A stretch of DNA of 46,752 nucleotides from Spirosoma fluviale (lineage in GTDB: Bacteria; Bacteroidota; Bacteroidia; Cytophagales; Spirosomataceae): positions 1 to 46,752 of the forward strand of contig CAMCXW010000016.1 in the NCBI GenBank assembly GCA_945883625.1. The letters run 5' to 3'. The notes under the pieces were generated by a model, which was given only the letters and a program-made list of their open reading frames with translations, had not been told where the DNA came from and searched no databases. A program made the translations under genes and the position numbers. Positions 1 through 46,752 of this stretch are shown here, in pieces. Position 1 is the first letter of the stretch; the number at the start of each line of letters is the position of its first letter.

Positions 1-2
1 AT

Positions 3-98
3 ACGACCAAACCCGCTGTGGTTCCCGAATATTCATGGGGAGTAGATCAGTATTTTACCACCCAAATTCAGTTGGTATATCATATTCCTAAAAAGTAG
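3..98 (+). CDS. 3' end of a DUF6089-like outer-membrane protein (partial)
   Basis: An open frame enters from the left edge and stops with TAG at 96-98. The 31 visible residues end in DQYFTTQIQLVYHIPKK, an alternating polar/hydrophobic stretch like the last strand of an outer-membrane beta-barrel. The next gene ends in a similar way (DQVLQSSITLTYVIKS) and starts only 4 nt later, so this is probably a paralogue of it in the same operon. Too little is visible to assign more; the family label is inference. Confidence 0.55.
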   Translation, partial: TTKPAVVPEYSWGVDQYFTTQIQLVYHIPKK

Positions 99-102
99 TC
101 TG

Positions 103-801
103 TTGAATCGTTTTCTTCTTTTTGTGGGTTTATTTCTGAGCTGTCTGACGTTTGATACACTTGCACAACGCTGGGCGTTATCGGCCGCGACAGGGATGAA
201 TCTATACAAGGGTGATTTAAGTGATTGGAAATTATTGCCAAATTTTGACCAAATTAAAAATTTAGGCTCTACTGTAAAATTTAATGTTCGTTATCAACGT
301 ACGCAGGCTTATGCATATCGGGCACAGGTAAGCATGGGTAGTATAAGAGGTGATGGAGTGAATAATCCAGGACCCAATTCGACATTTAATTCGTCTACAT
401 TTACTTCGCCTTTAGTCGAAATTTCAGGTATTGTGGACTATAATTTTTTGGATTATCAGACTGATAAAAGGATTAAGAACTGGTCGCCTTATGTGTATGG
501 TGGTTTGTCGTATGTATTTGCTAGCCCTAAAGGTGGAATACCAACCATGAGCGCTTTGGGGAAAACTCCCTTTTTCACTTGGGCTATCCCGTATGGCGTG
601 GGGGTGAAGTATCAATTAACTCCTCGGTTGGGATTGCAGTGGGAGTTTGGCTCGAGCAAAACTTTTACAGATGTATTGGACAATGCCCCCTCTGATTTAT
701 TAAATCAGAGTCACTTTACGACCCAACAAACGGATCAGGTTTTACAGAGTTCAATTACCTTAACGTATGTGATCAAATCCGTTTTTTGTCCTCGCGAATA
801 A
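103..801 (+). CDS. DUF6089-type outer-membrane beta-barrel protein
   Basis: A 232-residue protein of unknown function. Residues 1-21 form a signal peptide ending in LAQ. The mature part has alternating beta-strand character with aromatic residues and a short YxYGGLSYVF strand near residue 132, as in small outer-membrane barrels. I recognise it as resembling the DUF6089 family, which in Cytophagales often sits just ahead of uppS and bamA; that is from memory, not alignment. The start is TTG at 103: no ATG or GTG in frame would keep the signal peptide, and the next in-frame Met lies past the cleavage site. It begins 4 nt after the previous stop, so the two are probably co-transcribed. Confidence 0.7.
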   Translation: MNRFLLFVGLFLSCLTFDTLAQRWALSAATGMNLYKGDLSDWKLLPNFDQIKNLGSTVKFNVRYQRTQAYAYRAQVSMGSIRGDGVNNPGPNSTFNSSTFTSPLVEISGIVDYNFLDYQTDKRIKNWSPYVYGGLSYVFASPKGGIPTMSALGKTPFFTWAIPYGVGVKYQLTPRLGLQWEFGSSKTFTDVLDNAPSDLLNQSHFTTQQTDQVLQSSITLTYVIKSVFCPRE

Positions 802-813
802 TCCCTACCTTTG
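782..813 (+). promoter_or_regulatory. Bacteroidota-type promoter for uppS
   Basis: TTG at 786-788 and TACCTTTG at 806-813 are separated by 17 nt, which fits the phylum's consensus (TTG at -33, TAnnTTTG at -7). The -33 element lies inside the last codons of the upstream gene. The GTG start of uppS is 26 nt downstream. This gives uppS-bamA-ompH their own promoter. Confidence 0.65.
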
Positions 814-839
814 CCACCTATGTGTAAGTTTAGTTAATT

Positions 840-1601
840 GTGAATCAGAATTTAAAAGAATCTATTGACCTAGGCAATCTGCCGGCGCACATTGCCGTTA
901 TTATGGACGGGAATGGTCGGTGGGCAAAACAGCAGGGTTTTACGGATCGTATTTTTGGTCACCGTAACGCGTTAACAGCCGTTCGGGAGACGATTGAGGG
1001 TTGTGGGGAATTGGGCGTGGGTTGTTTAACCTTGTATGCTTTCTCTACGGAGAACTGGAATCGTCCACAATCTGAAGTAAAGGCATTAATGAGTTTGTTG
1101 ATCAGTACCATTCACGATGAATTACCATCGATGATGAAAAATAAAGTGCGTTTGCGGGCGATTGGTGATTTAAGTTCGTTGCCTGTGAACTCCCAAAAGG
1201 TTTTGCAGGATGCGATAAACCAAACGGCTGAAAATACGGGTTTGACTTTAGTTTTGGCCTTATCTTATTCAGGTAAATGGGATTTAGTCCAGGCAACTAA
1301 GCAGGTGGCGTTGAAAGTAGCTGCTGGTGAATTATCGGCTGATGCGGTGAATTCAGAAGTGATTGATCAGCATTTGGCCACGGCTGGAATGCCGGATCCG
1401 GATTTAATGATTCGGACGGGTGGGGATCATCGAATTAGTAATTTTATGTTGTGGCAATTAGCCTATGCGGAGTTATATATTTTTGAAGAGTTATTTTGGC
1501 CTGATTTCCGGAAAGAGCATTTACATCAGGCAATTTTAGATTTCCAAATGCGGGAACGTCGGTTTGGGAAAACGAGTGAACAAGTTAAACGCGAGGGCTA
1601 A
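840..1601 (+). CDS. uppS: Isoprenyl transferase (undecaprenyl diphosphate synthase)
   Basis: Cis-prenyltransferase that extends farnesyl diphosphate with isopentenyl diphosphate to the C55 lipid carrier for peptidoglycan and O-antigen synthesis; cytosolic, membrane-associated. The first family signature is HIAVIMDGNGRWAK at residues 17-30, with catalytic Asp23. FGHRNAL follows, and near the C terminus RTGGDHRISNFMLWQLAYAE then FWPDF, the substrate-binding region. Length 253 is normal. The start is GTG at 840; no ATG lies between it and the signature. Its own promoter overlaps the 3' end of the preceding gene, and bamA follows after 8 nt, a common pairing in this phylum. Confidence 0.95.
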   Translation: MNQNLKESIDLGNLPAHIAVIMDGNGRWAKQQGFTDRIFGHRNALTAVRETIEGCGELGVGCLTLYAFSTENWNRPQSEVKALMSLLISTIHDELPSMMKNKVRLRAIGDLSSLPVNSQKVLQDAINQTAENTGLTLVLALSYSGKWDLVQATKQVALKVAAGELSADAVNSEVIDQHLATAGMPDPDLMIRTGGDHRISNFMLWQLAYAELYIFEELFWPDFRKEHLHQAILDFQMRERRFGKTSEQVKREG

Positions 1602-1609
1602 GCCTATTC

Positions 1610-4309
1610 ATGAAAAATATCAAGTGCATGCAGTTTCAAAAAGTATCTAATCAATTTAAATTGTTCCGATTTATAGTATTGGGATTATTTCTTTTAGGTA
1701 GTCAATTAGGTTTTGCTCAAATACGTGGGGGTAGATTATTTCCCTCTACTGCACCGTCAGGTCCCACATTTTCCTTTGCTGATCCTCAAGAAGTAGAGAT
1801 TGCGGGTATCGAGGTAACTGGTTCACAGTTTTATGATGGAAACTCGATGATTAATATTTCGGGTTTACAAGTGGGGGATAAAATCAAAGTGCCTGGTGAT
1901 GCGATTGCGACTGCAATTCGTAAGATTATGGATCAAGGAATTTTGGATGAGGTAGAGATTTATGTGGTCAAAACGGAAGGAACTAAAATTTGGTTGGGTA
2001 TTCAATTAAAGGAGCGTCCAAGATTGTTTGCATTAAAATATACGGGTATTCGTAAGGGGGAGACGGAGACTTTAAATGAAAAAGTCAAGACATATAAGGG
2101 TAAGATTATTACGGAAACGTTACGGAAAAATCTAGAACTAGTTATTCGAAAGTATTACCAAGAAAAAGGGCGATTGAATATCAAAACGAAGTCTCAAATC
2201 GTAGTAGATACCTTACGTGGTAATAATGCTACGCTTGTAATTGCTGTAGACAAAGGTGCTAAAGTTAAGGTGAATAAGATTATTTTGAATGGGATTGAGG
2301 CTAAGCAAAGAGCATTAATCCTACGAAAAATCAAGAACACCAAGCAGCAGCGATTTGGTCGTGTTTTTAAGCCTTCTAAATTTGTTCCTAAGAAATGGGA
2401 TGAGGATAAGGAGACATTACTTGCGGCGATGAATAAGTTGGGTTTCCGTGATTTTCAAATTGAATCTGACTCAGTTTCTCGATTTAATGATGAGTCTGTT
2501 AACTTAACAATTAATTTAGTTCAGGGTAAAAAATACTTTTACCGGTCGATCATTTTTGATGGGAATTACATATATCCGGACTCGGTTTTGAATGATGTTC
2601 TGGGTATAAAAAAGGGAGATGTGTTTAATACGGAAGAGTTAGATAAGAAAATGGCTGGAAATCCAGGTGAAGACTTGAGCTCTGTTTACATGGATAATGG
2701 GTATTTGTATTATAATGCAGAGGCTGTGGAAACAGCTATTGTAGGTGACTCGATTGATTTAACGATTCGTATTAGTGAAGGAAAGCAGGCGACGATCAAC
2801 AAGGTTGTGTTGAATGGTAATACCAAAACGTCTGACCATGTTGTCATGCGCGAAATTCGTACGCTTCCAGGTCAGAAATTTAATAAGTCGGCGATCATCC
2901 GTACTGTTCGCGAGTTGTCGACCATTGGTTATTTTAACCCAGAAAAAATTACACCAAATCCAATTCCGAGACCGGATGGTACGGTGGATATTGAATATAA
3001 TGTGGAGGAGAAACCTTCAGATCAGATTGAATTATCTGGTGGCTGGGGTGGATTCATTGGTTTTGTGGGAACATTGGGGGTTGTTTTTAATAACTTCTCT
3101 GCAAAAAATTTAACAAAATTGTCGGCATGGCGTCCTTTGCCAGCTGGAGATGGGCAAAAATTATCGGTTCGTTTTCAGGCGAATGGTGCGGCTTTTCAAA
3201 ACTATAGCTTAACGTTTACGGAGCCTTGGTTAGGTGGTAAAAAACCTAATTCATTTTCTGTTTCTTTGAATCGAAGTGTATCGTATCCGTATCAGTTTCG
3301 GAACACGGGATTTGGTGGTCAAAATCAGTTTGGTGGAGGCGGTTTCGGTGGAGGCGGTTTCGGTGGAGGCGGCTTCGGTGGAGGCGGATTTGGCGGCGGT
3401 GGCTTCGGCGGTGGTGGTTTAGGAGGATTTAATGGTGGTTTGGGTGGATTTAATTCCTTTGCTGTTCCTGATTCATTACGTTCGGCACACTTTAATGTGA
3501 CTAGCATTACGTTCAGTTTAGGAAAGCGCTTAAAATGGCCAGATGATTATTTTTCGTTAAGTAATTCCCTAGCGCTTTCTTCGTTTGATGTTGACCGTTA
3601 TTACACATGGGCTTATCCACAAGGTATTTCTACTTCGATTACCTTCATGACTAACTTCTCTCGGAATAGTATTGATAACCCAACTTTTTCGCGAAATGGT
3701 TCTAGTTTTTCACTGACAGGTTCCTTGACTCCACCTTTTTCTTTGTTGGGCGGGAATAAATCAGGAACCTTGATTGAATATCATAAATGGATGTTTGATG
3801 CTAGTTGGTTTACCCCGTTGATTGGGAAATTGGTACTTCATACCCGTGCCCACTTGGGTTTCTTGGGGGCTTATGGCAATCGGGAGACAACTCGTTTCGA
3901 GCGTTTTGATGTGGGTGGTTCTGGTATGGTGCAAGGATTTCAATTTAACCGCGATATAATCGGTTTAAGGGGTTATAAAGATAGGTCGATTGGGCCATCA
4001 GGTTCGTATGGTAATGGAGGTGTCGCGTACAATAAGTTTGTATTGGAAGCGCGTTATCCTGTTTCGTTGAATCCGTCGGCAACGATATTTGTTTTGGGAT
4101 TTGCTGAGGGAGGGAATAATTTTTCTTCTTTAAAGGAGTACAGTCCGTTTAATTTGTATAAGTCGACAGGTATAGGCGCGCGTATTTTTATGCCTGCTTT
4201 TGGTATGATTGGTATCGATTATGGTTTTGCGTTGGATAAGCCGCGTCCGGGGGAATCGGATTTTGGCCGACAAGCATTTACGTTTTCGATTGGTCAGCAA
4301 ATTAGATAA
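1610..4309 (+). CDS. bamA: Outer-membrane protein assembly factor BamA
   Basis: Central pore of the machine that inserts beta-barrel proteins into the outer membrane. A signal peptide ends at about residue 36 (LGFAQ). Residues about 55-480 are a series of POTRA domains, seen as repeated G-x-x-x-NGxxxT and KGDVFN patterns such as TINKVVLNGNTKTSDHVVMR. The C-terminal half is a 16-stranded barrel with the conserved region GLRGYKDRSIGPSGSYGNGG, whose RGY matches the lid-lock loop motif of Omp85 proteins. Length 899 is typical for Bacteroidota. A Gly/Phe repeat (residues 574-603) is inserted in a barrel loop. Two Skp-like chaperone genes follow directly, the classic bamA-skp arrangement. An alternative Met at residue 7 would also keep the signal peptide. 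Confidence 0.95.
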   Translation: MKNIKCMQFQKVSNQFKLFRFIVLGLFLLGSQLGFAQIRGGRLFPSTAPSGPTFSFADPQEVEIAGIEVTGSQFYDGNSMINISGLQVGDKIKVPGDAIATAIRKIMDQGILDEVEIYVVKTEGTKIWLGIQLKERPRLFALKYTGIRKGETETLNEKVKTYKGKIITETLRKNLELVIRKYYQEKGRLNIKTKSQIVVDTLRGNNATLVIAVDKGAKVKVNKIILNGIEAKQRALILRKIKNTKQQRFGRVFKPSKFVPKKWDEDKETLLAAMNKLGFRDFQIESDSVSRFNDESVNLTINLVQGKKYFYRSIIFDGNYIYPDSVLNDVLGIKKGDVFNTEELDKKMAGNPGEDLSSVYMDNGYLYYNAEAVETAIVGDSIDLTIRISEGKQATINKVVLNGNTKTSDHVVMREIRTLPGQKFNKSAIIRTVRELSTIGYFNPEKITPNPIPRPDGTVDIEYNVEEKPSDQIELSGGWGGFIGFVGTLGVVFNNFSAKNLTKLSAWRPLPAGDGQKLSVRFQANGAAFQNYSLTFTEPWLGGKKPNSFSVSLNRSVSYPYQFRNTGFGGQNQFGGGGFGGGGFGGGGFGGGGFGGGGFGGGGLGGFNGGLGGFNSFAVPDSLRSAHFNVTSITFSLGKRLKWPDDYFSLSNSLALSSFDVDRYYTWAYPQGISTSITFMTNFSRNSIDNPTFSRNGSSFSLTGSLTPPFSLLGGNKSGTLIEYHKWMFDASWFTPLIGKLVLHTRAHLGFLGAYGNRETTRFERFDVGGSGMVQGFQFNRDIIGLRGYKDRSIGPSGSYGNGGVAYNKFVLEARYPVSLNPSATIFVLGFAEGGNNFSSLKEYSPFNLYKSTGIGARIFMPAFGMIGIDYGFALDKPRPGESDFGRQAFTFSIGQQIR
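3329..3418 (+). repeat. In-frame 15-bp tandem repeat coding (FGGGG)6 in bamA
   Basis: Six consecutive 15-nt units, each coding Phe-Gly-Gly-Gly-Gly, start at 3329, 3344, 3359, 3374, 3389 and 3404. The first four are almost identical (third-position changes only) while the last two use different Gly codons. Less regular LGGFNGG units follow to about 3460. The insert lies between barrel strands of BamA, so it is most likely a surface loop. Recent slippage expansion is likely for the first four units. Confidence 0.9.
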
Positions 4310-4311
4310 GC

Positions 4312-4851
4312 ATGAAAAAGTCGATTTTTTTCTTAATTTTGGGACTTGCATGTATAGGTCAACGGACCTTTGCGCAGAAGTTTGGATATATCGACACGGA
4401 GTTTATTACATCTAAAATGCCAGAGTATCAGAAGGTTCAAGTGAAAATTGACCAAATGACCGAGGCTTGGATGAAAGATATTGAGCTAAAAAACGAAGAA
4501 GTTCGGAAGTTGGAGAAAGACTATCATTTGGAGGAATTACTTCTTACAGATGAGTTGCGTCGGCAACGTTTAGAGCAGATTAGATTAAAAAATAAAGAGG
4601 CAACTGATTTTCAAAATATGATTTTCGGATCGGAAGGTGAATTATTCAAAGCCAAATTAAATGGATTTAAGCCCATCTTGGATGAAATTTCGAAGGCAGT
4701 TGAGCGTGTAGTGCGCCAAAAACGCTTGGATTTTCTCTTCGATAAGGCAAGTGAAGGTTTAGCAATGATCTACACGAATCCGGTACATGATTATTCTGAT
4801 TATGTGTTGGAGGAGCTCGGATTGGAATTAGACCCTAACATAAAAAAGTAG
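4312..4851 (+). CDS. OmpH/Skp family periplasmic chaperone (first copy)
   Basis: Periplasmic chaperone that holds unfolded outer-membrane proteins on their way to BamA. Residues 1-22 are a signal peptide (cleavage after TFAQ). The mature chain starts KFGYIDTEFITSKMPEYQKV, the usual N-terminal OmpH strand and helix, followed by a long charged helical region (residues about 45-130) suited to a coiled-coil tentacle, then a C-terminal strand (LDFLFDKASEGLAMIY). Length 179 is normal. It begins 2 nt after the bamA stop and is surely co-transcribed. A second copy follows 61 nt downstream. Confidence 0.88.
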   Translation: MKKSIFFLILGLACIGQRTFAQKFGYIDTEFITSKMPEYQKVQVKIDQMTEAWMKDIELKNEEVRKLEKDYHLEELLLTDELRRQRLEQIRLKNKEATDFQNMIFGSEGELFKAKLNGFKPILDEISKAVERVVRQKRLDFLFDKASEGLAMIYTNPVHDYSDYVLEELGLELDPNIKK

Positions 4852-4912
4852 CGACTTGTACGTTGCGCAGTTAGTAGATAAAAAAAATAAAAAACAACTA
4901 GATTAAACTTTT

Positions 4913-5506
4913 ATGAAAAACAAACTATTCTTAGCGATGAGCCTTGTGTTTGGTATGGCTATTTTACCAGCAAAAGCACAAGTTAAAATTGGATTTATTA
5001 ATGCGGATTATATCCTAAGTCAAATGCCAGAAGCAAAGCAAGTGGAGGAAGATTTGAAAAATACGCAAAAACAATATGAGACGTTATATCAAGGAAAGGT
5101 GAAAGATTTTCAAGATAAGTTAGCTGCGTTTGAAAAATTGAATGCAGATCCAAAAGCTGCCGATATCATTAAGCAGGACAAAGAAAAAGAATTGCAAAAT
5201 TTACAAACGTCGATTCAAGAGTTCCAACAAAACTCACAGTCTTCATTGCAAAAGAAGCAAGCACAATTGTTGCAACCTCTATTGAAGAAAGTAGAAGAGA
5301 ACATGCATGCCGTGGCAACTGAAAATCAATTTACGTATGTATTTAACTATGATGCAGGTATGGGAACAGCGCCAATTTTATTGCACTACCCAACAGAAGC
5401 AAATATTTCAGATTTGGTATTGAAGAAAATGGGTATTACGCCTAAGCCAGCTACGGCGGCAGCGGCTCCAGCACCAGCTCCAGCAGCAGCACCCAAGAAA
5501 AAATAA
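4913..5506 (+). CDS. OmpH/Skp family periplasmic chaperone (second copy)
   Basis: Second Skp-like chaperone of the block. Signal peptide residues 1-22 (LPAKAQ); mature start VKIGFINADYILSQMPEAKQ closely parallels the first copy (GYIDTEFITSKMPEYQK). The central region is rich in Gln, Lys and Glu and predicted helical. Unlike the first copy it ends in a low-complexity tail of Ala and Pro followed by three lysines (residues about 176-197). Tandem Skp copies after bamA are common in Bacteroidota. The operon ends here with a strong terminator. Confidence 0.88.
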   Translation: MKNKLFLAMSLVFGMAILPAKAQVKIGFINADYILSQMPEAKQVEEDLKNTQKQYETLYQGKVKDFQDKLAAFEKLNADPKAADIIKQDKEKELQNLQTSIQEFQQNSQSSLQKKQAQLLQPLLKKVEENMHAVATENQFTYVFNYDAGMGTAPILLHYPTEANISDLVLKKMGITPKPATAAAAPAPAPAAAPKKK

Positions 5507-5527
5507 GTTGAGTTATTATCTTTGAGA

Positions 5528-5556
5528 AAGCCCTGACGAAAGTCGGGGCTTTTTTT
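5528..5556 (+). terminator. Intrinsic terminator after the bamA-ompH operon
   Basis: AAGCCCTGAC and GTCGGGGCTT pair around a GAAA tetraloop with one G-T wobble, followed at once by a run of seven T. It lies 20 nt after the second ompH stop codon. Confidence 0.9.
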
Positions 5557-5581
5557 GTAGAGATGCGATACTTCGCGTCTG
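5557..5581. repeat. Short palindromic hairpin (decayed dispersed repeat?)
   Basis: AGATGCGA (5561-5568) and TCGCGTCT (5573-5580) pair across a TACT loop with one wobble. The word GTAGAGAYGCGA resembles palindromic GAGACGCG hairpins I recall as dispersed repeats in Bacteroidota and cyanobacteria. Only one copy is in this window, so the repeat status is inference. Confidence 0.45.
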
Positions 5582-5746
5582 TTTAAATAAAAACGCAAAT
5601 TATAATGTTTCAATATGTGGTATGTGATTTTTCAGTACGCTTCCTTATTCAGTGATAAATACTACTGGAATGCCTGATTTAAGAAAGATTTTCTTGTCGA
5701 TTCCCGATACCTTTAGGGAAAAACAGCGAATAGTCGCCCGTGTACC

Positions 5747-6328
5747 TTATTCTTCTTTTTGGAGAAGTTTATTTTGAAAGAGTAATATAATGACTACTCC
5801 ACAAAAAATGGCGGCATCTGCAAAATTAAAAATGGGTGTCGAATAGTAACTACCACCCCAAAAAGGAATCCAAGAGGGGAGAATACCTTCCCAAAAATCA
5901 AAGAAAAACATGTCAATAACTTGACCATGAAACAGTCGGAATGGCGATTCTAAGGGAGCATTGTCAAACCAAACGCCATAGAATACCGAATCAATCAAGT
6001 TACCTACAGCTCCGCCTAAAACGAGAGCTACACATGTTAAAAATAAGGGCTTGTTGTTTTTTACCGTTAATTGGTATAGTAAGTAACCGATACCAAACAT
6101 GGCTACAATTCGAAATAAGGTTAAAATCAATTTCCCATAAGCCGACCCTAATTGCATCCCAAATGCCATACCCGGATTCAGGGTATAGTGAAGTTTTACG
6201 TAGGATCCGATAAGCTCTATTTGGCCAAAATAGCCTGGCTCCATAAAAAAGTGGACGCTAATTTTAATGAGTTGATCTATGCAAATAATCAGCAAACTGA
6301 GCAAAAAATACCGGTAGTTAGATTTCAT
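5747..6328 (-). CDS. lspA: Lipoprotein signal peptidase (signal peptidase II)
   Basis: Inner-membrane aspartyl protease that removes the signal peptide from lipidated prolipoproteins. Hydrophobic segments lie at about residues 6-24, 66-88, 94-112 and 166-186. The catalytic pair is in GNLIDS (Asp113) and FNFADAAI (Asp171). The first motif is usually GNxxDR; here Ser replaces Arg, which I recall as common in this phylum. Length 193 exceeds the roughly 160 of proteobacterial LspA because of an insert between the two motifs. Its ATG overlaps the stop of the proline dehydrogenase gene by 1 nt (TAATG), implying translational coupling. Confidence 0.93.
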   Translation of the reverse strand: MKSNYRYFLLSLLIICIDQLIKISVHFFMEPGYFGQIELIGSYVKLHYTLNPGMAFGMQLGSAYGKLILTLFRIVAMFGIGYLLYQLTVKNNKPLFLTCVALVLGGAVGNLIDSVFYGVWFDNAPLESPFRLFHGQVIDMFFFDFWEGILPSWIPFWGGSYYSTPIFNFADAAIFCGVVIILLFQNKLLQKEE

Positions 6329-7527
6329 TAGGTAGTTTTTCTTCGACGAACTTCTTTTTGTAATAGGGCAAATTCTCTGGATGTTTGGCCAGCAATGGAA
6401 CTGTTTTCATCTGCCCGACGGAATAGATACGGCATTACTGATTCAATTGGGCCATATGGCACATATTTAGCCACATTGTATCCTGCCGCTGCTAAGTTGT
6501 AACTGACATTGTCCGACATCCCTAATAATTGCGCAAAATAAATATGTTTGTGATCATTCGAAATTTCGGCCGCATGCATTGCCTCCGTTAATTGCAAGCA
6601 ACTTGCTTCATTATGCGTCCCAATGCAGAAATTAACTTTATCTATGTGCTGGAGGCATACTAACATACCCTGATTAAAATCGTGGTCTGTTGCCGATTTT
6701 TCTTTATGTAGCGGCTCTGAATATTCATCTTCATGCGCCCTTTGTCTTTCTTTTTCCAAATAGGCACCACGTACGAGTTTGACTCCTAAATGGTATCCCT
6801 TTGTTTCAGCCGTAGCAATCGCTTCGGTGAGGTTTGCCAACATATCTATGCGGTACATTTGGTACGTATTGAATATGATGGCTTCGTCTTTGTTAAACTT
6901 TTCCATCATTTCATAAGCCAAAACATCGATCGTTGTTTGAATCCAACTTTCTTCCGCATCAATAAATAACTTTACATGCAAATCAGCGGCTAATTGGCAT
7001 ATATCAATCAGCAAATCTTTGCTATGCTGGTAAGCGGCCTCATTTTCTTCGGCAAGACCTGCTTCTGTTTGAAATTCTTCTAATAATTCTATTTGAAAAA
7101 TACCGGTCATCTTAAAGACTGCAAATGGAATAGCGGAATCTATGTGCGCCTTCCGAATTGTTTCTTGGATTTCCTTTTTCGTTTTTTGGAAAGACTTTTC
7201 GCTTTCTTCACCTTCCACAGAGTAGTCCAGGATAGTCCCGATTTTTCCATTGTGAAGTTGGGTAATTATTTTTTGACATTCTTCAATGCTTTCACCCCCA
7301 CAAAATTGTTCGAAAAGAGTTGATTTAATCAGTTTTTTGATGGGAAAGTGTAGGAAAAGGAGCAATTTGATAAAAAAAGTCCCTAACTTTACAATCCAAA
7401 TTTGATTCATAGCAGCAAAAATCCAATAGGATTTACTGAGTTTGAAATCAGATTTTGATGAGAAGGCAATTTTTGTGTCTTCGAATGATAATTGATTCAA
7501 GGTCTTTGAATACGAAGGTTGATTCAT
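6328..7527 (-). CDS. Proline dehydrogenase family protein
   Basis: FAD enzyme that oxidises L-proline to pyrroline-5-carboxylate and passes electrons to the quinone pool. Monofunctional type, 399 residues, without the P5C dehydrogenase half of PutA. PRODH-barrel signatures visible are DYSVEGE (101-107), KLFIDAEES (186-194), NTYQMYR (220-226), KLVRGAYLEKER (250-261), FAQLLGMSD (331-339) and YVPYGP..YLFRRADEN (355-375), the last with the paired arginines that bind the proline carboxylate. It is the first gene of a two-gene unit with lspA. A -7 element (TATATTTG, minus strand, 7547-7554) lies 20 nt upstream of the ATG. Confidence 0.92.
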   Translation of the reverse strand: MNQPSYSKTLNQLSFEDTKIAFSSKSDFKLSKSYWIFAAMNQIWIVKLGTFFIKLLLFLHFPIKKLIKSTLFEQFCGGESIEECQKIITQLHNGKIGTILDYSVEGEESEKSFQKTKKEIQETIRKAHIDSAIPFAVFKMTGIFQIELLEEFQTEAGLAEENEAAYQHSKDLLIDICQLAADLHVKLFIDAEESWIQTTIDVLAYEMMEKFNKDEAIIFNTYQMYRIDMLANLTEAIATAETKGYHLGVKLVRGAYLEKERQRAHEDEYSEPLHKEKSATDHDFNQGMLVCLQHIDKVNFCIGTHNEASCLQLTEAMHAAEISNDHKHIYFAQLLGMSDNVSYNLAAAGYNVAKYVPYGPIESVMPYLFRRADENSSIAGQTSREFALLQKEVRRRKTT

Positions 7528-7546
7528 TTATTTCAAAAGTAGGGTG

Positions 7547-7554
7547 CAAATATA
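7547..7554 (-). promoter_or_regulatory. -7 promoter element (TATATTTG) for the proline dehydrogenase gene
   Basis: Reverse-strand TATATTTG matches TAnnTTTG, 20 nt upstream of the start codon. I see no clear TTG at the -33 distance. Confidence 0.4.
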
Positions 7555-7639
7555 AGAGAATATATCTTCCGTTTTTCGGAAAATTTATAATTTAATAAAC
7601 AAAAATTAGGGGACGCGTGTCCTTGTTAATCCAATAAAT

Positions 7640-8734
7640 ATGAATGCCAATTTAGACATAGTACCGATGCAGGAGTGGATTCAGACTGGTGGAAAACCGT
7701 TAATTATTGCGGGTCCATGTTCAGCTGAAACAGAGGAGCAAGTATTAGAAACTGCTCGCCGTATCAAAGCGGAAGGTTATGCACACATCATGCGTGCTGG
7801 TGTATGGAAGCCACGTACACGTCCAGGAAGTTTTGAAGGGATGGGAGAGCCTGCTTTAAAATGGTTGGTAGAAGCGAAGAAAGAAACAGGTTTGCCGCTT
7901 GCAATTGAAGTTGCAACTCCAGAGCACATTGAATTGGCATTGAAATATGGTGTAGATGTTTTGTGGATTGGTGCGCGTACGACAGTTAATCCATTTAATG
8001 TTCAGGATTTAGCTGATGCATTAAAAGGAGTGGATGTGCCTGTTTTGGTAAAGAACCCAGTAAATCCTGATTTAGCTCTTTGGGTAGGTGCTTTTGAGCG
8101 TTTACAAGGTGCAGGAATTAAGAAGTTAGGTGCGATACACCGTGGCTTTTCGAATGCACAAGAAACTAAATATCGTAACTCACCCATGTGGGCAATGGCT
8201 GTTGAATTGAAACGTTTATTTCCGCAAATGCCATTGATAGGTGATCCTTCGCACATGGCGGGTAAGCGTGCGTTATTGATGGAATTATCTCAACGTATTT
8301 TGGATTTGAATTACGATGGTATGATTATCGAGACGCACCGTGATCCAGATGCTGCTTGGTCTGATGCTTCGCAGCAAGTAACTCCTGAGAAATTGGGCGA
8401 GATGTTGCGTGAATTAGAAGTTCGCAATGCAAATTATGGGGCTGATTTCTCTGATGAATTAGCGAGTCTTCGTGAGAAGATTGATAACATTGACCGTGAA
8501 TTGTTAGAGGTTCTTGCAGCACGGATGTCAGTCGTTGAGAAATTAGGGGAATACAAGCGTGACAATAATGTAGCTGTTTTGCAATTAGATCGTTGGAAGC
8601 AATTGCACAATGATCGCGCTAACCAAGCAAAAGGCTTAGCCTTATATCCAGAATTTGTAGAAGAATTGTTTAAGTTGGTGCACCTAGAATCAATCCGTAA
8701 GCAAACGGAAGTAATGAATTCTGCAACAGCATAA
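7640..8734 (+). CDS. Bifunctional DAHP synthase / chorismate mutase
   Basis: The N-terminal domain (about 1-260) condenses phosphoenolpyruvate with erythrose-4-phosphate to DAHP, the first step of the shikimate pathway. It shows IAGPCSAE (24-31), MRAGVWKPRTRPGSFEG, a KNPVNPD motif with the catalytic Lys, and GDPSHMAG and ETHRDPD metal-binding motifs: the type I-beta (AroA-beta) form. The C-terminal domain from about residue 275 is an AroQ-type chorismate mutase (LREKIDNIDRELLEVLAARM, then the ExYKRDN region). In this fused class the mutase domain commonly serves as the regulatory domain; that is family knowledge. It stands alone and converges on an EamA transporter gene across a heptamer array. 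Confidence 0.93.
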   Translation: MNANLDIVPMQEWIQTGGKPLIIAGPCSAETEEQVLETARRIKAEGYAHIMRAGVWKPRTRPGSFEGMGEPALKWLVEAKKETGLPLAIEVATPEHIELALKYGVDVLWIGARTTVNPFNVQDLADALKGVDVPVLVKNPVNPDLALWVGAFERLQGAGIKKLGAIHRGFSNAQETKYRNSPMWAMAVELKRLFPQMPLIGDPSHMAGKRALLMELSQRILDLNYDGMIIETHRDPDAAWSDASQQVTPEKLGEMLRELEVRNANYGADFSDELASLREKIDNIDRELLEVLAARMSVVEKLGEYKRDNNVAVLQLDRWKQLHNDRANQAKGLALYPEFVEELFKLVHLESIRKQTEVMNSATA

Positions 8735-8746
8735 CACATATTGAAT

Positions 8747-8827
8747 TAAGAGGTGAGAGGTAAGAGATAAGAGGTAACATGGGGCACCTCTTATCTCTTA
8801 CCTCTTACCTCTTATCTCTTACTTACC
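8747..8827. repeat. Inverted heptamer array 1 (unit TAAGAGR / TAYCTCT)
   Basis: The left arm 8747-8774 has four 7-bp units (TAAGAGG, TGAGAGG, TAAGAGA, TAAGAGG) plus TAA. After an 8-9 nt loop containing ATGGGG, the right arm 8785-8819 has five complementary units (CACCTCT, TATCTCT, TACCTCT, TACCTCT, TATCTCT), then TACTTACC. The arms can fold into a stem of about 30 bp with few mismatches. Stop codons recur every 7 nt on each inward strand and cover all three frames. It fills the gap between convergent genes and supplies the stop codon (8812-8814) of the minus-strand gene. Confidence 0.92.
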
Positions 8828-9708
8828 TGATAGCTCCCCCAAAACACAAGTCCCATCCCGATACACACGAGGAAAGATGGGAATCCGTGTCCTATAATGA
8901 TTTCAATCAAGATAGAAAATAATACGGCGCTGTTGCCTACGGCACCAGCAATACTTGTCTTTTCATTGAGAAGGGCCTGTGTTGTGAAGTATTGAACGCC
9001 AAGTGCCAATAAGCCCATAATCAACGCCCATGCCCATTCCGCTCCTTGAGGCGTCACCCATTTTCCCGTAAAAAAACTATTGGGATAATCTCCCCACGTA
9101 CCTAAGGCCAATGAGACACTGGATGCAATAAATCCCGCCGCCATAAACGATACCACCACCCAGCGCGAATCATAATATTTTTGAGCTTCTTTAATTGCTA
9201 AATAGCCTAATGCCGTTCCCATAGCATAAATAATCCCAGTAGCATGATGGAGCAGCTGGCCTTGCGCCTCCGGTTGGAAAATTAAAAGAATTCCCAAAAA
9301 GCCAATTATTAAATACAAAACCTGTCTAGTCGTAAGTCGTTCATTGGGGAAAATAAAGAAGCTAAAGATTGCAATGAAAAGAGGGAAGGCTTGGCCATAT
9401 GTATTTGTTAAGGAGAGGTCTAGGTGCTCCAACGTGAAAAATAGGCAATATAGGGTAAAAGCGCCCAATAAACCGCGCATTATGATGAAGTATAATTTCC
9501 CTCCAGTTTGAATGGCTGGGGTACGGTATAAACTAGTTAATAAAAATGGTAGGCCCACAGCGCTGCGAAAAAACACGAGTTCAACAGATCCGAATCGGGT
9601 GGTCATGGATTTGGCGATTGCCGACATCAGCGCAAAACACAAAGAAGAAAGTAGCATATAGCCAATTCCCTTATTTAGAAATAGTAGTTTTTTAAAGTCT
9701 ATTTGCAT
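8812..9708 (-). CDS. DMT-superfamily transporter with EamA domains
   Basis: Inner-membrane protein of 298 residues with about ten hydrophobic segments arranged as two EamA repeats (roughly 12-145 and 158-295). The start GYMLLSSLCFALMSAIAKSM and the FFRSAVGLPFLL segment are typical of drug/metabolite exporters; the substrate cannot be read from sequence. Its last four residues (VSKR) and stop codon are encoded by heptamer array 1, so the C terminus has been set by the repeat. It is divergent from the ridA-gltX unit; a possible -7 element (CAAAGGTA on the plus strand, 9771-9778) lies 62 nt upstream. Confidence 0.85.
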   Translation of the reverse strand: MQIDFKKLLFLNKGIGYMLLSSLCFALMSAIAKSMTTRFGSVELVFFRSAVGLPFLLTSLYRTPAIQTGGKLYFIIMRGLLGAFTLYCLFFTLEHLDLSLTNTYGQAFPLFIAIFSFFIFPNERLTTRQVLYLIIGFLGILLIFQPEAQGQLLHHATGIIYAMGTALGYLAIKEAQKYYDSRWVVVSFMAAGFIASSVSLALGTWGDYPNSFFTGKWVTPQGAEWAWALIMGLLALGVQYFTTQALLNEKTSIAGAVGNSAVLFSILIEIIIGHGFPSFLVCIGMGLVFWGSYQVSKR

Positions 9709-9777
9709 GAAAAATCAGTCACAGGCCCCACGGGGATTCGAGCAAATTTTGGTAACTTGCATCTCAATTTCAAAGGT

Positions 9778-10152
9778 ATGACAAAAAAGATTATTTTTTC
9801 TCCTGATGCTCCAGCGGCCATAGGTCCTTACTCGCAAGCCGTGGAAATAAATGGCGTGTTGTATGTATCTGGTCAAATCGCATTAGCTGCGTTTGAAGCA
9901 GGTGTTTCTATTGAGGATGAAACGGAGCAAGTGATGAAAAATTTGGGTCATATCTTAGCCTCTGCAGGTTATACGTATCAAGAAGTCGTAAAATGTACCA
10001 TTTTCGTGAAAGACATGGGGCACTTTGCTCAAATCAATGCCGTTTATGGCTCGTTTTTTAGTGAAAATTTTCCTGCACGTGAAACTGTTGAGGTAGCTCG
10101 TTTACCCAAAGATGTTCGTGTAGAAATTTCTTGTATTGCCCATAAATCATAA
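9778..10152 (+). CDS. ridA: RidA family enamine/imine deaminase
   Basis: Hydrolyses reactive 2-aminoacrylate and related enamines released by PLP enzymes. The 124-residue protein has the family N terminus IIFSPDAPAAIGPYSQAV, the central VLYVSGQI strand, and the C-terminal signature RETVEVARLPKDVRVEISCI with catalytic Arg101. The start chosen is ATG at 9778. An in-frame ATG at 9703 would add 25 unconserved residues and overlap the start of the divergent transporter gene, so it was not used. gltX follows after 3 nt. Confidence 0.93.
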   Translation: MTKKIIFSPDAPAAIGPYSQAVEINGVLYVSGQIALAAFEAGVSIEDETEQVMKNLGHILASAGYTYQEVVKCTIFVKDMGHFAQINAVYGSFFSENFPARETVEVARLPKDVRVEISCIAHKS

Positions 10153-10155
10153 ATC

Positions 10156-11664
10156 ATGTCTCAAAAAGTTCGCGTTCGCTTTGCTCCAAGTCCTACAGGA
10201 CCCTTGCACATTGGAGGTGTTCGAACAGCTTTATATAATTATTTATTCGCTCGCAAAACAGGTGGTACGTTTATTTTACGTATTGAGGATACAGATCAAG
10301 CACGTTTTGTGCCTGGTGCCGAACAATATATACTAGATAGTTTAGCTTGGCTTGGAATTAGCCCTGACGAGGGCGTAGGAGCCGATGGGCCACATTCGCC
10401 TTATCGTCAAAGTGAGCGCAAAGCGCTTTATAAGCAATATGCTGATCAATTATTAAGGGAGGGGAAAGCATACATTGCTTTTGATTCATTCGAGGAGCTT
10501 GAAGCCATGCGTACACTTTACGAAAGTAAAGGCTCTGCATTTCAGTACAATGCCCTAACACGGGTAAAACTGCGTAATTCGTTGGCTCTTTCAAAGGCCG
10601 AAGTTGACGCATTACTGGCCTCGGAGACTCCCTATGTAATCCGGCTAAAAGTTCCAGCGAAAGGCGAAATTCGATTTCAGGATAGCGTTCGGGATTGGGT
10701 GCATGTACACACCTCGAGCATGGATGATAAGGTTTTAATGAAATCAGATGGAATGCCTACCTATCATTTAGCCAATGTCGTGGATGATCACATCATGGAA
10801 ATAACCCATGTTATTCGAGGTGAAGAATGGTTACCATCCGCTCCATTACATATTTTATTATACCAATCTTTTGGTTGGCAAGCACCTCAATTCGCCCATT
10901 TGCCTTTATTATTAAAGCCTGAAGGGAATGGAAAATTATCAAAGCGCGATGCAGATTTAGGTGGATTTCCTGTTTTCCCAATGGAGTGGACCGACCCACA
11001 ATCAAGTGTTATTTCAAAAGGGTTTAAGCAAGAAGGCTATTTGCCAGCGGCAACACTTAATTTTTTAGCTTTTTTGGGATGGAATCCGGGTACAGAACAA
11101 GAATTGTTTAGTTTAGATGAGTTGGTTGATGCTTTTTCATTGGAGCGCATCAATAAAGCAGGTGCTAAATTTGATGTTAACAAGGCGAAATGGTTTAACC
11201 AGCAATATTTAAAGCAATCGGATAGTAAGGAATTAGCGCAAGTCTATTTACCTAATTTGCCAGCGAAAGATGCAGATGCCTTTGTTCAATTGTTTTTGGA
11301 TCGTGTTACTTTTCCGCAGGAATTAGGCCAATTGGTGCATGAGTTTTCTCAAAAACCTCATGCGTATGATGAGGTTGTTTTAGCTACTAAGTGGAATTTA
11401 GAAGCGCAAAAAGGGCTGCAGGTGCTCGCTGCTTCATTACCTACCTGTTCCACTTGGGATGCCGATGGGATCAAACATACGATTCATGTCGCCTTGGAGG
11501 AAGCTGGAATTAAAATGGGTAAAGTGATGCAAATGTTACGAGTTGCTTTGAGTGGGAATGGCGCAGGTCCAGACTTGATGATTTCCATGCAATTATGGGG
11601 AAAGGACGAAGTAAATGAACGAATAAATGCGGCTTTGTCCGTTTTTCCTAAACTTGTGTCATGA
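10156..11664 (+). CDS. gltX: Glutamyl-tRNA synthetase
   Basis: Class I aminoacyl-tRNA synthetase charging tRNA-Glu. The HIGH-type motif is in PTGPLHIGGVRTALYNYLFA near the N terminus and the KMSKS-type motif is GKLSKRDAD around residue 260. RGEEWLPSAPLHILLY is a conserved catalytic-domain stretch, and the C-terminal third is helical anticodon-binding domain. Length 502 is normal. The tandem gatC gene suggests joint supply for the indirect Gln-tRNA or Asn-tRNA route, in which glutamyl- or aspartyl-tRNA is amidated by GatCAB. It lies 3 nt after ridA and overlaps the next small gene by ATGA. Confidence 0.96.
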   Translation: MSQKVRVRFAPSPTGPLHIGGVRTALYNYLFARKTGGTFILRIEDTDQARFVPGAEQYILDSLAWLGISPDEGVGADGPHSPYRQSERKALYKQYADQLLREGKAYIAFDSFEELEAMRTLYESKGSAFQYNALTRVKLRNSLALSKAEVDALLASETPYVIRLKVPAKGEIRFQDSVRDWVHVHTSSMDDKVLMKSDGMPTYHLANVVDDHIMEITHVIRGEEWLPSAPLHILLYQSFGWQAPQFAHLPLLLKPEGNGKLSKRDADLGGFPVFPMEWTDPQSSVISKGFKQEGYLPAATLNFLAFLGWNPGTEQELFSLDELVDAFSLERINKAGAKFDVNKAKWFNQQYLKQSDSKELAQVYLPNLPAKDADAFVQLFLDRVTFPQELGQLVHEFSQKPHAYDEVVLATKWNLEAQKGLQVLAASLPTCSTWDADGIKHTIHVALEEAGIKMGKVMQMLRVALSGNGAGPDLMISMQLWGKDEVNERINAALSVFPKLVS

Positions 11665-11855
11665 AAGGTAAATCGCAATCCATTCCGAAAGTACCTAAAG
11701 TTCATCCCGATTTGGCTGGCTTTGAAATGAATATAGATTCATTTGGTCAGATAACGACGACGTTAAATCGAGATAAGTTGAATACCTTTTTAGATAAAGA
11801 AATGCCTGAGGATAAAAAAAGAAAGTCGAAAAAAGATGAAAGTAACGAAGGATGA
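11661..11855 (+). CDS. Small charged protein of unknown function (64 aa)
   Basis: Not recognised as a named family. The 64 residues start KGKSQSIPKVPKVHPDLAGF, have a short middle part (IDSFGQITTTLNRDKLNTFLD) and end in a Lys/Glu/Asp-rich tail. There is no signal peptide or membrane segment. Its ATG overlaps the gltX stop as ATGA and its 3' end overlaps the gatC start by 20 nt. That double overlap, in a frame different from both neighbours, argues for a real translated gene whose translation is coupled. The role is unknown; the position suggests some link to aminoacyl-tRNA supply, but that is only inference. Confidence 0.7.
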   Translation: MKGKSQSIPKVPKVHPDLAGFEMNIDSFGQITTTLNRDKLNTFLDKEMPEDKKRKSKKDESNEG

Positions 11856-12123
11856 TGTAGTTAAGATTGCGCATCTAGCCCGTTTAGAGTTGAAAGATTC
11901 GCACGTGGGTGATATGCAGGATTCCATCAATAAAGTTTTGGACTGGATGGAAGCGTTAAATGCCGTAGATACTACGGGTGTGGCTCCTTTGGTGCACATG
12001 ACATCTTCATTAAATCACTTTCGGGAGGATGTGGCTAAGGAAGGTTTGGATCGGAAGATGGCATTGGCATTGGGTCCCGATACAAATGAGAAATATTTTA
12101 AAGTTCCACAGGTAATTGAATAA
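11836..12123 (+). CDS. gatC: Asp-tRNA(Asn)/Glu-tRNA(Gln) amidotransferase subunit C
   Basis: Small subunit of the GatCAB amidotransferase, which stabilises GatA and wraps around the GatA-GatB interface. The 95 residues show the family pattern: KVTKDDVVKIAHLARLEL at the N terminus, DSINKVLDWMEALNAVDTTGV in the middle (the VDTxGVxPLVHM motif follows), and a C-terminal ALALGPDTNEKYFKVPQVIE with the conserved FKVPxVIE end. gatA and gatB are not in the window. Its stop codon TAA directly abuts the aroB stop on the other strand, with no base between. Confidence 0.95.
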   Translation: MKVTKDDVVKIAHLARLELKDSHVGDMQDSINKVLDWMEALNAVDTTGVAPLVHMTSSLNHFREDVAKEGLDRKMALALGPDTNEKYFKVPQVIE

Positions 12124-13152
12124 TTAGCCGATGTAATAGGCAATTGCCTTTTTCATTTCGGATGTTGAAACCGGTATGTCATATCCGCAATCTCCGATAC
12201 CTGTAAGTAATGAAAAACGAATTTCCCCTCCTCTGTTTTTTTTGTCTTGAGCCGTTAATTTGATGATGGCAGGAATTTCGTCTACAGTTAATTTCACTCG
12301 ACCGTAGGTTTCAAAAAGATAAATCTCAATCGACTCAAGTTCCTCTTGACGAATTAAGCTACGATGATAGGCAATAAATGCCTCCATGATCATGCCTACA
12401 GCAATCGCTTCTCCGTGTAAAATTCGTCGTTTACCTAAATTTAGTAAATACGTTTCCACAGCGTGGCCGAGGGTATGGCCAAAATTTAATATTTTGCGCA
12501 ATCCTGCCTCTTTGGGATCTTCAGCAACGACCGCTTTCTTTATTTCTACTGAATGGCTAATAAGGTCAGCAAAGTTGATGTCTTCAAAACCTTTGTGGCT
12601 AATTTCTTCCCATTTTTCTTCATCACGGATCAAACAATGTTTGATGATTTCGGCATAACCAGAGAGTTTTTGACGTTCAGGTAACGTTTGAATGAAATCA
12701 GGGTCTATGAGCACCGATTTAGGTAATTGGAATACACCTAGATGGTTTTTGAAACTTTGGAAGTCGATTCCTAATTTTCCGCCAACACTTGCATCTACTT
12801 GGGCTAAAAGTGTAGTTGGGATTTGAATAAAATCGATACCTCTTTTATATGTTGCAGCGCAAAATCCTCCCATGTCTCCAATGACTCCACCGCCTAGATT
12901 TATGACTAAGCTGTGTCGGTCCATATTTGACTTGGTCATGATATCCCAAATACGTTCACACGTATGTAAGGTTTTATTCTCCTCACCAGATTTTATGATG
13001 ATTTTTGTGAATTTACTTGGCAGTAGTGATTTGATTTTGGGTAAGCAATATTTGTTTGTATGTTCGTCGGCAATCACCGCGATATGCGAATACGAGTTCT
13101 CGGCTAAATAGCGGTAGAGCGATGTGGAAATTGGGCCGATTTGAACAGACAT
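12124..13152 (-). CDS. aroB: 3-dehydroquinate synthase
   Basis: NAD- and metal-dependent enzyme that cyclises DAHP to 3-dehydroquinate, the second shikimate step; it thus uses the product of the DAHP synthase at 7640. Motifs seen are SGEENKTL, the NAD-binding GGGVIGDMGGFCAATYKRGI, the PTTLLAQVDASVGGKLGID stretch, and metal ligands in EIIKH, NFGHTLGHAVE and LHGEAIAVGM. The start was set at 13152 (SVQIGPISTSLY, 342 residues, family-normal). The frame is open to an ATG at 13263, but that would add 37 Lys/Phe-rich residues, and a -7 element at 13177-13184 lies inside that extension. Confidence 0.94.
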   Translation of the reverse strand: MSVQIGPISTSLYRYLAENSYSHIAVIADEHTNKYCLPKIKSLLPSKFTKIIIKSGEENKTLHTCERIWDIMTKSNMDRHSLVINLGGGVIGDMGGFCAATYKRGIDFIQIPTTLLAQVDASVGGKLGIDFQSFKNHLGVFQLPKSVLIDPDFIQTLPERQKLSGYAEIIKHCLIRDEEKWEEISHKGFEDINFADLISHSVEIKKAVVAEDPKEAGLRKILNFGHTLGHAVETYLLNLGKRRILHGEAIAVGMIMEAFIAYHRSLIRQEELESIEIYLFETYGRVKLTVDEIPAIIKLTAQDKKNRGGEIRFSLLTGIGDCGYDIPVSTSEMKKAIAYYIG

Positions 13153-13176
13153 GTATGAAAAATTTCGAATTAAATT

Positions 13177-13184
13177 CAAAAATA
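13177..13184 (-). promoter_or_regulatory. -7 promoter element (TATTTTTG) for aroB
   Basis: Minus-strand TATTTTTG matches TAnnTTTG, 24 nt upstream of the chosen aroB start at 13152. It supports that start over the longer one at 13263. Confidence 0.45.
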
Positions 13185-13227
13185 CAAGGAATTTAGCAAA
13201 ATGGGTGATTTGTAACCTGAATTTTGG

Positions 13228-13259
13228 TTTTGTGGAATGCTTTTTCTTGCCTAATTTTG
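13228..13259 (+). promoter_or_regulatory. Bacteroidota-type promoter for pdhB
   Basis: TTG at 13230-13232 and TAATTTTG at 13252-13259 with a 19-nt spacer match the -33/-7 consensus. The ATG is 36 nt downstream. Confidence 0.6.
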
Positions 13260-13295
13260 TCACCGCTTGAGTAAGTCCACAACTTAGAACATATT

Positions 13296-14279
13296 ATGAG
13301 AGAAATTCAATTTAGAGAAGCCTTGCGTGAGGCGATGCAAGAGGAAATGAGACGTGATGATACGGTCTTTTTGATGGGTGAGGAAGTTGCTGAATACAAT
13401 GGTGCTTATAAAGTTTCTCAAGGCATGCTGGATGAATTTGGTCCTGATCGCGTGATTGATACGCCGATTGCTGAATTAGGTTTCGGTGGAATTGCGGTAG
13501 GAGCATCTGCGAATGGACTTCGCCCGATTGTTGAATTCATGACCTTCAATTTTTCGTTAGTAGCGATTGATCAGGTGATTAATTCAGCAGCAAAATTGAT
13601 GTCTATGTCCGGAGGCCAATATTCTTGCCCAATTGTTTTTCGTGGTCCTACGGGAAATGCTGGTCAATTATCTTCACAGCATTCGTCTAATTTTGAAAAT
13701 TGGTTTGCCAATACACCTGGTTTAAAAGTAGTTGTTCCTTCAAATCCTGCGGATGCAAAAGGTTTGATGAAATCAGCTATTCGTGACAATGATCCTGTTA
13801 TTTTTATGGAGTCGGAAGTAATGTATGGTGACAAGGGTTTTGTTCCAGATGGTGAATATTTAATCCCAATAGGTAAAGCTTCTATTGTGAAGGAAGGAAA
13901 AGACGTTACGATCGTAACATTTGGAAAAATGCTTTCACGCGTGGTTATGCCTGCGGTAGAAGAATTGGAAAAACAAGGATTTAGTGTTGAAGTGATTGAT
14001 TTACGAACTGTTCGTCCTATTGACTATGCAACTGTTGTTGAATCTGTCAAGAAAACGAATCGCTGTGTGGTAGTTGAAGAAGCAAATCCATTGGCAGCAA
14101 TTTCTTCTGAAATCACCTACCATTTGCAACGCTGGGCCTTCGATTATTTAGATGCTCCAGTTGTGCGTGTTAACTCACGAGATTTGCCTTTACCTTATGC
14201 ACCTACGTTGATCGATGAGATTTTACCAAGTGTTGAGCGTACGATTGCAGCCGTAAAAACGGTAACATATCGGAAGTAG
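13296..14279 (+). CDS. pdhB: Pyruvate dehydrogenase E1 component, beta subunit
   Basis: Beta half of the heterotetrameric thiamine-diphosphate E1 that decarboxylates pyruvate to feed acetyl-CoA synthesis. The 327 residues begin MREIQFREALREAMQEEM and carry the ThDP-site stretch FLMGEEVAEYNGAYKVSQG (Glu29 of this type activates ThDP), then DTPIAELGFGGIAVGA and the HSSNFENWFANTPGLKVVVPS region typical of E1 beta, and the transketolase C-terminal domain from about residue 200 (FGKMLSRVV...EVIDLRTVRPID). E1 alpha and E2 are elsewhere. A related branched-chain E1 beta is possible but the closest pattern is PDH. The stop codon TAG is the first unit of heptamer array 2. Confidence 0.92.
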   Translation: MREIQFREALREAMQEEMRRDDTVFLMGEEVAEYNGAYKVSQGMLDEFGPDRVIDTPIAELGFGGIAVGASANGLRPIVEFMTFNFSLVAIDQVINSAAKLMSMSGGQYSCPIVFRGPTGNAGQLSSQHSSNFENWFANTPGLKVVVPSNPADAKGLMKSAIRDNDPVIFMESEVMYGDKGFVPDGEYLIPIGKASIVKEGKDVTIVTFGKMLSRVVMPAVEELEKQGFSVEVIDLRTVRPIDYATVVESVKKTNRCVVVEEANPLAAISSEITYHLQRWAFDYLDAPVVRVNSRDLPLPYAPTLIDEILPSVERTIAAVKTVTYRK

Positions 14280-14421
14280 TCAACAGTAGTCAGTCGCTAG
14301 TCGTCAGTCATTTAGTTAAATTAAAAGCCCTACTTGGAAATCCAGGTAGGGCTTTAGATTTTTAAATAAACATCAGTGACTAGCAATTGTTGACTAGTGA
14401 CTGACGACTAGCGACTATAGT
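14277..14421. repeat. Inverted heptamer array 2 (unit YAGTCRY) enclosing a terminator
   Basis: The left arm 14277-14311 divides into five 7-bp units: TAGTCAA, CAGTAGT, CAGTCGC, TAGTCGT, CAGTCAT. The right arm 14373-14421 divides into seven: TCAGTGA, CTAGCAA, TTGTTGA, CTAGTGA, CTGACGA, CTAGCGA, CTATAGT. A perfect 19-bp inverted repeat joins 14292-14310 with 14398-14416. A conventional terminator hairpin sits in the middle. The stop codon of pdhB (14277-14279) and that of the HtrA gene (14415-14417) are both inside the array. Confidence 0.9.
14324..14355. terminator. Intrinsic terminator between pdhB and the HtrA gene
   Basis: AAAGCCCTACTTGGA and TCCAGGTAGGGCTTT pair over 15 bp with one wobble around an AA loop. 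T-rich sequence follows on the plus strand (14358-14363) and A-rich sequence precedes it, so it could act in both directions. It is nested inside heptamer array 2. Confidence 0.85.
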
Positions 14422-15896
14422 ACATAGATAAACCGGGATCCATCGACATCCACACCTTCAAGTTTTGTTCTCCCCTTGCGTGCCTCTAGTAATTCAGCGG
14501 CTTCCTTTGGATTAGTTACAACCTTATCGTTTATTTTGGTGATAATTGAACCTTTTGACAGGCCATACATTTCGAGGCGGCCATCTGGTAAAACATCAAC
14601 AACCTTTACGCCTGAACTGACATTAAATTTCTCTTTATCGGCATTGGTAATCGGGCCAAATTTAGCTCCTAAGAATTCTGATTTATAGGATTCACTAGAT
14701 TCGCCTTTTAGAATGGACGTATTACCGTCCTTGTTTTTAAGCATTACAGTAAATTCCTTTGTTTGGCCATCACGGTTAACTGTGACACGCACAGCCTCAC
14801 CCGGACGCTTGCTACTTACAATTTCCATTAATTTCGACGTTGTCTTTGTCTCTATTCCTTCCACTTTGGTAATGACATCGTTAATTTTCACACCGGCATC
14901 CTTGGCTGCGGAATTCTCTGAAAAGCCACCTACGTAAATTCCCGTGGATATTTTAAGATCTTTTTCGTCTACTAATTTAGCGTTGACCTCTGAAATACTT
15001 ACGCCAAGGAACCCACGTTGTACGTTGCCATATTTAATAAGATCTCCTGAAACTTTTTTGACAATGCTTACAGGGACAGCAAATGAATAACCGGCAAACT
15101 GGCCTGTTCGGGAATAAATGGCTGTATTTATTCCTATCAATTCCCCTTTCAGATTAACTAAAGCTCCACCGGAATTACCAGGATTTACGGCCGCATCTGT
15201 TTGAATAAAGGATTCTAATGGGTTTGAGGCTCCGTCGCCATCGCGATCGATGATATTTTGACGGCCTTTAGCTGATATAATTCCTGCCGTTACTGTTGAC
15301 TCTAAATTGAATGGATTTCCTACGGCAAGTACCCATTCGCCTACTTTTACATTGTCAGAATCGCCAAAATTCAAAAACGGCAAGCCAGTTGCCTTAATTT
15401 GAATTACTGCCAAATCAGATGATGGATCTGTCGAGATAACCTTAGCTTTAAATTCGCGTTTGTCATTCAACATGACCGTGATTTCAGAAGATTCAGCTAC
15501 TACGTGATTGTTTGTGACAATATATCCATCTGAACTTATGATTACTCCTGAACCCGATGCTTCTTGTGGCTGAGGTGATTGGCGGCGACCACCACCTCCA
15601 AATGGATCTCCATATCCGCCAAATAATTCTTCAAATGGGTTAGATGGCTGGCGTGATCGTTGTTGCATTTTAGTTTTAATGTGCACGACAGCAGGCGTTG
15701 TTTTTTCAGCTGCATAGGTGAACTCTCCAGGGTTTCCTGGTGCATTTATACTTGAAATATTACTTGTAAAGGCTGATGGCGCATTGCTTATAGAAGCTGA
15801 CGAACCTAAATCGAATAATTGATAGGCCCCTAGTGTGGCTCCACTAGATAATAAGGCTATGACTACATAGGATTTTAACTGATTTTTCATTTCCAT
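14415..15896 (-). CDS. Do/HtrA-like periplasmic serine protease with two PDZ domains
   Basis: Envelope quality-control protease and chaperone. A hydrophobic N-terminal segment (about residues 8-28) acts as signal or anchor. The trypsin-like domain carries the full triad: His131 (TNNHVV), Asp161 (SSDLAVIQI) and Ser242 (NPGNSGGALV). A Gly/Arg/Gln-rich loop (about 83-115) precedes it. PDZ1 begins near RGFLGVSISEV (about 295) and a second, more divergent PDZ lies at about 400-490 (GVKVVDVLPDGRLEMYGLSKGS). Length 493 matches DegP-type proteins. A start at Met3 is equally possible. The stop codon lies in array 2. Confidence 0.92.
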   Translation of the reverse strand: MEMKNQLKSYVVIALLSSGATLGAYQLFDLGSSASISNAPSAFTSNISSINAPGNPGEFTYAAEKTTPAVVHIKTKMQQRSRQPSNPFEELFGGYGDPFGGGGRRQSPQPQEASGSGVIISSDGYIVTNNHVVAESSEITVMLNDKREFKAKVISTDPSSDLAVIQIKATGLPFLNFGDSDNVKVGEWVLAVGNPFNLESTVTAGIISAKGRQNIIDRDGDGASNPLESFIQTDAAVNPGNSGGALVNLKGELIGINTAIYSRTGQFAGYSFAVPVSIVKKVSGDLIKYGNVQRGFLGVSISEVNAKLVDEKDLKISTGIYVGGFSENSAAKDAGVKINDVITKVEGIETKTTSKLMEIVSSKRPGEAVRVTVNRDGQTKEFTVMLKNKDGNTSILKGESSESYKSEFLGAKFGPITNADKEKFNVSSGVKVVDVLPDGRLEMYGLSKGSIITKINDKVVTNPKEAAELLEARKGRTKLEGVDVDGSRFIYVL

Positions 15897-16004
15897 TTTT
15901 TGTTTTTTTATTTGTTACGAATTTAACGTAAAAATGAATTGCTTATTGACTTATTAACAAGTTTTAAGAATTTGTAGAAAATTTTATTTGCCAATGGAAA
16001 TGGC

Positions 16005-16012
16005 TATTTTTG
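16005..16012 (+). promoter_or_regulatory. -7 promoter element (TATTTTTG) for lysS
   Basis: TATTTTTG matches TAnnTTTG and lies 30 nt before the lysS ATG. The nearest TTG (15988-15990) gives a 14-nt spacer, shorter than usual, so the -33 match is weak. Confidence 0.4.
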
Positions 16013-16042
16013 TTGCTTTAATTTTACCCAACGAACATTCGA

Positions 16043-17755
16043 ATGATTTTAAGTGAGCAAGAGCAATTAAGGCGTCAAAAACGGAATGAGTTAATCGCAT
16101 TAGGTATTGATCCGTATCCTGCGGCTGAATATCCGGTTAATGTTCATTCGGCTGAAATATTGGCTCGATATAAACCAGATGAAAATAACTATCAAGAGGT
16201 AGTTTTAGCTGGTCGCTTGATGGGTTTTCGAATCATGGGTAATGCCTCTTTTGCTGAGTTGCAAGATGCAGAAGGTCGTATTCAATTGTATTTTCGTCGG
16301 GATGATTTGTGTCCTGAGGAAGATAAAACCTTGTATAACACTGTTTTTAAGAAGTTATTAGATATTGGTGATATTATCGGTGTTAAGGGATATGCATTTA
16401 CCACGCAGGTGGGTGAAATTTCCGTTCACGTTCGCGAGTTTACGATACTTTCCAAAGCCCTCCGCCCTTTACCCGTCGTCAAAGAAGCTGAAGGTCAAAC
16501 TTATGATGCCTTCTCTGATCCAGAAATGCGTTATCGTCAACGCTACGTTGATTTAATAGTCAATCCACACGTTAAAGATATATTCATTAAGCGTGCCAAA
16601 ATCGTTTCTACCATGCGCAGCATGTTTGATTCACGTGGCTGGCTTGAAGTTGAAACGCCCGTATTGCAAGCGGTTCATGGAGGAGCGGCTGCTCGTCCGT
16701 TTAATACACACCATAATACGCTGGATATGCCGCTTTATTTACGCATTGCAAATGAGTTGTATTTGAAGCGTTTGATTGTTGGCGGTTTTGACGGCGTATA
16801 TGAGTTTGGAAAAATGTTCCGTAATGAAGGAATGGATCGGACACATAATCCAGAATTTACTTCATTGGAATTCTATGTGGCCTACAAGGACTATCATTGG
16901 ATGATGGATCTTACAGAGACTATTTTCCAGACGGTAGCACAAACACTGCATGGCCAAACCAAAATACAAGTTGGCGAAAATCAAATCGAATTTGCTGGAC
17001 CATACCCGCGTTTAACAATCTCAGGTGCAATATTGCAGTATGGGGGAGTGGATGTAGATGCCATGTCTGAATCTGAATTGCGCGCACATTGCTTGATTTT
17101 AGGAATGGACGTAGATAATCAAATGGGTAAAGGGAAATTGATCGACGAGTTATTTGGAGAAAAGGTAGAGGCTAATTTGATTCAGCCTACGTTCATCACC
17201 GACTACCCCGTTGAAATGTCCCCATTAACCAAAAAACACCGTTCAAAGCCAGGCTTAGTAGAGCGATTTGAATTGTTTGTCAATGGAAAAGAAATTGCGA
17301 ATGCCTACTCAGAATTAAATGATCCGATTGATCAGAAAGAGCGTTTTGAAGATCAATTGCGTTTGGCTGAAAAAGGAGATGATGAGGCCATGGCGATGGA
17401 TTTCGATTTTTTACGCTCGTTGGAATATGCGATGCCACCTACATCTGGAATTGGCATTGGTATTGACCGCTTGACCATGTTGATGACCAATCAATCATCT
17501 ATTCAAGAAGTATTGTTTTTCCCTCAAATGAGACCAGAAGTAATTAAAGAAGTTTCTTCAGACAGTGATTTCGTACAAGCAGGTGTCCCTGAAGTTTGGA
17601 TTCCAGCCTTGCAAAAAATGGGAATTTTAACATTGGCTATACTTAAAGAAGCTAATCCTAATAAATTATTTAATGACTTAGGAGGTATGCGCAAGAAGTT
17701 GAAGATTGATGTAGCATTGCCTTCCAAAGAAGAAATTATCGCCTGGATCGGATAG
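16043..17755 (+). CDS. lysS: Lysyl-tRNA synthetase (class II)
   Basis: Charges tRNA-Lys. An N-terminal OB-fold anticodon domain (about 50-150, including [23 protein letters not shown]) is followed by the class II catalytic core: [13 protein letters not shown], motif 2 around [34 protein letters not shown], and motif 3 in [12 protein letters not shown] near residue 470. About 65 residues extend beyond the normal class II end (from [20 protein letters not shown] to EEIIAWIG); they look helical, with a helix-hairpin-helix flavour. Bacteroidota LysS proteins of about 570 residues carry such an extension as far as I recall. It is monocistronic, with terminators on both sides. Confidence 0.95.
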
Positions 17756-17760
17756 AACAT

Positions 17761-17794
17761 AAAAAAAGCCCTCATGATGAAGGCTTTTTTTTCT
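17761..17794 (+). terminator. Intrinsic terminator after lysS
   Basis: Seven A, then GCC-TCAT and ATGA-GGC arms around a central G with single unpaired C and A, then eight T. The A-run and T-run pair as well, so the hairpin can also serve the minus strand (cspA). Confidence 0.85.
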
Positions 17795-17873
17795 CTTTAA
17801 CTAGAGATCAATGGGGCAATAAATATATATTGAAATCTACTGATTTGCTCTAATCAAAAATCCGAAAGAAAAA

Positions 17874-18068
17874 TTAAATTTTCTTTACGTTGATTGCGTT
17901 TGCTCCACGCTTTCCATCAGTAACTTCGTAAGATACTGAATCATTTTCGCGAATTGTAACACCTGAAAGGCCAGTTACGTGTACGAAGATGTCTTCACCT
18001 GTTTGATCGTCAACTACAAATCCAAATCCTTTGGTCTCGTTGAAAAATTTTACTTTACCAGTTTGCAT
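17874..18068 (-). CDS. CspA-like cold-shock domain protein
   Basis: Small single-stranded nucleic-acid binding protein acting as RNA chaperone. The 64 residues are one cold-shock domain: GKVKFFNETKGFGFV contains RNP1 (KGFGFV, 13-18), and RNP2 is DIFVHV (26-31); the end is GKRGANAINVKKI. Length is family-normal. The predicted transcript has a leader of about 145 nt starting from the promoter at 18215-18244. Long structured leaders are typical for cold-shock genes and often mediate temperature control, which is inference here. Confidence 0.94.
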   Translation of the reverse strand: MQTGKVKFFNETKGFGFVVDDQTGEDIFVHVTGLSGVTIRENDSVSYEVTDGKRGANAINVKKI

Positions 18069-18214
18069 AAAAAAAATGTTAAAAATTAATACCTAAATAA
18101 ACCTTTCTGCGATCAAGTCGAACGTTGCGAAATCTAGAATCAAAAACTAATTAAAGAGGAAGATACTAGAGAGGGCAGGTCTGAACTATGGCTGAATTAA
18201 ATCTTTTAAGTGGT
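18069..18214 (-). promoter_or_regulatory. Long 5' leader of the cold-shock gene
   Basis: The stretch between the cspA start (18068) and its promoter -7 box (18215) holds no credible gene. It is A/T-rich, carries two small GC-richer patches on the minus strand (about 18105-18135 and 18165-18200), and is best read as an untranslated leader. Confidence 0.45.
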
Positions 18215-18244
18215 CAAATGTATAAAAAATTATATTGTATGCAA
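18215..18244 (-). promoter_or_regulatory. Bacteroidota-type promoter for the cold-shock gene
   Basis: On the minus strand TTG (18242-18244) and TACATTTG (18215-18222) are spaced by 19 nt, matching both consensus boxes. The rest of the gap, 18245-18356, is very A/T-rich and shows no gene or further clear signal. Confidence 0.6.
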
Positions 18245-18356
18245 GCAATTTAAAATAAATTATCAGTTTATAAAAAATAATTTAGTATTTTATTTATAAT
18301 TTATATAATATTTTTAATTATATGAATTTTAATTCTGTAAATACTTATTTTTCAAG

Positions 18357-18364
18357 TATTTTTG
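18357..18364 (+). promoter_or_regulatory. -7 promoter element (TATTTTTG) for the PspC-like gene
   Basis: TATTTTTG lies 21 nt before the ATG at 18386. A TTG at 18362 that could open a longer reading frame lies inside this box, which supports the ATG start. Confidence 0.4.
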
Positions 18365-18385
18365 GAAGTTATTTTTTTTCACTTT

Positions 18386-18607
18386 ATGAACAGAATAAAA
18401 TACTTCGTTGAGAATCAAGCCTTTGGAGTCTGTACACATATCGGTGAAAAATTTAAAATCTCTACAAGTAGCATTCGCTTATATTTTATTTACACCTCAT
18501 TCCTGACATTGGGTTCCCCAATCATCATCTATCTGTTTTTAGCTTTCTGGATGAATATCCGTCGGTATTTACGTCAGCGAAATAATCCTTCTGTTTGGGA
18601 TATTTAG
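18386..18607 (+). CDS. PspC-domain small membrane protein
   Basis: The 73 residues form a single PspC domain: an N-terminal FGVCTHIGEKFKISTSSIRL corresponding to the GVCxGLAxxxxIxxxxVRL pattern of the family, then one long hydrophobic segment (about residues 33-56, FIYTSFLTLGSPIIIYLFLAFW) and a short basic tail ending PSVWDI. PspC proteins sit in the inner membrane and in enterobacteria take part in envelope-stress sensing; small stand-alone versions in Bacteroidota are uncharacterised. Its stop codon overlaps that of the convergent glycosyltransferase gene by 3 nt. Confidence 0.75.
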   Translation: MNRIKYFVENQAFGVCTHIGEKFKISTSSIRLYFIYTSFLTLGSPIIIYLFLAFWMNIRRYLRQRNNPSVWDI

Positions 18608-19605
18608 AAACGTAAAGATTGGAAAGATTTTATTCCTTGAATGAAATATGCCCAAATGATTGATTTTGGATAGCTTTTTGTCCAGTATTTTTGTTGATGC
18701 GCAGCTAAATTATTCTTTTGATTCGACCATAAATATCCATAAAAACTCTTGTGAGCCTTTAAAATAGCTACTAGTTGGTTTATTTCGCCTTTTAGCAAAA
18801 ACTGAATGCCTGCTATTCCATCTAATGCCATTCGGCCAAAAATTGTTTGCCATTTAGTTTTTGGATCCCAATTTTTATAGAGTAAGATTAAGTTATTTCT
18901 AAAATTCAGGTAAGTTTTCTGCGGATTCCCTTGTGGCAGTGTTCCCCCACCCACATGTAGAACTTCACTGGTAGCTATGGCAGCTACTTGATAGCCGGTG
19001 CGTTGTAGGCGCCAACAAAAATCAATTTCTTCCATGTGGGCAAAGAAGTCTGCATCTAATCCGCCAACTTCCCAATATGCTTTAGCCCGTACTACTAAAC
19101 AAGCACCTGAAGCCCAATTCACTAAGCTGGTTGGGTATTGATTAAAATTTTCCTCAACGGTGTCAAACAGTCGTCCGCGGCAGAATGGGAAACCATAGTT
19201 GTCCCAAAACCCACCCGCAGCACCTGCATATTCAAATTTAGTTGGATTGTCATAGGCAAGTATATAAGGTTGAGCAGCTGCTACTGTTGGGTTATCCTGC
19301 ATGTAGGTCATCAATCCATTGAGCCAATTGGCTTTTGGCTCAATATCGGAATTCATTAATACATAATATTCAGTATCTACTTGCGCTAAGGCGGTGTTGT
19401 AACCTCCTGCATATCCTTCATTTTTTGTCGATTGCAATAATCTAATTTGCGGATAATTTTTTTTCATCCATTCGACTGAATTATCTGTTGAGCCATTGTC
19501 GGCAACAATTACCTCAGCCTGTACGCTTGTTTCAAGTACTTTGGGTAGGAATTTTGCCAAAAAATTTTGGCCATTAAAGTTTAGGATAACCACTGCGATC
19601 GACAT
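18604..19605 (-). CDS. Family 2 glycosyltransferase (rhamnosyltransferase-like)
   Basis: GT-A fold inverting glycosyltransferase of 333 residues. It starts SIAVVILNFNGQNFLAKFLP, has VIVADNGSTDNS (nucleotide binding) and NEGYAGGYNTAL, and the metal-binding DxD-like site NSDIEP around residue 85. MEEIDFCWRLQRTGY is the usual acceptor-site ED(F/W)CWR motif of WbbL/RfbF-type enzymes. The C-terminal part may hold a short hydrophobic stretch that ties it to the membrane. The sugar and acceptor are unknown; a role in surface polysaccharide synthesis is likely. A -7 box is only 4 nt upstream of the ATG. Confidence 0.88.
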   Translation of the reverse strand: MSIAVVILNFNGQNFLAKFLPKVLETSVQAEVIVADNGSTDNSVEWMKKNYPQIRLLQSTKNEGYAGGYNTALAQVDTEYYVLMNSDIEPKANWLNGLMTYMQDNPTVAAAQPYILAYDNPTKFEYAGAAGGFWDNYGFPFCRGRLFDTVEENFNQYPTSLVNWASGACLVVRAKAYWEVGGLDADFFAHMEEIDFCWRLQRTGYQVAAIATSEVLHVGGGTLPQGNPQKTYLNFRNNLILLYKNWDPKTKWQTIFGRMALDGIAGIQFLLKGEINQLVAILKAHKSFYGYLWSNQKNNLAAHQQKYWTKSYPKSIIWAYFIQGIKSFQSLRF

Positions 19606-19609
19606 GTCG

Positions 19610-19617
19610 CAAAGGTA
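19610..19617 (-). promoter_or_regulatory. -7 promoter element (TACCTTTG) touching the GT2 start
   Basis: Minus-strand TACCTTTG ends 4 nt before the ATG (19603-19605). If used, the transcript would start at or just inside the start codon. No TTG is seen at the -33 distance. Confidence 0.4.
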
Positions 19618-19678
19618 AGTGTTTTCGTTTAATTAGAATTTCTTTGATAAAGATGTATTTTTGTTTCTTTGTCAATAA

Positions 19679-21397
19679 ATGAAACGTATGTGGGAATCCT
19701 TATTTAGAAAGAAGTCAATCGATAAAATCATTTCGGATCAAGCGGAAATGGAAAATTTGGCTGGAAATCATCTAGTTCGCAATTTAGGTGTGCGCGATTT
19801 GACTTTTATGGGAATTGCGGCCATTATAGGTGCAAGTATTTTTTCTGCCATTGGGCAGGCATCTGCGAATGGCGGGCCTGCTGTTTCCATGTTATTTGTA
19901 TTTACAGCCATGGCCTGTATGTTTACCGCTTTTTGTTATGCGCGTTTTGCTGCCACTGTACCTATTTCTGGTAGTGCCTACACCTACGCTTACACTAGTT
20001 TAGGTGAAATTGTAGCTTGGATTTTGGGTTGGAATTTATTGTTGGAATATGCTATTTCTAATGTAGCGGTCGCTATTTCGTGGTCCAAATACTTTGTTGA
20101 CCTACTAGAAGGCTTAGGCTTCCATGTTCCTGAATTTTTAACCATGGATTATTTATCCGCGAAACGAGCCTTTTCAGCAGCTGAAGTAGGTATACAATCT
20201 GGCCAATCACTCGAATCAATGTCTGTCAATATTAGAGAAGGATATGCTGCTTTTGCTTCAGCTCCTACCATTTTCGGTTGGCATTTTGTTGCCAACATCC
20301 CCGCATTAGTAATTACGGTTGCCATAACTTACTTAGTTTATATTGGAATTAAAGAATCGAAAAATACCAACAATATTTTAGTTGTGTTGAAGTTGGCCGT
20401 CATCGCCCTCGTGGTTGGCGTAGGTGCCTTTTATGTTCAAGTTGAAAATTGGACTCCATTTGCGCCGAATGGCATTTCGGGTGTTTTAAAAAGCGTGGCT
20501 GCCGTTTGCTTTGCTTACATTGGTTTTGATTCTATTTCAACAACGGCAGAGGAGTGTAAAAATCCACAACGTGATATTCCCAAAGCCATGATGTGGGCTT
20601 TGTTGGTTTGCACGGTTCTCTATGTCATGGTGACGTTGGTGCTTACGGGTATTGTGCCATCACATTTATTGGCTGGAATTGAAGATCCTTTGGCATTTAT
20701 GTTCATGAAGGTTAATCTTCCTGGTGTCGCTGGTGTTGTCGCTGCAAGTGCGGTTATTGCCTTGACTTCGGCTTTGCTTGTCTACCAACTTGGTCAGCCA
20801 CGGATTTGGATGACGATGTCACGTGATGGATTATTGCCAAAAGCTTTTGCGCGCATTCATCCAAAATATCACACGCCATCTTTTTCTACGATTATGACAG
20901 GGGTGTTGGTAGGTGTTCCTGCGTTGTTTGCGAATTTGGAGGAGGTGATTAACTTAAGCAGTATAGGAACATTATTTGCTTTTGTTCTTGTTTGTGGCGG
21001 GGTTTTAGTCTTGGATTTGGATCCAGAAAATCAGAAAAAATCAAAGTTTAAGATTCCATATTTGAATGCAGGTATTTGGGTTGGTGCTACATGGCTTGTG
21101 GCCTTGTATCTTTCACTGCCAGATGGGCAATCGTGGTTATCGTGGCTTCAAGGATATGTCGAAGGTGATTCCAAGGCAGATCATGTGATTATGTCTGGCT
21201 TTTTCCTGATTTGGTTAGTCTTGTCAATTTTTAGTTTTACCCATAAACTTTCGTTAATTCCAGTCCTAGGCTTATTGGTTAATTTATACCTGATGACTCA
21301 AATGGGCGCCACAAATTGGGAGCGCTTTTTTTACTGGTGCTTAGCCGGGATTGTTATTTATTTTGGATATAGTTATCGGAAGAGTAAATTAGCTTAA
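19679..21397 (+). CDS. APC-superfamily amino acid permease (CAT-like)
   Basis: Inner-membrane transporter of 572 residues with about 12-14 hydrophobic segments. The first segment LTFMGIAAIIGASIFSAIGQ contains the unwound GxG-type substrate motif of APC carriers; FAYIGFDSISTTAEECKNPQRDIPKAM is the conserved helix 6 and loop; RIWMTMSRDGLLPKAFARIH is the conserved loop after helix 8. The pattern is closest to the cationic amino acid transporter group (YfnA/GkApcT-like), so uptake of amino acids by proton symport is likely; the exact substrate is unknown. The stop TAA is followed directly by heptamer array 3. Confidence 0.9.
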   Translation: MKRMWESLFRKKSIDKIISDQAEMENLAGNHLVRNLGVRDLTFMGIAAIIGASIFSAIGQASANGGPAVSMLFVFTAMACMFTAFCYARFAATVPISGSAYTYAYTSLGEIVAWILGWNLLLEYAISNVAVAISWSKYFVDLLEGLGFHVPEFLTMDYLSAKRAFSAAEVGIQSGQSLESMSVNIREGYAAFASAPTIFGWHFVANIPALVITVAITYLVYIGIKESKNTNNILVVLKLAVIALVVGVGAFYVQVENWTPFAPNGISGVLKSVAAVCFAYIGFDSISTTAEECKNPQRDIPKAMMWALLVCTVLYVMVTLVLTGIVPSHLLAGIEDPLAFMFMKVNLPGVAGVVAASAVIALTSALLVYQLGQPRIWMTMSRDGLLPKAFARIHPKYHTPSFSTIMTGVLVGVPALFANLEEVINLSSIGTLFAFVLVCGGVLVLDLDPENQKKSKFKIPYLNAGIWVGATWLVALYLSLPDGQSWLSWLQGYVEGDSKADHVIMSGFFLIWLVLSIFSFTHKLSLIPVLGLLVNLYLMTQMGATNWERFFYWCLAGIVIYFGYSYRKSKLA

Positions 21398-21571
21398 TAG
21401 ACGCTAGACTTTAGACGTTAGACGCTAGATTTTTTACATTAACTTCGAAGTTAACGAAAGTTCTATGGTCTAAAGTCTAACGTCCAAAGTCTAACGTCCA
21501 ACGTCTAACGTCCAACGTCTAACGTCCAACGTCTAACGTCTAACGTCCAACGTCCAACGTCTATCGTCTAG
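21398..21571. repeat. Inverted heptamer array 3 (unit TAGACGY / CGTCYAA)
   Basis: The left arm 21398-21432 has five 7-bp units (TAGACGC, TAGACTT, TAGACGT, TAGACGC, TAGATTT). The right arm 21467-21571 has fifteen unbroken 7-bp units of the form CGTCTAA/CGTCCAA, in part alternating. Between them is a perfect 16-bp palindrome TTAACTTCGAAGTTAA (21439-21454). The array starts on the base after the permease stop codon, and its last unit supplies the stop codon (21568-21570) of the minus-strand peptidase gene. Confidence 0.95.
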
Positions 21572-22248
21572 TTCTCCCTTCTCCCCCCTAATAAATTCAG
21601 ATAGTATAATAATTGAGCGAGCATACCTAGTGCTGCGACAACGTACGTCATTGCTGCCCACCAAAGTGCATCTTTGGACATGCTATATTCTGCTGGAGTA
21701 ACGATGTTGTTTGCTTTAATCCAGGCTAATGCTCGATTAGAGGCATCAAATTCTACCGGTAGTGTGATAAAACTAAAAAGTGTAGCCATGGCGAAAAGGA
21801 TTACACCAATTTGTAAAACGGTCGTATTTCCTGTTGAATACAAGAGCATCATGCCGCCCATTAACAATAAGGGCATAAATCCATTTGCGAAGTTTAGCAT
21901 GGGAACCATCGCACTGCGGAATTGTAAAAAACTGTAAGCGCGCGCATGCTGAACGGCGTGTCCACATTCGTGCGCAGCAACTGCCGCCGCGGCTGCATTT
22001 CGGCCATGAAAGACATCCGCACTTAAATTGACTGTTTTGTCTGCTGGGTTGTAGTGGTCTGTCAACTTCCCATCTACGGTAATAACGCGCACGTCTGAAA
22101 TGCCGTGGTCTGCAAGCATGCGATTCGCGATTTCTTCGCCGGAAAGATTACTTTGCAAGCTTTGTTCTGAATACGTTTTAAACTTGGATTTTAGGCGCCA
22201 TGAAATAAGCATGCCAAGTACACCAAAAATGATTGCTATGAAATACAT
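21568..22248 (-). CDS. Neutral zinc metallopeptidase, YugP/DUF2265-like
   Basis: Membrane protein of 226 residues with an N-terminal hydrophobic segment (2-16) and further segments at about 110-135, 137-160 and 195-215. The gluzincin-type motif HECGH (His93, Glu94, His97) in AAAAVAAHECGHAVQHA marks an active zinc peptidase. The preceding stretch YNPADKTVNLSADVFHGRNAA is characteristic of the YugP family. The biological substrate is unknown. It is the last gene of a three-gene unit with the heptose adenylyltransferase (4-nt gap). Its stop lies in array 3. Confidence 0.87.
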   Translation of the reverse strand: MYFIAIIFGVLGMLISWRLKSKFKTYSEQSLQSNLSGEEIANRMLADHGISDVRVITVDGKLTDHYNPADKTVNLSADVFHGRNAAAAAVAAHECGHAVQHARAYSFLQFRSAMVPMLNFANGFMPLLLMGGMMLLYSTGNTTVLQIGVILFAMATLFSFITLPVEFDASNRALAWIKANNIVTPAEYSMSKDALWWAAMTYVVAALGMLAQLLYYLNLLGGRREN

Positions 22249-22252
22249 ATTT

Positions 22253-22735
22253 TTATTGTTTTAGTTTTTGAATAATTCCTGTTGTTGAATAACTAGGTAC
22301 TAATGGAATAGTTTTAACCTGACCACCTGCCGCTATAACTTCTTTTGCCCCCACAATTGTATCAAAGGAATAATCGTCTCCTTTGACCAATATATTAGGA
22401 AGTAGGATATTGATTAATTCCAATGGTGTTTCTTCGTGAAAAACGATCACAAGGTCAACAAATTGCAACGAGGCAATAATGCGCGCACGCGCATATTCAT
22501 TGTTGACAGGTCGCTCTGGACCTTTCAGTACTCGAACTGATGCATCTGAATTTACGCCAACAATCATTTTTGTACCTGTTTGATGTGCTTTTTCAAGGTA
22601 ATCAACATGGCCTAAATGTAAAATATCAAAGCAGCCGTTGGTGAAAACGACTTGCTCGCCCGCCGACTTCCAGTCGTCTCGGCGCTGCAATGCTTCTGCT
22701 AATTCGCAAATTTTATATTGAGTTGACACCGGCAT
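22253..22735 (-). CDS. hldE: D-glycero-beta-D-manno-heptose 1-phosphate adenylyltransferase
   Basis: Nucleotidyltransferase that activates heptose-1-phosphate with ATP to ADP-heptose for lipopolysaccharide core. Stand-alone C-terminal half of HldE (also called RfaE2), 160 residues. The signature is VVFTNGCFDILHLGHVDYL (29-47) with the HxGH nucleotide-binding motif (His40, Gly42, His43), then VGVNSDASVRVLKGPERPV and the C-terminal STTGIIQKLK (S/T-T-x-I). The kinase half is not in this window. It overlaps the upstream membrane-protein gene by 23 nt, indicating coupled expression. Confidence 0.9.
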   Translation of the reverse strand: MPVSTQYKICELAEALQRRDDWKSAGEQVVFTNGCFDILHLGHVDYLEKAHQTGTKMIVGVNSDASVRVLKGPERPVNNEYARARIIASLQFVDLVIVFHEETPLELINILLPNILVKGDDYSFDTIVGAKEVIAAGGQVKTIPLVPSYSTTGIIQKLKQ

Positions 22736-23708
22736 GTTTCTTAGGTAAAAATAAGGTTAATAAGAAACTTAATCCGCCCAATAACAAGATGAGGGCCATT
22801 TGAGTTCCATGAAAAAAGGTGGCTAATAGGGTTGCTTCTTTAAGTGGGATCAAGTAAAATCCCAGTGCCGAGGCCACCAAACTATGGTAAGCCCCAATAC
22901 CTCCTTGTGTAGGTGTGGCCATACCGAATGTTCCCATAACGAGAACAGTTAATGCAGCAGAAAATCCCAATGAGGAACTAATTGGGAAAGCTAAAAACAA
23001 GGTGTAGGTATTTGCAAAATAAGCAATCCATATGGCTATCGAGTAAAAAACAAATTTACTAGGTTTACTAACTTCTTGAATGCTACTAATTCCGAGCACC
23101 CAACCATGAATTTTTTTTCCAATGCTTGACTTACTCGTAAACTTATTCCAGCGTTCCAAAATCACCGGTTTTTTAACCCAGAGTAGGGCTAAAATCGTAA
23201 TTGAACCACTAGCTAATCCAGCTAAAGTCAATATTGATGGCCATTGAAAGTTTGGAAATAAGAATTGTTGAATCGGTTTCCACTCAACTAAAAAGGTTAG
23301 ACCTACAAGGATTAATAAACCCAGCAAATCCACGATCCGCTCTGTTATTACTGTTCCAAATGATTTTTCAAATGGAATATCCGCCGTCTTTTGTAAGGAG
23401 CCACAACGCGAAACTTCGCCCATGCGGGGTACCAAAAAATTAGCAAAATAACCAATTAATACAGCGGATAACGTACGGGTTGTTCCCGGGTAAAAATGCA
23501 TAGCACCAAGTAATTGCTCCCAACGCAATGCACGAAAAATATGCGAAATCAGTGCAATGATTAGCGATATACCCACCCAGGTGTAGTTGGCCTGCTGAAA
23601 AGTAACGTAAATATCATTCCAACGTAAATCACTTTTGTCTATGGCCCAATAGAGCAATGCGGCTGCTAGTAGGGTTGAGAAGGCGTATTTGAGGAATGAT
23701 TTGATCAT
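22713..23708 (-). CDS. Flippase-like integral membrane protein (LPG synthase TM / UPF0104 family)
   Basis: The 331 residues carry about seven or eight hydrophobic segments. The pattern matches the lysylphosphatidylglycerol synthase transmembrane domain (IALISHIFRALRWEQLL, then YFANFLVPRMGEVSRCGSLQ with its conserved R-x-GE, and a C-terminal TPTQGGIGAYHSLVASAL). It lacks the cytosolic aminoacyl-transferase domain of MprF, so only the flippase-like part is present; the cargo is unknown. It heads a minus-strand unit with the heptose adenylyltransferase, so a glycolipid or envelope role is plausible. Confidence 0.85.
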   Translation of the reverse strand: MIKSFLKYAFSTLLAAALLYWAIDKSDLRWNDIYVTFQQANYTWVGISLIIALISHIFRALRWEQLLGAMHFYPGTTRTLSAVLIGYFANFLVPRMGEVSRCGSLQKTADIPFEKSFGTVITERIVDLLGLLILVGLTFLVEWKPIQQFLFPNFQWPSILTLAGLASGSITILALLWVKKPVILERWNKFTSKSSIGKKIHGWVLGISSIQEVSKPSKFVFYSIAIWIAYFANTYTLFLAFPISSSLGFSAALTVLVMGTFGMATPTQGGIGAYHSLVASALGFYLIPLKEATLLATFFHGTQMALILLLGGLSFLLTLFLPKKHAGVNSI

Positions 23709-23790
23709 TAGGGCGTTTCGAATTCAGAATCAGATGCCAAAATAAAGACCTTTGGTGAATTAATGATGCGGATTTACGATTAATTTTTTA

Positions 23791-23798
23791 TATTTTTG
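23791..23798 (+). promoter_or_regulatory. -7 promoter element (TATTTTTG) for the GT5-like gene
   Basis: TATTTTTG lies 40 nt upstream of the ATG at 23839. No matching TTG at -33 is obvious in this A/T-rich stretch. Confidence 0.35.
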
Positions 23799-23838
23799 CA
23801 TTTGTTTTTTGGGATAATTTCCCCTAACTAATTTTAGC

Positions 23839-24648
23839 ATGTCTAAATTACGTATTCTTTACGTTTCCAGCGAGGTAGATCCGTTCCTCAATACTTCCAA
23901 AATAGCTGATTTTGTTCGCGCGTTACCTACTGCAATGCAAGAGCGTGGCATGGAAATTCGAATTTTGGTGCCTCGTTTTGGTTCCATCAATGAACGTAAA
24001 AATCGCTTGCATGAGGTAGTTCGTCTTTCTGGAATTACAATTCCAATGGGAGATGAGGAAAAGCCCTTGACGATTAAAGTAGCAAGTATACCTGCAGCTA
24101 AACTTCAGGTGTACTTTATTGATAATGAGGATTATTTCCAGCGGAAATATGTGCTCACCGATAAGGATGATGCTTTTTATGCTGATAATCACGAGCGTGC
24201 CATATTTTTCTGTAAAGGGGCATTAGAGACTGTTATCAAATTAGGTTGGTCGCCAGATGTAATTCATTGCAATGATTGGATGGCTAGTTTGGTGCCTTTA
24301 TACATTTCAACATATTACCGCAGTCATCCTATATTTAAAGATTCAAAAACAATTTTCTCTCCACACAATTCCGGCTTTGATTTTACGTTTTCATCCGACG
24401 ATTTGAACGAGAAAGTTAAAATAGGTGACATGGATGATTCCGGTTTATCTAGTTTACAGACAGCTGATTATGCTGCATTTATTAAAATTGGGGCAGAGTT
24501 TGCCGATAAAATAGTATCCTTAGAAAATGCGGATAATACCCGTATCCAATCGATAATTGATGAATTTCAAGATAAAACCTTCCAAAATATTGCCGATAAT
24601 GACCTCGATTTCTTCGAAAAAGCCTACATTGAACTGGCTGGCAACTAA
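23839..24648 (+). CDS. Stand-alone N-terminal domain of a glycogen/starch synthase-like (GT5) protein
   Basis: The 269 residues match only the N-terminal Rossmann half of bacterial GlgA: LRILYVSSEVDPF, a long first domain with the PDVIHCNDWMASLVPLYI stretch (the GlgA HxHDWxT region) and TIFSPHNSGFDF. The C-terminal GT domain with the E-x7-E donor site is absent, and full GlgA is about 480 residues. The ADP-glucose binding KxGGL motif near residue 18 is replaced by NTSKIADFV. Such short proteins occur in many Bacteroidota genomes and probably are not glycogen synthases; a regulatory or structural role is open. The 3' end overlaps the DUF4270 gene. Confidence 0.82.
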   Translation: MSKLRILYVSSEVDPFLNTSKIADFVRALPTAMQERGMEIRILVPRFGSINERKNRLHEVVRLSGITIPMGDEEKPLTIKVASIPAAKLQVYFIDNEDYFQRKYVLTDKDDAFYADNHERAIFFCKGALETVIKLGWSPDVIHCNDWMASLVPLYISTYYRSHPIFKDSKTIFSPHNSGFDFTFSSDDLNEKVKIGDMDDSGLSSLQTADYAAFIKIGAEFADKIVSLENADNTRIQSIIDEFQDKTFQNIADNDLDFFEKAYIELAGN

Positions 24649-25969
24649 ATGGTTGGGAATTTTTTCCCTTTTTCTTGCTTCATGTGACACACCTAAAGAA
24701 ATTGGTGCTGATTTATTTAGCGTAGAGGTGGGTTTGAATTTTACGGATACCCTTCAGGTTGAATCGTCTACTGTACTATTGGATTCAATTCAAACGGGCG
24801 GTAGCAATTCATTTTTGATTGGTTCTTATCAGCATCCTGATTTAGGCACTTTCCAGTCATCGTTCTTTGCGCAAATTTCAAATGCAGATACGTTGACTTC
24901 AAAAATTACTTCCATCATGGATTCCGTTCGTATGAGTTTGGTTTATACGAGTTTTCAAGGAGATACATTGCAGCCCCAAACAATTTCGATTTATAAATTA
25001 AAGGACAGTTTAAGTCTTTCGACGAGTTACTTTACGAATTCCAATGTGGCGTATGATGCAAATCCGGTCGCTATACATACGTTTAAACCACGTGTTGTCA
25101 AAGCGCGTTCGTTCAATGGAGATTCCTTAAAATTGGATACATTAACTTTTCGTATGTCAGCTGCATATGGCAATGAATTGATTAAAAACTATACTGATAA
25201 ATCATTGTCTGGTGGTGGTAAATCATTTCGAGCTTCATTTCCTGGTTTGTATATTAAATCCTCGAGTTCCGCAAAAGCCGCTTTATTAGGCTTCTCTCCA
25301 GCTTATTCAAAAATGACACTTTTCTGGCATAATCCGGGTGATACGACTAAGTATTATTTGAATTACTATTTTAGTTTGTCTACTGCAATTTCAGATGAAG
25401 TTCAAGCAAGGTTCAATAAGTTTCAAATAACTAATTCGGGTTCCTTAGCGGCCTTAGTTAAACCGGGTGATGTTTTATCTTCTAAAAGGACGAATAATAC
25501 AACATTCGTACAATCAGGTTCTGGAATTGTAACGCGGATTAAGTTACCCACTTTATTGAATTTATTAGGAAAGAACAATGTCGCGGTCAATAAAGCAGAA
25601 TTGGTTCTAACGGGGTTAGATGCCTTAGATTTAAATAATACTTTGGGCCAGTTAACTTTATTACACGTTGATGGATCAAATAAACCATTGCGCAATTCGA
25701 GTGGTTTAGGTTATGTGGTTTCGGAAGGCGGTGGCGGTATTCAAACAGCAAATTATAATGCTGCCTTTAATAGCTACACGTTTAATATTACGACCGAATT
25801 ACAATCAGTTTTGGCAGGTCGTAAGTCAAACTTAGGTTATTTAGTAACGCCAACCTTAGCGACTTCCTCCAATGGAATGACAAAATTGGTTAGTGAAAGT
25901 GCACGATTCGTGCCACTCAATGCGCTAAAAGCTAAGGTTCGCTTGTATTATTCCTATATTGCCAAATAA
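24599..25969 (+). CDS. DUF4270 family lipoprotein
   Basis: Surface or periplasmic lipoprotein restricted to Bacteroidota, function unknown. A hydrophobic stretch WLGIFSLFLASC ends in a lipobox Cys (residue 29 from this start), followed by DTPKEIGADLF, the typical DUF4270 opening. The rest is beta-rich with paired repeats (TLQVESSTVLLDSIQTGGSN, FLIGSYQHPDLGTFQSSFFAQ). The start is uncertain: ATG at 24599, a TTG at 24629 giving a compact signal peptide, or ATG at 24557. All overlap the preceding GT5-like gene. The nitrilase gene follows 12 nt later. Confidence 0.85.
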   Translation: MTSISSKKPTLNWLATKWLGIFSLFLASCDTPKEIGADLFSVEVGLNFTDTLQVESSTVLLDSIQTGGSNSFLIGSYQHPDLGTFQSSFFAQISNADTLTSKITSIMDSVRMSLVYTSFQGDTLQPQTISIYKLKDSLSLSTSYFTNSNVAYDANPVAIHTFKPRVVKARSFNGDSLKLDTLTFRMSAAYGNELIKNYTDKSLSGGGKSFRASFPGLYIKSSSSAKAALLGFSPAYSKMTLFWHNPGDTTKYYLNYYFSLSTAISDEVQARFNKFQITNSGSLAALVKPGDVLSSKRTNNTTFVQSGSGIVTRIKLPTLLNLLGKNNVAVNKAELVLTGLDALDLNNTLGQLTLLHVDGSNKPLRNSSGLGYVVSEGGGGIQTANYNAAFNSYTFNITTELQSVLAGRKSNLGYLVTPTLATSSNGMTKLVSESARFVPLNALKAKVRLYYSYIAK

Positions 25970-25981
25970 ATTTTCGGCAAC

Positions 25982-26767
25982 ATGTCTCTGTCTAGTTTAA
26001 ACTTACGTGTCAGTTTAGTTCAAACTGATTTAGTTTGGGATAGTCCAATTTCTAACTGCGGGCAGTTAGAGGAACAATTAACTCATTTAGTTGGCAAGAC
26101 TGACCTAATCATCCTACCTGAAATGTTTACCACCGGATTTAGTATGTCGGCATTACATGCTGAAATACCTCAAGGTCCAAGCACGCAATGGATGCTTATG
26201 CAAGCTAAACGCATTCATGCGGTTGTATTGGGTAGTTTAAAAATCAAAGAAAAAAAGGGCTTGGTTAATCGGCTTATAGTCGCTTTCCCGGATGGTTCTA
26301 TTCAGACGTACGATAAAAAACATTTGTTTCGTATGGGTTTGGAGCACGAGAGTTATCAGTCGGGTATTGACAAGTTGGTGTTTACCTATAAAAATTGGCG
26401 TATCGCCCCTTTTATTTGCTATGATTTGCGTTTTCCTGTTTGGTCTCGAAATGTAGATTTGGGATATGATTTGGCAATTTATGTGGCTAATTGGCCTGCA
26501 GCTAGATCGCAAGCTTGGGACGTTTTATTAAAAGCCAGAGCAATCGAAAATTTGGCTTTTGTGGCGGGCGTTAATCGAATTGGAATAGATGGGAATGGGC
26601 TTGAATATGCGGGCCATTCTGCCTTAATATCATTCAAAGGAGAGGAATTAGTGCAATTGGGTTCTGAGGAAACCATCCAACAATACAGTCTTAGTCTCGA
26701 TAGTTTGAAGACATTTAGGGAGACTTTCCCTGCCCATTTAGACGCAGATGCGTTTGAGCTTATTTAG
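25982..26767 (+). CDS. Carbon-nitrogen hydrolase, omega-amidase (Nit2/YafV) type
   Basis: Nitrilase-superfamily amidase of 261 residues with the full triad: Glu47 (ILPEMFTTGFSM), Lys113 (DKKHLFRMG) and Cys146 (APFICYDLRFPVWSR). The TTGFSM segment and the HLFRMGLEHESYQSG loop are like YafV/Nit2 enzymes, which deaminate alpha-ketoglutaramate and alpha-ketosuccinamate left by glutamine transaminases. It probably recycles these keto-amides in the cytosol. The 3' end overlaps the convergent ABC ATPase gene by 8 nt. Confidence 0.88.
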   Translation: MSLSSLNLRVSLVQTDLVWDSPISNCGQLEEQLTHLVGKTDLIILPEMFTTGFSMSALHAEIPQGPSTQWMLMQAKRIHAVVLGSLKIKEKKGLVNRLIVAFPDGSIQTYDKKHLFRMGLEHESYQSGIDKLVFTYKNWRIAPFICYDLRFPVWSRNVDLGYDLAIYVANWPAARSQAWDVLLKARAIENLAFVAGVNRIGIDGNGLEYAGHSALISFKGEELVQLGSEETIQQYSLSLDSLKTFRETFPAHLDADAFELI

Positions 26768-27467
26768 TTTTGTCTTGAAAAAAAGCAGTTAAGCCTCCAG
26801 GGTATGCATTCGCTTCGCTGATGCTACAGTCCGCCATTAATTTTCCCTGATTGATCAATAGAATTCGATCGCAAATACTTTCTACTTCACTTAGTAAGTG
26901 ACTCGAAAATAAAATGGTTTTGTTTGATTTTAATGAAAGGATCAAATGTCGTATTTCCTCCATTTGATTTGGATCGAGTCCGCTAGTAGGTTCATCTAGA
27001 ATTAAGATGTCGGGATTATGAAAAATAGCTTGAGCAATGCCGACGCGCTGTTGGTACCCTTTTGATAATTCGCCTATTTTTTTGGACTGTTCGCGGGAAA
27101 GACCTACTAGTTCAACGACCTCTTGGATGCGTTTTTGGCAATTTTTGTTTGTGTATCCATGTAATTTCCCGATAATCTCTAAAAATTCTTTGACATACAT
27201 TTCGGGATAAACTGGGTTATTTTCAGCTAAATAGCCGATTTGTTTTTTTAGAGCGAGTTCATTTGATTGAATTTCAATTCCCTGAATTTGTGCTGATCCT
27301 TCAGTTGGTGGTAGCAAACCAACCAGCATTTTTAGGGTACTTGATTTTCCTGCACCATTGGGCCCTAAGAATCCTATAATTTCTCCTGGTTGTGCTTGAA
27401 AATTCAAACCTTGTACAGCCCATTGTTGGCCATATTTTTTACCTAAATTTGAAACTAAAATCGGCAT
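26760..27467 (-). CDS. ABC transporter ATP-binding protein, GldA-like
   Basis: Cytosolic ATPase subunit of 235 residues. Walker A is GPNGAGKS (35-42), the ABC signature appears as LSKGYQQR (134-141, with SKGY in place of LSGGQ as in GldA/NatA-type proteins), and Walker B is LILDEPTSGLDP (155-166), followed by the switch SSHLLSEVE. It resembles GldA, the ATPase of the gliding-motility exporter, but lacks the roughly 60-residue C-terminal extension of typical GldA. No permease gene is adjacent. It could be another drug- or lipid-export ATPase. Confidence 0.82.
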   Translation of the reverse strand: MPILVSNLGKKYGQQWAVQGLNFQAQPGEIIGFLGPNGAGKSSTLKMLVGLLPPTEGSAQIQGIEIQSNELALKKQIGYLAENNPVYPEMYVKEFLEIIGKLHGYTNKNCQKRIQEVVELVGLSREQSKKIGELSKGYQQRVGIAQAIFHNPDILILDEPTSGLDPNQMEEIRHLILSLKSNKTILFSSHLLSEVESICDRILLINQGKLMADCSISEANAYPGGLTAFFQDKTK

Positions 27468-27492
27468 AGCTGTTAAGGCATATTTTATCTGA

Positions 27493-27500
27493 CAAAGGTA
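27493..27500 (-). promoter_or_regulatory. -7 promoter element (TACCTTTG) for the ABC ATPase gene
   Basis: Minus-strand TACCTTTG lies 25 nt before the ATG at 27467. It mirrors an identical box for ribBA on the plus strand 23 nt away. Confidence 0.45.
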
Positions 27501-27523
27501 GGAAAATGGGAACTAATTCTGAT

Positions 27524-27531
27524 TACCTTTG
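27524..27531 (+). promoter_or_regulatory. -7 promoter element (TACCTTTG) for ribBA
   Basis: TACCTTTG lies 24 nt before the chosen ATG at 27556. An in-frame upstream ATG at 27529 overlaps the box, which argues against that longer start. Confidence 0.5.
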
Positions 27532-27555
27532 TGTTTTCGTTTCAAAATCAAATTC

Positions 27556-28776
27556 ATGCAAGAGGAAAGTATACGTTTAGATCGTATTGAGGATGCCATT
27601 GAGGATATTCGTCAAGGCAAAATGATTATTGTTGCTGATGATGAAAATCGGGAAAATGAGGGTGATTTAATTTGCGCCTCTGAGGCAATTACACCAGAAA
27701 TAGTCAATTTCATGATTCGAGAGGCGCGTGGACTGATGTGCGTTTCGTTGACTAATGAGCGTTGTGCTGAGTTGGGACTCGAAATGATGGTTGATCAAAA
27801 TACAACTTCGCACGAAACTCCGTTTACGGTATCTGTGGACTTATTAGGGAATGGATGTACGACGGGGATTTCTGCGCAGGATCGATCAAAGACGATTCGA
27901 GCTTTAGTAGATCCCAATACTCAGCCCACCGACTTAGGGCGTCCGGGTCATATTTTTCCGCTTAAAAGTAAATCCGAAGGGGTTTTGCGGCGAACTGGGC
28001 ACACGGAGGCTTCTATGGATTTTGCCAAATTAGCCGGATTTAAACCCTCAGGTGTTTTAATTGAAATTCTAAATGAGGATGGTTCCATGGCACGCCTACC
28101 TGATTTACGCACAATTGCGGATAAGTTCAATCTTAAGTTGGTGACCATCAAAGATTTAATTGAATATCGATTAAGTACAGAATCGTTAATCCAGCGTGAA
28201 ATTGGCGTCGATATGCCTACTGAATGGGGTCATTTTGATTTGATTGCTTTTAAGCAAAAAAATACGGATGATACACATTTAGCTTTAATTAAAGGTACTT
28301 GGGAGAAAGATGAACCAGTATTAGTTCGTGTACACAGTTCGTGTGTAACTGGTGATATCTTTGGGTCTTGTCGGTGCGATTGCGGTGGTCAGCTCCATAA
28401 AGCCATGGAAATGGTTGAAAAAGCGGGTAAAGGCGTTGTTTTATACATGTTTCAAGAAGGTCGGGGAATTGGTTTGTTGAACAAACTAAAAGCATATAAA
28501 TTACAAGAATTAGGTAGGGATACTGTGGAAGCTAATTTGGAGTTAGGCTTTGCAATGGACGAGCGTGATTATGGAGTAGGGGCACAAATTTTACGTGATT
28601 TGGGCGTACATAAGATTCGGTTGATTTCGAATAATCCGAAAAAGCGGGCAGGACTCCTGGGATATGGATTAGAGATTGTTGAAAGTCTCCCAATTGAAAT
28701 TGCTTCAAATCCACACAATGAAGCTTACTTAACCACCAAGCGTGATAAGATGGGTCACACCATTTTGAAATCATAA
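27556..28776 (+). CDS. ribBA: Bifunctional 3,4-dihydroxy-2-butanone-4-phosphate synthase / GTP cyclohydrolase II
   Basis: Supplies both precursors of riboflavin. The N-terminal RibB domain (about 1-205) makes DHBP from ribulose-5-phosphate: [17 protein letters not shown] (acidic metal-binding loop), [21 protein letters not shown], and [20 protein letters not shown] with HTEAS. The C-terminal RibA domain (about 207-406) opens GTP: the zinc ligands are in [20 protein letters not shown], then [20 protein letters not shown] and [11 protein letters not shown]. All key residues are present, so both activities are likely. The frame is open back to an ATG at 27529, but the first nine residues there are unconserved. 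No FMN riboswitch is seen in the short leader. Confidence 0.95.
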
Positions 28777-28809
28777 AAAAAGCTCCTGATGACTATCAGG
28801 AGCTTTTTT
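28775..28809. terminator. Bidirectional terminator between ribBA and the SPFH gene
   Basis: AAAAAAGCTCCTGAT and ATCAGGAGCTTTTTT form a perfect stem around a GACT loop, with A-run and T-run on either side, so it can end transcription of both convergent genes. The ribBA stop codon lies at its edge. Confidence 0.9.
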
Positions 28810-28810
28810 G

Positions 28811-29716
28811 TTAATTATTTCCAAGTATGATTGGGGTTGATTTTCCACCTCCCATGATGATTACCTTGGTATTGGGTGATTTAGCTAATTCTTTTTGAGC
28901 AATGATAGCTTCATATTGCAATTGTTTGTCGCTAAGACCTGTAGAAAGAATTTTCTGATAATCCGCGATACCTTGCGCTTCTACTCGTTTACGTTCTGCT
29001 TCTTGCTTCTCTTTTTGTAAGACAAATTGCATCTTTTGAGCATCCTGCTCCGCATTAATTTTAGATTCGATCGTTTGCTTAACGGAGTTAGGTAAATTGA
29101 TATTGCGAATTAGCAATTGTTCAAGAACTAGTCCACGCTTTTTGAAATTCTTTTCTATATCTGCATAAATTCTGTTTTGGAATTCATTGCGTTTTAACGA
29201 ATATAATCCCACGGCATCATAATAGACAGCATTGTCACGAATCATGGTACGTGTAACTGGGCGAACAATTTTGTCACGGTAATCTTCTCCAATTTCTTTT
29301 AAAATGCGTGGAGTTTCTGAAGGTAAAATGCGGTATAGGATGGTTAGGTCTACAACTACCTCAAGTCCATCTGCCGTTAATACGCGAATGGCGTCATCTC
29401 CGCTTTTATCTCCTTCATCGTGTACTGCTGACATCGTATAGTTTTGCGTTTTGGTATCAAAAATGGTGACTGTGGCAATTGGATTGACAAAATTTAATCC
29501 ACTTGTTAAGGTTTGATTTTGAACTTTACCAAAGATGCTTTGTACGCCAACTTCCCCCGCGTTCACTTGTTTGATTACGGAGGTTGAGATACCTAACAAA
29601 AAAAGAACAATTGCGACGATCCGTAAAGAATTCGCATACTTTGAGAAAACTAAATTAGGGTTTGCGATGGCGCGACTTGCTATGAATAAAATAACGCCGA
29701 TAAATATAAAAAACAT
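28811..29716 (-). CDS. Prohibitin-like SPFH/band 7 membrane protein
   Basis: The 301 residues start with a hydrophobic pair of segments (about 2-15 and 29-48), then the SPFH domain (KQVNAGEVGVQSIFGKVQNQ through RPVTRTMIRDNAVYYDAVGLYS) and a long charged coiled-coil (about 220-265, rich in Glu, Gln and Lys, EKEKQEAERKRVEAQGIADYQ). It ends in a hydrophobic VIIMGGGKSTPIILG tail. Such proteins form ring-like membrane scaffolds and often control AAA proteases (HflKC with FtsH). Prohibitin 1 is the closest pattern. It stands alone on the minus strand, divergent from the mlaF-like gene. Confidence 0.88.
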   Translation of the reverse strand: MFFIFIGVILFIASRAIANPNLVFSKYANSLRIVAIVLFLLGISTSVIKQVNAGEVGVQSIFGKVQNQTLTSGLNFVNPIATVTIFDTKTQNYTMSAVHDEGDKSGDDAIRVLTADGLEVVVDLTILYRILPSETPRILKEIGEDYRDKIVRPVTRTMIRDNAVYYDAVGLYSLKRNEFQNRIYADIEKNFKKRGLVLEQLLIRNINLPNSVKQTIESKINAEQDAQKMQFVLQKEKQEAERKRVEAQGIADYQKILSTGLSDKQLQYEAIIAQKELAKSPNTKVIIMGGGKSTPIILGNN

Positions 29717-29849
29717 AGGTTAGTGATTTAGGTTTTGTCTCTGAGAGAACACAATAGTACAAATAATTTGCTTGTAAAGATAGAAGTAAAATTAGTTTAT
29801 AAGTTTTTGGGACTCTTATTTTGCCAACGATTATTTGGCAAAAAATCCC

Positions 29850-29857
29850 TAATTTTG
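29850..29857 (+). promoter_or_regulatory. -7 promoter element (TAATTTTG) touching the mlaF start
   Basis: TAATTTTG ends 3 nt before the ATG at 29861. If real, the mRNA would be essentially leaderless. TTG boxes nearby give spacers of 12 or 26 nt, both off consensus, so support is partial. Confidence 0.35.
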
Positions 29858-29860
29858 GGC

Positions 29861-30589
29861 ATGATTGAGATCAAAAATATTCATAAAGAATTTGATGGCC
29901 GCATAGTTTTGGATGACATTAGCGCTGTTTTTAAACAGGGTAAAGTTAATATGGTGATTGGAGGTAGCGGTACAGGTAAGTCAGTTCTTTTAAAATGTAT
30001 GATTGGGATTTTAACACCTGAGCGTGGTGCTGTCATGTATGACGGGCGAGACTTTATCAAATCTGATCTAGATCAAGTGAAGGAAATTAGGCGTGAAATG
30101 GGTGTTTTATTTCAAGGTGGGGCTCTTTTTGATTCCAAGACTGTTCTCGAAAATGTTCGTTTTCCCTTGGATATATTGACTTCCCAAACCCCTGAGGAAA
30201 AAAATAAACAAGCCATGTTATGTTTGCAGCGCGTCGGCTTAGAAGCATCTGCTCATCAAATGCCCTCAGATATTTCAGGTGGAATGAAAAAACGCGTTGG
30301 TATTGCTCGGGCTATCGTCATGAATCCCAAATACCTATTTTGCGATGAACCTAATTCGGGATTAGACCCTTTAACGGCTGTTAAAATTGATTTACTAATC
30401 CAAGAAATTACAAAAGAATTTAATATTACTACGATTGTGATCTCTCATGATATGAATTCAGTCATGCGTATGGGTGAGTATATTATTTTTTTAAAGGATG
30501 GTAAAAAGTGTTGGGAGGGTAATTCAGCGAATATTCTTCAAACGGAGACTCCAGATTTACAAGAATTTTTATCTACGAAATTAACCTAA
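29861..30589 (+). CDS. mlaF: ABC transporter ATP-binding protein, MlaF-like
   Basis: ATPase of the Mla phospholipid transport system, which moves phospholipids between the two membranes. The 242 residues have Walker A GGSGTGKS (34-41), Q-loop LFQGGALFDSKTV (the family's conserved GALF-D-S), signature SGGMKKR (139-145), and Walker B with CDEPNSGLDP (161-170); E-P-N/T-SGLDP and SGGMKKRV are hallmarks of MlaF/TTG2A. The start ATG at 29861 was chosen; the frame is open 126 nt further up but that part is not conserved. The permease mlaE and the MCE protein mlaD are not adjacent here. murB follows after 1 nt. Confidence 0.88.
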   Translation: MIEIKNIHKEFDGRIVLDDISAVFKQGKVNMVIGGSGTGKSVLLKCMIGILTPERGAVMYDGRDFIKSDLDQVKEIRREMGVLFQGGALFDSKTVLENVRFPLDILTSQTPEEKNKQAMLCLQRVGLEASAHQMPSDISGGMKKRVGIARAIVMNPKYLFCDEPNSGLDPLTAVKIDLLIQEITKEFNITTIVISHDMNSVMRMGEYIIFLKDGKKCWEGNSANILQTETPDLQEFLSTKLT

Positions 30590-30590
30590 T

Positions 30591-31631
30591 ATGCCTCAAG
30601 TTTATTCGGCACCGTTTGTCGTAGAAAATGTATCGTTGAAGCAATACAATACCTTTGGGATTGATGTATCAGCTCGCTATTTTGTTGAAATCAATCATTT
30701 GCAAGAATACGTGCAGTTAATTCACGAACAAAAATATGCGCATATTGACCACATGTTTGTAGGTGGAGGAAGTAATTTACTGTTGACTCAGGATGTGAAT
30801 GCCTTAGTTGTTAAAATTTCGTTTGCTGGAATTGAGGTACTTGACGAATCAGCTGATTTTGTGTGGGTTCGTGCAGGTTCAGGTGTTAATTGGCATGATT
30901 TTGTTCAATATGCAGTTGATCACCAGTGGGCAGGTATTGAGAATTTATCGCTCATTCCAGGTACAGTTGGTGCAGCACCCATGCAAAATATAGGCGCCTA
31001 TGGGGTAGAAATTAAAGACACATTTGATCATTTGGAAGCCCTAAATTTAGAAACATTACTCATTGAGCGATTTGATTCGGAGGCATGCCAATTTGGCTAC
31101 CGAGAAAGTTATTTTAAACATGCCGGTAAAGGACGTTATTTGATCGCTTCTGTATGTTTTAAATTAGCCAAAAAGCCAACACTCCATATTTCGTATGGCG
31201 CTATAAAAGATGTTTTAACTACAAATGGTATTGTCAATCCAGGGATTCGCGAGGTTGCTGATGCGGTGATTTCGATCCGAAAAAGCAAATTGCCTGATCC
31301 AAAAGACATAGGTAATTCTGGGAGCTTTTTTAAAAACCCTACGGTTTCAGCTGCCGAATCAATCCGATTGCAGCATGATTTTCCAGGTATTCCGCATTAT
31401 GCTGTACCGGAAAGTACGGATATAAAGTTTCCAGCTGGCTGGTGTATTGAACAAGCTGGGTGGAAAGGTTACCGCTCAGGTGATGCCGGTGTCCATGTAA
31501 ATCAAGCTTTGGTACTTGTGAATTATGGTCAAGCAACAGGCGTTGAGATTAAAGAATTATCGGAGCAAATAAAAGCGTCCGTATTAGCTAAATTTGGTGT
31601 GCCGTTGGAGACCGAAGTAAACATTATTTAA
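30591..31631 (+). CDS. murB: UDP-N-acetylmuramate dehydrogenase
   Basis: FAD enzyme that reduces UDP-GlcNAc-enolpyruvate to UDP-MurNAc in peptidoglycan synthesis. The 346 residues begin with the family's NTFGIDVSARYFVEI. The FAD-binding site is VGGGSNLLL (57-65); LIPGTVGAAPMQNIGAYGVE is the second signature; GNSGSFFKNP carries the catalytic Ser; PAGWCIEQAGWKG and VHVNQALVLVN follow near the C terminus. The Tyr loop FGYRESYFK marks the type I (E. coli-like) enzyme. It sits in a tight operon with mlaF upstream (1 nt) and kdsA downstream (1 nt), all serving the envelope. Confidence 0.95.
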   Translation: MPQVYSAPFVVENVSLKQYNTFGIDVSARYFVEINHLQEYVQLIHEQKYAHIDHMFVGGGSNLLLTQDVNALVVKISFAGIEVLDESADFVWVRAGSGVNWHDFVQYAVDHQWAGIENLSLIPGTVGAAPMQNIGAYGVEIKDTFDHLEALNLETLLIERFDSEACQFGYRESYFKHAGKGRYLIASVCFKLAKKPTLHISYGAIKDVLTTNGIVNPGIREVADAVISIRKSKLPDPKDIGNSGSFFKNPTVSAAESIRLQHDFPGIPHYAVPESTDIKFPAGWCIEQAGWKGYRSGDAGVHVNQALVLVNYGQATGVEIKELSEQIKASVLAKFGVPLETEVNII

Positions 31632-31632
31632 C

Positions 31633-32442
31633 ATGCAGTTACCTAGTTTAGCCTCCATAGGGAAAGGCCCCTTTTTTTTAATGGCAGGAAGCTGTGCGAT
31701 TGAAAGTAACGATTTAGCTTTTGAAATAGCTGAACGTATTCATGTTATTACCAAATCGATGGGGATTCCCTATATTTTTAAAGGTTCCTATCGCAAGGCT
31801 AATCGAACGAAAATCGATTCATTTACAGGGATTGGGGATATTAAGGCACTCGAAATTTTAAAAGCAGTCGGTGATCATTACGACATTCCTACCGTCACTG
31901 ACATTCACGAAAGTGGCGAAGCGGCCATGGCAGCTGCTTATGTGGATGTACTTCAAATTCCAGCTTTTTTATGCCGACAAACAGATTTGTTGGCCGCCGC
32001 AGCCCAAACCGGTAAAGCTGTCAATATAAAGAAAGGGCAATTTATGTCGGGAGCTTCGATGAAATTTGCCGTTGAAAAAGTGCTCCATGAAAATCCCAAT
32101 GCACTTGTTTACCTAACAGACCGCGGGAATTCGTTTGGTTATGGTGATTTAGTAGTTGATTACCGTAATCTGCCCGAAATGGCTTCCTTAGGTGTACCTG
32201 TTATAATGGATTGCACACACTCGTTACAGCGTCCCAATCAAGGGAATGGCGTGACGGGTGGCCTACCAGCCTTAATTGAAACAATAGCTAAAGCGGCCAT
32301 TGCCGTGAGTGCTGATGGTATTTTTATTGAGACTCACCCAAATCCCGCAGTCGCAAAGTCAGATGGAGCTAATATGCTTCCGTTGGACCAACTAGAGCGA
32401 TTACTCGAAAAATTAATGAAAGTGCGTGAAGCTATTGTTTAA
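31633..32442 (+). CDS. kdsA: 3-deoxy-8-phosphooctulonate synthase
   Basis: Condenses phosphoenolpyruvate with arabinose-5-phosphate to KDO-8-phosphate, needed for lipid A-core. The 269 residues show MAGSCAIES (PEP-site start), YIFKGSYRKANRTKIDSFTGIG (the KANRTS-type motif that defines KdsA over DAHP synthase), VTDIHE, PAFLCRQTDLL, NIKKGQFMS, and FIETHPNPAVAKSDGANMLP. Length is slightly under the 280 usual. It ends the mlaF-murB-kdsA unit, and its stop codon overlaps that of the convergent gene by 4 nt (TTAA). Confidence 0.95.
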   Translation: MQLPSLASIGKGPFFLMAGSCAIESNDLAFEIAERIHVITKSMGIPYIFKGSYRKANRTKIDSFTGIGDIKALEILKAVGDHYDIPTVTDIHESGEAAMAAAYVDVLQIPAFLCRQTDLLAAAAQTGKAVNIKKGQFMSGASMKFAVEKVLHENPNALVYLTDRGNSFGYGDLVVDYRNLPEMASLGVPVIMDCTHSLQRPNQGNGVTGGLPALIETIAKAAIAVSADGIFIETHPNPAVAKSDGANMLPLDQLERLLEKLMKVREAIV

Positions 32443-34361
32443 TATCCATAAATGAGTTGAAGGCCAACATCTGTTTTATGCGATTTTGGTATTAAGTCTA
32501 GGCCAGATCCACTAGTTTCTTTTTCGAAATATTGGGTTCTGGCTATTTTTATGCCTAATTCCCAATGTTTGGAGAGTGTATAACTTAGTAAAGCCAAATT
32601 TCGCATGCTAGGGTCGTAATAGGCAGGAAGGCTGAATGAATAGGCTAGTGTAGGTTCAAATGCGTATAAACGTGTATCATAACTCGGCGTGTGTACCCAA
32701 GCGATGCGTGTATGAAGTTTCCAATTTCGATGTGAATATTGAATGTCATGTAGCCACATGGCACCCAATTCATTTTGGTCTGGAGAAACTAGGTAGCTGA
32801 GCATCAGTCGGCTATGCCATTTGACATGACTAATTAGATCCCGATGAAGATCAAAACTGGCTTGTAAGTGATTTTTTCGTTGGTTAGACTCAGTGGATTG
32901 ATTGGTCCATTTTAACTGTGAAAAATAGTGACCTTTTTTTTTACGATCCCATTGAAATCGCGTAAGTATTTCAACGCCCCAAGCACCATTAAATGCATAC
33001 GTAAAATTTCGTTTAGGAAAATAGAAATAGTCAATGTAAGATGAGAGTCGTTGATATTTTGAAATTTGGAATTGGTTTCCTACGAATATGCCGACTTCAT
33101 TTTTTGTTTGCGAACCTTCCCCAAGCGATTGAGCCATTGGACTAAAATATCCTGCGCCATAATATCGAAGCAAAGCGGAAAAATCTAGTTTTTGAGAAAT
33201 GGGAAATGCAATCGATTCAATACATGCAAAGGCATTCGAATTAGTTGATGCGAATTCACCAGCCAGAAATACATTTTTCCAAGGGATATGATGAGCGATT
33301 GCATAATTTGTCAACTGGTCCCCTTGCCATTCTGTTTGATTGTAAATTTGTGTATTGCGCTTTGGAATGTCCCATCGATGTTGTGTGGAAGAAAAACTGA
33401 CGTAGCCTTGTGCAATAGGAACTAACGCTTGGAAGCCCCAAGCGTATTGAGAAAGGCTCGATTTGTTATTTAATTCGGTACTTGTTCGGTGATTTCCGTC
33501 CACATCTATACTCCGGTAAAATGGACGGTTTAAACTGTCTTTGGATATGGATGCATCTAGATATCTAGTTGATTGAAATATGGCAAAAGTGACGGGTCCC
33601 CAATGTGCTTGAAGATTCATGCCTCGGTAAAAAGCGGATTCTCCGCTAGATGAATAGGGGAGACCGCCTAAATTGAATTTTTGGGTGGCACGAATACTTT
33701 CATAGGTCTTTCCAAGGGAAAAACCGCCAGATTGGATTAGCCCTTGTCCCCATTGATTGATGAAGTCGCCTAAGATTAATTTATCCACCCATTTTTGGGG
33801 CTTGACCTCCAAGTAAAAACTTTTAAAATTAGTTAAATCAGATTCTCCCGCATCTTTTTGTAGCGTGAATCCAGCTCGAAAAGTACGATTTAGTTTACCT
33901 CGATAACGAATGTTTTGTGCCCAAGGATTTCCGACATATCTGATTTTGCTTCTTGCGGTGGGTGGACTAAATCCCACTTTTTCTTCAAGCATTCGTTCGA
34001 ATTTCACGAGGAGTTGTTGGCTTACTTGCTCGCCCTGATACCATTTTTTTTGTGGGGTTTCACATATAAGTATTCCTACTGTTTTTTGCAGTGTTTCTAG
34101 GTCCCACCCCGCAATAATCTGTAGTTCGTGCATGGATATAAATGGCCCGTGGAAATTCCGATAAGCCCAAAACGACTGTAATTGACTTTCTGAAAAGAGA
34201 TGTAAGCCTTGCAGCTCCTCTGATGTCACGAAGTTAATGTCAAATGGATTTTGTTGGAAGAATTGTAGGCGTGTTTCCTCCACTTCGCGTACTGCGTCAT
34301 GGACTTGCGTTTGCGCACGGGCGCCAAAAGAAAAGAAGAGTAATACAATACAATACCTCAC
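32439..34361 (-). CDS. Helix-hairpin-helix outer-membrane beta-barrel protein
   Basis: Not assigned to a named function. The 640 residues start with a signal peptide (1-17, ending GARAQ) from a GTG start. Residues about 38-105 carry two ComEA-like helix-hairpin-helix units (NPFDINFVTSEELQGLHLFS and FISMHELQIIAGWDLETLQK). From about 130 the chain is rich in aromatic-ended beta-strands (ILGDFINQWGQGLIQSGGF, YAWGFQALVPIAQGYVSFSS), ending in VGLQLIYGY, like an outer-membrane barrel. I recall similar HhH-plus-barrel proteins across Bacteroidota. The HhH part could bind DNA or simply act as a plug; that is inference. It stands alone. Confidence 0.75.
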   Translation of the reverse strand: MRYCIVLLFFSFGARAQTQVHDAVREVEETRLQFFQQNPFDINFVTSEELQGLHLFSESQLQSFWAYRNFHGPFISMHELQIIAGWDLETLQKTVGILICETPQKKWYQGEQVSQQLLVKFERMLEEKVGFSPPTARSKIRYVGNPWAQNIRYRGKLNRTFRAGFTLQKDAGESDLTNFKSFYLEVKPQKWVDKLILGDFINQWGQGLIQSGGFSLGKTYESIRATQKFNLGGLPYSSSGESAFYRGMNLQAHWGPVTFAIFQSTRYLDASISKDSLNRPFYRSIDVDGNHRTSTELNNKSSLSQYAWGFQALVPIAQGYVSFSSTQHRWDIPKRNTQIYNQTEWQGDQLTNYAIAHHIPWKNVFLAGEFASTNSNAFACIESIAFPISQKLDFSALLRYYGAGYFSPMAQSLGEGSQTKNEVGIFVGNQFQISKYQRLSSYIDYFYFPKRNFTYAFNGAWGVEILTRFQWDRKKKGHYFSQLKWTNQSTESNQRKNHLQASFDLHRDLISHVKWHSRLMLSYLVSPDQNELGAMWLHDIQYSHRNWKLHTRIAWVHTPSYDTRLYAFEPTLAYSFSLPAYYDPSMRNLALLSYTLSKHWELGIKIARTQYFEKETSGSGLDLIPKSHKTDVGLQLIYGY

Positions 34362-34430
34362 GAACTAGTTTTTACGAAACTAGGAGATACGTATTGAAAT
34401 TGAGGGTAAAAAACTGATAATGAAAATCAA

Positions 34431-35285
34431 CTAATTGAATTTTCGGTCAACTAGAATGTAGAATTCGTTCCACGTATCTTCATTTTCTGGATGTAAGTAT
34501 TGACCGAACCGACTCTCAATTTCTGATTTCCACTGAGTTGCAGTAGCATCTGAGTCGACAAATTCAATGAGTCGTTGGAATTCATCTGCATTTCCATTAA
34601 ACAAGTCTTGAATGAAATTCAATTTTTGAAAAAGGGAAATACTCTCCCAAAGGGAATTTGTCATGTTGATCTCCACCATATTTTTTAATGACGGGTCTGT
34701 CACTTGAATGGTGTCTATTACTTTTTCTTCACTCGATTCCGCATGGATTTCATTGATGGATTTCGATTTTTCCAGTTCGATTGGCGCCTCTGTAATTTCA
34801 GGTTCTTCTACTTGCTCTATTGGAAGAATGATTTCAGGAAGCTCATCGTTTGCTTCGAAATAATCAGGAATCGTTTCTGCTTGGTTTACGCTTATGTCTT
34901 TCTCTTCAATATCTGGAAGTGAATCAATCGGTGAAGCATAATATACCTCAGAGTTTAGTAATTCAGCAAAGCTTGGTACTTCTGATTGGGTAACGGGGGA
35001 TTGTTGGCCCAGCGAGTCAATCCATCCTTGCCAAATGAAGTTTGGTAAAAGGACATGGGGTAGGAGTAGGTTCACTGCCGACTGCCATTTTTCTTGCATG
35101 CGGGCATTTTGCCAGTCGAAATTCGGTAATTTTTCAGCCAAATCAGCGCCCGATAACTGATGTACTAATTCTTCTTGAATGACTGTTAATATTTCAGGTG
35201 CAACATCAGATTGCATGATTTCCAGAAAAGAGACAGCCGTTTCGTCGCTGTTGTAGTAGTGAAGAAAAATAGTGGGCGTTTGCAT
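34431..35285 (-). CDS. Acidic hypothetical protein next to rnc
   Basis: The 284 residues have no signal peptide or membrane segment. An N-terminal domain (about 1-105, FLHYYNSDETAVSFLEIMQS onward) is followed by a long low-complexity linker very rich in Glu, Ile and Pro (about 110-200). The C-terminal domain (about 203-284) has the pattern WESISLFQKLNFIQDLFNGNADEF, then WNEFYILVDRKF. I recognise this from many unannotated Bacteroidota proteins (LN-x-RFxFIxELFxGxxxEF). Its function is unknown. It lies 8 nt after rnc and is probably co-transcribed with acpP-fabF-rnc. Confidence 0.7.
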   Translation of the reverse strand: MQTPTIFLHYYNSDETAVSFLEIMQSDVAPEILTVIQEELVHQLSGADLAEKLPNFDWQNARMQEKWQSAVNLLLPHVLLPNFIWQGWIDSLGQQSPVTQSEVPSFAELLNSEVYYASPIDSLPDIEEKDISVNQAETIPDYFEANDELPEIILPIEQVEEPEITEAPIELEKSKSINEIHAESSEEKVIDTIQVTDPSLKNMVEINMTNSLWESISLFQKLNFIQDLFNGNADEFQRLIEFVDSDATATQWKSEIESRFGQYLHPENEDTWNEFYILVDRKFN

Positions 35286-35293
35286 AGGTAACG

Positions 35294-36037
35294 TTATTTG
35301 ATAGCTAAGGCTTCGCAGGCTTTCATGGCTGCATTTTGTTCTGCTTTTTTCTTTGAATATCCTTTGCCGCTACTGATTTTTTCTCCTTCAAGTAAAACGA
35401 GCGCAGTAAATTCTTTGTCGTGGTGTGTTCCTTCTTCATCCAAGGTAAATTGTATTTTTTTACCTTCTTTTTGAGCCCACTCGATGAGTAACGATTTAAA
35501 ATTGGGATTATTTTGAACGACTGTATCTAAATCAAAATATTGGGTCAAAATCTTTTTGATGATGAATTTTTGCGTAAATGCAAATCCTTTATCTAGGTAA
35601 ACAGCACCAATAAATGCCTCTAATGCATCGCCGTGCATACTTGAACGTGAAAGGGAACTACGCTTTAAGCTTTCGTATTCGATAACTTCTTCTAAACCCA
35701 ATTTGCGGCCAAGCACATTTAACGATTCTCTACTTACCATACGTGAGCGTATTTCCGTTAAGAATCCTTCGTCTTTAAAGGGGAATTTTTGGAATAGATA
35801 ACTGGCTGTAATCATGCCAAGTACGGAGTCGCCTAAAAATTCAAGGCGTTCATTTGACTCTTTGTATGATTTAGCAACAGATTCTTTTGAGGCCGAGGCG
35901 TGTAAAAATGCCAGTCGGTATAAATTCAAATTCTTGGGACTGGCCCCAATCAAATGTTTGACTGATTTATATAAATGCTTTTCGCGTTCGTCTTTGGGTT
36001 TTTGAAAGAACAACGAGAACGATGAAAAAATCGTCAT
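35294..36037 (-). CDS. rnc: Ribonuclease III
   Basis: Double-strand-specific endoribonuclease for rRNA and mRNA processing. The 247 residues have the catalytic signature NERLEFLGDS (62-71), the second metal-binding region GDALEAFIGAVYLDKGF (Asp and Glu near 136-139), and a C-terminal double-stranded RNA binding domain (about 178-245) ending GKGYSKKKAEQNAAMKACEAL. An N-terminal extension of about 25 residues is usual in Bacteroidota. It begins 3 nt after fabF; the acpP-fabF-rnc order is conserved in this phylum. Confidence 0.95.
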   Translation of the reverse strand: MTIFSSFSLFFQKPKDEREKHLYKSVKHLIGASPKNLNLYRLAFLHASASKESVAKSYKESNERLEFLGDSVLGMITASYLFQKFPFKDEGFLTEIRSRMVSRESLNVLGRKLGLEEVIEYESLKRSSLSRSSMHGDALEAFIGAVYLDKGFAFTQKFIIKKILTQYFDLDTVVQNNPNFKSLLIEWAQKEGKKIQFTLDEEGTHHDKEFTALVLLEGEKISSGKGYSKKKAEQNAAMKACEALAIK

Positions 36038-36040
36038 AAA

Positions 36041-37288
36041 TTAGATTTTTCTAAAGATAACGGTCGCATTATGTCCTCCAAATCCAAAGCCATTACTTAA
36101 AGCAACATTGATTTCACGCGATTTTCCTACATTTTCTGTCAAATCGATGCGCTGGTCAATTTCAGGATCACGATTAAACACGTTGATCGTTGGCGGTACA
36201 AACTGATGTTTAATCGCTAATACGGAAGCAACAGCTTCCACGGCTCCAGCTCCACCTAATAAATGGCCAGTCATGGATTTGGTAGATGAAATCGATAACG
36301 TATAGGCATGTTCCCCAAAGCAATCTACGATCGCTTTGATCTCTTGTGGATCACCAATTGGAGTAGATGTTCCGTGCGTATTAATGTAATCTACTTCTTC
36401 TGGTTTGATTTGAGCATCATCCAACGCGTCAATCATCGATAATAAGGCACCGTATCCATCTGGATGTGGGGCTGTGATATGATGGGCATCAGATGAAAAT
36501 CCTCCGCCAATTAATTCTGCGTAAATTTTAGCACCACGTGCTTTGGCATGCTCATACTCTTCTAAAATCAGTGCGCCTGCTCCTTCGCCAACGACAAAAC
36601 CATCACGGTCAACATCATATGGACGTGAAGCGGTAGTTGGATCGTCATTACGCGTAGACATCGCGTGCATGGCAGTAAATCCACCAACAGACGCAATTGT
36701 TACTGGTGCCTCGGAACCTCCTGTGACACAAACGTTTATACGTCCTGTTCGGATGTAATTAAATGCATCAATAATAGCGTTGTTTGCGGATGAACAGGCA
36801 GAAACAGTTACATAGTTAGGTCCACGAAATCCATTACGAATGGAAATTTGGCCTGAACTAGAGTCTGCAATCATTTTAGGAATGAAGAATGGATTGATTT
36901 TTGGTGTCCCATCTCCTTGTCCGAAATAAATCATTTCGTCCTCAAAGGTTTTAAGTCCACCAATCCCTGATCCCCAAATGACGCCTACTTTATTTTTATT
37001 TAAAGTTTCCATATCAAATGCAGCGTCTGCAATTGCTTCATCTGCCGCAATCACCGCATACTGCGTGAATGGATCCATTTTTCTAGCTTCTTTGGTATTG
37101 ATGTAGTCTTCTACCTTGAAGTCTTTTAATTCACAAGCAAAACGAGTCTTGAATTTTTCAGCATCAAATCGGGTGATAGGAGCACAACCACTTTTTCCGG
37201 CAGCTAAGCCTTCCCAAAATGTATCTACCGTATTTCCAATCGGTGTTAGAGCCCCTAGGCCCGTTACTACTACACGTTTTAACTCCAT
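36041..37288 (-). CDS. fabF: Beta-ketoacyl-ACP synthase II
   Basis: Condensing enzyme that elongates acyl-ACP with malonyl-ACP. The 415 residues carry the Cys-His-His triad: Cys165 (TVSACSSANN), His305 (NTHGTSTP) and His342 (STKSMTGHLLGGAG). It starts VVVTGLGALTPIGNT and ends ALSNGFGFGGHNATVIF, both standard. It is preceded by acpP, its carrier protein, across a 120-nt gap with a possible partial terminator, and followed by rnc after 3 nt. Confidence 0.96.
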   Translation of the reverse strand: MELKRVVVTGLGALTPIGNTVDTFWEGLAAGKSGCAPITRFDAEKFKTRFACELKDFKVEDYINTKEARKMDPFTQYAVIAADEAIADAAFDMETLNKNKVGVIWGSGIGGLKTFEDEMIYFGQGDGTPKINPFFIPKMIADSSSGQISIRNGFRGPNYVTVSACSSANNAIIDAFNYIRTGRINVCVTGGSEAPVTIASVGGFTAMHAMSTRNDDPTTASRPYDVDRDGFVVGEGAGALILEEYEHAKARGAKIYAELIGGGFSSDAHHITAPHPDGYGALLSMIDALDDAQIKPEEVDYINTHGTSTPIGDPQEIKAIVDCFGEHAYTLSISSTKSMTGHLLGGAGAVEAVASVLAIKHQFVPPTINVFNRDPEIDQRIDLTENVGKSREINVALSNGFGFGGHNATVIFRKI

Positions 37289-37321
37289 AATTTGGTATAA
37301 CTAGATTTGTTGCAATAAAAA

Positions 37322-37388
37322 ATGTCAATTAGTAAAGGGCATTAACCTAGGAATATATCCGAAGGAATTACCATGTACCAATTGACAT
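37322..37388 (-). terminator. Possible attenuating hairpin between acpP and fabF
   Basis: ATGTCAATT (37322-37330) and AATTGACAT (37380-37388) are a perfect 9-bp inverted repeat with a loop of about 49 nt. On the minus strand the stem is followed by a T run (from the A run at 37317-37321). It could partly stop transcription after acpP. The long loop makes it a weak terminator by the usual rules. Confidence 0.35.
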
Positions 37389-37408
37389 CATTTTTTATCG
37401 TAAATCGA

Positions 37409-37645
37409 TTACTTTGCGTTTTCTTCCAAATAAGTAACTGCTTGAGCTACTGTCTGGATGTTTTCAGCTTGGTCATCTGGGATAGAAACATTGAATTCTT
37501 TTTCAAATTCCATGATCAATTCTACCGTGTCTAAGGAGTCAGCTCCCAAATCGTTTGTGAAAGATGCCTCAGGAGTAACTTCTGATGCTTCTACACCTAA
37601 CTTCTCAACGATGATGCTCTTAACTTTTTCTGCAATATCTGACAT
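37409..37645 (-). CDS. acpP: Acyl carrier protein
   Basis: Carries growing acyl chains on phosphopantetheine. The 78 residues begin [17 protein letters not shown] and contain the attachment motif [15 protein letters not shown] with Ser37. High acidity and length are standard. The start at 37645 was chosen because the upstream open frame (to 37711) adds 22 unconserved residues. It is the first gene of acpP-fabF-rnc and is expected to be made in excess over FabF. Confidence 0.96.
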
Positions 37646-37799
37646 TTTATAAAAATTTTGGGGTTCAAAAACGTTGCAAAGATTAGAATTAAATGTTACA
37701 ATATCAAACAAATTTTATTCCATTTTGCACTTTAAAAATATATAATATAAATCAACTAATTCTTTTTGGAAAATTTTCAATTGAAAGTAGCTCTTTCAA

Positions 37800-38717
37800 T
37801 TAAAAACAAAGTGATGCTGCACCTAATAAGCCCGCATCATTCCCTAATAGCGCCTTTTTTATCGTCAACTTTTCTAGGTAGGCAGGTGTAAGCCAGTAGT
37901 TTAGTTGCTTCTCCATACTTGGTAAAATGAAATCATATGATGCCGATAAACCACCGCCAATAAATATGTTTTTGATGTCTAAAATTCGAATTAAAGAAAC
38001 GAGCATATCGCCTAAAAGGGTTCCTATTTGGTTCCAAATGGCTAAGGCTAATTCATCCCCTTCTTCCGCGGCCACGACCAAAGCCGTAGTTGAAATTGTT
38101 CCGTCTGAGGTCAATAATGTTTTGCCTGTATAGGAAGCGCGCATTTCAGTTGCCAATTGCAATATTTCTTTTTTTCCTACGTTTCGTTCTAATACCTTCC
38201 CATTTTTAGAGGGTACATGTCCAGGTTCCATGGCATTGCCATCACCTCCTAAGAATATTTTACGATCAATTACTGCTGCGCCACCCACACCTGTTCCTAA
38301 GGTAATAAATACAAAGTCCTCTGGCATAAGCGCCTTATCTGGGGAGAAGTAAAATTCACCTAAAGCAGCCGCATTAGCATCATTTTCCATAAAAAATTGA
38401 TGCTCTGGGAATCTTTTCTCCAACATATCAATCATGGGAGATCCATCGATTTCAGGTATTGCGGTGATTTCAATTAATGTCCGACGGTTTTTAGTTAGGA
38501 TACCAGGTAGTCCGATACCTATTTTTTTAACGTTTTTATGTTGGTACAATTGCAATGCAATCGCATCTGCCAAACGCTCTAAAAAGTGATTTGATTCTCT
38601 CCAGGTCGCTGTATCATAACTTTGAAAACTGTTGATTTGGCCGGTGTCCGAATGAACGATTCCCATTTTAACGCCGGTACCTCCTACGTCTATTCCTAAG
38701 TATTCTACTGCTGCCAT
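37800..38717 (-). CDS. ROK family sugar kinase (glucokinase-like)
   Basis: Phosphorylates a hexose, probably glucose. The 305 residues have the ATP phosphate-binding DVGGTGVKMG (10-19), a catalytic Asp in ENDANAAALGE, TLGTGVGGAAV, and FIGGGLSAS near the end. The zinc-binding CxCGxxGC cluster usual in ROK proteins is absent; the segment EPGHVPSKNGKVLERNVGKK has no Cys. That places it nearer to the ROK glucokinases and polyphosphate glucokinases without zinc. The substrate and phosphate donor are uncertain. It is separated from its neighbours by 60-150 nt. Confidence 0.85.
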   Translation of the reverse strand: MAAVEYLGIDVGGTGVKMGIVHSDTGQINSFQSYDTATWRESNHFLERLADAIALQLYQHKNVKKIGIGLPGILTKNRRTLIEITAIPEIDGSPMIDMLEKRFPEHQFFMENDANAAALGEFYFSPDKALMPEDFVFITLGTGVGGAAVIDRKIFLGGDGNAMEPGHVPSKNGKVLERNVGKKEILQLATEMRASYTGKTLLTSDGTISTTALVVAAEEGDELALAIWNQIGTLLGDMLVSLIRILDIKNIFIGGGLSASYDFILPSMEKQLNYWLTPAYLEKLTIKKALLGNDAGLLGAASLCF

Positions 38718-38780
38718 AGTTTTGATTTATTGAGTTACGAAATTGTCGAATTTTGCCGTGAATTTCAAATCAAAAGTGGC

Positions 38781-39248
38781 TCAAGGGTAAATTAGCTCGA
38801 TTTTTTCTAGTATTTGAGTAACGGCAGGGCAGATGAGGGCATTCTTTTGCGTTAAAGACAAAATCCCCATGATATTCTTGCGATCCGTATGTGGATATTC
38901 TCGGCACGCTTTGGGGCGGTGATCGTAGATCCCACATTTGTTGTCTGCAAGATCTAAAAATGGACAAGGAGCTGCCGGGTAAACCCAATCTCCATCGGAA
39001 TCCTGAACTAAATATTCATCCAAAAATGCGGATGTCTTCATTTTAAAAAGATGTGAAACCCGTTGAATGTCCGTTTCATTCCACATGGGACTTGTCGTTC
39101 GGCAGCAGTTGCCACAAGTCAAGCAATCTGTTTTCTTGAAAACTTCCGTGTGCGCCTGGAAAAATTGTTGATCTAAATTCTTAGGTTTTCTAGCGACTAG
39201 TCGCTGCATTAATTTCCGAAAGGAGGGGTCTTTTTTGTCCTTTGGCAT
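38781..39248 (-). CDS. YkgJ-type cysteine cluster protein
   Basis: The 155 residues contain the eight-Cys-type pattern of the YkgJ/UPF0153 family: CLTCGNCCRTTSP (about 39-51) and CPFLDLADNKCGIYDHRPKACREYP (about 95-120). The cluster probably binds zinc or an iron-sulfur centre. The cellular role is unknown. It lies 2 nt after tdk, so it is the last gene of the sdhCAB-tdk run if that is read through. Confidence 0.85.
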   Translation of the reverse strand: MPKDKKDPSFRKLMQRLVARKPKNLDQQFFQAHTEVFKKTDCLTCGNCCRTTSPMWNETDIQRVSHLFKMKTSAFLDEYLVQDSDGDWVYPAAPCPFLDLADNKCGIYDHRPKACREYPHTDRKNIMGILSLTQKNALICPAVTQILEKIELIYP

Positions 39249-39250
39249 AC

Positions 39251-39835
39251 TTAAATCGAGGCTTGAAAACAGGCTCTGCAGCGCGCTTGATAGGATTCCG
39301 TTTCTCCTAAAAGTACGGTGTCCTCTTTGTCAACAATCCTATACGAGTAATTTGCGACGTCTCCACATTGAACGCAAACCGCATGTACTTTAGTCACATA
39401 TTCTGCGATGGCCATTAAATGAGGCATAGGACCAAATGGAATACCTTTAAAGTCCATATCCAAACCTGCAATGACAACACGCTTACCTTGATTAGCTAAG
39501 GAATTAGCTACTTCAATAATGGAATCATCAAAAAATTGTACTTCATCAAGGCCGACGACATCGCAATCTCCAGCTAGTAGTAGGATTTCACTTGCACTAA
39601 GAACGGGAGTAGAGCGAATGGAATTTTGATTATGAGAGACAATGTCTTCATCATGATACCGCGTATCTGAAGCTGGTTTAAAGATTTCTACCCGTAATTT
39701 TGCGATTTTAGCCCGTTTTAGGCGGCGGATTAGTTCCTCCGTTTTACCCGAAAACATGGAGCCACAAATAATTTCAATCCACCCGAGTGATGGTTTGTTT
39801 TGGGCAGATCGAGCATGTGTAGGTTCTAAAAACAA
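39251..39835 (-). CDS. tdk: Thymidine kinase
   Basis: Salvage enzyme phosphorylating thymidine to dTMP. The 194 residues have the P-loop GSMFSGKT (25-32), the lasso-supporting DEVQFFDD (97-104) with the catalytic acid, and a zinc ribbon with Cys154, Cys157, Cys186 and Cys189. The start is TTG at 39833-39835: no ATG or GTG occurs between an upstream stop (39863-39865) and the P-loop Met, and the resulting N terminus MFLEPT matches the MFLE start I recall for Bacteroidota Tdk. This TTG lies in a stem that competes with the sdhB terminator. Confidence 0.92.
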
Positions 39836-39870
39836 GGGCGCAAAAAGCCCTTGAAATTTCGTTCAAGGGC
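39833..39870 (-). promoter_or_regulatory. Mutually exclusive hairpins at the sdhB-tdk junction (terminator and start-codon stem)
   Basis: On the minus strand GCCCTTGAA (39862-39870) pairs with TTCAAGGGC (39847-39855), giving a 9-bp stem followed by a T5 run: an intrinsic terminator for sdhCAB. The same CAAGGGC strand can instead pair with the downstream GCCCTTG (39833-39839), which contains the TTG start of tdk and is also followed by a T5 run. The two stems exclude each other. Confidence 0.6.
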
Positions 39871-39883
39871 CGTTATATGTAGA

Positions 39884-40642
39884 TTATTTGGAACTGAAAG
39901 TTGATGAAAAATATTCACGATTCATACGCGCGATATTTTCTAGCGAAATGCCTTTTGGACACTCAGCTTCGCATGCACCGGTGTTGGAACATGCACCAAA
40001 TCCTTCCTCATCCATTTGTGCAACCATTGCCTCAGCTCTTTTTCCTGCCTCTACTTGTCCTTGCGGCAATAAAGCTAATTGTGAAATTTTAGCTGAAGTA
40101 AATAGCATCGCCGAAGCATTTTTACATGCTGCTACGCATGCGCCGCAGCCAATACAAGCCGCCGCAGCAAAAGCTTGATCTGCATTTTCTTTTGGTATAG
40201 GTAAGGAGTTGGCATCTTGTGCATTTCCCGTATTTACGGAAACGAAGCCACCAGCTGCAATAATGCGATCAAAAGCTGAACGATTAACAACTAAATCTTT
40301 AATGACAGGGAATGCACTTGATCTCCAAGGTTCCACTGTGATTGTTTGTCCGTCTTTAAAAGAGCGCATGTGCAATTGGCAAGTAGTTACACCGCGGTTA
40401 GGTCCGTGTGGTCGGCCATTTATGTACATCGAGCACATACCGCATATACCTTCTCTACAATCATGATCAAAAGCCACCGGATCATCTCCTTCTTCGATTA
40501 ATCGGTTGTTTAACACGTCAATCATTTCCAAAAATGACATATCTGTGGAGATGCCGCTTACCTGGTATGTTTCAAATTTACCAGCTACGCGTGCATTTTT
40601 TTGTCTCCAAATTTTGAGTGTCAGGTTTAAATTTCCTTCCAT
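39884..40642 (-). CDS. sdhB: Succinate dehydrogenase / fumarate reductase iron-sulfur subunit
   Basis: Passes electrons from the flavin to the quinone through three iron-sulfur centres. The 252 residues show the [2Fe-2S] ligands Cys62, Cys67, Cys70 (CREGICGMC) and Cys88. A ferredoxin-like domain has [11 protein letters not shown] (Cys163, 166, 169, 173) and Cys218, Cys224, Cys228 ([15 protein letters not shown]) for the [4Fe-4S] and [3Fe-4S] centres. It follows sdhA with a 9-nt gap and ends at a terminator before tdk. Confidence 0.96.
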
Positions 40643-40651
40643 TGTATCGAA

Positions 40652-42631
40652 TTATTTATAAGATCTTTGAGCAATTTTGATGTTTTCGTATTTCAATTCT
40701 TCTTTGTGAAGTTTGAAAGTCGATTGTTTTTCGTATTCCCAAGCAGCTACATAGGCGTAGTTCTTGTCATCACGAAGGGCTTCCCCGTCTTCTGTTTGAT
40801 ATTCCGTACGGAAGTGACCTCCACAACTCTCGTTGCGATCTAAGGCATCAATACACATTAACTCGCCTAATTCAAGGAAGTCGGCCACACGACCCGCTTT
40901 CTCTAATTCAGGGTTTAAATTATCGATTTCACCAGGGATTTTGACGTCCGACCAGAATTCTTTCTGTAGGGCTTGAATCTCTTTAATAGATGCTTTTAGG
41001 CCTTTTTCGCTACGTGCCATTCCGCATTCGTCCCACATGATTTTTCCTAAACGCTTGTGGAAATAATCAACGGGTTTATTTCCTTTGATGTTCATCAAGG
41101 TTTCTAGACGTTCACGTACTTCTTTTTCAGCTGCCACAAACGGCGCTGAATCAGTTGACATGGCCGGCGTACGAATTTCGGATGCCAAATAAGCACCAAT
41201 CGTGTATGGAATCACGAAATAGCCATCTGCTAATCCTTGCATTAAAGCAGAAGCTCCTAATCGATTGGCTCCGTGATCAGAAAAGTTGGCTTCGCCCAGC
41301 GCATATAAACCTGGCACTGTTGTCATTAAGTTATAATCGACCCAAAGTCCACCCATTGTGTAGTGAACTGCTGGATAAATACGCATAGGCACCTCATAAG
41401 GATCTTCGCCGGTAATTTGCTTGTACATGTCAAACAAGTTGCCATATTTCTCTTTAACAACTGCTTTACCCATTGCTTGAATTTCTTCATATGATGGATT
41501 TTGCATGTTATGTTTGTTAGCCTCTCCTTGGCCGTAGCGAATAATCGCCGCAGCATAGTCTAAGTAAACAGCCATTTTAGATGCGCCTACTCCAAAACCC
41601 GCATCACAACGCTCTTTGGCTGCACGTGATGCAATGTCACGAGGCACTAGGTTTCCGAATGCAGGATAACGACGCTCTAAATAATAATCTCTTTCTTCTT
41701 CTGGAATCTCATTGGCTTTACGGGTATCGTTTTCCTTTTTAGGAACCCAAATACGGCCGTCGTTACGAAGTGACTCCGACATCAAAGTTAACTTCGATTG
41801 GTGATCACCTGAAACTGGTATACAAGTTGGGTGAATCTGAGTGTAACATGGATTTGCAATGAAAGCACCTTTTTTGTGCGCTTTCCAAGCGGCTGTTACG
41901 TTGGATCCCATTGCATTGGTAGATAAGTAGAAAACGTTTCCATAACCGCCCGTACAAAGCAATACCGCATGTCCGAAATGACGCTCCAATGCACCTGTAA
42001 CGGAATCACGCGCGATAATACCACGCGCTTTCCCGTCGATAGTTACGACATCAAGCATTTCGTGGCGTGTATACATTTTAACGTTACCCATGCCCACTTG
42101 GCGTTGCAAGGAAGAATAAGCACCTAATAACAATTGCTGCCCAGTTTGCCCAGCCGCGTAAAATGTCCGTTGAACTTGCGTTCCACCGAAAGAACGGTTA
42201 GAAAGCAATCCGCCGTATTCACGTGCAAATGGTACACCTTGTGCGACACATTGATCTATAATACTACCAGACACTTCTGCTAAACGGTGAACGTTTGCTT
42301 CTCGAGAGCGGTAGTCGCCGCCTTTGATGGTATCGTAGAATAAGCGGTAAATGGAGTCCCCGTCATTTTGGTAGTTCTTTGCTGCATTAATACCTCCTTG
42401 TGCTGCAATTGAGTGCGCACGGCGTGGAGAATCTTGGAAGCAAAATACTTTTACTTTATATCCTAGTTCAGCTAACGAGGCTGCGGCAGATGCACCGGCC
42501 AAACCTGAACCAACAATGACGATTTCTAACGAACGTTTGTTGGCAGGATTAACTAATGGCACGCTTGAGCGGTACTTGGTCCATTTTTCAGCCAGCGAAC
42601 CTTCTGGAATTTTAGCATCTAATTTTGTCAT
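40652..42631 (-). CDS. sdhA: Succinate dehydrogenase / fumarate reductase flavoprotein subunit
   Basis: Oxidises succinate to fumarate on covalent FAD; peripheral on the inner membrane. The 659 residues have the dinucleotide fold [20 protein letters not shown] (37-56), the HSIAAQGG motif (His73 probably binds FAD), HPTCIP and a substrate-site [18 protein letters not shown], and [20 protein letters not shown] before the helical C-terminal domain. Length above 640 and the [20 protein letters not shown] form are typical of the type B enzymes (Bacillus/Wolinella/Bacteroides). The sdhC-sdhA-sdhB order fits that type. Confidence 0.96.
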
Positions 42632-42650
42632 AATCGTATCGGCTGAGGAA

Positions 42651-43319
42651 TTATTGAATCAAATTAAAATAGAAGGCGATTGGCATCGCAGCAAATAATG
42701 CGGCAATTATAATGGAATAGATTGCGCCAATGGTCTTAATTGTAGGTGTGTACTTAGGGTGATTCCATCCCATCGTTTGGAATGCGCTTTGAAAACCGTG
42801 CAATAAATGATAGCCTAAGGAAATGCAACCTAATACATAAATGAGCACAACGATTGGACTTTGAAATACTATTTGCATTTCATTATATAGGGTATGTGTT
42901 TCAGTTAAGTCATTTGTCAAACGGGAGAAATACCAGAAATGTCTTAAGTGTACGATAAGAAATATCAATAATAATGTCCCCAACAAACCCATTGATCGCG
43001 AATACCATTTACTATTGGCTGCTCCATCTACAACCGCATAGGCTACGGGACGTTTCTTTTTATTAGCTAGCCAAAGACGAAGGCCATCAAAAATGTGTAG
43101 CAATAAACCGCCAAATAAAACAATTTCCATCGTTCGTATAATCGGGTTATGTGCCATAAATTCGGCCCCTTCGTTAAATGCGGCACCCCCATCATTCAAG
43201 AAAATCGTTGCATTTAAACCGCAATGTACAAGTAGGAAACTGATCAAAAATAGGCCGGTGATGGCCATGATGAGCTTTTTGCCTAGTGAAGAATTAAGTG
43301 ATTTTGCTAGCCAAGCCAT
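42651..43319 (-). CDS. sdhC: Succinate dehydrogenase cytochrome b subunit
   Basis: Single membrane anchor of type B succinate:quinone reductase, expected to hold two haems. The 222 residues have five hydrophobic segments (about 14-32, 64-84, 108-128, 155-175, 195-220). Candidate haem-ligand histidines are in [26 protein letters not shown] and [12 protein letters not shown]. It is the first gene of the sdhCAB operon, 19 nt before sdhA. Confidence 0.93.
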
Positions 43320-43395
43320 AAATAAGGTTGTTAGATTTAAGTAAAAACAATCAAAGCGATTGTTGATTTCAACAATGCTGCTGAATTTTAGCCTT

Positions 43396-43426
43396 CAAAA
43401 CTACATTCCAATCGCTTCTCAATCAA
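43396..43426 (-). promoter_or_regulatory. Bacteroidota-type promoter for sdhCAB
   Basis: On the minus strand TTG (43424-43426) and TAGTTTTG (43396-43403) are separated by 20 nt, matching both boxes. The leader to the sdhC ATG (43319) is about 70 nt. Confidence 0.55.
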
Positions 43427-43503
43427 ATTAATCGCTTAAAAAATCTATTTTTTTTAATTATTAAATTTCGCCTTGTTAACTTGCTCATCTTCTCATTTGT
43501 TTT

Positions 43504-46278
43504 ATGCGGAAATATATTTTTTTCTTCTTTTTGTTCTTCATTTCGGGCAGCCCCTTACTAGCTACGCACCTTAAGGGTGGGGAGATCACAGTTAAACGTA
43601 TATCGGATAAAACGCTGACCTATGAGTTTACCTTAACCACCTATACAGAAAGTAATGCTGCGAATGATCAGCAGGAAGAGGTCAACTTTTGTTTCGGGGA
43701 TGGTTCGGGTATTTTTAAGGCTAAACGTTGCTGTGGGACACCCATAAATTTGGGTAATGGGACATTGAAGAACATTTACAAGATTGAATATACGTATCCC
43801 GCACCCTCGCTCGTTTACCGTGTTTCCGCAGCTATCCCAAATCGGAATGATGGCGTTCGGAACATGACAAGATCTGTTGATGTTGCTTTTTATGTGGAGA
43901 CAAGTTTCTCCATTAATTCCGGACTTGGTTTAAATTCCACGCCTTTACTGTTAAATCCAGCTGTTGACCTCACGGCCATTGTTGGTCAAAAATTCATTCA
44001 TAATGCGAATGCGGTCGATGCTGAGGGTGACAGTTTAGCTTACCGATTGTCTGTCTCAAAGACTGGTGAAAGCGAAACGTGTAATTCTGTTAGTCGTGGG
44101 ATTACAACACCTAATTTTAGGCAGCCAAACGAGGTATCTTCAGTCAAATCTAGTTTTGATATAAATCCGCTTACGGGTGATTTAGTGTGGGACACTCCAC
44201 AAGAACTTGGACTTTATAACTGTGCATTTATAGTTGAAGAATGGCGAAATGGGGTTAAAATCTCCGAAACTGTTCGCGATATGCAAATCGAAGTGAAGGA
44301 TGCGGATAACAGGGCACCTAAGTTAACGGTTCCCGCTGATGTATGTGTGTTAGCCGGAACGAACATTGTTCAAACGATAACGGCAGATGATGTGGCTTCC
44401 AAAACTGGACGTCTCGACCCATTGACCATCTTTAGTTCGGGTAATGTGTATGCGAATGTTGATCCAATTTATGCCGTATTACAACCATTTGCCTCATTTA
44501 ATTCGATTCCTAGGCAAACATCACCTGCAAGGGCGACGTTTTCGTGGCAGACGGCGTGCCAACATATCCGCAAGGAGCCGTATGATGTTTTGTTTAAAGT
44601 TGAAGATAATCCGCCAACGGCCATTGGAAATGCCATCAAATTAGTTGATAGTAAAATATGGAAAATACGTGTTTTGGCGCCTGTGGTTCAAGGATTAAAA
44701 GTGGTCACTGGAACTTCCAGTGCTACATTGTCTTGGACTCCATATACCTGTTTATTGCCAAATACCTCATTGATTATTTATCGAAAATCAGGGCCTTGTG
44801 TTACGGTTGTCAATAAGTCCTGTGGAACGGGAATGACATTACCTGGTTTTGTGGAGATTGGACGTTTAAAGGCTACTGAAACTAGTTTTGAGGATAAGTC
44901 ACTTCAGAAGAATACCAATTATACGTATGTCATTGTCGTTGCATTTACAAATTCAAAAGGGTTAGAGGACTTCAGTCCGATGTCTTCGGGTGTATGCGCG
45001 TTGATTGCTACTGCAGCGCCTGTAATGACGCAAGTATCCGTATTGAAAACATCAAAGACACAGGGTGAAATAAGTGTTCGGTGGTCGAAACCGCTAAATT
45101 TAGACACACTTTCATTTCCAGGTCCATATCAATATCAGCTAAAGCGTGCAGAAAGTATTTCAGCTGTTGAATTCAAATCAGTGGGCTCGCCGATAACCGA
45201 TACCGTTTTTGTGGATAAGGGATTGAATACCTTGGAACGGGGTTATCGATATCAAGTGGATGTATTTTATGTTAAAAATCAAAAATTAGAGTTGTTGGAT
45301 TCGCCCACTCCCGCGAGTTCGGTTCGTTTACAAGGAGTGGCTGCGGGAAAGACCATTAAATTAAGTTGGGAAGCCAATGTGCCTTGGAATAATAGTTTTC
45401 AGGTACATCGCATTTACCGCGCTCGTGGCAACGGAGTTTTCAATCAAATTAATGAGATCTCGGTAGGTGACCCAGCTACGTTTCAGTACACGGATTTAGG
45501 TGTGGATTTTGTGACAACAGATGGGAAATTTGATGTAGCGATTTTACCAGATTCAACCTATACTTATTTTGTTGAGACTGTTGGCGAATACGCTCGTCCT
45601 ACATGGGCTAAAGGGCTCGTTAATGCGTCTCAATCGCTAGCAATAAAATCATTTATTGAACTTAATCCTTGCCCTCCTGTGCTGAAAATAGGGTCTAATC
45701 CATGTGATTCGCCGGGTGGTGATTGTTTGCCAACTAGTTTTACAAATACGTTAACGTGGACGCCTACTGTGACAAATTTGTGTGATCCTCAAATTGATTT
45801 TTATCGGGTTTATTTTTCAAAGACGGTGGATGGGAAGTATGGGTTTGTGGGGGAGAAAAAGGGTTTATCTTTTTTACATAGTCAGTCAAGTTCATTTGTG
45901 GGCTGTTATTATGTGACCGCAGTCAATTTTGATGGGAAAGAAAGTGCGAAGAGTAATACGGTTTGTCAAGATAATTGTCCTGCATTTGATTTGCCTAATT
46001 TATTTAGTCCCAATGGAGATCAAAAAAATGATCTGTTCTTACCTATGCGATGCCCAAGTTTTGTCAACCAAGTCACTTGTACAATAGTTGACCGATTCGG
46101 TCAAGTCGTTTACAACTACGATGGACCATTACTTGGTTTTGGTTGGAATGGTAAAGGATTGAATGGTCGGGATGTGCCACCGGGATCATATTTTTACACA
46201 TGTGAGGTAAAGTTTGAAGTAGTGGATGAATCGAAGAAATCGAAATCATTGAAAGGATGGGTGGAGCTAATTCGTTAG
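43504..46278 (+). CDS. Large secreted protein with CHU_C / type IX secretion C-terminal domain
   Basis: A 924-residue extracellular or surface protein. The signal peptide is residues 1-20 (ending LLATH). An N-terminal region starting HLKGGEITVKRISDKTLTYE is common in Bacteroidota adhesin-like proteins; it is followed by cadherin/Ig-like folds (DAEGDSLAYRLSVS, ADNRAPKLTVPADVCV) and fibronectin III-like domains (about 395-500, 505-610, 620-720, 730-830, with the ATLSWTPY and KLSWEAN strand pattern). The last 90 residues are the gliding-motility-associated C-terminal domain: LFSPNGDQKNDLFLP, VDRFGQVVYNYDG, GWNGKGLNGRDVPPGSYFY. That is the type B sorting signal for type IX secretion. Its ligand is unknown. 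The 3' end overlaps the next gene by 22 nt. Confidence 0.88.
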   Translation: MRKYIFFFFLFFISGSPLLATHLKGGEITVKRISDKTLTYEFTLTTYTESNAANDQQEEVNFCFGDGSGIFKAKRCCGTPINLGNGTLKNIYKIEYTYPAPSLVYRVSAAIPNRNDGVRNMTRSVDVAFYVETSFSINSGLGLNSTPLLLNPAVDLTAIVGQKFIHNANAVDAEGDSLAYRLSVSKTGESETCNSVSRGITTPNFRQPNEVSSVKSSFDINPLTGDLVWDTPQELGLYNCAFIVEEWRNGVKISETVRDMQIEVKDADNRAPKLTVPADVCVLAGTNIVQTITADDVASKTGRLDPLTIFSSGNVYANVDPIYAVLQPFASFNSIPRQTSPARATFSWQTACQHIRKEPYDVLFKVEDNPPTAIGNAIKLVDSKIWKIRVLAPVVQGLKVVTGTSSATLSWTPYTCLLPNTSLIIYRKSGPCVTVVNKSCGTGMTLPGFVEIGRLKATETSFEDKSLQKNTNYTYVIVVAFTNSKGLEDFSPMSSGVCALIATAAPVMTQVSVLKTSKTQGEISVRWSKPLNLDTLSFPGPYQYQLKRAESISAVEFKSVGSPITDTVFVDKGLNTLERGYRYQVDVFYVKNQKLELLDSPTPASSVRLQGVAAGKTIKLSWEANVPWNNSFQVHRIYRARGNGVFNQINEISVGDPATFQYTDLGVDFVTTDGKFDVAILPDSTYTYFVETVGEYARPTWAKGLVNASQSLAIKSFIELNPCPPVLKIGSNPCDSPGGDCLPTSFTNTLTWTPTVTNLCDPQIDFYRVYFSKTVDGKYGFVGEKKGLSFLHSQSSSFVGCYYVTAVNFDGKESAKSNTVCQDNCPAFDLPNLFSPNGDQKNDLFLPMRCPSFVNQVTCTIVDRFGQVVYNYDGPLLGFGWNGKGLNGRDVPPGSYFYTCEVKFEVVDESKKSKSLKGWVELIR

Positions 46279-46637
46279 TCGTTTTTATTGATGGGGATTG
46301 TGGTTTTTGTCAATGGGCCAGTGGTATCCTTCGTCGGATTTCAGCTGAGGAGTTGGCTATTTATCCGCAATCCACGGCGCTATGTAAGTCCTATCAAGAA
46401 AAAATCCCAGATTCTCGGTGGTCGTTAGCTACGGTTCAGGTGGTTACAAACGGTCGATTGTATATCAAATCTGCGGCGATTGCGGAGGTACTCAAGCATG
46501 CAAAATGGCCATTTTTGCCATTAAGGCTTGTTTTTTTACTTCCGGTAAAGCTTTTGGATCACATGTATGATTTCGTCGCCAAACATCGGTACTTTTTCAA
46601 CGGAAAGGAAGCTTGTGAGATTAATTCGAAGGAGTAA
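46257..46637 (+). CDS. Thiol-disulfide oxidoreductase, DCC family (DUF393)
   Basis: A 126-residue thioredoxin-like protein with the DxxCxxC hallmark in FIDGDCGFCQWASGILRR (about 10-27), the two Cys forming a probable redox pair. The YIKSAAIAEVLKHAKWPFLP segment and the C-terminal YDFVAKHRYFF are family-typical. The biological partner is unknown. The ATG at 46257 lies inside the end of the CHU_C gene, and its 3' end overlaps the convergent partial gene by 17 nt. Confidence 0.87.
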   Translation: MGGANSLVVFIDGDCGFCQWASGILRRISAEELAIYPQSTALCKSYQEKIPDSRWSLATVQVVTNGRLYIKSAAIAEVLKHAKWPFLPLRLVFLLPVKLLDHMYDFVAKHRYFFNGKEACEINSKE

Positions 46638-46752
46638 ATGGCTTGGAGACCTGGAAGAATAAAGGTGTAAGAACTTCTTTCCACTGGATGGCGGCGATTT
46701 CTAACGCGGCAAAATTGTAGTGAACGCCATCCCAACGCATGCCACCGTCTTT
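46621..46752 (-). CDS. 3' end of a probable SGNH/GDSL hydrolase (partial)
   Basis: A minus-strand frame runs in from the right edge and stops with TAA at 46621-46623. The 43 visible residues begin KDGGMRWDGVHYNFAALEIA and end FTPSN. The WDGVHY piece resembles the block V D-x-x-H of SGNH hydrolases, near the C terminus as expected, giving catalytic Asp and His. With only the end visible, this is a tentative family call. Confidence 0.5.
   Translation of the reverse strand, partial: KDGGMRWDGVHYNFAALEIAAIQWKEVLTPLFFQVSKPFTPSN

Follow-up and report, generated by a model that had tools for sequence, protein, structure and literature searches.

Tandem repeats of seven-nucleotide units have been described in bacteria in two systems that come close to the arrays studied here. 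Repeats of GGGAATC and GGGGA(C/T)T were reported from Xanthomonas and Nostoc, and those of Xanthomonas often form inverted pairs; the accessible part of that report deals with a single G-rich word type and with quadruplex folding (PMC4692102, 2015). Direct repeats of TAACTGA occur in Beggiatoaceae, Cyanobacteria and some Bacteroidetes (MacGregor, 2015, PMC4679880), as one word that, in the portion of the paper at hand, lies mostly before start codons and is almost never inverted. The same portion states that forward TAACTGA repeats place a stop in each of the three frames, that they overlap the gene end by up to 18 nt, with 13 cases covering the stop codon, and that other heptamers are noted in Bacteroidetes intergenic regions. 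Mrazek (2007), as cited in PMC4679880, found heptanucleotide units to be the most abundant class in most genomes and proposed polymerase slippage for long simple sequence repeats, with no strand rule or orthologous word switching mentioned in the cited passage. Moreover, heptamer-type repeats have been surveyed by pattern class (PMC4060949), and a minisatellite inside a MITE is described in the available part of a report on Porphyromonas gingivalis (PMC4596501). In the literature searched, as far as it was accessible, intergenic heptamer arrays are treated only in PMC4679880 and PMC4692102, and no report of a multi-word, arm-matched and word-switching form was found, further print being possible in both respects. 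We read the arrays described here as a variant of these known bacterial heptamer repeats (Xanthomonas GGGAATC, Beggiatoaceae TAACTGA). Like the 3'-end heptamers in the consulted part of PMC4692102, they have the G- or purine-rich strand as the coding strand behind the stop; unlike those, they are built in each genome from many different words, most of which have no G run and which are switched at orthologous junctions. Neither of the window words TAGACGT and TAAGAGG has the run of three G of a quadruplex-type word, and consensus words with such a run were found in a single genome, G015 (AGGGTTT, AGGGGTT, AGGGATT). With the TAACTGA system, as represented in the part of PMC4679880 consulted, they have the period of seven in common, and they differ from it in standing behind stop codons, in being purine-sense and in often being paired; since the window words differ and the arrays favour 3' ends, they do not belong to the TAACTGA family. 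One TAACTGA-like array was seen in the genome of the window (L034:14500-14541).

The window analysed here is a stretch of 46,752 nucleotides from the 2.3-Mb draft genome, in 86 contigs, of a freshwater bacterium (G000; Bacteroidota, Cytophagales), with three arrays under study. Array 3 occupies the space separating two facing genes. Its left arm of TAGACGT units (21398..21429, plus strand) directly follows the TAA of the plus-strand gene at 19679..21397, whose product P0003 (572 aa) looks like an amino-acid permease, as judged by reading the translation rather than by a family search, and its right arm (21462..21570), written GTCTAAC/GTCCAAC on the plus strand, has the minus strand as its purine strand, where the outermost unit provides the TAG stop of the facing gene at 21568..22248. 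The product of this minus-strand gene, P0004 (226 aa), has matches in 36 of 39 genomes and contains an HECGH motif, which we take to be zinc-peptidase-like; its best matches among named records, at 82-83%, come from a metagenome-assembled genome of Spirosoma fluviale, from Aquirufa aurantiipilula and from a Cytophagaceae metagenome-assembled genome. Between the two arms the sequence reads as a small palindrome, TTAACTTCGAAGTTAA (21439..21454), and the A-run/stem/T-run hairpin of most relatives was not seen in the loop by eye; a plasmid search with array 3 as the query gave no match. Array 1 consists of a left arm of TAAGAGG units (8747..8777, plus) and a right arm reading CCTCTTA on the plus strand (8786..8822, minus); it terminates within the facing minus-strand gene at 8812..9708, and the TAA stop of that gene (8812-8814) is part of a right-arm repeat unit. 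In array 2 the left arm (14277..14310, plus) begins at the TAG stop of the gene at 13296..14279, the right arm (14375..14419, minus) contains the TAG (CTA at 14415-14417) that is the stop of the gene at 14415..15896, and the arms pair over about 20 bases around an ordinary terminator-like hairpin of A-run, GC stem and T-run (14324..14355, assigned to neither strand).

Arrays of this kind are a recurrent feature of the genus. Under the name Aquirufa we count the genome of the window, which we take to be Aquirufa or a close relative, together with its genus-mates, in five samples totalling 1.92 Mb (G000, 447 kb; G007, 400 kb; G019, 400 kb; G022, 303 kb; G015, 372 kb), and the comparison set of other Bacteroidota comprises 76 loci (1.42 Mb), left from 80 after the three nearest to the window (L081-L083) and one Arcicella metagenome-assembled genome (L150) had been dropped. 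Arrays were scanned for with a mismatch penalty of -1.5 and a threshold of 10, or of 8-9 in the paired-arm scans; a stricter scan gave 7 segments in the G000 sample, and the counts below use the relaxed settings. Genes are longest-ORF calls of at least 80 aa and not the output of a trained gene finder, and some gene ends may be wrong. With a period of seven, 14 segments were found in the 447 kb of G000 against 2 in one shuffle, so the arrays are not due to chance. The five samples gave 14, 33, 31, 13 and 19 period-7 segments, and 0-4 for periods 5 and 8; periods 14 and 21 appear as echoes of 7, and multiples of three (6, 9, 12, 15) also yield 2-18 segments, as coding repeats would. Tandem 7-nt units thus stand well above adjacent periods, as in bacterial heptameric simple sequence repeats. 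In a relative of another family (G028, 400 kb sampled) no period-7 excess was found, and the trait is therefore not universal. The five samples contain 110 arrays, of which 105 lie outside ORFs, making them mainly intergenic; arrays inside ORFs (5 in Aquirufa, 10 in the other loci) were excluded, and since words and species are related, the array counts are not independent of one another.

The placement of the arrays points to the ends of genes. Among the 105 noncoding arrays of Aquirufa, 86 have a gene 3' end no more than 150 nt away, and 27 a 5' end. Of the intergenic regions of 25 to 600 nt in Aquirufa, 29 of the 128 convergent ones have arrays, as do 19 of the 395 tandem and 3 of the 245 divergent ones; in the other Bacteroidota (regions of at least 25 nt) the figures are 9 of 160, 31 of 563 and 0 of 190, respectively. 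An earlier note on this DNA had placed the arrays between facing genes, and this is indeed where they are commonest in Aquirufa, but tandem regions have them too; what the sites have in common is therefore the 3' end of a gene rather than convergence itself. The median length of convergent regions is 209 nt with arrays and 73 nt without. Of the 29 array-bearing convergent regions 18 have a terminator-like hairpin, as do 57 of the 99 array-free ones, a similar frequency which indicates that the arrays are an addition and neither replace nor need terminators. A role as replacement terminators was rejected on the same counts.

Close to gene ends the arrays follow a strand rule. Within 45 nt of a gene 3' end in Aquirufa, the purine strand is the sense strand in 54 arrays and the pyrimidine strand in 4, with 8 neutral, and similar results were obtained in the other Bacteroidota, where the words are different (23 purine, 3 pyrimidine and 2 neutral, or 24, 3 and 2 if arrays in ORFs are kept). 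The rule fades at 46-150 nt, with 10 purine, 6 pyrimidine and 4 neutral arrays in Aquirufa and 6, 12 and 3 elsewhere. An overlap of more than 40 nt with a gene end was seen for one array only; the rule is hence not an effect of read-through arrays dropping out of the count. Likewise, the sequence of 40 nt behind the stop is 65% purine where there is an array and 48-50% purine where there is none. In the comparison of orientation with stop codons, for which both sets were taken together and the 10 purine-neutral arrays (8 in Aquirufa, 2 in other Bacteroidota) set aside, the purine strand was still the sense strand in 20 of the 21 arrays whose purine strand has no stop, namely in 8 of 9 with a stop on the pyrimidine strand and in all 12 with a stop on neither strand. 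Stop codons therefore do not set the orientation; the arrays are oriented by purine content. The question thereby moves to strand polarity, unrelated heptamers in different bacteria so regularly turning the purine strand to the message just after a gene.

To account for this location and polarity we favour, at roughly even chances, fast-evolving heptamer arrays expanding in untranslated DNA immediately after stop codons, the purine strand being the message. We infer that their growth by slippage or exchange would be tied to transcription: a purine message on a pyrimidine template would favour stable RNA-DNA hybrids in the part of the RNA no longer covered by ribosomes, and selection would merely keep the arrays out of coding sequence. 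Each facing gene may carry its own array, so that two would become inverted arms whose pairing could give a long hairpin, either enclosing an ordinary bidirectional terminator or substituting for one. The backup stops, which were measured, and the 3' hairpins, which are predicted, would then be side effects, and either may be mildly useful. A broader proposal, that arrays behind genes in Bacteroidota follow one strand rule, set by transcription and not by codons, and that each lineage has a private word pool from which words at old sites are replaced, with facing arms changing together, is possible and is offered tentatively. On that proposal the arrays would form a kind of 3'-end repeat that is driven by transcription, renews itself and supplies the stop codons of the genes that it reaches. 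Slippage alone leaves unexplained why both arms have a common word family.

The likeness of the arms speaks for selection of the arrays as RNA hairpins at 3' ends, protecting message ends or blocking convergent transcription, whether or not the loop holds a terminator. Three homologous junctions were built from orthologs of three genes beside arrays. At the junction of array 3, arrays are present in 12 of the 24 species examined, with words such as TAGACGT, AGAGGTA, AATGGTG, ATAGAGT and TAAAGCA in different species; at the other two they are present in at least 14 and at least 11 species, among the 30 loci listed of 38 genus genomes matched. Closely related species often have one word in common at a junction. 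In the 22 cases with both arms, the summed duplex energy was -643.5 with the arms' own partners and -416.6 (sd 41.3) with those of other species at the same junction; none of 1000 permutations of partners between species was as good, in 13 of 22 cases the best-ranking partner was the arm's own, and a within-genome version of the test on 22 pairs was weaker (11/500). Arms are thus matched at orthologous junctions despite word switching. Further in line with selected hairpins are the strong folds of the window arrays relative to shuffles (z of -5.4 for array 3, -10.4 for array 1 and -12.0 for array 2), the enrichment between convergent genes, and array 3 and locus L055, where by eye no ordinary terminator is left; hairpins should form at RNA 3' ends if the array regions are transcribed. 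However, one arm does not mirror its partner in the order of variant units more than chance would allow: of 42 tests, 3 gave p <= 0.05, with a mean score of 22.4 against 21.7. These tests were confined to arm pairs of one word family (score of at least 14) with varied units, two G007 junctions being counted twice, as sampled stretch and as locus. The arms therefore have a common word but are not faithful copies. Furthermore, terminators are not depleted where arrays are present, 13 of the 30 array-bearing convergent regions have one detected array segment only, and at the array 3 junction an array is missing from 12 of the 24 species, which by eye have a short terminator in its place, array-free species at the junctions in general having a short A-run/stem/T-run terminator or other sequence. 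On balance we consider selection for the hairpin rather unlikely. Template copying of one arm from the other, as a way of keeping the arms alike, was rejected on the unmirrored unit order. Words with at most one difference make up 18.9% of pairs between sites in one genome, 15.8% at the same site in different species and 3.5% between arrays of different genomes, which fits a lineage-specific word pool replacing words at old sites. Junctions with switched words are a natural experiment on how the repeats spread and on whether the hairpins matter.

Spread between sites could also be the work of mobile palindromic elements, MITE- or REP-like, of which the arrays would be parts and which would carry a terminator as they jump between gene ends. 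With the arrays masked, 13 of 59 array regions have a repeat elsewhere in the genome sample, against 39 of 643 other regions; this larger share of other repeats in common with the genome hints at mobility and counts against the slippage model. For one array-terminator unit (L167:19395-19560), G007 contains three partial copies of greater length, at 72-77% identity, and ATC-SSC-NNN-GSS-GAT hairpins, which stand beside some arrays, number 19, 35 and 41 in G007, G019 and G012, and 3, 3, 3 and 2 in G000, G022, G015 and G024. Part of the array spread may, to go by the masked regions and the copies of the L167 unit, be due to mobile units. Nevertheless, most of the 56 matches to the L167 unit in G007 are of arm length only, and 46 of the 59 array regions have, in the sampled stretches, nothing in common outside the arrays, so that we regard mobile elements as a decidedly doubtful general origin. 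The hairpins themselves (e.g., L167:12390-12425, L302, L304, L305) lie beside AAAGCAT/CAAAGTT arrays at the junctions read, and look like a REP-like repeat expanded in one part of the genus.

The earlier note had seen in the arrays frame-independent translation stops behind genes. Its description of the window was accurate in most points. In array 3 TAG stands on the plus strand at 21398, 21405 and 21412, and on the minus strand (CTA on plus) at 21568, 21561, 21540 and 21533, the latter arm covering all three frames; in array 1 TAA, TGA and TAA stand at 8747, 8754 and 8761, and TTA on the plus strand at 8805, 8812 and 8819. Both arrays have stops in three frames on both inward strands, with 2/2/1 stops per frame in the left arm (plus) and 2/4/3 in the right arm (minus) of array 3, and 2/2/1 and 1/2/2, respectively, in array 1. 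For array 2, to which two frames only had been ascribed, this is true of the left arm (2/1/0, plus) but not of the right arm, which covers three (1/2/1, minus). The reasoning that each seven-base unit moves the frame by one, so that with one stop per unit three units cover every frame, is also sound, and this frame argument is already in print for another word, TAACTGA, in the part of PMC4679880 available. Stops in all frames follow largely from the period (7 = 1 mod 3) together with purine-rich words containing a T ahead of two purines; when a word rich in purines has a T, it usually includes TAA, TAG or TGA. In Aquirufa 85 of the 105 arrays (81%) have a purine-strand stop in the consensus word, stop-free heptamers thus being the minority within the genus, against 71.3 (sd 4.0; about 68%) after letter permutation; the stop content hence moderately exceeds that of letter-permuted words, but lies much nearer to chance than does the presence of the arrays.

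Some of the counts near genes favour a function of these stops. Purine-strand stops occur in 55 of 66 arrays near gene ends (44.4 expected) and in 30 of 39 elsewhere (26.9 expected), and when the neighbouring gene is used to define the sense strand, a stop is present in 52 of 66 Aquirufa arrays against 42.2 expected, a moderate excess over composition that must be read with the caution that gene ends are defined by stops, that sites have words in common and that the species are related; with the same proviso that genes and words are not independent, it also stands against the slippage model. A second in-frame stop within 7 codons was found in 32 of 46 genes whose stop lies no more than 15 nt from an array, against 238 of 591 others (p = 1.5e-4), a comparison group that omits genes with an array further away. 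However, permuting the seven array columns still gave 27.0 of 46, with 62 of 1000 permutations reaching 32, whereas base shuffling gave 21.3 of 46, with 1 of 1000 reaching 32, so that the early-stop effect is mostly one of composition and period and less one of word choice. Outside Aquirufa, the 76 loci show no excess of stops in the sense word (16 of 28 against 18.8 expected), with 14 of 28 against 10.9 on the antisense strand. The AAAGCAC/AAAGTTC group is mostly stop-free (2 of 7 words with a stop), orientation tracks purine and not stops, and one extra stop codon would serve equally. Stops on the pyrimidine strand show a larger relative excess than those on the purine strand (47 of 105 Aquirufa arrays against 25.7 expected, sd 3.9), which our purine argument does not account for. 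That the arrays exist for their stops is thus not supported by the column permutation, the counts outside Aquirufa and the orientation of stop-free arrays, and we think it very unlikely; on these results and on composition, stop codons were rejected as the organising principle in the sense of a main cause. We read them as a by-product and not as a designed insulator.

The arrays nevertheless leave their mark on the genes that they abut. Of the 46 abutting genes, 19 have their own stop codon (13 TAG, 6 TAA) within array sequence, and in these the array extends into the ORF by 3 to 18 nt, counting the stop; TAG is the terminal codon of 22 of 46 array genes against 117 of 591 others (p = 5e-5). 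Stop codons, and at times the final few sense codons as well, thus appear to be overwritten by arrays, and by extending into C-termini and stop codons the arrays can disturb the annotation of gene ends.

Rho prefers C-rich, G-poor RNA, and the pyrimidine strand could be a putative Rho entry site ending antisense transcription from the facing gene, as the concentration of arrays between convergent genes and the excess of C over G on the antisense strand of 52 of 66 arrays near 3' ends would allow, but G exceeds C in 12 of the 66 and, with both arms present, the pyrimidine arm of that transcript would be base-paired to its purine counterpart, which makes this reading extremely improbable.

Repeats of other kinds were seen at some of the junctions and in the window. 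At the 3' junction of P0005, loci L280, L285 and L289 have strings of small hairpins spaced by TAGTC, e.g., TAGTCGTCACTTTGTGAC, in place of heptamers, and at the 3' junction of P0007 a tandem 15-base unit, TTAGTCCGAAGGGAA, fills in L316 the slot held by heptamers elsewhere. Two loci of G015 (L221, L225) have telomere-like heptamers (TTAGGGA/TTAGGGG/TTAGTGA) in arrays of up to 186 bases. In the window itself, positions 3328-3420 hold 6.3 tandem copies of the 15-base unit GTTTCGGTGGAGGCG within the ORF at 1610-4309, presumably encoding a glycine-rich repeat.
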